Source: Candidatus Methylacidiphilales bacterium (GTDB lineage Bacteria > Pseudomonadota > Gammaproteobacteria > JASGCS01). From it: a DNA stretch of 34,700 nt. This document shows, in pieces, positions 1 through 34,700 of the stretch (its first letter is position 1; each line of letters opens with the position of its first letter). A program made the translations under genes and the position numbers. Under the pieces are notes generated by a model that did not search any database, had not been told where the DNA came from, and worked only from the letters and a program-made list of their open reading frames with translations. The stretch lies in assembly GCA_030054035.1 (NCBI GenBank), contig JASGCS010000008.1:1-34700 (forward strand). Reading direction: 5' to 3'.

Positions 1-34
1 GTACAAACAGTAAACGATTAAAGAAGTAATTCAT
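1..34 (-). CDS. 5' end of an unidentified gene, cut by the left edge
   Basis: Only the first eleven codons are visible, reading MNYFFNRLLFV before the window ends. The start is supported by a GGAG Shine-Dalgarno (plus-strand CTCC at 42-45) seven bases before the ATG, and by two extended -10 boxes further upstream at 79-102. The N-terminus is hydrophobic and could be a membrane helix or signal, but too little is present to name a family. It is divergent from hemJ. Confidence 0.45.
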   Translation of the reverse strand, partial: MNYFFNRLLFV

Positions 35-78
35 GACAGGACTCCGATAGGTTTTTTAGTAATATCTTGTTTTTCTAG

Positions 79-102
79 ATTATACCATAAATTATACCAT
101 AA
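79..102 (-). promoter_or_regulatory. Tandem duplicated extended -10 promoter element
   Basis: Positions 79-90 and 91-102 are two perfect copies of ATTATACCATAA. On the minus strand each copy reads TGGTATAAT, an extended -10 (TGn plus a perfect TATAAT). They lie 45 and 57 bases upstream of the ATG at 34 and would fire toward the left-edge gene. I see no good -35 match, which is tolerable for extended -10 promoters. The right copy overlaps the putative hemJ -10 on the other strand. Confidence 0.5.
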
Positions 103-105
103 AAT
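100..105 (+). promoter_or_regulatory. Putative leaderless -10 box of hemJ
   Basis: TAAAAT matches the -10 consensus at 5 of 6 positions and ends exactly six bases before the hemJ ATG, which places the expected transcription start at or next to the start codon. There is no Shine-Dalgarno before the ATG. The same spacing recurs at rppH, apbC, mrdA and other genes in this window. Confidence 0.4.
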
Positions 106-111
106 AACTTT

Positions 112-528
112 ATGATTTATCTATCATGTAAAGCATTACATCTCATTGGAGCTATTAGTTGGTATGGATGTTTATTCTATTTGCCAAGATTATTTGTGTA
201 TCATGCCATGACAACCGATGTGATCAGTAAGGAAAGATTTATTATCATGGAACATAAGCTTTATTCGTATATCGGGACACCTTCAATGATAGTGACTGTT
301 ATTGCAGGCATGGGAATGATATATTTTAATCCTGCAATATTGTCTGGTTGGTTATGGTTAAAATTATTTGTGGTGGTTGGTCTAATAATTTTTCATTATG
401 TTTGTTATTTACACATGAAGTCATTTAAGAACAATGCAAATAATAAGAGCCATGTATTTTTTAGACTTTTCAATGAAGTGCCCACATTGGCACTGTTGAT
501 TATTGTGCCACTAGCTGTGTTTAGATAG
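112..528 (+). CDS. hemJ: Protoporphyrinogen IX oxidase HemJ
   Basis: HemJ oxidises protoporphyrinogen IX to protoporphyrin IX, the penultimate step of haem synthesis, in the inner membrane. The 138-residue length fits the family (about 140). The N-terminal stretch HLIGAISWYGCLFYLPRLFV, with its helix-borne His, is a HemJ hallmark, and the rest reads as four hydrophobic helices (about residues 5-25, 50-72, 80-98 and 120-137) joined by short charged loops. The start has no Shine-Dalgarno but sits six bases after a TAAAAT box. The 3' end overlaps the convergent rppH by 18 bp. No other haem gene is visible. Assignment is from sequence character and is confident. Confidence 0.9.
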   Translation: MIYLSCKALHLIGAISWYGCLFYLPRLFVYHAMTTDVISKERFIIMEHKLYSYIGTPSMIVTVIAGMGMIYFNPAILSGWLWLKLFVVVGLIIFHYVCYLHMKSFKNNANNKSHVFFRLFNEVPTLALLIIVPLAVFR

Positions 529-984
529 CAAAAGATCGTTAAAGTCTCTGAGTAGCTGTTGATATAATTTTCTTTTAAAGGGAATTACAAGCTTAGGAGC
601 TTCTTCTGGCTGAACATACGCCCATTCTACAAACTCAACATTATTCTCTACTGGACCAGGTGGTGGCAATTTATTCAACTTTAATAAAAACCACCTTTGT
701 TGTTGACCTACAACTTTAGGAAATTTTCTAAATCTAAGTGGTGTTTTATACGTATAGGTTTTTCTACTAATTGCTATGAGCTGCACATCTTCTATGGTGA
801 GCCCTGTTTCTTCGTTAAGCTCTCGGTACATTGCCTCCTGCTCACTCTCTCCCGAGTCAATACCTCCTTGGGGGAATTGCCAATAAGGATTTTTATTACT
901 TCTTCTGCCGATAAGAACTTTATTCGTTAAAGTATCAATTGGAATCATTCCTACATTGGATCGATAACCTTTAATAGCTTTCAT
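511..984 (-). CDS. rppH: RNA pyrophosphohydrolase RppH (Nudix)
   Basis: RppH removes pyrophosphate from the 5' end of primary transcripts, turning triphosphate ends into monophosphate and triggering RNase E decay in the cytoplasm. A complete Nudix box spans residues 40-62 (G-x5-E-x7-REL-x-EE-x-GL), supplying the Mg-binding glutamates. The N-terminal GYRSNVGM and the WQFPQGGID segment are typical of the RppH/YgdP branch rather than of generic Nudix enzymes. The 157-residue length matches the family. The ATG lies six bases after a perfect TATAAT with no Shine-Dalgarno. It is convergent with hemJ (18 bp overlap) and divergent from the HAD phosphatase gene. Confidence 0.93.
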   Translation of the reverse strand: MKAIKGYRSNVGMIPIDTLTNKVLIGRRSNKNPYWQFPQGGIDSGESEQEAMYRELNEETGLTIEDVQLIAISRKTYTYKTPLRFRKFPKVVGQQQRWFLLKLNKLPPPGPVENNVEFVEWAYVQPEEAPKLVIPFKRKLYQQLLRDFNDLLLSKHS

Positions 985-990
985 AACTAC

Positions 991-996
991 ATTATA
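991..996 (-). promoter_or_regulatory. Putative leaderless -10 box of rppH
   Basis: On the minus strand this is a perfect TATAAT, followed by GTAGTT and then the rppH ATG. With the usual distance from -10 to the start site, transcription would begin at the A of the ATG. No Shine-Dalgarno can fit in the gap. The -35 region is poor. Confidence 0.55.
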
Positions 997-1031
997 AGGC
1001 TTAGTTTTGCATTCTTTAATTAGAAGTGTAG

Positions 1032-1037
1032 TAAATT
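1032..1037 (+). promoter_or_regulatory. Putative leaderless -10 box of the HAD gene
   Basis: TAAATT matches the -10 consensus at 4 of 6 positions and ends six bases before the ATG at 1044. There is no Shine-Dalgarno. It is weaker than the boxes before rppH and apbC and is listed mainly because the spacing is identical. Confidence 0.3.
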
Positions 1038-1043
1038 ATTACC

Positions 1044-1712
1044 ATGAATAAATTGGCTTTGTTTGACCTTGACGACACATTAATAAATGGTGATAGCGAT
1101 TGGTTATGGTGTGAGTTTTTAATTGAAAAAGGGGTATTATCTGCTGATTTTCGTACAATTAATGACGATTTTTACTACAAATATGAACAAGGCACCTTAA
1201 ACCCCACTGAATACCTTGAGTTTGTGTTAAGCCCATTAAAAAACACTCCAGAATCTAAATGGTACAGTATTAGAGAAGAGTATATCAATAAAATAATTAA
1301 ACCGTTAATTCTTCGCAAGGTAAAACAATTTGTAACTTGGCATAAAGATCAAGGAATGACTGTGATTATAATTACTGCCACTAATCGATTTATCACAGAG
1401 CCAATTGCTAACATTTTTGAAGTGGACCATTTAATTGCATCTGAATATGAAATTAATCAAGGATTAGTAACTGGAAGACCTTCTGGAATTCCAAATTTTA
1501 AAGAAGGAAAGGTTAAAAATTTATCCTTATGGTTAGAAAAACAAGGGCTTGAGTTATCTCAATTATATTCAGTTTTTTATAGCGATTCCCCTAATGATTT
1601 ACCGTTACTACAATTAGTTTCAAAACCTGTAGCTACTAATCCTAGTAAAAAATTGCATGAACATGCCAAAGAGCAAGGTTGGAGCATTATCCATTTCTGG
1701 GATACTCATTAA
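1044..1712 (+). CDS. HAD-IB family phosphatase (SerB-like)
   Basis: A cytoplasmic HAD-superfamily phosphohydrolase of subclass IB, the group that contains phosphoserine phosphatase and related small-molecule phosphatases. Motif I is FDLDDTL (nucleophile Asp8, acid/base Asp10), motif II is the IIITAT segment in mid-protein, and motif III is [11 protein letters not shown] with Asp181 and Asp185 for Mg2+. The helical cap sits between motifs I and II. The 222-residue length fits the HAD-IB hypothetical phosphatase family common in Proteobacteria. The substrate cannot be read from sequence; histidinol phosphate, phosphoserine or a lysophospholipid head group are all possible. The 3' end overlaps the convergent dcd by 4 bp. 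Confidence 0.85.
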
Positions 1713-2263
1713 ACCCGAGGCAGTGTCACTCCGCGCTGTTTCTGATATTTTCCCTTTCGGTCCTTATACGAAACTTTGCAGACTTCGTCAGATTCAAAAA
1801 AAAGTATTTGCGCCACTCCTTCATTGGCATAAATTTTTGCCGGGAGCGGAGTAGTATTAGAAAATTCAAGGGTAATGTGACCTTCCCACTCAGGCTCAAG
1901 TGGCGTAACATTTACGATAATGCCACATCGTGCATAGGTAGACTTGCCTACACATAATGTCAAGACATTTCGGGGAATGCGAAAATACTCTACGGTTCGA
2001 GCGAGGGCAAAAGAATTCGGGGGAATAATGCAGGCACTGGTGTTTACTTCTACAAAACTCTTTTTTGAGAATTTTTTAGGGTCAACGATATCAGAATTAA
2101 TATTTGTAAATATTTTAAATTCTCTAGCACATCGCACATCATATCCATAACTTGAAAGACCGTAGGAAATAGTTTTGTTTTTTCTTACTTGTTTTGACAC
2201 AAATGGTTGAATCATACGACTACGAGTAACTTGCTTTTGTATCCAGATATCTGATTTGATCAT
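1709..2263 (-). CDS. dcd: dCTP deaminase
   Basis: Dcd deaminates dCTP to dUTP, which dUTPase then converts to dUMP for thymidylate synthesis. The 184-residue protein shows the trimeric dUTPase-like beta fold signatures: [13 protein letters not shown] near residue 32, [13 protein letters not shown] near residue 78, the VGKSTYAR loop, and [14 protein letters not shown] carrying the catalytic glutamate. E. coli Dcd is 193 residues, so this is slightly short but complete. The start is backed by a strong AGAGGAG Shine-Dalgarno. It lies 32 bp downstream of apbC on the same strand, so the two are probably one transcript; dcd, apbC and divergent metG together form a recurring betaproteobacterial neighbourhood. 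Confidence 0.95.
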
Positions 2264-2295
2264 TAAATGTAAACTCCTCTCATTATTTTAATTGT

Positions 2296-3387
2296 TTATT
2301 GTTTTGTTGGTTTAGCCATGACTACATTCGGCAATATTGTCGAATAATCTCTAGCCCGAAGAGATAGGATTGCCATTGCACGATACACACAATCTCTCAA
2401 AGTATTATAAATATGTTGGTCATGATTAACAGCGATGGGCTCGCCATGATCTGAGGCCTGTGCTAATTGACTATGGAGTGGCAAGGAACCAAGTAGCTGG
2501 GTTTGAAATGACTGCGCTAAAGCCGCCACCGAATCCTTGCCAAACAAATCCGTACGCACAAGGCAATGAGGACAAATAAAATGGCTCATATTTTCAATGA
2601 TACCTAATACTGCAATATCAAGTTTTTTAAACATAGACAGCCCACGACGAACATCTGCAATGGAAAGACTTTGAGGTGTAGTGATAAGGATCGCCCCCGA
2701 TACAGGAATTTTTTGTGCGAGGGTAAGTGGAATATCTCCTGTTCCAGGCGGCATATCTACTAGTAAATAATCAAGCTCTCCCCAATTGGTGTCTAAGATT
2801 AGTTGAGATAATGCGGCTGTCGCCATTGGTCCTCGCCAAATCATAGCAGTCTTATCATCAACAAGAAATCCTACTGACATTACTTTTACACCATGACGGA
2901 TAAATGGCTCAAACCGCTTGCCATCAAGGGTGTCAGGGTTGCCTGATAACCCAAAAAGTTTGGGCAATGAAGGCCCATAAATATCTGCGTCAACTATCCC
3001 TACCTTTGCTCCTTCTTGTGCTAACAAAGTAGCTAAGTGAGCTGCTATGGTTGATTTACCAACTCCACCTTTAGCCGCGCTAACGGCAATTACATTTTTG
3101 ACTGTTTCAAGCCCTTTTATGCCTTTCTGTGGGGAATGCCGTAATATACCATGTGAAATTTCAACATTTAATGTTTGCGTAAATGCTAATTTCCAATGCT
3201 TTTCCAAAGCTTGAATAAACTCTGGGCAAAGTGTGCTTAAGGGATAACGCAAAACTATATGTGCCCCAACACAATTATCAATTAATTGAATTTTTTCAAT
3301 TTTTGCTGAGGTTCCAAGCGGCTGGCCATGGTACGGATCTACAAACGAAAGTATGTGCTGTTTGAAAGATTCTTCATTTTGTTGCAT
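2296..3387 (-). CDS. apbC: Mrp/ApbC-type Fe-S cluster carrier ATPase
   Basis: A P-loop NTPase that binds a [4Fe-4S] cluster and transfers it to apo-proteins in the cytoplasm. An N-terminal MIP18-like (DUF59) domain spans about residues 5-85. The deviant Walker A KGGVGKST is at 106-113, the DMPPGTGD switch is at 211-218, and the cluster-binding C-x2-C pair is Cys272/Cys275. The 363-residue length is normal. Likely clients encoded nearby include Nth, the two-cluster ferredoxin, LipA and the 3Fe-4S glutamate-synthase-like protein (inference). The ATG is preceded by TATAAT at exactly six bases and has no Shine-Dalgarno, so a leaderless transcript is possible. It is divergent from metG. Confidence 0.95.
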   Translation of the reverse strand: MQQNEESFKQHILSFVDPYHGQPLGTSAKIEKIQLIDNCVGAHIVLRYPLSTLCPEFIQALEKHWKLAFTQTLNVEISHGILRHSPQKGIKGLETVKNVIAVSAAKGGVGKSTIAAHLATLLAQEGAKVGIVDADIYGPSLPKLFGLSGNPDTLDGKRFEPFIRHGVKVMSVGFLVDDKTAMIWRGPMATAALSQLILDTNWGELDYLLVDMPPGTGDIPLTLAQKIPVSGAILITTPQSLSIADVRRGLSMFKKLDIAVLGIIENMSHFICPHCLVRTDLFGKDSVAALAQSFQTQLLGSLPLHSQLAQASDHGEPIAVNHDQHIYNTLRDCVYRAMAILSLRARDYSTILPNVVMAKPTKQ

Positions 3388-3393
3388 AGGGTA

Positions 3394-3399
3394 ATTATA
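3394..3399 (-). promoter_or_regulatory. Putative leaderless -10 box of apbC
   Basis: The minus strand reads a perfect TATAAT, then TACCCT, then the apbC ATG. The predicted start site coincides with the start codon. The same divergent interval holds the metG -10 at 3425-3430. Confidence 0.5.
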
Positions 3400-3424
3400 T
3401 AGTAGATTGCTAATTTGATTAAAC

Positions 3425-3430
3425 TATAAT
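3425..3430 (+). promoter_or_regulatory. Putative -10 box of metG with very short leader
   Basis: A perfect TATAAT ends 11 bases before the metG ATG, so the predicted 5' leader is only about five bases. This sits back to back with the apbC promoter inside a 54-bp divergent gap. The -35 region is weak. Confidence 0.45.
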
Positions 3431-3441
3431 ACTGTGAGCAG

Positions 3442-5061
3442 ATGTCTAAAACAATTCTCATTACCAGTGCCTTACCCTATGCAAATGGTCCAATTCATAT
3501 TGGACATCTGTTAGAACATATCCAAACAGATACCTACGCAAGGGCAGCGAGAATGTTTGGAAACACCTGTTGGTATGTTTGTGCCGATGACGCACATGGT
3601 ACCCCAATAATGATTAGTGCTAAAAATCAACAATGCACCCCACTTGAATTAATCACAAAGTTACATCAAGAACACAAAGATGACTTCGCGTTATTTTCCA
3701 TAATGCATGATTGCTACCACTCCACTCACTCATCAGAAAATCAAACACATACCAATAGAGTGTATCAACTCTTAAAAAGCAAGGGACTTATTACTAGAAA
3801 ACTACTGCCACAAATGTATGATGAAGCGTCGGCTATGTTTCTCCCAGATCGATTTATCAGAGGCGAATGTCCAAAATGCAAAAGTCCTGAGCAGTATGGA
3901 GATGGGTGCGAGGTTTGTGGGGCTACCTATTCCCCAGCAGATTTGATAAATCCCCGCTCCTTTGTTTCTGGCACTAAACCAATTATCAAGGAAAGCGAGC
4001 ATCTGTTCTTTGAGCTAACTCCGCTCCGTGAATTCTTACATACATATATAACAAGTTGTGCATTACAAAGTGAAATCGCCAACAAAATGAAAGAATGGGT
4101 TGAGGGAGATTTAAAAGCTTGGGACATTAGTCGTGAAGCGCCATATTTTGGATTTTTAATTCCAGACGAAGTTGATAAATATTTTTATGTATGGCTTGAT
4201 GCACCAATTGGTTATATAGCAAGTAGTGAGAAATTGCTCACTACCCTAGGCAGAGATATCAATGATGTGTGGGGTGAAAATTCAGATGTAGACCTTATTC
4301 ATGTAATTGGCAAGGATATCGCTTACTTTCATTGCCTCTTCTGGCCTGCTATGCTCCATGCCGCGGGACACCGCACCCCAACACAAATTCAATGCCATGG
4401 ATTTATCACTATCCAAGGTGAGAAAATGTCAAAGTCTAAAGGCAATTTCATCACAGCAAGAGATTGGGCGCAACAACAAGATACAGACCACTTGAGATAC
4501 TATTTATGTGCAAAAATGCAGGGCACCATTGTAGATATGGATCTAGACTTTAATGAATTTGAACTAAAAATTAATGCTGATTTGATCGGCAAGTTTGTTA
4601 ATATTCCAAGTCGATGCGCTCAGCTACTTGCAACATACTGCGATCACAAAACCACTTCTGAAAATGACATAAACCCCTTTGCCACACACATTGAAGAATT
4701 ATTCTCTCATGCATCTCAGTTGTATTTAGAGTGGAAGATCGGTGAAGTTATTAAAGATTCCATGCGATTGGCTGATATGATAAATAGTTATTTATCCGAT
4801 GCCAAGCCTTGGAGTGCATTTAAGAACCCTACAACTGCTCAAGCCGCACAACAAACATGCACATTTGCGCTAGAGGCTTTTGTTGCATTAGCATCGGTGC
4901 TTTCTCCTATTATCCCAACTATTTCTAAAAACAGCCTCGCTCTATTTTTAATTAAACAACCTTGCATTCAATTTACCTCACTGCGTGGAATTACTCTTCA
5001 ACCTTTCACACAACTTTCAGCTAGAGTAAACCGAAGTAAACTAGACTCACTTGTACCATGA
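3442..5061 (+). CDS. metG: Methionyl-tRNA synthetase, short form
   Basis: Charges tRNA-Met and initiator tRNA with methionine. This is a class Ia synthetase: the HIGH motif is exact at residues 19-22, KMSKS is at 328-332, and the connective domain carries a zinc knuckle of four cysteines (143, 146, 156, 159). The anticodon-binding helical domain runs to the end, finishing at residue 539 near the point where E. coli MetG (677 residues) continues into its C-terminal dimerisation/tRNA-binding domain. That domain is absent and no downstream remnant remains, because the TGA overlaps the ATG of the ferredoxin gene (ATGA). The truncated E. coli core is known to be active as a monomer, so this should be functional. 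Confidence 0.97.
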   Translation: MSKTILITSALPYANGPIHIGHLLEHIQTDTYARAARMFGNTCWYVCADDAHGTPIMISAKNQQCTPLELITKLHQEHKDDFALFSIMHDCYHSTHSSENQTHTNRVYQLLKSKGLITRKLLPQMYDEASAMFLPDRFIRGECPKCKSPEQYGDGCEVCGATYSPADLINPRSFVSGTKPIIKESEHLFFELTPLREFLHTYITSCALQSEIANKMKEWVEGDLKAWDISREAPYFGFLIPDEVDKYFYVWLDAPIGYIASSEKLLTTLGRDINDVWGENSDVDLIHVIGKDIAYFHCLFWPAMLHAAGHRTPTQIQCHGFITIQGEKMSKSKGNFITARDWAQQQDTDHLRYYLCAKMQGTIVDMDLDFNEFELKINADLIGKFVNIPSRCAQLLATYCDHKTTSENDINPFATHIEELFSHASQLYLEWKIGEVIKDSMRLADMINSYLSDAKPWSAFKNPTTAQAAQQTCTFALEAFVALASVLSPIIPTISKNSLALFLIKQPCIQFTSLRGITLQPFTQLSARVNRSKLDSLVP

Positions 5062-5462
5062 GCAATACGGAACGAACAAATACTATAGTTTCAATTGTCG
5101 CTAAAGATTGTATTGGATGTGGTCGTTGTGTGCCAGTATGCCCAGTAGATGCGATTTCTGGAATTCTTCAAAAACCACATATAGTTCGTGAAGAATATTG
5201 TATCGGATGTGACTGGTGTGTTGAAGAATGTCCAGTTGACTGTATAGAGATAATCCCAAACACGGTTCAGCTTAATGAACAAGCGTTGTTATTAAGAAAG
5301 AAAAAACTAACTCAGCTCCATAAAGAGAAAAAAATCCGAATTGCCACTCAAGAAGAAGCGCTTGATGAAATGATCCAGCAATCAGATTTTGAGGGAATAA
5401 TTTCTGAGCTACTCAGCAAAAAAATAAATGGGCAAAAAAATAATTCCGATCAATCCTCTTAA
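5058..5462 (+). CDS. RnfB-like ferredoxin with two [4Fe-4S] clusters
   Basis: A 134-residue soluble electron-transfer protein. Two consecutive C-x2-C-x2-C-x3-CP motifs (CIGCGRCVPVCP and CIGCDWCVEECP) in the first 60 residues would hold two [4Fe-4S] clusters. The remainder is a charged helical tail rich in Lys, Gln and Glu. The cluster domain resembles that of RnfB, but the N-terminal membrane segment is missing and no other rnf genes are present, so membership in an Rnf complex is doubtful. Its start overlaps the metG stop and its 3' end overlaps nth by 35 bp, suggesting translational coupling. Placement of an RnfB-type ferredoxin beside nth is familiar from betaproteobacteria. Confidence 0.85.
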   Translation: MSNTERTNTIVSIVAKDCIGCGRCVPVCPVDAISGILQKPHIVREEYCIGCDWCVEECPVDCIEIIPNTVQLNEQALLLRKKKLTQLHKEKKIRIATQEEALDEMIQQSDFEGIISELLSKKINGQKNNSDQSS

Positions 5463-6078
5463 CCAAACACAAAGTCGCATCTGGGAGACGCTTTCCTCGC
5501 ACTATGGATTACCTAAACCCTTTCTAAACCATCAAACTCCTTTTCAACATCTTGTTGCAATAATTTTATCAGCCCAATCTACTGATGCTATGGTCAATAC
5601 TATTTCACCAAATCTTTTTGCAAAGTACGGCACGCCCGAACTAATTTCCCAAGCATCGTTATCAGAAATTGAGATATGTCTGAAACAGTTAGGCCTGTAT
5701 CGTTCAAAAGCAAAACATATCCATGCCTTGGGTCAGATACTGTGTACAAATTTTAACCATACTGTTCCGAGTAGCTATGAAGAGCTTATTTCACTACCAG
5801 GGGTGGGTAGAAAAACTGCCCATGTATATCTAAATCTAACCTACAACCTACCACTCATTGGTGTGGATACCCATGTGTTAAGGCTAAGTAAGAGAATGGG
5901 GCTAAGTGATTCCAATAATCCAATAAAAGTAGAACAGGATTTATACAAACATGTCCCTGTTTCTTTTCATGGTAATGTTAACTATCTGTTAGTGTCACAT
6001 GGAAGAGCAATATGCACCGCGAAGAAGCCTAATTGTATAGCCTGCCCAATTCACTCAGTTTGTACTAAGCTGCTCTAG
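5428..6078 (+). CDS. nth: Endonuclease III
   Basis: A DNA glycosylase/AP lyase that removes oxidised pyrimidines in base-excision repair. The helix-hairpin-helix LPGVGRKTA contains the catalytic Lys129, and VDTHV contains the catalytic Asp147. The C-terminal [4Fe-4S] loop is complete, with Cys196, Cys203, Cys206 and Cys212 in the family spacing C-x6-C-x2-C-x5-C. The 216-residue length is normal (E. coli 211). The ATG lies inside the preceding ferredoxin gene and has no clear Shine-Dalgarno, so coupled re-initiation is likely. It is followed after 48 bp by the bufferin precursor, which has its own promoter. Confidence 0.95.
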   Translation: MGKKIIPINPLNQTQSRIWETLSSHYGLPKPFLNHQTPFQHLVAIILSAQSTDAMVNTISPNLFAKYGTPELISQASLSEIEICLKQLGLYRSKAKHIHALGQILCTNFNHTVPSSYEELISLPGVGRKTAHVYLNLTYNLPLIGVDTHVLRLSKRMGLSDSNNPIKVEQDLYKHVPVSFHGNVNYLLVSHGRAICTAKKPNCIACPIHSVCTKLL

Positions 6079-6084
6079 AAAGTG

Positions 6085-6122
6085 TATAATGCTTGAATAA
6101 CAAAACAAAACCTAAAAGAGGA
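6085..6122 (+). promoter_or_regulatory. Promoter and ribosome binding site of the bufferin precursor
   Basis: A perfect TATAAT at 6085-6090 is followed by a 36-base leader with an AAGAGGA Shine-Dalgarno at 6116-6122, four bases before the ATG at 6127. The -35 is unclear (TTGTAC at 6060-6065 gives an overlong spacer). I see no obvious copper-sensor operator. Unlike many genes here, this one has a conventional leader. Confidence 0.5.
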
Positions 6123-6126
6123 AATT

Positions 6127-6492
6127 ATGAATAAAAATAAATTAAACGCAATCGCAATGTCAATTGGAGTTAGCTTACTCGGAGCTACCGTTAGCAGTAC
6201 ATTAGCTACTGAATCCACTTCAAAACCTTTTGAATTAAAACCAGCTATTTCTGGTTCTACTTTAGCTGGCGACCATAAAGAAGGAAGCTGTGGCGACAAG
6301 AAAGGCAAAAAAGAAGGAAGCTGTGGCGAAAAGAAGAGCAAAAAAGAAGGAAGCTGTGGTGAAGGCAAATGTGGTGACATGAAAGGCAAGAAAGAAGGAA
6401 GCTGTGGCGACAAGAAAGGCAAGAAAGAAGGAAGCTGTGGTGACATGAAAGGCAAGAAAGAAGGAAGCTGTGGCGAAAAGAAGAGCAAGTAA
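6127..6492 (+). CDS. Bufferin/HvfA-type RiPP precursor (repeat-built)
   Basis: An exported precursor peptide of the copper-binding bufferin/HvfA family. Residues 1-27 form a signal peptide, with likely cleavage after SSTLA. A spacer to about residue 50 follows. Residues 51-121 are almost pure repeats: six EGSCG motifs (52-56, 63-67, 74-78, 90-94, 101-105, 112-116) and one EGKCG (79-83), separated by DKKGKK, EKKSKK or DMKGKK linkers. The cysteines (55, 66, 77, 82, 93, 104, 115) are 11 residues apart apart from one 5-residue step. In this family a DUF692 enzyme oxidises the motif cysteine to a heterocycle that binds copper in the periplasm. The DUF692 (6574) and DUF2063 (9545) genes follow. Replacing the canonical Lys of EGKCG by Ser in six of seven motifs is unusual. 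Confidence 0.85.
   Translation: MNKNKLNAIAMSIGVSLLGATVSSTLATESTSKPFELKPAISGSTLAGDHKEGSCGDKKGKKEGSCGEKKSKKEGSCGEGKCGDMKGKKEGSCGDKKGKKEGSCGDMKGKKEGSCGEKKSK
6277..6489 (+). repeat. 33-bp coding tandem repeats in the bufferin precursor
   Basis: The C-terminal 71 codons are head-to-tail copies of a 33-bp unit encoding K-EGSCG-linker-K, interrupted once by a 15-bp EGKCG insertion at about 6361-6375. Copies are near-identical at the DNA level (GAAGGAAGCTGTGG recurs), implying recent expansion or conversion by slippage or unequal crossover. Copy number may vary between strains and assemblies. Confidence 0.85.
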
Positions 6493-6518
6493 ACTTACTC
6501 TAAAAAATGTTGTACTCC

Positions 6519-6547
6519 AACACCACCTTACATAGGTGGTGTTGTTG
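6519..6547 (+). terminator. Hairpin between precursor and maturase genes
   Basis: AACACCACCT (6519-6528) pairs perfectly with AGGTGGTGTT (6534-6543) around a 5-base loop: a 10-bp stem. It is followed by GTTGTTTATATAT, which is only moderately U-rich. This fits a leaky intrinsic terminator or a stabilising 3' hairpin that would keep precursor mRNA in excess over the enzyme genes, as is common in RiPP operons. A TATAAT lies just beyond it (6554-6559). Confidence 0.6.
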
Positions 6548-6553
6548 TTTATA

Positions 6554-6567
6554 TATAATGGTAATAT
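6554..6567 (+). promoter_or_regulatory. Possible internal promoter before the maturase gene
   Basis: A perfect TATAAT at 6554-6559 is followed by TGG-TAATAT at 6559-6567, the second box ending exactly six bases before the ATG at 6574. Either could restart transcription after the hairpin at 6519-6547. The region is AT-rich, so chance matches are plausible. Confidence 0.3.
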
Positions 6568-6573
6568 AAAACT

Positions 6574-7410
6574 ATGCAAAAACAAACTTTCCAAGGCTCT
6601 GGGTTAGGGTTACGCAGAGGGTTTATGGAAGAGCTATCAACCAAATCATTTAAAAAAACTATTGATTTTTTTGAGATAGCACCAGAAAATTGGATTGATA
6701 TAGGAGGATCCTTAGCAATTCTTTTTCATGAATACACAGAAAAGTATCCGTTCATTGCCCACGGACTTTCCTTATCAATAGGATCTCCAGCTCCATTAAA
6801 TATCGCTCTTGTAAAAGAGATTAAAACCTTCCTATCAGATTATAAAATTAAGTTATACAGCGAGCACTTAAGTTGGTGCGCAGATGAATCACAGTTATTT
6901 GACTTATTACCGATCCCTTTTACCATAGAGGCTGCCAAACACACTGCTAAACGCATTGCCCAAGTTCAAGATATCCTAGGAAAACAAATCGCGATTGAAA
7001 ACTCTTCTTATTATCTTGCTCCAGGGCAACACCTAAAAGAAATAGAATTCCTAAAAGAAGTGCTTGAGCAATCGGATTGTCTATTGCTCTTAGACATTAA
7101 TAATATTTATGTTAATTCTGTTAACCACGGTTACGATGCTAAGGCATTTATAGACGCAATTCCAACAGAGAGAATCGCGTACGCACATATTGCTGGTCAT
7201 TGGAAAAAGAAAAAAAACTTAATTATTGACACCCACGGCAGTGCAGTAATTGAGCCGGTATGGGATTTATTGGCATACGCCTACAACATCCATGGTTTGT
7301 TTCCAACGCTCCTAGAGAGAGATTTTGATTTTCCACCTTTACAAGAATTACTTACAGAGGTTTCAAAAATTAAAAATCTACAACATACCCATGCCTATGC
7401 AAACACTTAA
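6574..7410 (+). CDS. DUF692 multinuclear-iron RiPP maturase (BufB/HvfB/MbnB family)
   Basis: A cytoplasmic TIM-barrel oxidase that modifies cysteines of the bufferin-type precursor. Relatives MbnB, BufB and HvfB use two or three iron atoms. The conserved metal-ligand segments are all present: HGLSLSIG (His63), YSEHLSW (Glu97/His98), IENSS (Glu142), LLDINN (Asp174), HIAGHW (His205), DTHG (Asp219/His221) and LLERD (Glu248). The 278-residue length is typical. It follows the precursor gene across a hairpin and precedes the other operon members with overlaps or short gaps. The exact chemistry on EGSCG, as opposed to EGKCG, motifs is not known from sequence. The start lacks a Shine-Dalgarno. Confidence 0.9.
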   Translation: MQKQTFQGSGLGLRRGFMEELSTKSFKKTIDFFEIAPENWIDIGGSLAILFHEYTEKYPFIAHGLSLSIGSPAPLNIALVKEIKTFLSDYKIKLYSEHLSWCADESQLFDLLPIPFTIEAAKHTAKRIAQVQDILGKQIAIENSSYYLAPGQHLKEIEFLKEVLEQSDCLLLLDINNIYVNSVNHGYDAKAFIDAIPTERIAYAHIAGHWKKKKNLIIDTHGSAVIEPVWDLLAYAYNIHGLFPTLLERDFDFPPLQELLTEVSKIKNLQHTHAYANT

Positions 7411-8899
7411 TGAGTTAATATTTCTTGCATCAAATTTTATCACCATCGTTGTTAGTGTAGGTGTTGTTGTACTTATTGTCACGGTGATCACTCTGTATAT
7501 CAAAGATCGCACACAAACCAGTCACGCTATTCTGCGCAATTATCCAGTGATTGGGAGATTCCGGTACTACTTTGAACATTTAGGTGAATTTTTTAGACAG
7601 TATTTCTTTTCTTTGGATCGAGACGAAATGCCCTTTAACCGCTCCGAACGATCTTGGGTGTATCGCTCTGCGAAAAAAATTGATAATACCATTGCATTTG
7701 GTTCAACCAGAAGAATTGATGAAGATGGAACAATCCTTTTTGCTAATAATCAAACGCCAATTTTAGATAGCGAAGCGCTACCTACCCCTCCAGTCACAAT
7801 TGGAAGTTATTGTAAAAACCCTTATCAAACTGCATCATTGGTCAATATCTCCGCTATGTCATTTGGTGCAATATCTGAACCTGCAGTGCTTGCTTTAAGT
7901 AAAGGGGCAAAAAAATGTGGTTGCTGGTTTAACACTGGTGAAGGTGGGCTTTCACCTCATCATCTTGCAGGTGGATGCGATATTATATTTCAAATTGGCA
8001 CAGCTAAATATGGCGTAAGAGAACTAGATGGCTCACTTTCAAAAACAAAATTGCAATCTATCGCCGCAATACCCGAAGTTAAAATGTTTGAATTAAAATT
8101 GAGTCAAGGTGCCAAACCTGGTAAAGGCGGAATATTACCAGCAATTAAAATTACTCAAGAAGTTGCGGATATCAGAGGTATTGAAGTTGGCAAGGATTCC
8201 ATAAGTCCAAATCGCCATCTAGAAATTAAATCTGTAAATGAATTATTAGATTTTATTTCTATGATCAGAGATGTAACTGGGAAACCTGTTGGTATCAAAA
8301 CTGTACTCGGCGAATACGAATGGATTCAGGAATTATGTGAAAAAATTCTACAACGCGGGCAGGAATACGCTCCAGACTTTATTACCCTTGATAGCACAGA
8401 TGGTGGTAGCGGAGCGGCGCCTATGAGCCTCATGGACTATGTCGGACTACCGATCCGAGAAACTGTTCCACAAACTGTCAATATTCTCTTAGAGGCAAAT
8501 CTGAAAAAAAGAATAATGGTCTGTGCCTCAGGTAAATTAATCACGCCAGACAAAGTAGCATGGGCCTACGCGCTTGGAGCAGATTTTGTAAATACCGCAC
8601 GAGGCTTTATGTTCGCGCTAGGTTGTATTCAATCATTAAAATGCAATTTAAACACCTGCCCAACTGGTATCACCACCCACGATAAAAAATTGCAACGCGG
8701 ACTGAACCCAACTGACAAAGCTGAACGAGTAGCCAATTATGCGAGAGGGCTTTCAAAAGAGGTAGAAACGATTTCTCATTCTTGCGGAGTTGCTCACCCA
8801 CGACTACTGAGAAGAAAACATGTTAGACTACTGAGACGCTTCGGACCGTCACTTCGCTTAGATGAGATTAGACCCTACCCAAAAAACACTTCAATGTAA
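7391..8899 (+). CDS. Membrane-anchored FMN/3Fe-4S glutamate-synthase-like protein
   Basis: Resembles the synthase half of glutamate synthase (GltS/GltB2 domain), a flavin and iron-sulphur TIM barrel. An N-terminal transmembrane helix (about residues 10-37) is followed by the conserved stretch with RNYPVIGRFRYYFEHLGEF. Then come the barrel with STDGGSGAAP and the cluster motif C-x5-C-x4-C at 8624-8659 (CIQSLKCNLNTC). The glutaminase domain of true GltB is absent. Such stand-alone proteins are widespread, and their reaction is mostly unproven. The frame is open from 7325, but starts at 7391 or 7397 leave only a 14-20 bp overlap with the maturase and place the membrane helix at the N-terminus. 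It sits inside the bufferin operon, which suggests but does not prove a linked role. Confidence 0.85.
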   Translation: MPMQTLNELIFLASNFITIVVSVGVVVLIVTVITLYIKDRTQTSHAILRNYPVIGRFRYYFEHLGEFFRQYFFSLDRDEMPFNRSERSWVYRSAKKIDNTIAFGSTRRIDEDGTILFANNQTPILDSEALPTPPVTIGSYCKNPYQTASLVNISAMSFGAISEPAVLALSKGAKKCGCWFNTGEGGLSPHHLAGGCDIIFQIGTAKYGVRELDGSLSKTKLQSIAAIPEVKMFELKLSQGAKPGKGGILPAIKITQEVADIRGIEVGKDSISPNRHLEIKSVNELLDFISMIRDVTGKPVGIKTVLGEYEWIQELCEKILQRGQEYAPDFITLDSTDGGSGAAPMSLMDYVGLPIRETVPQTVNILLEANLKKRIMVCASGKLITPDKVAWAYALGADFVNTARGFMFALGCIQSLKCNLNTCPTGITTHDKKLQRGLNPTDKAERVANYARGLSKEVETISHSCGVAHPRLLRRKHVRLLRRFGPSLRLDEIRPYPKNTSM

Positions 8900-8914
8900 A
8901 ATAACAATACCAAC

Positions 8915-9532
8915 ATGAAACTTTTACCACAGCTTATTTTTTTTATTAGTAACATTAAATTATTTATTTTTAAATTTGATTGGATAGCACCTCTACTCTG
9001 TAGAATTTATCTGGTGCCTATTTTTTGGAGTGCCGGTATCAAAAAATTTAATTCTTTTGAAAGCATTGTCTATTGGTTTGGTGAAGGTGGTCTTGACCTC
9101 CCCGCTCCTCAGCTAATGGCATTTTTAGCCACAGCAAGTGAATTAGTTGGAGCAATTTTTCTCACCTTAGGCTTTGCTACTAGATTGATCTGTATACCAC
9201 TTTCCTTTACTATGATTGTTGCTGCAGTTACTGTGCATTGGCAGTATGGATGGCAGGCAATTCTAGACCCAGGATCACCTTTTGCTCCTCCTTATGCCGA
9301 TGAAGGTATTGAAAGATTAGAAAAAGCAAGGGAGATATTGGACACACATGGTAATTATGACTGGCTGACCGAAACTGGAAATTTAGTTATCCTTAATAAT
9401 GGTATAGAATTTGCAGCAACGTATTTACTTCTCCTCATAGTGCTGATAACCATTGGTGGAGGGAGATATGTCAGTGCTGACTACTGGATTTTTAAAGCGT
9501 TTGTTTCCTACTATCAAAGAAAAAGCGGTTAA
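8915..9532 (+). CDS. DoxX family membrane protein (BufD/HvfD-like)
   Basis: An inner-membrane protein of 205 residues with about four hydrophobic helices (near residues 25-45, 65-90, 92-108 and 165-185). The RIYLVPIFWSAGIKKFNSFES opening and the FLATASELVGAIFLTLGFATR segment are typical of DoxX. A hydrophilic loop of about 50 residues lies between the third and fourth helices. DoxX proteins accompany DUF692/DUF2063 pairs in many bufferin-type operons, where a role in redox or export is presumed but not established. It is 15 bp after the glutamate-synthase-like gene and 12 bp before the DUF2063 gene. Confidence 0.85.
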   Translation: MKLLPQLIFFISNIKLFIFKFDWIAPLLCRIYLVPIFWSAGIKKFNSFESIVYWFGEGGLDLPAPQLMAFLATASELVGAIFLTLGFATRLICIPLSFTMIVAAVTVHWQYGWQAILDPGSPFAPPYADEGIERLEKAREILDTHGNYDWLTETGNLVILNNGIEFAATYLLLLIVLITIGGGRYVSADYWIFKAFVSYYQRKSG

Positions 9533-9544
9533 GGGATTTCAAAT

Positions 9545-10315
9545 ATGCATTTTGCAATTTTGCAGAGAAATATAGCACGATATCTGCGCACTAAAAATAC
9601 TAAAGGAATCCCAAAAAAACTACTGGGTGAACGCTTAGAGATCTATCGCGAATTAGTTGTTAGTAACATAGAGTCATTTATTGATACGAGATTTCCTATT
9701 TGTGCATCTATGCTCGGAAATAAAAAATGGAGAAGCTTAGTGCTCAGTTTTATCGCCGAACATCCAATTTCCTCACCTTATTTTCACCAAATCCCTACAG
9801 AATTTCTTTTATACCTAAATAAACAACCTCTGAAACAACTCCCTCCCTATCTTTTAGAGTTAGCGCATTACGAATGGGTAGAGCTTGCTATTCTTACCTC
9901 TAAAAACACCCCACTTCCTGCTTTTAAAAAGAAAATTAAGTTAGACAAACCAGTCGTTCTAGTCCCAATTTCACAAATTTATCTCTACCGTTTTCCAGTA
10001 CATACATTTACCACCAAGATGTATAAATCTGCTGTCATAAAAAGACAAACAAAATCGGCACGTACTACACCGATACACCTCGTTATGTTTAGAAAAATAG
10101 ATTATACACTTGGGGTAAGAGAAGTTACTGCCGCAATGGCTTTACTTATTAACGCATGTATTCAGACGCCAAAAAAAATCCTCCATCGCCATATCCTTAC
10201 AATAGCTAAAACAATGAATATCCAGCAAGACCAATGTAAACAATTTGAAAATCAAGCGATGCAAAACTTACTCACTTTACAGCGAGAAGGTTTGATTTTA
10301 GGTTCTAAAAGTTAA
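9545..10315 (+). CDS. DUF2063 RiPP maturase partner (BufC/HvfC family)
   Basis: The partner protein of DUF692 maturases, thought to recognise the precursor and present it to the iron enzyme. The N-terminal domain carries the family signature: ERLEIYRELVVSNIESFID, then FPICASMLG, KKWRSLV and EHPISSPYFHQIPTEFLLYL over roughly residues 35-100. The rest is a winged-helix-like C-terminal region. The 256-residue length is normal. An AGGGA Shine-Dalgarno precedes the ATG. It ends the operon; its stop overlaps the convergent outer-membrane protein gene by 4 bp. Confidence 0.88.
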   Translation: MHFAILQRNIARYLRTKNTKGIPKKLLGERLEIYRELVVSNIESFIDTRFPICASMLGNKKWRSLVLSFIAEHPISSPYFHQIPTEFLLYLNKQPLKQLPPYLLELAHYEWVELAILTSKNTPLPAFKKKIKLDKPVVLVPISQIYLYRFPVHTFTTKMYKSAVIKRQTKSARTTPIHLVMFRKIDYTLGVREVTAAMALLINACIQTPKKILHRHILTIAKTMNIQQDQCKQFENQAMQNLLTLQREGLILGSKS

Positions 10316-10887
10316 AAAGTAGCGCCGAAACTAATAAAAGGACCTTCATACAGTCTTATACTTTTAGATTTTACTGGCAATACTGTGACATTTTTGTATC
10401 CGAAAGAAAATGTGGCTGAAGGAAGAAACTGCACCTTGAAGCCTACTGCTGTTTCAGAGTAGCGTTCAAGCGTGTTAAAAGAAAAAACATTTGGAGATGC
10501 AATAACATCGGCATAGAGTTGAATAGGTGTGTCCATCGTCGCAACATACGCAAATCGTAATTGAATGCCTGCGAACCATGATTGATCAAAGGTAGGTGCT
10601 TTTTTATAATTCTTTAAATATAACGCACCAATCTTCATTCCCACACCAAAATTAAATTTTTCTTCTTGGCCAACAATGTCACCTTCGGCAAGTACAGAAA
10701 AATGTCCGATGATATCTTTATGCTCATTATAGGTAAACCCTAATTCCAGAGATGCGCCACTAAAATTGGTGCTTTGCTCGATAAGATAATCTACACCTGC
10801 ATACTTGTCACTAACAACAATACCAAGACCCGCAGCACCTACCTGCATTGACGCCAACATTAAAACAACTGTAATAATTTTTTTCAT
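10312..10887 (-). CDS. Outer-membrane beta-barrel protein, possibly YfaZ-like
   Basis: A 191-residue exported protein. The frame is open to 10968, but the internal ATG at 10887 begins a clean signal peptide (MKKIITVVLMLASMQVGAAG, cleavage near residue 19), so this start is chosen. The mature part alternates polar and hydrophobic residues in beta-strand fashion and ends in a terminal Phe (SFGATF), the usual outer-membrane insertion signal. The segment with RYSETAVGFKVQFLP recalls the YfaZ family, but that link is tentative. A perfect extended -10 (TGT-TATAAT) ends six bases before the ATG, with no clear Shine-Dalgarno. It is monocistronic and convergent with the DUF2063 gene. Confidence 0.7.
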   Translation of the reverse strand: MKKIITVVLMLASMQVGAAGLGIVVSDKYAGVDYLIEQSTNFSGASLELGFTYNEHKDIIGHFSVLAEGDIVGQEEKFNFGVGMKIGALYLKNYKKAPTFDQSWFAGIQLRFAYVATMDTPIQLYADVIASPNVFSFNTLERYSETAVGFKVQFLPSATFSFGYKNVTVLPVKSKSIRLYEGPFISFGATF

Positions 10888-10893
10888 AGGCTC

Positions 10894-10902
10894 ATTATAA
10901 CA
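10894..10902 (-). promoter_or_regulatory. Putative leaderless extended -10 promoter of the barrel gene
   Basis: The minus strand reads TGT-TATAAT, then GAGCCT, then the ATG at 10887. A TTGTGT 16 bases upstream of the TATAAT could serve as -35. Start-site geometry again places +1 at the ATG. Confidence 0.5.
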
Positions 10903-11001
10903 AAATAAACTACAGACACAAGGATGGAATGTGGCCAAATCCTCTAAATAAGATTCAGTAAAAACCAAAGAGTTAATGCAATAAAATAGCCTTATAGCCC
11001 T

Positions 11002-12225
11002 ATGATAAATATGAAAAAAGAAATTGAGATAAATAAAGAACGGCTCACTTACCTCATAGAGTTATTCAAGATGAATGTGGGCGATCTTCACGAACTGATC
11101 TCAAAAAACGGCAACAACCCCAGAAAAAAAAGTTTACATATTTCAGACATATACCCTGAAAACAGCATAATAAAACTCAGCATATTAAAACAAATAGACA
11201 AAATATTCAAGAAAGGTCTACATTTCTACACCAACCCAGATCCATGCGATAAATCAACTCATGAGAGTGTTTTTTTCAGGACCCCAACGCTCAATACAAA
11301 ACTTGAACATCAAGATTACGCAAAGATACTAGAACTTGAGGAGGACATTAATCACATTAATCATCTCTTAACCATTTGCGATATTCCCTTAACGCGGATA
11401 CTTAGAAAACAGAAATATACGGATGACCCAGTAACAATTGCTGAGTTAGTAAGAGATAAACTAAAAATAGGAAATGATCGTCTCACCAATAATCAGTATA
11501 AAAATAAACTTCTTAATTTTACTAACGCATTGGCAAAATTCGATATACCTGTAATTGAATTTATTGAACACCCTACTATTAAATATAAAACAAACTTTGA
11601 AGGATTGACTATCTCAAACTTTTTAATAATTAAACATAATACGATTTCAAAAAAAAGAGAGATTTTTACTCTTGCCCATGAACTAGGACACTACATCCTC
11701 AATCAAGAAGCATTTGATAATTCATTCAACTGCGAACCACAACAAGATATAGAACGATGGTGTAATACTTTTGCAATTAATCTATTGTTAAGCAATGATT
11801 CCAAGAAAAGCTTAGGACTAATACGATCATTTAATGCAGACACAGCTTCACTTATAAATAATATATCCAATATTGATGGTGTAAGTGAATTAGCAATTTA
11901 CCTTTATTTATATACAAATAATATTATCAGCTGGGATAATTATATCGAGCATAGAAATAGGGTAGATCAAATAATTAAAGATAAAAAAGAGAAACAAAAT
12001 AAAAAATTAAAAAGTAACAGTGATAAAACCTTCGGTAGAATTGCAAAACCTATACAATCTGAGATTGTTGAGAGGGCTTACCGTATGGCATATCTTCAAG
12101 GTGCAATTGAAGAATATGAAGTGGTGCAGTATTTCAAACCTAACATTTCAGAAATTCAGCGAGGTTTTTTTGATAATTTTATCTACGGCACACCGATGAT
12201 TTCTACTAAAAAGAAAGCCGCATAA
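11002..12225 (+). CDS. ImmA/IrrE family zinc metallopeptidase
   Basis: A cytoplasmic COG2856-type protease, 407 residues. The zinc site is HELGH at residues 226-230 with a downstream Glu251 in IERWCNTFAINLLL, the expected arrangement for ImmA/IrrE. The N-terminal 60 residues may be a degenerate helix-turn-helix, and SVFFRTPTLN with the following helix resembles the linker of XRE-plus-ImmA proteins. Such proteases cleave repressors or act as antitoxins. The PIN-like gene starts 14 bp downstream, a known pairing. Codon use looks even more AT-rich than the neighbours, hinting at acquisition. The start could also be the ATG at 11011; neither has a Shine-Dalgarno. Confidence 0.85.
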   Translation: MINMKKEIEINKERLTYLIELFKMNVGDLHELISKNGNNPRKKSLHISDIYPENSIIKLSILKQIDKIFKKGLHFYTNPDPCDKSTHESVFFRTPTLNTKLEHQDYAKILELEEDINHINHLLTICDIPLTRILRKQKYTDDPVTIAELVRDKLKIGNDRLTNNQYKNKLLNFTNALAKFDIPVIEFIEHPTIKYKTNFEGLTISNFLIIKHNTISKKREIFTLAHELGHYILNQEAFDNSFNCEPQQDIERWCNTFAINLLLSNDSKKSLGLIRSFNADTASLINNISNIDGVSELAIYLYLYTNNIISWDNYIEHRNRVDQIIKDKKEKQNKKLKSNSDKTFGRIAKPIQSEIVERAYRMAYLQGAIEEYEVVQYFKPNISEIQRGFFDNFIYGTPMISTKKKAA

Positions 12226-12239
12226 TCCATTTAGATACT

Positions 12240-12773
12240 ATGCATATTATTGATACAAGCAGTCTAATAAGTTACTGTGACTACTATCTTCCTTTAGATT
12301 TCAAAAAACTGCTCAGTAATTTTCTAAAAGAAAAAATTGAGAGCAAGGATATTCTACTAATAGATAAAGTGATTGATGAGTCAAGAAAGACTCGTAATGG
12401 CGTAGTAATAAAAAATTTACAATTTATAAACAACGATACATTAGGTATAAAGACTATTATTACAAAAGAAGACCATGAATTGATTGCCACCAATTTTCTT
12501 AATAAGAAGTTAGTGCCTATTAATAGCAAAGTAAACTACATCACAGAAAAAAATAATTACATTAATACAGCCGATCCTGCATTAATATTATACGCAAGAA
12601 AGAACAACTACACTATAATAACTGAAGAGCAAAGTAATAATTCAAACTATAAAAAGATATTCAACAAGATTCCAACTATATGTGCTTCATTAAAAATTAA
12701 TTGTATTTCTATGGCAAATTATTTAAAAGATAATTCAACTTTAAAATTGGGACATTTCAATATTGCAGAATAA
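12240..12773 (+). CDS. PIN-like protein, DUF4411 type (putative toxin)
   Basis: A 177-residue protein resembling DUF4411, a PIN-like RNase family. Acidic residues expected for a PIN active site are visible: Asp5 in MHIIDTSS, Glu47 in VIDESRK and Asp112 in TADPALILYA. ITEEQ and the closing IPTICASLKINCISM fit the DUF4411 C-terminus. In many genomes DUF4411 genes sit next to ImmA/IrrE proteases, as here (14 bp gap), and are predicted type II toxins or RNA-cleaving effectors. The composition is very AT-rich with many Asn and Lys residues. RNase activity is inferred from the fold only. Confidence 0.75.
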   Translation: MHIIDTSSLISYCDYYLPLDFKKLLSNFLKEKIESKDILLIDKVIDESRKTRNGVVIKNLQFINNDTLGIKTIITKEDHELIATNFLNKKLVPINSKVNYITEKNNYINTADPALILYARKNNYTIITEEQSNNSNYKKIFNKIPTICASLKINCISMANYLKDNSTLKLGHFNIAE

Positions 12774-12815
12774 ACAAAAAGATATTAAAACATATACTCA
12801 CTATTGAAGAAAAGA

Positions 12816-13790
12816 ATGAACGATCAAAGAAAGAATGCCTTAGCGACTTGGGTTGATGCCTGTTTTGGCATACCATGCTCCCTGCTCCCTGCGAGTGAAG
12901 ATGCAAGTTTCAGAAAATATTATCGGCTAACACTTCCCACAGGCGCTACTTACATTGCAGTTGATTCACCCCCAGATAAAGAAAAAAATCATGCGTGGCT
13001 ACAAGCTCAAGCTGATTTACTAGCTATTGGGTGTCGTGTTCCTTTAGTAAAATTTTGCAACCTTCGTGAAGGATTTCTTATCATCAGCGACCTTGGTACT
13101 CAGCAATATCTTTCTGCATACACAACTGAGTCATACCCTGTTTTAATTGAACAAGCTATTGACCAACTTTTAACTATTCAACAGGGAGTGCCGAGCAACC
13201 ATTATCAACCCTATGATGAAACATTACTAAGACAAGAACTAATGATATTCCCAGAATGGTACCTCAATAAATACTGCAAAAGGACTTTAAACAATGCTGA
13301 AGAAAAACAATGGCAAGAAATAATTGATTTTATTATTGCACGATGCGTCTCACAGCCAAAAGTCTGGGTGCACCGAGATTACCATTCTAGAAATCTAATG
13401 GTCATTGCAGATAGTTCTCAGCCTGGTATTATTGATTTTCAAGATGCTGTACAAGGTGCGATTACCTACGATATAGTATCATTGCTAAGGGATTGTTACT
13501 ACGCCTGTCCTAAAGAACTTGAGCAACAAATTCTAGATAAGGTATTTAGTCTCTGGCAAGAGAAGCTAAACATTAAAGCCTCACACCAAGAATTACAGTC
13601 CATGTATGAGATTAGCGGAATACAACGACACCTAAAAGCAACTGGTATATTTGCGAGATTATATATTCGTGATGGCAAATCTGGCTACCTTAAAGACATA
13701 CCTCGCACACTTCAATACATACAAAATAGTCTCGTGCATTTCCCACAGCTCAAGGCGCTAGCTGCATTTTGTCAAGTCACACCTTCGTGA
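12816..13790 (+). CDS. amgK: N-acetylmuramate/N-acetylglucosamine kinase AmgK
   Basis: An aminoglycoside-phosphotransferase-fold kinase that phosphorylates MurNAc (and GlcNAc) at the anomeric position, the first step of the fosfomycin-bypass peptidoglycan recycling route. The catalytic loop is HRDYHSRN (from His186) and the metal site is IIDFQDA; both are characteristic of AmgK. The 324-residue length is typical. ATG 12816 is preferred because GAAG lies six bases upstream; an in-frame TTG at 12804 is possible. Its usual partner murU is normally adjacent, but here it lies 3.2 kb away at 17026, beyond two opposite-strand genes. Confidence 0.88.
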   Translation: MNDQRKNALATWVDACFGIPCSLLPASEDASFRKYYRLTLPTGATYIAVDSPPDKEKNHAWLQAQADLLAIGCRVPLVKFCNLREGFLIISDLGTQQYLSAYTTESYPVLIEQAIDQLLTIQQGVPSNHYQPYDETLLRQELMIFPEWYLNKYCKRTLNNAEEKQWQEIIDFIIARCVSQPKVWVHRDYHSRNLMVIADSSQPGIIDFQDAVQGAITYDIVSLLRDCYYACPKELEQQILDKVFSLWQEKLNIKASHQELQSMYEISGIQRHLKATGIFARLYIRDGKSGYLKDIPRTLQYIQNSLVHFPQLKALAAFCQVTPS

Positions 13791-13851
13791 ATTTAAGAAG
13801 CCCAGCGCCGCATTTTTGTTAAAATATCCGGAATGGATATAATAAGACATT

Positions 13852-13885
13852 AAAAAATGCGACACATCATACCACTGTGTCGCAT
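13852..13885 (-). terminator. Rho-independent terminator after the metallophosphoesterase gene
   Basis: ATGCGACAC (13857-13865) pairs with GTGTCGCAT (13877-13885), a 9-bp stem with an 11-base loop. Read on the minus strand, the stem runs into TTTTTT (A-run 13852-13857), the classic intrinsic terminator layout. It lies 24 bp after the stop of the metallophosphoesterase gene. On the plus strand the tract after the stem is C/T mixed, so termination of amgK transcripts there would be weaker. Confidence 0.8.
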
Positions 13886-13909
13886 CTCTCACAAATTATT
13901 ACTATGCAG

Positions 13910-14860
13910 CTAAACGCTTACTGCCCCTCTTTGAAAGGTATAGTTTTTCGCAACGCCGATAGGTTCTTTCTTTTGAATTTTTAATTTCATGGAAAGTTCA
14001 GCTTGTGAATTAACTTCTATTAATTGCCAACTCGTGCTTGCAAGATGTTCACGCGATGAGTCTAAATAAGTAGGACTTATCGATTGAAGGTATCTTTTTT
14101 CAATGCCGTAGGTTGACCATGCAGTAGATACTCCTGAACTATGTATCACAGCATCTACTTTAAACTGTAGCTGTTGATGAACATGCCCAAAAAATACCGA
14201 CGCTTTATTAAAGGTTGTTAATAACGATTGTACGATATGCCCATCTGAGTTAAACGAACTATCATCAATGTTTTTTACATTAACGAGTGGAAGGTGTGAA
14301 ATTAACACTACTTCCGTTTCTTTTGACACTTTAGACAAGTCGTTGTGCAACCATTCAAGTTGAGGTTTGGCAATGATAAACTTACCAGTCTGATCGCTTT
14401 TCATTATTGAATTAATCACAACAAAATGAACATTTTTGTGATCAAAACTATAATAATCATCGCCAAAATGATCTTTCCACATTGCTCCACTTGCATCATG
14501 CAGACAATCATGCTCGCCGATTGCAAAATAGATTGGTTTTTGTAATTGTGAAAGTATCTCTTTCACACGCGAGAACTCTTCTGGCTTCCCTGTGTGAGTA
14601 AGATCTCCTCCAACAATCACAAAATCTACTTGGTCAGACTTTTGATTGAGTTGCTTTACTGCTTCTACTAAACTGGTATCCCATTTTTTAATAAAAGTAC
14701 CGTCTGGCTCAGAAGCAATATGGGTATCGGATATAAAAGCAAAATTAAATTTATACCCCCCTCTATTGTCTGAACTGGCCATGCCCATTAATGGCACACA
14801 ACTCGCAGATGCAACTAAACCAGTTTGTTTAATAAAATTTCTTCTATTATTATTTTTCAT
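13910..14860 (-). CDS. Tat-exported metallophosphoesterase
   Basis: A calcineurin-like phosphoesterase of 316 residues predicted to act in the periplasm. The N-terminus carries a twin-arginine signal (NRRNFIK at residues 5-11 plus a hydrophobic stretch to about 28). Metal motifs follow in order: SDTHI, GGDLTHTG, GEHD, SHLPL and GHVHQ. The usual GNHD is GEHD here, which I believe occurs in a subfamily of Tat-type members. The substrate is unknown; cyclic nucleotide, phospholipid or nucleotide phosphoesters are all possible. It is 14 bp downstream of the amine oxidase gene on the same strand, so the two are probably co-transcribed and end at the terminator at 13852-13885. Confidence 0.85.
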   Translation of the reverse strand: MKNNNRRNFIKQTGLVASASCVPLMGMASSDNRGGYKFNFAFISDTHIASEPDGTFIKKWDTSLVEAVKQLNQKSDQVDFVIVGGDLTHTGKPEEFSRVKEILSQLQKPIYFAIGEHDCLHDASGAMWKDHFGDDYYSFDHKNVHFVVINSIMKSDQTGKFIIAKPQLEWLHNDLSKVSKETEVVLISHLPLVNVKNIDDSSFNSDGHIVQSLLTTFNKASVFFGHVHQQLQFKVDAVIHSSGVSTAWSTYGIEKRYLQSISPTYLDSSREHLASTSWQLIEVNSQAELSMKLKIQKKEPIGVAKNYTFQRGAVSV

Positions 14861-14874
14861 AATTTCTCTTCCGA

Positions 14875-16869
14875 TTAATAACGAGGTTTATAGTAGATTG
14901 GTTTTGTTTTAATATTTTTTGCAGGATCTTTAATGGAAACTTTACCTCTATCACCATAATAATCATAAGCATCCTTAAAGAATTTATGCGAACCAAATGG
15001 ACTATTACCAAATACACCGCCTTCAAATAGTGTATCACCAAAAGAAACCACCACCGCACAAGCAGCATTTAATCCAGTATGAAAGGCTCCTTCACCCCAA
15101 CCTCCTGTAAAGGAAATACAATCACCGGCTAAAAAGATACCATTATCACTACTGGTACCAGCTTTTAAGAAATCATAATATGCATCCTTAACCATGCCAT
15201 CTTGTCCAGCTTGAGCCAATGTGAAAGCTCCATTAAAATAATCCGTGGACTGCCAATCAACCCACTTTAGATCATTATTAATATCGCCTGTAAATGGTGT
15301 TAGGTATTGTGAAAAACCTTCAATTGGAGTTCCCTTTGTAAATATATCAATATCTAAAACCAGTTGCTCAAACCTTGATCTAGGATACGCACTACCTTTG
15401 AGAATCGCATGATCTCTAAGCGCTTGACTTTTGACTGCATTATCTTCCCAAGTATAGGTTATAAGCACTACCCCACTTCCGCTCGCATCACCATAATCTA
15501 AAGTATAGAGTTGCTGTAAGAAAGTGTCAGTTTGAAAGCCTCTTATAAAATTAGGGTCATTTTTCCAGAAGTTATTCGTTCGTAAGAATAGCTTTGAGGA
15601 TGAAATAACATGAATATTATTAACCGCTTCAAGGGTGTTTTGGCTAAAAGAGCCTTTATTAGTATTTTTATTCAGACCCATTAGTTGTGCAGACCTAGTC
15701 GTGGTTGCAATAATTACTTTTTGAAAATCAGAGTACACAACCGGCGATCCATCTTCTTTAATTGCTATTATTTGCGGTTTTCCATCTTGATAACCTAATT
15801 CAATGACTTTAATCCCATGTAAAATCTTACCGCCATTTGCTTTTAACCCTGCAGCTAAATTATCAGTTACTTGAGAGATGCCGCCTGGCACAAAGACTTG
15901 GTCTGTTTCTAATTGATTAGTTAATAATCTATAAATATAGCAGAATCCTATTCCATAGAGAGATCCAAACCCACCTGAACCAATTCCAAGCGCAGCAAAT
16001 TTTTGAAAATCTTCTGCAGTCCAGACTACCCCACCTGGCACATCCCATTTGTGTTTAGGTCCAAAGATCTTGTACAGGCCACTATAAAATGAATCTTGCC
16101 CAAACTCGGTTAGATACTGTTGCCATGCTTCATAAATTATTGCGATATTAGCCTCTGGCTTTAACGCTAGAGTCGCGATTTCAGGTCCAGATAAAAACAA
16201 TCCCACACCATTATGGGATATTCCTTGAGTCGCTAAAGTGATCCAGCCATTGTATACGGTTTCAAAACCAACTGGGGCTTTGCTTGAGTCACTCCAATTT
16301 TGTCCGACACCTTTGTAATTAATCCATGTAGGTACTTTACCTGGATCTGGAAAAGTTGTATCAACCTGAATTCCAAATTGATTAATATAATAGAACAAGG
16401 TTTCTTCTGAAGGAGGGAATCTCATTGCACCAAGTTCAGCGATATCGCTTGATGGAGAACCGTCTGAATTTATAAATGGAACAGATCTAAATCTCCCACC
16501 AATCCCAGATGCTTTATTTGCCTTAACTTGATCTTCTGGATACAGTGTATCTGGTGCTGTTAAAACGACTACATCGTATCCGATCTTAGACAATTCAAAT
16601 GCTGCAGTTAGTCCAGATACTCCAGCCCCAATTACAGCAACTCTTCTTAGGCTAGATGGCGCAGTAGTATTACCAATCTTCCCATTAATACCACCATTAG
16701 CTAACAACCAATCTGAATAGATCACCCATGGAGTATCGGCGTACGATTGTAAAGTCGAATCTACCTTAGTTCCAATCACCCTGTTTGATCTAGGTCTAAA
16801 ACCTACTTTATTTCCAGGTGGTAATTGTGCCCTCTTTTTGCTCAAGTTATTTGGTATAAAAGTACTCAT
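14875..16869 (-). CDS. FAD-dependent L-amino-acid oxidase/monooxygenase, IaaM-like
   Basis: A flavin amine-oxidase-family enzyme of 664 residues. The FAD-binding GAGVSG is at residues 81-86. AELGAMRFPP (Arg150), TTFPDPG, ALGIGSGGF, SSKLF and ITYTWEDNA match the tryptophan 2-monooxygenase (IaaM) and phenylalanine 2-monooxygenase group, and the C-terminal GGWGEGAFHTGLNAACA closes the FAD site. An extra N-terminal segment of about 75 residues precedes the FAD domain, as in longer proenzyme members. The likely reaction is oxidation or oxidative decarboxylation of an aromatic L-amino acid; the exact substrate is unproven. No IaaH-type amidase is in the window. A perfect AGGAGG sits five bases before the ATG, and the promoter is overlapped by palindromes. 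Confidence 0.82.
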   Translation of the reverse strand: MSTFIPNNLSKKRAQLPPGNKVGFRPRSNRVIGTKVDSTLQSYADTPWVIYSDWLLANGGINGKIGNTTAPSSLRRVAVIGAGVSGLTAAFELSKIGYDVVVLTAPDTLYPEDQVKANKASGIGGRFRSVPFINSDGSPSSDIAELGAMRFPPSEETLFYYINQFGIQVDTTFPDPGKVPTWINYKGVGQNWSDSSKAPVGFETVYNGWITLATQGISHNGVGLFLSGPEIATLALKPEANIAIIYEAWQQYLTEFGQDSFYSGLYKIFGPKHKWDVPGGVVWTAEDFQKFAALGIGSGGFGSLYGIGFCYIYRLLTNQLETDQVFVPGGISQVTDNLAAGLKANGGKILHGIKVIELGYQDGKPQIIAIKEDGSPVVYSDFQKVIIATTTRSAQLMGLNKNTNKGSFSQNTLEAVNNIHVISSSKLFLRTNNFWKNDPNFIRGFQTDTFLQQLYTLDYGDASGSGVVLITYTWEDNAVKSQALRDHAILKGSAYPRSRFEQLVLDIDIFTKGTPIEGFSQYLTPFTGDINNDLKWVDWQSTDYFNGAFTLAQAGQDGMVKDAYYDFLKAGTSSDNGIFLAGDCISFTGGWGEGAFHTGLNAACAVVVSFGDTLFEGGVFGNSPFGSHKFFKDAYDYYGDRGKVSIKDPAKNIKTKPIYYKPRY

Positions 16870-16897
16870 AGCATCCTCCTAAGTTATTGAATTTACG

Positions 16898-16915
16898 GTA
16901 CAGTTCGAATTGTAC
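16898..16915. promoter_or_regulatory. Palindromic candidate operator over the amine oxidase -10
   Basis: GTACAGTTCGAATTGTAC is an 18-bp inverted repeat with 8 of 9 base pairs matched and a TTCGAA core. It overlaps the -10 box of the minus-strand amine oxidase promoter, the classic position for a repressor site. Confidence 0.5.
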
Positions 16916-16937
16916 TTAAATATTTCTGAATTTGCAA
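16909..16937 (-). promoter_or_regulatory. Promoter of the amine oxidase-phosphoesterase operon
   Basis: On the minus strand TTGCAA (16932-16937) and TACAAT (16909-16914) are separated by exactly 17 bases, matching a sigma-70 promoter. The predicted leader is about 35 bases and carries AGGAGG at 16875-16880. Palindromes overlap the -10 and abut the -35. Confidence 0.6.
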
Positions 16938-16954
16938 TGTGTCTATAGGCACAT
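16937..16954. promoter_or_regulatory. Second palindrome abutting the amine oxidase -35
   Basis: ATGTGTCTATAGGCACAT is an 18-bp inverted repeat with one mismatched pair. It begins where the -35 ends on the upstream side, the position expected for an activator or a second repressor site. Its core differs from that of the palindrome at 16898-16915. Confidence 0.4.
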
Positions 16955-17010
16955 ATAAATGATTGGCCTACCAAGTCATCCTAACAAATAGCAACTAAAT
17001 TAAAATGTGT

Positions 17011-17019
17011 TGATAGTAT
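17011..17019 (+). promoter_or_regulatory. Putative leaderless extended -10 of murU
   Basis: TGA-TAGTAT (an extended -10 with a 4-of-6 hexamer) ends six bases before the murU ATG. There is no Shine-Dalgarno. It is a weaker match than at rppH or apbC. Confidence 0.35.
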
Positions 17020-17025
17020 CTAATT

Positions 17026-17688
17026 ATGAAGGCAATGATTTTAGCAGCTGGGTATGGAAAGAGAATGGGCGAATTAACCATTAACACTCCTAAACCTCTA
17101 TTGCAAATAAATAATAAACCTATAATCTCATACCTACTTCAGCAGTTACAAAAAGCAAATGTTTTGGAAGTAATTATAAACACCTCAAAATATCATGAAC
17201 AATTTATTTCCTTATTAGGAAGTGGTTCTGAATTTGGGCTTACCATTCAATATTCTCATGAAGGAGATTATCCACTAGAAACAGCTGGAGGAATTCGCAA
17301 AGCGTTGCCTATGCTGGGATCAGATCCATTTCTAGTAATTAATGGAGATATCGCAACTGATTATTCTTTTGAAAAATTAGCAAAGTTACATATGGATGAT
17401 GGGGTCAACGCACACCTTGTTTTAGTAGAGAATCCAATTCACCATAGCATTGGTGATTTTAGTTTAACTGAGGAAGGAAGAGTGGTTGCAAAAGGAAATC
17501 AAAGCTATACATTTTCAGGTATCTCACTAATAAAACCTGGCTTTATTAAGCAGTATGATTGTAGAACTTTGGGTGAATTATTTAAACATTCACTAGGAAA
17601 AATTAACGGAGAAGTATTTAGTGGTTTTTGGATAGATATTGGCACTCCAGAACGCTTAGCACTTGCTCGAAATCACTTTCAGCAGTGA
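17026..17688 (+). CDS. murU: N-acetylmuramate-1-phosphate uridylyltransferase MurU
   Basis: A nucleotidyltransferase that makes UDP-MurNAc from MurNAc-1-phosphate and UTP, completing the AmgK recycling route that bypasses de novo MurA/MurB synthesis. The N-terminal MILAAGYGKRMGELT...PKPLL is the nucleotide-binding signature, with LETAGGIRKALP and LVINGDIATD for sugar and metal binding. The 220-residue length fits MurU rather than the longer RmlA/GlmU enzymes. The partner kinase amgK is at 12816-13790; the usual direct adjacency has been interrupted. It is convergent with lipA, with a two-base gap between the genes. Confidence 0.88.
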   Translation: MKAMILAAGYGKRMGELTINTPKPLLQINNKPIISYLLQQLQKANVLEVIINTSKYHEQFISLLGSGSEFGLTIQYSHEGDYPLETAGGIRKALPMLGSDPFLVINGDIATDYSFEKLAKLHMDDGVNAHLVLVENPIHHSIGDFSLTEEGRVVAKGNQSYTFSGISLIKPGFIKQYDCRTLGELFKHSLGKINGEVFSGFWIDIGTPERLALARNHFQQ

Positions 17689-17690
17689 TA

Positions 17691-18656
17691 TTACTTTGCC
17701 AGTCGTGTGGCAGCAAGTTGCTCTTCAGCAAAATAAGATGAGCGGACTAATGGGCCACTGGCTACTGCACTAAATCCAATTGACAATGCAATTTCTTTAA
17801 GTTCATCAAATTCTTTAGGTGGAACATAGCGCTGAACTGGGTAGTGATGCTTAGATGGTTGTAAGTATTGTCCTAGGGTGAGCATACTGCACCCATGTGC
17901 TCGCAGATCCCTAAAGGTTTGCACTAGCTCATCACGCTCTTCGCCGAGACCAAGCATAATGCCTGATTTTGTTGGTATGTTGGGAAATGTATTTTTGAAC
18001 TTTAATAATAGTGAAAGTGACTCTTGATAAGAAGCGCCAGGTCGACATGCTTTATATAATGTTGGAACAGTTTCTAAGTTGTGATTAAAGACTTGGGGAG
18101 GGCATTGTTTTAGAATTTCAAGTGCAATATCTTGTCTACCTCTAAAATCTGGGACCAATACTTCAACCGAACAATTTGGGGAATTAGTTTTAATTGCTTC
18201 TATACATTGAGTAAAATGGGTTGCTCCACCATCTTTTAAGTCATCTCTATTCACTGAGGTAATAACAACATAAGAAAGTTTTAAATCCGCTATTGCTAGT
18301 GCTAGTGCTAAAGGTTCTTCTGCGTCAGGAGGCTGGGGCCTACCATGCGCGACATCACAGAATGGGCATCGTCTCGTGCATAAATCGCCAAGTATCATAA
18401 AAGTTGCTGTTTGTTTGGAAAAACATTCGGTTAGATTTGGACAGGCTGCCTCTTCACATACACTATGCAGATTATGTTTGCGTAAAATTGATTTTACTCG
18501 CTCAACAGTATCAGAAAACGGTAGTTTAATTCTAATCCATTCAGGTTTTCGCAAAGCTTCGGATTTCTGCACCACTACTACTGGGATACGGCTTAACTTT
18601 TCTTTACCCCGCTGATGAGAGTTAGGTGTGTTTCTAGAGGGTGCTTGTGAGTTCAT
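17691..18656 (-). CDS. lipA: Lipoyl synthase
   Basis: A radical SAM enzyme that inserts two sulphurs into octanoyl groups on lipoyl domains. The radical SAM motif is CTRRCPFC. The auxiliary, sacrificial [4Fe-4S] cluster motif C-x4-C-x5-C is present as [12 protein letters not shown], and a conserved Ser near the C-terminus (SSYFAEE) supplies its fourth ligand. The 321-residue length is normal. It overlaps lipB by 23 bp and is last in the minus-strand operon that starts at mrdA. A client within this window is the lipoyl domain of SucB (Lys42). Confidence 0.97.
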
Positions 18657-19248
18657 GGTTCAAAATTGGTATTAAGGTAGTTGCAACTTCTTCTACTGTA
18701 GATTCTACCCCAAGTGACTGCATTGAGGTTACTTGTTGCAATGGGTTTCCACAGGGATGGATATGAGAAAATATTGATAAATCATTACAAATGTTTAATC
18801 CAATTCCATGGCTGGTGTAACCATGCGATATTCTTAACCCTAGTGAAGCGATTTTTTTATCCGCAACAAAAACTCCTGGCTTACCCTGTTTAGTATAAGC
18901 GTCAATGCCATAGTATTTAAGCGAAGAAATGATTGATTGCTCTAGATGCGAGACAAAAGATTTAATTGTTATTGATAGGCGCTTTAGATCTAATAAAAAA
19001 TATATTACAAGCTGCCCAGGATTATGGCATGTTGCCTGGCCTCCTCTATCGGTTGTAATTACCTGTATCGGTGTGCCAGGCTTTACCTGATTTTCTTTTG
19101 TGCTAATTCCAAGTGTAATGACATGAGGGTGCTCCAGTATCCATATCTCATCTTTTGTATCCTCAGATCGTGCAGTATTAAACTGGCGCATCAAATCAAG
19201 CGCAGTGGGATAAGCAATCAATCCAAGTGGCTTAAATGTTATACCCAC
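18634..19248 (-). CDS. lipB: Octanoyl-ACP:protein octanoyltransferase
   Basis: Transfers octanoate from acyl carrier protein to lipoyl domains, the step before LipA. The catalytic pair is visible as Lys132 in [10 protein letters not shown] and Cys166 in HIHPCGNPL. The [13 protein letters not shown] segment corresponds to the conserved RGGxxTxHGPGQ, with Asn in place of the usual Gly. The 204-residue length is normal. It overlaps dat by 17 bp and lipA by 23 bp. The small ybeD gene that often sits between dat and lipB is absent. Confidence 0.95.
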
Positions 19249-20104
19249 AACGATTTATTGCTAACGAACGAAAGGTCTGTAGTAACTTAGTAGTTATGCT
19301 GGTAGAGGTTGGGGCTGGGAAATTTTTTCCATCAATTGTTTGTACATAAGATATTTCTCTGAGCGATGAAGAGATAAAAATTTCGTCAGCATCTAGCAGC
19401 TCTTGGTAAGTAACCCCGTCGCTTTCCAAATATTCCAATGAGCAAATCTGTGCTAGTTCAAAAATAAACTCTCTAGTTATTCCAGAAAGAATTATGGGCG
19501 ATTTTTTACTAGTGACGATTTTCCGATTAGCTATAAGAAAAAAATTTGATGAGCTGCATTCTTGAACAAACCCATTCCTAATAAATATCGCTTCATCGGC
19601 GCCATGCATAGAGGCATATTGTCTGTCCAATACATTGGCAAGTAAATTGAGAGACTTAATATCACACCGATCCCAACGCTTGTCTTGAGTAGAAACTAAC
19701 GACACAGGTAGAGGAAGTGACTCTGTTGGTTTTTTCCAAGGATAACTCCAAATGATTAGATTGGGGTTGATTTTGTCTGGGAATTGGTGCTTTCGCTCTA
19801 TGTCATATCCACGAGTCACTTGAATATATAAATATTGATTCTGGGTGGCGCCATTTTTTTTAACTATCTCTTGGCAGATACTGATTAGTTCTTGCTCAGT
19901 TACTGGTAGTGTTAGATTAATTTCACGAAGTGAAGATTGTAGTCTGTGCACATGCGCTTTGAACATAAACGGGTTACCTGAATAGCAAGGAATAACCTCA
20001 TACACACCGTCCCCGAACAAAAACCCCCTATCTAAAATAGATACGGTCGCTTCATGTCGTAGCACAAAAGAGCCATTATTCCAACACCATTTATCCTGAT
20101 ACAT
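19232..20104 (-). CDS. dat: D-amino-acid aminotransferase (class IV)
   Basis: A PLP enzyme that interconverts D-alanine and D-glutamate with 2-oxo acids, relevant to peptidoglycan precursors. The catalytic Lys150 lies in CDIKSLNLLANVL, a hallmark of D-amino-acid transaminase, and DRGFLFGDGVYEVI is the fold-type IV N-terminal signature. The 290-residue length matches the family. A branched-chain aminotransferase is the main alternative, but the CDIKSLNLL context and the neighbourhood (dacA upstream, lipB downstream) favour Dat. It begins 7 bp after dacA. Confidence 0.88.
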   Translation of the reverse strand: MYQDKWCWNNGSFVLRHEATVSILDRGFLFGDGVYEVIPCYSGNPFMFKAHVHRLQSSLREINLTLPVTEQELISICQEIVKKNGATQNQYLYIQVTRGYDIERKHQFPDKINPNLIIWSYPWKKPTESLPLPVSLVSTQDKRWDRCDIKSLNLLANVLDRQYASMHGADEAIFIRNGFVQECSSSNFFLIANRKIVTSKKSPIILSGITREFIFELAQICSLEYLESDGVTYQELLDADEIFISSSLREISYVQTIDGKNFPAPTSTSITTKLLQTFRSLAINRCGYNI

Positions 20105-20111
20105 TATTTAT

Positions 20112-21239
20112 TTAAAATGTGAAAGCTAATTTTATCATGTCTGACATTCTTGAGAGAATATTGCCATTTTTAATTGACTCACTAACTGTCAGGGGGTATT
20201 GTTTAAGTTCCCTATCTGGCAATCGGAGACTGATTATTCCTTGTTGTGAATCTGTCTCAACTGGAGACCGTAAGTATTTTGGATATGATAATGAAACGGT
20301 TATATTTGAAGCTTTGCAACAATGTTCATCATTTTGCACAGTGTAATAAATGTCTTGATTAGGGCCTAGATTAACGCTTTTACGCTTTCCACCATAAATA
20401 GGAATAGTGCGCATAACTTCGCCTTTAGCAAACAATTGGTACGTATAAAAATTTCTCACCGCCTCATCAAGTAGTTCTGTTGCGTCGCGAAGAAATATAT
20501 CATATGACTGGTCTCCAAACGCAACGAGCATAAATATAGATGTTTCATTTCTCGTAGTCGCAATCAGTAGCCTTTTATTTTCAATTGTTGCGCAAGACAA
20601 CATTCCATCAACTCCATTGTTTTTCCAGAGCATGCCATTGGTATTAGAAAAACGCAACCCAGCGTATTTTACATTCTTCTTATTATAAAAATAGCGATTT
20701 AACGGAAAGTTCATATAGATATAGCGAGCAAGTATTGTGATATCATTTATTGTAGTGCTATTGCCATCAGTAGCACCTTCAATATCATTAAACTTTGTAT
20801 TTACCATACCAAGTTGCTTTGCGCGTTGATTCATTCTGGTAATTAATTTAGATTTATCCTTATCAATTAATGTTGACAATGCTTGGGCTACATTATTTGC
20901 ACAACTTAAAAAAAGCAATCCAAGCAAGTCTTGTGTGGTAAGTCTGGTTTTTTCTGGAATATACAATAATGGCTTATTGCCAAAATTGGTATCTTTTGAG
21001 GTAAGAATTGCATTATTCCAATCTAGTGAATTGCTCCTAATATCTTCAAGAGTGATAAGCGCGAGCATAAGTTTATTTATACCTATCGGATAGGGTTGCT
21101 GGGTTAGATTGCCTATGAGCAAACTGTCACCTTTTACCTCATATAATCCAAACATTTTTAAATCAAATTCAACTTCAGCTCTTGCAACATTTAGTATGAG
21201 GCAAAATCCCAACACACAATAAAATCCAAAATATTTCAT
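20112..21239 (-). CDS. dacA: DacA/PBP5-like protein lacking all three catalytic motifs
   Basis: Homologous along its length to low-molecular-weight D,D-carboxypeptidases (PBP5/6). It has a signal peptide (residues 1-21), the carboxypeptidase domain, a C-terminal beta domain, and a final amphipathic anchor (GNILSRMSDMIKLAFTF). The active site is altered. SxxK reads G-I-N-K (Gly53 replaces the acylated Ser; Lys56 kept). SxN reads C-A-N (113-115). KTG, following VDGM as in PBP5, reads L-S-C (214-216). Loss of the serine nucleophile should abolish carboxypeptidase activity, yet the frame is intact and sits tightly between rlpA and dat. A structural or regulatory pseudoenzyme is the simplest reading; the gene symbol reflects homology and position only. 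Confidence 0.85.
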   Translation of the reverse strand: MKYFGFYCVLGFCLILNVARAEVEFDLKMFGLYEVKGDSLLIGNLTQQPYPIGINKLMLALITLEDIRSNSLDWNNAILTSKDTNFGNKPLLYIPEKTRLTTQDLLGLLFLSCANNVAQALSTLIDKDKSKLITRMNQRAKQLGMVNTKFNDIEGATDGNSTTINDITILARYIYMNFPLNRYFYNKKNVKYAGLRFSNTNGMLWKNNGVDGMLSCATIENKRLLIATTRNETSIFMLVAFGDQSYDIFLRDATELLDEAVRNFYTYQLFAKGEVMRTIPIYGGKRKSVNLGPNQDIYYTVQNDEHCCKASNITVSLSYPKYLRSPVETDSQQGIISLRLPDRELKQYPLTVSESIKNGNILSRMSDMIKLAFTF

Positions 21240-21247
21240 GAAAGTAA

Positions 21248-21997
21248 TTATTGGTCAATCATTCTAACTGCAAATGAGAATCCATCTTTTTTTAAAGAGT
21301 CAAGCAGTTGTACATGAGTTGCGTAATCCATAGGCCCAAGTCGCACTCTGTGTAATACCCCACCATTGACTTGTTTTTCTTGAATAATTACACTATACCC
21401 TTTATTTTCTGCTTGCATTGCAATTTTTTGTGCGTTGGAAAGTGCGGCAAAAGCTCCAAGTTGAATATAGATTGGGGTTGAAAGTCCTCGTAAGGCATCT
21501 TCAGGTTGTGCTACATTATTTTGAATACTACTGTTTGATCCTATCGCCTTGACTTCCACCTGTCCTGTGCCTTTCTGAACTATCCCAAGCATTGAAGCGG
21601 CCGCATATGACAAATCAATGATGCGATCTTCATGAAAAGGGCCTCTATCGTTGACTAGTACAGTAATTTTTTTACCATTCTCTAGATTAGTTACTTCAAC
21701 AGTTGTGTTTAATGGCAATTGCTTGTGTGCGGCTGTTAGCTTGTGCATATCATATATGGTTCCACTTGAAGTTTTTCTACCATGAAATTCTTTGCCGTAC
21801 CAAGATGCGACTCCTCGTTCAATAAAATTATCTATGGAAGCGAGCACGAAGTATCGTTTACCTAAAACTACATAGGAGCGCGAGTACACACGAGAAGATT
21901 CAGAAGGTATGGTAGCACTTGGTGGTTGTAAGTTTTTCGCGCAAGAAATCAAAAATAACGACACCGCGAAATATGAAAATAAATTAACGCTCTTCAT
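21248..21997 (-). CDS. rlpA: RlpA septal lytic transglycosylase lipoprotein
   Basis: An outer-membrane lipoprotein that cleaves peptide-free (denuded) glycan strands. The signal peptide ends in a lipobox LISC (Cys19). The double-psi beta-barrel carries GVASWYGKEFHGRKTSSG near residue 63 and VLVNDRGPF with the catalytic Asp, followed by RIIDLS. A SPOR domain at about residues 172-247 (IYIQLGAFAALSNAQKIA onward) would target it to denuded septal glycan. The 249-residue length is within the family range. Its start overlaps the end of mltB by 14 bp, and dacA follows after 8 bp. Confidence 0.93.
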   Translation of the reverse strand: MKSVNLFSYFAVSLFLISCAKNLQPPSATIPSESSRVYSRSYVVLGKRYFVLASIDNFIERGVASWYGKEFHGRKTSSGTIYDMHKLTAAHKQLPLNTTVEVTNLENGKKITVLVNDRGPFHEDRIIDLSYAAASMLGIVQKGTGQVEVKAIGSNSSIQNNVAQPEDALRGLSTPIYIQLGAFAALSNAQKIAMQAENKGYSVIIQEKQVNGGVLHRVRLGPMDYATHVQLLDSLKKDGFSFAVRMIDQ

Positions 21998-23015
21998 ATG
22001 TTAAAACTTTAATTTCTTCCTTGATTTTATTTGAGAGTTCATGTGCAACCATTGCATAAAAAGTAGCCCCATTATACTTAAGAATGGTTAGAAAATTTTG
22101 AAACCCCACATAGTACTGCTTCTCACCTGCTTCATTAAGGATATAAAAAATTCCGACTGTTCTGTCAGTTTGCAGTTGTTCCTCATACTCTTGTAATGTT
22201 ACTCCGGCTTTTAATAAATCTGAAGTTTTTACTTTAACCACATCTCTTTCTTTGGCAAGAGCAAATTGCTCCAAATCATCATAGTCAGTTACTCTAGTCA
22301 GGATTGGCGCACCAAGTTTCCAACCGCTTAGTTTAAAGTAGTACCCAACACTCCCCACTACATCTGGAATAGATTGCCACAAATCTCGCTTGCCATCACA
22401 ATCATAATCTATTGCGATTCTTAAGTAGCTACTTGAAATAAATTGAGGTAGGCCCATTGCTCCAGCATAAGAACCATGAAGAGAAAGCAACTCAAGCTGT
22501 TCTGTTTCGGTAAGTGTGAATAAAGCCCGTAATTCATTTTTAAAAAAATCCTGCCTACTCACTCCCATAAAAGCTAAATTAGCTAAGGTAATAAACACTG
22601 GGTATTTTCCAGTGTTTCTACCCATGTAAGTTTCTATAGCGATTATTGCACAAATCATTGAAGCATCTACTTGATAAAATAATTCAATTTCTGCTAGAGT
22701 TGTTTGATAATCTAAGCAGAATTGACTTGCAATAGTGATTCGCTCATTGGTTAAAAATTTACTTCGATAATTTTCCCACCGCAATACTGTCTCTACTGGT
22801 TTGAGAACTTGAGGAAATAGGCTCTGGTTAATGCGAACATATGAAAACAATCGGTGCAGTCGCTTAGAGTCTCTGTTTAGTTGTAATCTTTCTTGTGAAA
22901 TAAATTCATCTATTGATTTTCGTTTTTGAGGATAGAGAAAATCCCCATAGGTATCTGCATGAACAAACTGGCTCAGACCAATACATAGAACTATCCATAA
23001 GAATTTAATTCTCAT
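21984..23015 (-). CDS. mltB: Lytic murein transglycosylase B
   Basis: Cleaves the MurNAc-GlcNAc bond in peptidoglycan to leave 1,6-anhydro ends. The catalytic Glu128 sits in IIAIETYMGRNTGKY, and the substrate-cleft segment GSYAGAMGLPQFISSSYLRIAIDYDCDGKRDLW is diagnostic of MltB. A signal peptide ends at HA (about residue 20). I see no convincing lipobox, so it is probably a soluble periplasmic form. The 343-residue length fits. It overlaps rodA by one base and rlpA by 14 bp. The anhydro-muropeptides it releases feed recycling routes such as AmgK/MurU. Confidence 0.93.
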   Translation of the reverse strand: MRIKFLWIVLCIGLSQFVHADTYGDFLYPQKRKSIDEFISQERLQLNRDSKRLHRLFSYVRINQSLFPQVLKPVETVLRWENYRSKFLTNERITIASQFCLDYQTTLAEIELFYQVDASMICAIIAIETYMGRNTGKYPVFITLANLAFMGVSRQDFFKNELRALFTLTETEQLELLSLHGSYAGAMGLPQFISSSYLRIAIDYDCDGKRDLWQSIPDVVGSVGYYFKLSGWKLGAPILTRVTDYDDLEQFALAKERDVVKVKTSDLLKAGVTLQEYEEQLQTDRTVGIFYILNEAGEKQYYVGFQNFLTILKYNGATFYAMVAHELSNKIKEEIKVLTYEER

Positions 23016-24124
23016 TAGTATGTAGCCACCCTCCCTCTTCTATACCCTGCAACAATCCCCATGGCGATGCCAATTATGGACGCAGTTGAAATGAGCGAGC
23101 TTCCCCCGTAACTCATCCAGGGTAATGGCATGCCTACTACAGGCAAAATACCAATAACCATGCCGATATTGAAAAAACAACTTAACAGCAATACCACTGC
23201 TACTCCTCCCACGAATACTCGTTCTGAATTGTTTTCAATGGTATTAGTGGCAATAATAAGTCTGACAATTAATTGAATGTATACTGTAATTAGCACTAAA
23301 GCTCCAACTAAACCAAAATCTTCACAGAAAGTAGCAAAAATAAAATCGGTATGAAATTCAGGGATGTAGTTTAACTGTGTTTGTGTGCCGTTACCCAACC
23401 CTAAACCTAGTATACCACCAGAACCAATTGCAATTTTTGATTGCAGAATATGATACCCTGAACCCAAGGGGTCACTATCAATATTTAAAAATACTTTAAT
23501 GCGTTGTTTTTGATATTCGCTTAAATAAAATATCCAAAGCAAAGGAAATGTCACCACACTCGTTAACAAACCTCCTATGAGATAGCGATGCTTAATTCCA
23601 GAAAGAAACATACAACCTACAGTGACTAAAACAATAAAAATGGCGGTGCCAAAATCTGGTTGCAACGCAATTAATATCACAGGAGTTAAGATCAGAAAAC
23701 TAAGTCTGATTATATCTAAACCAGTTACTCGGAGCGGTCGACTAGCAAAATAATATGAAAATATCAGAGGGATCATGGCTTTTAAAAATTCTGATGGTTG
23801 TCCTGACAAATTACCAATTTGTATCCAACGAGTAGCGCCTTTCCCAACTAAACCAAAAAACTCCACATACACTAACGAACTCACTACTATGATATAGGAA
23901 ATTGGCACCAAACTTAAGATCATATGGAAAGGGATAATTGAAAAGAGGAACACCAGGATAATCGCAATACTTAGTTGAAATATTTTTGTTACCACCATAA
24001 AATAATTATTTTCAATATTTGGTATTACAATAATCAAACTAAAACTAGCTAGAAGAACTACGCATAAAATAATCATAGGATCAATCCTACTATTAAAGTA
24101 ACTCAGCAATTGTTTAGGTATCAT
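23015..24124 (-). CDS. rodA: RodA peptidoglycan glycosyltransferase (SEDS)
   Basis: The SEDS-family polymerase of the elongasome, paired with PBP2. The 369-residue protein is almost wholly hydrophobic with about ten transmembrane helices. Conserved SEDS segments are visible: GATRWIQIGNLSGQPSEFLK, LIALQPDFGTA, the periplasmic LGSGYHILQSKIAIGSGGILG, and the PEFHTDFIFA and GMPLPWMSYGGSSL segments near the C-terminus. It lies two bases after mrdA and overlaps mltB by one base. Confidence 0.96.
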   Translation of the reverse strand: MIPKQLLSYFNSRIDPMIILCVVLLASFSLIIVIPNIENNYFMVVTKIFQLSIAIILVFLFSIIPFHMILSLVPISYIIVVSSLVYVEFFGLVGKGATRWIQIGNLSGQPSEFLKAMIPLIFSYYFASRPLRVTGLDIIRLSFLILTPVILIALQPDFGTAIFIVLVTVGCMFLSGIKHRYLIGGLLTSVVTFPLLWIFYLSEYQKQRIKVFLNIDSDPLGSGYHILQSKIAIGSGGILGLGLGNGTQTQLNYIPEFHTDFIFATFCEDFGLVGALVLITVYIQLIVRLIIATNTIENNSERVFVGGVAVVLLLSCFFNIGMVIGILPVVGMPLPWMSYGGSSLISTASIIGIAMGIVAGYRRGRVATY

Positions 24125-24126
24125 GG

Positions 24127-25986
24127 TTAACTTCCATTAGGGTACAATTCTAAATAATATTGTAAGTAATTTATTACGAGTTGACCTGCCGCCCCAGAAC
24201 CTTTACCTGCATTTTCTACAAGACATGCTATGGCGATAGTAGGATTATCTATAGGAGCAAAAGCAATAAACAATGAATGGTCCACATATTTTTTTTCGGC
24301 CCGAGCAGCGCCTTGCCTTTTTTCAATTTGCACAACTTGTGCGGTACCGGATTTAGATGCAATCGGTATAGACAATATTCCGATTAGATCTTTTGCAGTT
24401 CCTTGTTTAGATATAACTTCAACCATGCCCTCAATTACTGGTTGAAAAAGTTGTTTCTCTGAGGTTGAAGCTGTCCTGACCACTTGGGTAGGTTGTGTCG
24501 CTAGCACATTACCTCGGTATCCCTTTCTTATGATAAGGCGAGGTTTCACCCAAGTTCCCCGATTGGCTACAATGGCAGTCGCATTAGCTAGTTGAAGCAT
24601 AGTAACCTGTAAATACCCTTGACCAATCCCAACATTGATAGTATCACCTGGCAACCAAGGCTCACGCAATTGTTGTCTCTTCCAAGCGTCATTAGGTAAC
24701 ACACCAGTTCGTTCATTTTCTAATTCAGATAACACCTGCTCTCCGAATTTAAACCAACTTAAACTTTGATTTATCCCAGCAATCTTGGCACGATAGGCGA
24801 GTTCATAAAAGTAAATATCGCATGATTGGGATATCGCTCTACGCATTGAAATAGGCCCATGTCCTGAACGCAACCAATCCCTAAAGGGTTTATACCATTT
24901 ATATTTAAAATTCGGTACAAAATACTGTCCAGTGCAATCAATAATTTCATTTTCATCAATTAACCCCTGTTGTAACGCTCCAAATGCTAACATGGGCTTT
25001 ATGGTTGACGCTGGGGAATACAAACCACTAGTTGCGCGATTAAATAGTGCATTTGATTCTAAATATGATTTATAAATTGCTGGATCTAGTCTAGATATAA
25101 AATGTGAGTTGTTAAAGGATGGGGAAGACACTAAACTTAGTATATCGCCATTTCTAGGATCTATAGCAACAAGCGCTCCAGCTCTTTTATTAAATTGTAG
25201 GTAAGCAAATTCTTGCAATGTTGAATCCAAACTTAGCTGAAGATCAAAACCTCGTTTAGGGTACACAATATTCACAGACGATTGATAGTTTCCATACGAG
25301 GTGGCAATATATTCACCAAAACCTACTTTACCGCGTAATAATTCTTCTTGGGATTTTTCTATTCCTTGCTTGCCAATGTAATCTAACCCAAAAAATTTAC
25401 TTTTTGTTTCTTCGGTAACATCGTTTCTGCTAATTCTACCCACATACCCAATTACCGATGAAACTGAATCGTTGCCTTGGTATCGTCTTTGCCATGCGCT
25501 AATAATTTTGGCTCCAGTATATTTATTCAGACTGGTAGAAAATTGCATTAGTTCTTGTGTGTTTACATCAGCTTTAAGAATAATTGGATATGATATCTTG
25601 GAGTTTCTAATAAAATAATTTTCGTAAAATTTTTCAACTTCCTGTTGGCTTATATCAAAATCTAAGGCAAGTGCACTAATTAATTGGGCCAAATTTCCAC
25701 GATAATTTGAATCAACCACTAAATTAAACACCTGTTGATTAAAAGCCAGTATGGTATTATTTCTATCATAAATCGTCCCACGAATTGGTGGGAGAGATTC
25801 AATAATAATTCTATTTTTTTTTGATTTTCCAGCATATTCGCTATGTAAAAAAATTTGTAGCTGAATTAACCTCACTACTAATATTGCAAAAGCAATGGCT
25901 ACTATAACCAACATCACTTTTCCTCTACGAGAGGAATGAAATAGTTCGGCTTTTTGAAGAGAAATGGGATTTCGTAATAGTGACAT
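24127..25986 (-). CDS. mrdA: Penicillin-binding protein 2
   Basis: The class B transpeptidase of the elongasome, partner of RodA. A single N-terminal membrane anchor (about residues 24-44) is followed by the pedestal domain, then the transpeptidase domain. The catalytic motifs are intact: Ser327 and Lys330 in SPASTIKP, SCD at 388-390 (the third position is Asp in PBP2-type enzymes), and KSGT from Lys545. The 619-residue length is normal. It heads the minus-strand operon mrdA-rodA-mltB-rlpA-dacA-dat-lipB-lipA. The mreBCD genes that often precede it are not here; instead sucA diverges upstream. The ATG has no Shine-Dalgarno and lies six bases after TAAAAT. Confidence 0.96.
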   Translation of the reverse strand: MSLLRNPISLQKAELFHSSRRGKVMLVIVAIAFAILVVRLIQLQIFLHSEYAGKSKKNRIIIESLPPIRGTIYDRNNTILAFNQQVFNLVVDSNYRGNLAQLISALALDFDISQQEVEKFYENYFIRNSKISYPIILKADVNTQELMQFSTSLNKYTGAKIISAWQRRYQGNDSVSSVIGYVGRISRNDVTEETKSKFFGLDYIGKQGIEKSQEELLRGKVGFGEYIATSYGNYQSSVNIVYPKRGFDLQLSLDSTLQEFAYLQFNKRAGALVAIDPRNGDILSLVSSPSFNNSHFISRLDPAIYKSYLESNALFNRATSGLYSPASTIKPMLAFGALQQGLIDENEIIDCTGQYFVPNFKYKWYKPFRDWLRSGHGPISMRRAISQSCDIYFYELAYRAKIAGINQSLSWFKFGEQVLSELENERTGVLPNDAWKRQQLREPWLPGDTINVGIGQGYLQVTMLQLANATAIVANRGTWVKPRLIIRKGYRGNVLATQPTQVVRTASTSEKQLFQPVIEGMVEVISKQGTAKDLIGILSIPIASKSGTAQVVQIEKRQGAARAEKKYVDHSLFIAFAPIDNPTIAIACLVENAGKGSGAAGQLVINYLQYYLELYPNGS

Positions 25987-25992
25987 TTGGTG

Positions 25993-25998
25993 ATTTTA
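25993..25998 (-). promoter_or_regulatory. Putative leaderless -10 box of mrdA
   Basis: The minus strand reads TAAAAT (5 of 6), then CACCAA, then the mrdA ATG. It has the same six-base spacing as other leaderless candidates. A TTGATA further upstream could be a -35 but the spacer does not suit this box, so the call is tentative. Confidence 0.35.
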
Positions 25999-26044
25999 TT
26001 TTACGAAATTTTAAAAAAACAGGTAATTATCAATAATTGTAATA

Positions 26045-26053
26045 TGCTATAAT
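26045..26053 (+). promoter_or_regulatory. Extended -10 promoter of sucA
   Basis: TGC-TATAAT is a perfect extended -10. It lies 34 bases before the sucA ATG, giving a leader of about 27 bases that includes the purine-rich GAGAGAAG near 26070-26077, somewhat far from the ATG. The -35 is poor, as usual for extended -10 promoters. Confidence 0.55.
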
Positions 26054-26087
26054 ACTGTTTAAATGGGGCGAGAGAAGTAAGACAACT

Positions 26088-28949
26088 ATGAAATCGGATT
26101 TAGATCCGCTACCTCGTTCCTCGTACCAACAAAAATCAGAAGATTCCTTTCTACAAGCTGGTGATAGCAGTTGGTTAGAGTCAAAATACGAAGACTTTTT
26201 ATCCGGAGAAACTTCTTCAAATGATTGGAATGATTTCTTCGCAACTGAATCTCATCAAGAAAAAATAAAAAAACCACCTGAGCTTTATAGTTCTTATTTA
26301 CACGAACTATATATTGCTAAATCAAAAAAATGGTTCCAGCAAAATAGACCCACAGCAACTCCAGCCTCTTCTACCAATTCTAACCTTGTAGCCAAAGCAA
26401 CTCAATGGATAGATGCGTACCGAAGGTACGGCTACCAAAACGCAACGATAAGCCCATTAGCCTCCTCACATCCATATCCAAGCAATACTCAGCTTTCTCC
26501 TAACCATTGGGGACTACAAGCATCAATGCAGATTCCTTCCTTTGGGGTAGTACCTAAAGAAACTGCTACTGTTGCTGAGATAGCCAAACAACTTGAGAAG
26601 ACATACCATGGCTCTATTGGAATTGAAATAGATCATGTGCGAAACCAAGAAGAGCAGCGCTGGATGACCGAGCATTTTGAAAAGCCGGTAACACTTACTG
26701 TCTCTGAGCAACTCCAAATTTTTAACAAGCTTTTATACACTGAGTTACTTGAACGACACATCCATAATAATTTTGTTGGACAAAAGAGATTTTCTTTAGA
26801 AGGTACAGATTCACTCATCCCTCTTCTTGATTACCTCATACGACAAGGCAATCAAAAAGGCATTGAAGACATTCTCATTGGTATGGCTCACCGAGGTAGA
26901 TTAAATGTGCTAATCAACATCATGGGAAAAACTCCTGCACAACTATTTAATGAATTTGCTGGTAAATTTGAGTCAGTAGGTGTTAATGGTGATGTTAAAT
27001 ATCATTTAGGGTTTTCTTCAGCATTTAAGTCAGAATCGTCTGTCACTCATTTAGCACTAGCTTTTAACCCATCCCATCTGGAAATCATCACCCCAGTAGT
27101 GCTTGGCTCAACCAGAGCCAGACAGGACAGACTTTCGTCATCAGATCAATGGAAAATACTTCCAATTACAGTACATGGTGACGCGGCATTTAGTGGTCAG
27201 GGTGTGGTCATGGAGTCATTAAATATGTCTCAGACGAGAGGGTTTGGCACAAAAGGAACAATTCACATAATAGTCAATAACCAAATTGGATTCACAATTG
27301 ACCATCCTGAGGATGCTCGCTCCACACCTTACTCTTCAGATCCAGCGAGATTTATTGACGCGCCTATTATCCATGTCAACGCTGATGATCCGAACCGGGT
27401 AATCCAAGCAGGGGCAATGGCGCTTGCCTATCGTAACACGTTTCATAAAGACATCGTAATTGATTTAGTTGGTTACCGCAGGTATGGACATAATGAAGCG
27501 GACGATCCTACGGTCACACAACCAATTAAATATGGTGAGATCAAAAACAAACCTACGGTAGTTTCAATTTATCGGCAGTTTTTGCTTGAGCAGAATTTGT
27601 TTGATGAAGCAAAACTAGATTCAATCACACAGCATTGTAAATCAAAAATTGAATCTGGTGAGTGTACCGTTGATGAAATCGAATATGTAGCATTAAATAA
27701 TAAAAGATTTACCACTTGGAAACCATACACTGGTGCCAGCGATACTCTATTATTTGAACAATTCACTAACCACATTCCGGTAAAAGAACTAAGCGCATTA
27801 GGCACACAGCTAGCTACTTTTCCTGAAGCGTTTACTCCCCATCCACAGATAAAAAAACTATTTGCAAGTAGATTAGCAATGGCAAAAGGAGATCAGTTGG
27901 TTGACTGGGGGTTTGCAGAAAATCTTTCCTACGCAACCCTTCTCAAAAAAGGGTACGGAATGCGACTTACTGGACAAGATGTTAAGCGAGGTACTTTTTT
28001 TCACCGCCATTCAATAATCATTGACTACAAAACTGGTGCTGAATATAATTGTTTAGAGCAATTTGTACAAAATAACAAAAAATTAAGTATCTATGACTCT
28101 CTCCTTTCTGAGGAAGCGGTATTAGCATTTGAATATGGCTACTCTACTGCAGAGCCTGAAACTTTACTGATTTGGGAAGCACAATTTGGCGATTTTGCTA
28201 ATGGGGCCCAGGTTGTGTTTGATCAATTTATAAGTTCTGGTGAAGCAAAGTGGGCAAGACTTAGTGGTTTAGTTATGTTTCTTCCTCATGGATATGAAGG
28301 CCAGGGACCAGAGCACTCTTCTGCTCGGCTAGAAAGATACATACAGCTCTGTGCGCAGAACAATATTCAGGTAGCAGTGCCAACAACCCCTGCCCAAATT
28401 TATCATCTTTTACAAAGACAAATGTTACGCACGCTTAGAAAACCACTCATAGTCTTAACTCCAAAATCATTGCTTAGGCACCCTAAAGCAACTAACACTT
28501 TAGACGAACTTGCCAATGGACATTTTCAGACTATTATTGACGACACTACCGCCGCGAAAAAAAAGGTCACCAAGTTAATTTTCTGTTCCGGTAAAATCTA
28601 CTACCAACTTATAGAAAAAAGAAAAGAATTAGAGGCAAACCATGTTGCGATCATTAGAATTGAACAGCTTTACCCTTTTCCTAAAAAAGAGTATGTCTCA
28701 ATAATAAAATCCTACCCGTCTTGTAATAGCGCAATATGGTGCCAAGAAGAACCTAAAAATCAAGGCGCTTGGTATAATATTAGACACAGACTTACCGCTC
28801 CATTTGAACCTATGAACATAACTATGGAGTATACTGGCAGACCAATTTCCGCATCTCCCGCAGTAGGATTAGGAAGTCTTCACCAAAAAGAACAAGAAAC
28901 CTTAGTGTTAGAAGCATTTCAAGGGCACGAAGAAACCGACGAGGAATAA
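26088..28949 (+). CDS. sucA: 2-oxoglutarate dehydrogenase E1
   Basis: The thiamine-diphosphate-dependent decarboxylase of the 2-oxoglutarate dehydrogenase complex (TCA cycle). The 953-residue length is typical. The N-terminal SSWLESKYEDFLSG region precedes the core. GMAHRGRLNVLINIMGK, FNPSHLEIITPVV, HGDAAFSGQGVVMESLNMS and NNQIGFTI are hallmark E1 segments of the diphosphate/Mg site, and VGYRRYGHNEADDP is characteristic of the oxoglutarate enzyme. The C-terminal half carries FLPHGYEGQGPEHSSARLER and the transketolase C-terminal domain. It is first in a tight operon, with sucB starting 3 bp later. Confidence 0.97.
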   Translation: MKSDLDPLPRSSYQQKSEDSFLQAGDSSWLESKYEDFLSGETSSNDWNDFFATESHQEKIKKPPELYSSYLHELYIAKSKKWFQQNRPTATPASSTNSNLVAKATQWIDAYRRYGYQNATISPLASSHPYPSNTQLSPNHWGLQASMQIPSFGVVPKETATVAEIAKQLEKTYHGSIGIEIDHVRNQEEQRWMTEHFEKPVTLTVSEQLQIFNKLLYTELLERHIHNNFVGQKRFSLEGTDSLIPLLDYLIRQGNQKGIEDILIGMAHRGRLNVLINIMGKTPAQLFNEFAGKFESVGVNGDVKYHLGFSSAFKSESSVTHLALAFNPSHLEIITPVVLGSTRARQDRLSSSDQWKILPITVHGDAAFSGQGVVMESLNMSQTRGFGTKGTIHIIVNNQIGFTIDHPEDARSTPYSSDPARFIDAPIIHVNADDPNRVIQAGAMALAYRNTFHKDIVIDLVGYRRYGHNEADDPTVTQPIKYGEIKNKPTVVSIYRQFLLEQNLFDEAKLDSITQHCKSKIESGECTVDEIEYVALNNKRFTTWKPYTGASDTLLFEQFTNHIPVKELSALGTQLATFPEAFTPHPQIKKLFASRLAMAKGDQLVDWGFAENLSYATLLKKGYGMRLTGQDVKRGTFFHRHSIIIDYKTGAEYNCLEQFVQNNKKLSIYDSLLSEEAVLAFEYGYSTAEPETLLIWEAQFGDFANGAQVVFDQFISSGEAKWARLSGLVMFLPHGYEGQGPEHSSARLERYIQLCAQNNIQVAVPTTPAQIYHLLQRQMLRTLRKPLIVLTPKSLLRHPKATNTLDELANGHFQTIIDDTTAAKKKVTKLIFCSGKIYYQLIEKRKELEANHVAIIRIEQLYPFPKKEYVSIIKSYPSCNSAIWCQEEPKNQGAWYNIRHRLTAPFEPMNITMEYTGRPISASPAVGLGSLHQKEQETLVLEAFQGHEETDEE

Positions 28950-28952
28950 ACT

Positions 28953-30131
28953 ATGATTAAAATAAATACCCCTTCACTTCCAGAATCTGTAGCAGACGCT
29001 ACCATTGGAGTTTGGCATTGTAAGGAAGGTGACTTGGTACAGACTGGACAAAATCTTGCAGATCTTGAAACAGATAAAGTTGCCATGGAACTTCCCGCAC
29101 CTAAGGCAGGTAAAATTGTAAAAATCCTCGTTGCACAAGGCGCAACGGTAAAATCAGGTGACCCACTTCTCGAACTAGATGATTCAGTCGCAGTCGCACC
29201 AATAGCTCCATCACCATCCCCTAAAGCAGCCTCTGTCACACCACCGCCAAGCGCGCCTCCTTTAATAAATAATACAACAGAAAAGTCTAATCAGCCAGTA
29301 AAATTAAATCCTTCAGCTAAAAAACTTATGGAACAAGAGGGAGTTTCTCGCCAAGAAATCGCTAAGGAAGCTTCGGGAAGAGTAACTAAAGAAATGGTTT
29401 CTTCAATTATTTCAATGCGCGGCGATGTGAAGCGAGAAGAAACTCGAGCTCCACTCTCTCGCATCCGTCTACGCATAGCCGAACGGCTTTTACAAGCACA
29501 GCAAGGCGCGGCAATCTTAACTACTTTTAATGAGGTGAACTTAAAACAAGTTAGCGAGTTAAGAAAGAAAGCACAAGATAAATTTGAAAAAGCTCATGGA
29601 GTTAAACTTGGTTTTATGTCATTTTTTGTCAGAGCCTCATGTATTGCTTTATCCGATTTTCCACAGGTTAACGCCAGCATTGATGGCACAGACATGGTAA
29701 TACGAAACTATATGGATATTAGCATTGCGGTTTCTTCACCAAGAGGATTGGTAGTACCAGTGCTTAAAAACGCTCAGGCACTAAGCCTTGCGGAAATTGA
29801 AATGGCTATTGCTTCATTTGCGGCACGGGCAAAAGACGGAAGTCTCACTATTGAAGATATGACGGGGGGAACTTTTAGCATAACCAATGGTGGTGTTTTT
29901 GGATCACTTCTTTCAACACCGATTATCAACCCTCCACAATCTGCTATCCTTGGTATGCATAAGATAATGGATAGGCCAATAGTAGAGGACAATACTATTG
30001 TAATTAGGCCGATGATGAATCTTGCCCTTTCCTATGATCATAGAATTATTGATGGCAAAGAAGCGGTTTCATTTTTAGTTCGTATCAAAGACTTACTTGA
30101 AAACCCAGCTCTCTTACTAATGGGGCTATAA
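28953..30131 (+). CDS. sucB: 2-oxoglutarate dehydrogenase E2 (dihydrolipoyl succinyltransferase)
   Basis: The core acyltransferase of the oxoglutarate dehydrogenase complex. One lipoyl domain (residues 1-75) carries Lys42 in [10 protein letters not shown] as the lipoylation site. A Pro/Ala/Ser linker (about 77-105) leads to the E3/E1-binding domain (about 115-150, [18 protein letters not shown]), and the catalytic domain ends with [13 protein letters not shown], containing His363 and Asp367. The 392-residue length fits SucB. Lipoylation should depend on LipB and LipA encoded at 17691-19248. Its stop overlaps the lpd start by one base. Confidence 0.97.
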
Positions 30132-31546
30132 TGAATTCCCAAAAAAAAATTGCGGTAATTGGTGCAGGACCTGGCGGTTATATTTGTGCGATCAGAGCAG
30201 CTCAACTGGGAATGCAAGTAACTTGCATTGATCAGTGGGTCAATGCTAGCAATCAACCATCCCCAGGCGGCACCTGCCTTAATGTTGGATGTATTCCCAG
30301 CAAAGTACTGTTAGAATCAACTCATCTTTACCATGAGGCAGAGCATAGCGCAGCTATCCATGGAATTTCATTAGCAAAATTATCTATGGATGTAGCCAAA
30401 ATGCAGGATCGCAAAGAAAAAATTGTAACAAACCTTGCTAAAGGAGTACAGTCATTATTAAAGGCAAACAACATCAATTTTATTTCTGGCACTGCGTCAT
30501 TAGGAGCAAACAAAACCGTCTTCGTTAATGATTCCAGTATAGGAAGTTTTGACGCAGTAGTTTTGGCCTCTGGCTCACTTCCGATTGAACTTCCCTTTGC
30601 AAAGTTTAATCACACCACGATTCTTGATTCAGCCGACGCCCTTGCTTTAAAAGAAGTGCCAGCTACATTAGGGATTATTGGCGCAGGCGTAATTGGTTTA
30701 GAGCTTGGTAGCGTTTGGGCTAGATTAGGAAGTAAGGTAACTATTTTAGAAGCACTTCCAGATTTTCTCCCCTCTGTCGATACCGCCATCGCGCAACAAG
30801 CATTCAAATCTCTTTCCAATCAAGGCATGACAATAACATTAAATACAAAAGTTACCGCGGTACAAGAGAAAAACAAAAAGGTACAAGTAACTCTTGCTAA
30901 TCAAGAACAGCCGATCATGTTTGACGCTCTTATTGTTGCGGTCGGTCGTAAGCCTAATTGTAAGCAAGTCCTGCGACCAGAAAGTGGAATCACTCTAAAC
31001 AAGAATGATAGCATCCCAGTGGATCAATACTGCAGGACATCTGTTTCAGACATTTATGCTGTCGGGGATCTAGTACGAGGACCGATGTTAGCACATAAAG
31101 CATCGCATGAAGGGGTTATGGTAGCAGAGCTTATTGCTGGAGAACATGCTGAAAGCGATCTAAATTTAGTTCCTTCAATCATTTACACTAATCCAGAAAT
31201 CGCCTGGGTTGGCAAAACCGAAAAGCAACTCCAGCAAGATCAAATCCCCTATACCATCGGTAGCTTTCCATTTGCCGCCCTTGGTCGTGCTATTGCGCAA
31301 AACTCAACCACTGGTATGGTAAAAATCCTTTCCCATAAAGAAACTGGCACTTTGTTAGGAGTGCATATTTTTGGACCTTCCGCCTCAGAGTTAATTGCAA
31401 CCGCCACTACTGCTTTAGCATTTGAAGCCACCGCTGAAGACATTGCTCTTACCATCGCAGGACATCCAACACTGAGTGAAGCATTCCATGAGGCTGCTCT
31501 TGATGCCACCACTGGGGCGTTAAACCTATTTAGAAAAAAAACTTAG
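30131..31546 (+). CDS. lpd: Dihydrolipoyl dehydrogenase (E3)
   Basis: A flavoprotein disulphide reductase that re-oxidises dihydrolipoamide on E2 using NAD+. FAD binds at GAGPGG (11-16), the redox-active pair is Cys49/Cys54 in GGTCLNVGCIPSK, the NAD-binding motif GAGVIGLELG lies near residue 180, and the catalytic dyad is in HPTLSEAFHEA near the C-terminus. The 471-residue length is normal. It completes the sucA-sucB-lpd operon. Its stop overlaps the convergent bioC stop by 4 bp. Confidence 0.97.
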   Translation: MNSQKKIAVIGAGPGGYICAIRAAQLGMQVTCIDQWVNASNQPSPGGTCLNVGCIPSKVLLESTHLYHEAEHSAAIHGISLAKLSMDVAKMQDRKEKIVTNLAKGVQSLLKANNINFISGTASLGANKTVFVNDSSIGSFDAVVLASGSLPIELPFAKFNHTTILDSADALALKEVPATLGIIGAGVIGLELGSVWARLGSKVTILEALPDFLPSVDTAIAQQAFKSLSNQGMTITLNTKVTAVQEKNKKVQVTLANQEQPIMFDALIVAVGRKPNCKQVLRPESGITLNKNDSIPVDQYCRTSVSDIYAVGDLVRGPMLAHKASHEGVMVAELIAGEHAESDLNLVPSIIYTNPEIAWVGKTEKQLQQDQIPYTIGSFPFAALGRAIAQNSTTGMVKILSHKETGTLLGVHIFGPSASELIATATTALAFEATAEDIALTIAGHPTLSEAFHEAALDATTGALNLFRKKT

Positions 31547-32295
31547 CCCTCTTTTACAGCAATAATAAATCCTATCTGATAACGGGCATTCACCTCACCT
31601 ACTTCTTGTGAAAGCACTTGCCGAAGTTTACTGGCTCGCATAGCTAAGTTACTTTCTCCCAAATAAGTATTTGTGCCTGTAGTTCTAAAATGTTCAAAAA
31701 ATAATTTCATTGATTCAAATCGTTGTTCAAACCAAAAACAAGCATAATCCACAGATCTAGCATCAAATCCAATACCAATTCTTGCATCAAGCATATTAGG
31801 AAATTGATTTATAGGCATATACCCATAGCGTTCTTGTAACGTTGCTGATATTTCTTTCAAGCTATCTTGCAGTGGCAAAGCATACGCCAATACTCCGCCT
31901 GGTGCTAATGCATTAAAGAGTTTGGCCACAGTTTGTTCAAGTGAATCTACCCAATGTAAACACATTGAAGAAAAAATTAAATCAAATTGATTTGGAGGCA
32001 ACTCTTCCTTTGCGATATCTGCAACACGGAATTGTAATTCTGGATACTGCTGCATAGCCCTTAGCCCTTGCCCCTCGGATATATCCACACCTTCAACTAA
32101 ACTATACCGATCTAACAACCATCTTGTACTTGTGCTACCAACACAGCCCACTTCTAGCGCTCTAACCCGATGGTAGTTTGCGTCGCTCATAGTTTGTTCA
32201 AGTAATAGGAGTAGTTTTTTTTCCACCTGTTCTTGTATAAAACGATGCTGTAAATACCGTTGTGATTTTGAGAAAGAATTTGCTACTCCTTTCAT
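31543..32295 (-). CDS. bioC: Malonyl-ACP O-methyltransferase BioC
   Basis: A SAM-dependent methyltransferase that methylates malonyl-ACP to start pimelate synthesis for biotin. The N-terminal FSKSQRYLQHRFIQ resembles BioC openings. LEVGCVGSTSTRWLLDRY is the SAM-binding motif I, and DLIFSSMCLHWVDSLEQT with LAPGGVLAYALPL are typical BioC segments. ATG 32295 is chosen over the upstream in-frame TTG (32313) because it forms an ATGA overlap with the bioF stop, indicating translational coupling. This gives 250 residues, normal for the family. Pairing with bioF supports biotin synthesis over another methyltransferase role. Confidence 0.85.
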   Translation of the reverse strand: MKGVANSFSKSQRYLQHRFIQEQVEKKLLLLLEQTMSDANYHRVRALEVGCVGSTSTRWLLDRYSLVEGVDISEGQGLRAMQQYPELQFRVADIAKEELPPNQFDLIFSSMCLHWVDSLEQTVAKLFNALAPGGVLAYALPLQDSLKEISATLQERYGYMPINQFPNMLDARIGIGFDARSVDYACFWFEQRFESMKLFFEHFRTTGTNTYLGESNLAMRASKLRQVLSQEVGEVNARYQIGFIIAVKEG

Positions 32296-33362
32296 AAACA
32301 AGTTTGTACACAATCAAGAAACGCTTTCACTTGAAATATATCTGTATGATTTGTAATAGATAAACGAAAGCATTGCTCTCCATTTTTAACTGTGGGTGGT
32401 CGTATTACAGGTACTACAAGTTCTTTCTTAGCTAACCGTTTTAAAAGCTCACTTGGCTGGGAAAGGTGTTTGATGCGAATTATTTGAATTGGACTTTGCT
32501 CATTGCCCTCAAGTGGTATATTACAACGCATCGCATAACTTCTAATTTCAGCAATGTGCTTCATGAGCTGTTCTCTTCTCCAAGTTTCCTGTTTGATTTT
32601 CCGAATTGACACGGTAGCTGCATGAGCAAGTGCTGGTGAAAGTGCAGTTGAGTATCTCAATGAGCTAGCGCTTTGTACGATAGCCTCTATCATCCAAGTA
32701 TCTCCAGCAATTACTGCCCCAGAAAGCCCTACCGATTTGCCTAAAGTAATAATGCGTAAATGTCCAGTGCCTTGTTGCACTGGAAGAACTCCAAACGAAT
32801 GAGCCTCATCAACAATCAAACATTTTTTTGTAGCTAGGACTAGTTTAGAAAAATCATCTAACAACCCAACTGATCCACTCATACTATATAGCCCTTCTAC
32901 ACAAACTACATTTCCAGTTTTCGTACGACATTGATCCACATTATTGTGCTCAAATCTACGAAATGAAACTTTGTTCATGACCAGACCATCAAACAAAGAG
33001 CGATGACATTCCTCATCACACAGTACTCGCGCATCAAGGTAGCGCATTAAACTACCCACCGCTACATTCGCTTGATATCCACTAACAAAAACTAAAGCTT
33101 TTTCAACGCCAAGCGTTGCACACACCTCATGAGCAAGACACTCATGCGCTTCACAATACCCCCCTAAAAAAGGTGAGGCCCCACTCCCAGAGCCATAGCG
33201 TAACGCCCCTTCGCTTAATGCCTCTCTTACTTCGGCATCTTTGCGTAATCCGAGGTAATCATTACTAGAACAAAGCGACTTGTGAGAACTAATCTCACGC
33301 CATAACTCATTGGCACTTAAATAATCTTGTAGCTCATTCGCTTTTTGTCTAAGCGAATCCAT
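32292..33362 (-). CDS. bioF: 8-amino-7-oxononanoate synthase
   Basis: A PLP alpha-oxoamine synthase condensing pimeloyl-ACP with alanine in biotin synthesis. SSNDYLGLRKD and RYGSGSGASPFLGGY form the N-terminal signature; IVDEAHSFGVLP holds the Asp contacting the PLP pyridine nitrogen, and TLGKSVGLSGAVIAG contains the Schiff-base Lys. ATG 33362 is preferred over an in-frame TTG two codons upstream, giving 356 residues, a little shorter than E. coli BioF (384). The paralogues Kbl and HemA are less likely given the adjacent bioC. It lies 20 bp downstream of the barrel protein gene. Confidence 0.88.
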   Translation of the reverse strand: MDSLRQKANELQDYLSANELWREISSHKSLCSSNDYLGLRKDAEVREALSEGALRYGSGSGASPFLGGYCEAHECLAHEVCATLGVEKALVFVSGYQANVAVGSLMRYLDARVLCDEECHRSLFDGLVMNKVSFRRFEHNNVDQCRTKTGNVVCVEGLYSMSGSVGLLDDFSKLVLATKKCLIVDEAHSFGVLPVQQGTGHLRIITLGKSVGLSGAVIAGDTWMIEAIVQSASSLRYSTALSPALAHAATVSIRKIKQETWRREQLMKHIAEIRSYAMRCNIPLEGNEQSPIQIIRIKHLSQPSELLKRLAKKELVVPVIRPPTVKNGEQCFRLSITNHTDIFQVKAFLDCVQTCL

Positions 33363-33382
33363 GAGCAATTATGATACTAAAA

Positions 33383-34594
33383 CTAAAAGCGTGCGTTAAA
33401 ACCAAGCTCAACACTATCAACATGTTTGTAGTTAAAGCCAAGGAATGCTCCTAAATCTACATAACGATTTAATTCCATTCTAAAGCTACCATGCTCACCT
33501 ATATCCGCATCTAAACCAAGGCCTACTAATTTACCTTTTTTCTTATCTGTACCTGATATAGTGTAGTTGTCTGAGTCTATTAAAGTATATTGGCCATAAT
33601 GATATCGATTGTTTCCATTATATTCTCTATATGTTTTCTCACTTACATCAATAGAATATTTAACTTTAGCTCCATACTTGCCAACCGAGGCATATAATCG
33701 AACGCCATCTTTAGTTTTATACCCAAGCATAAAGCGAAGGTAGCCTACCTTTGCGCTAGTGACAGCTCTATACTCATCACGATACAAGTTGTCATTAGCT
33801 TCAGACTCATAGGTTAATCCTAATCCTGTCTTAAACTTACCTAATTTAGTGCCTCCAACTTCAAAACCAAAACCGCTATCATCAAACCAGCTACCTAAAT
33901 AAAATTTAAAATTTGTTTTCTCAGCTGCAGTATTTGAAATTCCATCGCTCTGTTTCTCAGCACTCAAAAATGGCTTAGAAACTGAAAATCCAAAAAAGCC
34001 ATCATTAACTTTCTTCTGCTCCTCAGCCACAACAACTACAGTAGATATAGTAGGCACAGGTTCTAATTTGGACGACTGTGCTGGTGCTGGAACTTCAACT
34101 TTCTCTTTTATCGCAGGTGGTAAAGGAGCTGGAGGTGGTGGAGGTGGAATAATAGCAGGCGCCTTTTTTGGCACAGGCAATGTCACTGTATTGTTATCAC
34201 CTTCAATAAATATATTATAAACATCGCCACCGACATGATGAGTGACAGTAGACTTTTGATTGTCTGTTTCTCTAGTAATTGAAACTGACTTAGATGGTCT
34301 TCTAAATTCAGGAGGTGGAACTTCAGAAGCAGGAACTGTAGGCACGGCAACTTGTTCAATCGCTTCAGGAGCATTTTGAACGACTGGGGATGTAGCTGTA
34401 GCTGGGATTTGGGCTTGGGTTGGGGCTTGGGTTGGTGTCGTAGTCTCACTAACTGGTGTTGCGACATCAGGTGCATTTTTAACTTCAGGAGATTGGACTG
34501 GAGGCACGGCAACCTGATTTGAAACTTCTTCTGCTACTACTATTCCAGTCGTAATAACACAACCAAGAATTAAGACTGCAATTTTATTAATCAT
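33383..34594 (-). CDS. Outer-membrane barrel protein with long Pro-rich N-terminal linker
   Basis: A 403-residue exported protein of no family I recognise. A signal peptide covers residues 1-21 (cleavage near VVAEE). Residues 22-185 are low-complexity and rich in Pro, Ala, Val, Thr and Gln, including a run of prolines (IPPPPPPAPLPP near residue 150) and a short island GGDVYNIFIEGDNNTVTL. From about residue 195 the sequence becomes beta-strand-like (FYLGSWFDDSGFGFEVGG, VGYLRFMLGYK, GLGLDADIG) and ends LGFNARF with a terminal Phe, as in eight-stranded porin-type barrels. The linker could span the periplasm or peptidoglycan. A GAGGA Shine-Dalgarno lies seven bases before the ATG. A paralogue lies immediately upstream at the window edge. 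Confidence 0.7.
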   Translation of the reverse strand: MINKIAVLILGCVITTGIVVAEEVSNQVAVPPVQSPEVKNAPDVATPVSETTTPTQAPTQAQIPATATSPVVQNAPEAIEQVAVPTVPASEVPPPEFRRPSKSVSITRETDNQKSTVTHHVGGDVYNIFIEGDNNTVTLPVPKKAPAIIPPPPPPAPLPPAIKEKVEVPAPAQSSKLEPVPTISTVVVVAEEQKKVNDGFFGFSVSKPFLSAEKQSDGISNTAAEKTNFKFYLGSWFDDSGFGFEVGGTKLGKFKTGLGLTYESEANDNLYRDEYRAVTSAKVGYLRFMLGYKTKDGVRLYASVGKYGAKVKYSIDVSEKTYREYNGNNRYHYGQYTLIDSDNYTISGTDKKKGKLVGLGLDADIGEHGSFRMELNRYVDLGAFLGFNYKHVDSVELGFNARF

Positions 34595-34638
34595 ACTACT
34601 TTCCTCTTTTAATCGTTCTTTCTCCGAGACCGATATTG

Positions 34639-34647
34639 ATTATACCA
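34639..34647 (-). promoter_or_regulatory. Extended -10 promoter of the Pro-rich barrel gene
   Basis: The minus strand reads TGG-TATAAT immediately after the stop codon of the upstream paralogue. It lies 44 bases before the ATG at 34594 and leaves room for the GAGGA Shine-Dalgarno (34602-34606). The element is the same nonamer as the duplicated one at 79-102. Confidence 0.5.
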
Positions 34648-34700
34648 TTAAAATCGTGCATTAAAACCAAGCTCAATACTATGAACATGTTTATAGTCAA
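34648..34700 (-). CDS. 3' end of a tandem paralogue of the barrel protein, cut by the right edge
   Basis: The last 17 codons are visible; the readable part is DYKHVHSIELGFNARF followed by TAA. This matches the end of the preceding gene product (NYKHVDSVELGFNARF) at 13 of 16 positions, so the two genes are tandem duplicates of one outer-membrane family. The gap between them is 53 bp and contains the downstream gene's promoter. Nothing can be said of its N-terminus. Confidence 0.75.
   Translation of the reverse strand, partial: DYKHVHSIELGFNARF

Follow-up and report, generated by a model that had tools for sequence, protein, structure and literature searches.

The 34,700-nt stretch of contig JASGCS010000008.1 that was analysed (the window) carries five genes on the forward strand in the order hvfA-hvfB (MNIO)-glutamate-synthase-like-hvfX (DoxX)-hvfC (DUF2063), with hvfA as the first gene of an apparent operon (Table 1). 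All five genes are open, and HvfA, HvfB, HvfX and HvfC score above the curated NCBIfam cut-offs. The precursor matches the HvfA model NF050137 in hmmscan (23.9 bits, cut-off 19.5), although a genome-wide search with the same model missed it. The closest solved structure to the window HvfB is 3BWW. A bufferin identity of the precursor was rejected, because it has no match in Pfam and the maturase reaches only 266 bits against the BufB model, below the cut-off of 310. By sequence similarity, the operon is assigned to the HvfA/oxazolin family (captophorin), which is a known family. The preliminary description of this DNA had proposed an MNIO RiPP precursor of the copper type, accompanied by its enzymes, and this is borne out, now as a formal HvfA-family match. 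It also stated that DUF692 and DUF2063 genes follow the precursor gene; the DUF692 gene is indeed directly next, but the glutamate-synthase-like and DoxX/HvfX genes precede the DUF2063 gene.

Table 1. Features of the hvfA-like precursor gene and its operon, in window positions
Feature	Position	Strand	Evidence or remark
hvfA-like RiPP precursor, 7 EGxCG cores	6127..6492	+	121 aa; NF050137 match
Putative Sec-type signal/leader, about residues 1-28	6127..6210	+	Sequence; alignment with leaders of HvfB-adjacent precursors; cleavage site by eye
Degenerate leader-end motif KPFELKPAISGSTLAGD	6223..6273	+	Alignment; counterpart of NPFxxxxLxSGYMVA in relatives
EGSCG core 1	6280..6294	+	
EGSCG core 2	6313..6327	+	
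EGSCG core 3	6346..6360	+	
EGKCG core 4	6361..6375	+	Sole canonical core; abuts core 3 as EGSCGEGKCG pair
EGSCG core 5	6394..6408	+	
EGSCG core 6	6427..6441	+	
EGSCG core 7	6460..6474	+	
Hairpin in the hvfA-hvfB gap (perfect 11-bp stem, 5-nt loop), followed by T-rich tail	6518..6554	+	z = -2.9
hvfB, MNIO (DUF692) maturase	6574..7410	+	PF05114 333 bits; NF003818 HvfB equivalog 408 bits, cut-off 360
Membrane-anchored FMN/[3Fe-4S] glutamate-synthase-like gene	7391..8899	+	PF01645
hvfX, DoxX-family membrane protein	8915..9532	+	NF050144 211 bits, cut-off 80
hvfC, DUF2063 partner (RRE) protein	9545..10315	+	NF050145 185 bits, cut-off 142

A good ribosome-binding sequence lies ahead of hvfA. Sigma-70 promoters are no more frequent than in shuffled sequences, and no known RNA element was found near the operon in Rfam. 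The hairpin between hvfA and hvfB is likely a partial terminator or a 3' stabiliser, which would plausibly yield an excess of precursor over enzyme. Elsewhere in the window, a DUF4411 gene lies behind one for an M78/ImmA-like metallopeptidase (11002-12773), and the two resemble a toxin-antitoxin pair. On the reverse strand (13910-16869), the gene of a flavin amine oxidase precedes that of a calcineurin-like phosphoesterase, in another apparent pair.

The seven cysteines of the precursor (residues 55, 66, 77, 82, 93, 104 and 115) all lie in EG[S/K]CG with a spacing of 11-11-5-11-11-11, confirming on the ORF what had been described earlier. Six cores are EGSCG and one is EGKCG. Shuffling of the mature part (20,000 shuffles) never produced more than two EGxCG motifs, compared with seven in the precursor; the repeats are therefore not due to chance, and such an origin was ruled out. 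The array had been regarded as built from exact 11-residue repeats. This is slightly overstated. All six EGSCG cores do share the identical 14-mer GAAGGAAGCTGTGG, but the linkers between cores differ (DKKGKK, EKKSKK and DMKGKK) and the full 33-bp units are identical at 24-32 of 33 bases in pairwise comparison, leaving out the unit interrupted by the 5-residue insertion. The periods detected by TRF, 33 bp and a higher-order 81 bp (27 residues), are consistent with array growth via tandem duplication. Motif number varies in other lineages, with 12-15 motifs in Pseudoalteromonas and 5-8 Cys in Microbulbifer. EGxCG-coding motifs cluster at the precursor locus only, with no second array in the host genome. 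A search for relatives of the host lineage retrieved none closer than the same class.

The precursor leader, judged to be of Sec type by eye, aligns with the leaders of its relatives, while the NPF...SGY-like motif is degenerate (GSTLA for GYMVA). On the enzyme side, the specificity residues of FonB include R15 and R16, two Arg that hold Glu1, and F250, which faces positions 3 and 5; D249 is the proposed base. Their counterparts in the window HvfB (R14, R15, F251 and D250) are all unchanged, as are the positions at which the HvfB family has invariant His, Asp, Glu or Asn; the enzyme agrees in this with those serving EGKCG precursors. The enzymes of other Ser-rich precursors are likewise unchanged at specificity and catalytic positions. 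A Ser-adapted enzyme was thus rejected, as neither the known specificity positions nor the conserved catalytic ones of HvfB are changed. Screening HvfB column by column yielded only weak hits, with a best p of 7e-4 in several hundred tests, which is non-significant after correction and confounded by ancestry. The window HvfB departs from almost all of its relatives in having D252 instead of N. Together with the degenerate leader-end motif, this residue means that activity could differ.

Cell-free assays of the homologous FonBC showed that it takes Ala, Arg and Thr at position 3 of the core, whereas the bulky Phe, the acidic Glu and Pro block it or severely impair it (PMC13097082). Ser is not named in the main-text position-3 panel of that study; it is intermediate between Ala and Thr. 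To survey natural cores, 94 distinct precursors encoded no more than 1.5 kb from an HvfB gene were compared, containing 647 EGxCG motifs. EGKCG is dominant (K in 556 motifs) and EGSCG is the second commonest core (38 motifs), occurring at least once in 18 of the 94 precursors. The altered core thus cannot be considered a novelty, as EGSCG is already present in the family. EGSCG-rich precursors beside DUF692 genes, a check proposed in the preliminary description, were found in relatives. The precursor of G137 (L064) has six EGSCG and no EGKCG, that of Wenzhouxiangella sp. 15190 (L106) has EGSCG in five of six cores, and that of G366 (L065) has KEGSCGGDKKG repeats with the same 11-residue period as the window precursor. 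Precursors rich in EGSCG or EGACG were also seen at L107, L104 and L072, and mixed K/S arrays are common. Segments resembling EF-hands (DxNxDG) lie between the EGxCG arrays in the precursors of L065, L072 and L006.

HvfA, fontiphorin and gonophorin bind Cu, and the current assignment of their modification is 5-thiooxazole. All seven cysteines of the window precursor are probably converted to 5-thiooxazoles as well, because FonBC tolerates substitution at position 3, natural EGSCG precursors exist and the HvfB residues are conserved. Of the two possibilities raised earlier, tolerance of Ser by the enzyme is therefore strongly favoured. In the proposed pathway, the precursor would be translated with its putative Sec leader and bound in the cytoplasm by HvfBC, and HvfB, an iron enzyme, would oxidise the Cys of six EGSCG and one EGKCG to 5-thiooxazoles (-4 Da each). 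After export, the modified peptide would chelate periplasmic copper, either buffering or storing it. A middle-position Ser would be a neutral or mildly tuned variant accepted by a generic enzyme, and array size would shift by tandem duplication of the 33-bp and 81-bp units. By homology, the peptide should act as an exported copper chelator. The chemistry, substrate tolerance and copper binding are carried over from homologues, from which we infer full modification and the role. We give this reading as a whole, a captophorin operon with all seven sites modified and a periplasmic copper chelator as its product, a probability of roughly 0.8.

Alternatively, all sites may be modified and Ser may retune the product for a different metal or redox state, which would make the Ser-rich precursors a functional, non-neutral subclass. 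Precursors rich in Ser or Ala turn up repeatedly across several lineages, and Ser does not place the Lys charge beside the thiooxazole. However, no enzyme-side change tracks the variant at the known specificity positions, and the common mixed K/S arrays suggest that the two residues are interchangeable, so that we consider retuning unlikely. Slightly less likely again is the second possibility raised earlier, that modification is confined to the single EGKCG, or to the EGSCGEGKCG pair, with the other EGSCG serving as free metal-binding thiols in a mixed, metallothionein-like product. The dominance of Lys in the census and the retention of just one EGKCG in the window precursor would fit this, as would the finding that truncated FonA with one repeat was unprocessed while FonA with two repeats was processed (PMC13097082). 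It is disfavoured by the acceptance of Ala, Thr and Arg by FonBC, by the natural EGSCG-only precursor beside HvfB at L064 and by the unchanged specificity residues of the window enzyme. A decaying system, in which slippage homogenisation has spread a suboptimal EGSCG, leaving a poorly modified product of little use, could explain the identical 14-mer and the degenerate leader motif but is very improbable given five open genes, four of them above the cut-off of a curated family model, the conserved catalytic residues of HvfB and the retention of all seven Cys with the following Gly.

Like HvfA/oxazolin (nontypeable Haemophilus influenzae; Buf_EGKCG/oxazolin), the window system has tandem EGxCG cores, MNIO, DUF2063 and DoxX genes and a leader that looks Sec-type, but six of its seven cores are EGSCG rather than EGKCG, its repeats mostly carry a single core per 11 residues where HvfA/oxazolin has two-core cassettes, and its operon contains the glutamate-synthase-like gene. 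Fontiphorin (FonA of Fontimonas thermophila), a captophorin, is alike in its seven modification sites (predicted here) and in enzyme specificity residues, whereas its cores are Lys-Cys and those of the window precursor mostly Ser-Cys. The EGSCG-dominated arrays of L106 and L064 also lie directly upstream of HvfB but have other spacings and acidic linkers, and no glutamate-synthase-like gene was seen within the stretches of these two loci examined. The EGKCG core had been attributed to both bufferins and HvfA. It is a hallmark of HvfA/oxazolin and fontiphorin, but the main bufferins form separate DUF2282 and Cys-Lys families. Bufferins share MNIO and DUF2063 maturation, a Sec leader (putative here) and copper buffering (by homology here) with the window system, and differ in having no EGxCG repeats, other precursor families and a different MNIO residue at the F250 site. 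Ser for Lys in six of seven cores is a somewhat unusual, natural and probably tolerated variant within a known family.

The glutamate-synthase-like gene starts with an ATG at 7391 or 7397, overlapping the end of hvfB. Its product has one N-terminal membrane segment (by eye). Its match to glutamate synthase is limited to the FMN/[3Fe-4S] part, where the three cluster Cys align with those of GltB. A full-length GltB identity for 7391-8899 was rejected, since the glutaminase domain is unmatched and the GltB equivalog scores 128 bits against a cut-off of 1047. Among 81 gammaproteobacterial genomes with HvfX, at least 23, counting that of the window, have a relative of this gene next to HvfX. These cases span 14 families and show either gene order; about 0.06 genomes are expected by random placement. 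The two genes were counted as adjacent if they shared a strand and lay no more than 1.5 kb apart; the 81 genomes omit the two with the weakest HvfX, glutamate-synthase-like genes were taken at high similarity only, and the coordinates were transcribed by hand from two tables. Relatives were also found within a few kb of hvf genes at L071, L085, L098, L128, L129 and L140. In G209 and G085, the gene immediately downstream of hvfB is such a relative. A plasmid search using the operon matched almost only glutamate-synthase-like genes.

None of the papers listed in a literature search connects MNIO, DUF692 or oxazolin with glutamate synthase, and the main text of the two main surveys does not mention such a gene. 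Its presence beside hvf clusters therefore is apparently unreported. We tentatively propose, at somewhat less than even odds, that a large share of oxazolin-type clusters uses this protein as a functional partner of HvfX that has so far gone unrecognised. As a guess, the protein might be a flavin redox partner supplying electrons to HvfB, or might act with HvfX on the thiooxazole peptide or on copper. According to the literature, it is unclear whether the pathway needs an external reductant.

The host genome (1.72 Mb, 96% complete) encodes three COX1 (haem-copper oxidase subunit I) and has two Cu-oxidase_3 matches (multicopper-oxidase-type domains), according to which the host needs copper. 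No P-type ATPase was detected in it with PF00122 and TIGR01511 (controls 14/14 positive), with the missing 4% of the genome as a caveat; hence no CopA-type copper exporter is visible, and a periplasmic copper buffer would be useful for this reason.

Collectively, these results indicate that the EGKCG label is too narrow for this copper-RiPP family. Ser, Ala, Asn, Gln and Arg occur naturally at the middle position, so searches keyed to KCG may under-count precursors. The pair of the glutamate-synthase-like gene and HvfX is a more novel thread than the Ser variant motif, and its recurrence points to a possible missing redox component of the pathway. In a small genome without a detectable P-type exporter, much of the host's defence against copper could fall to such a peptide.
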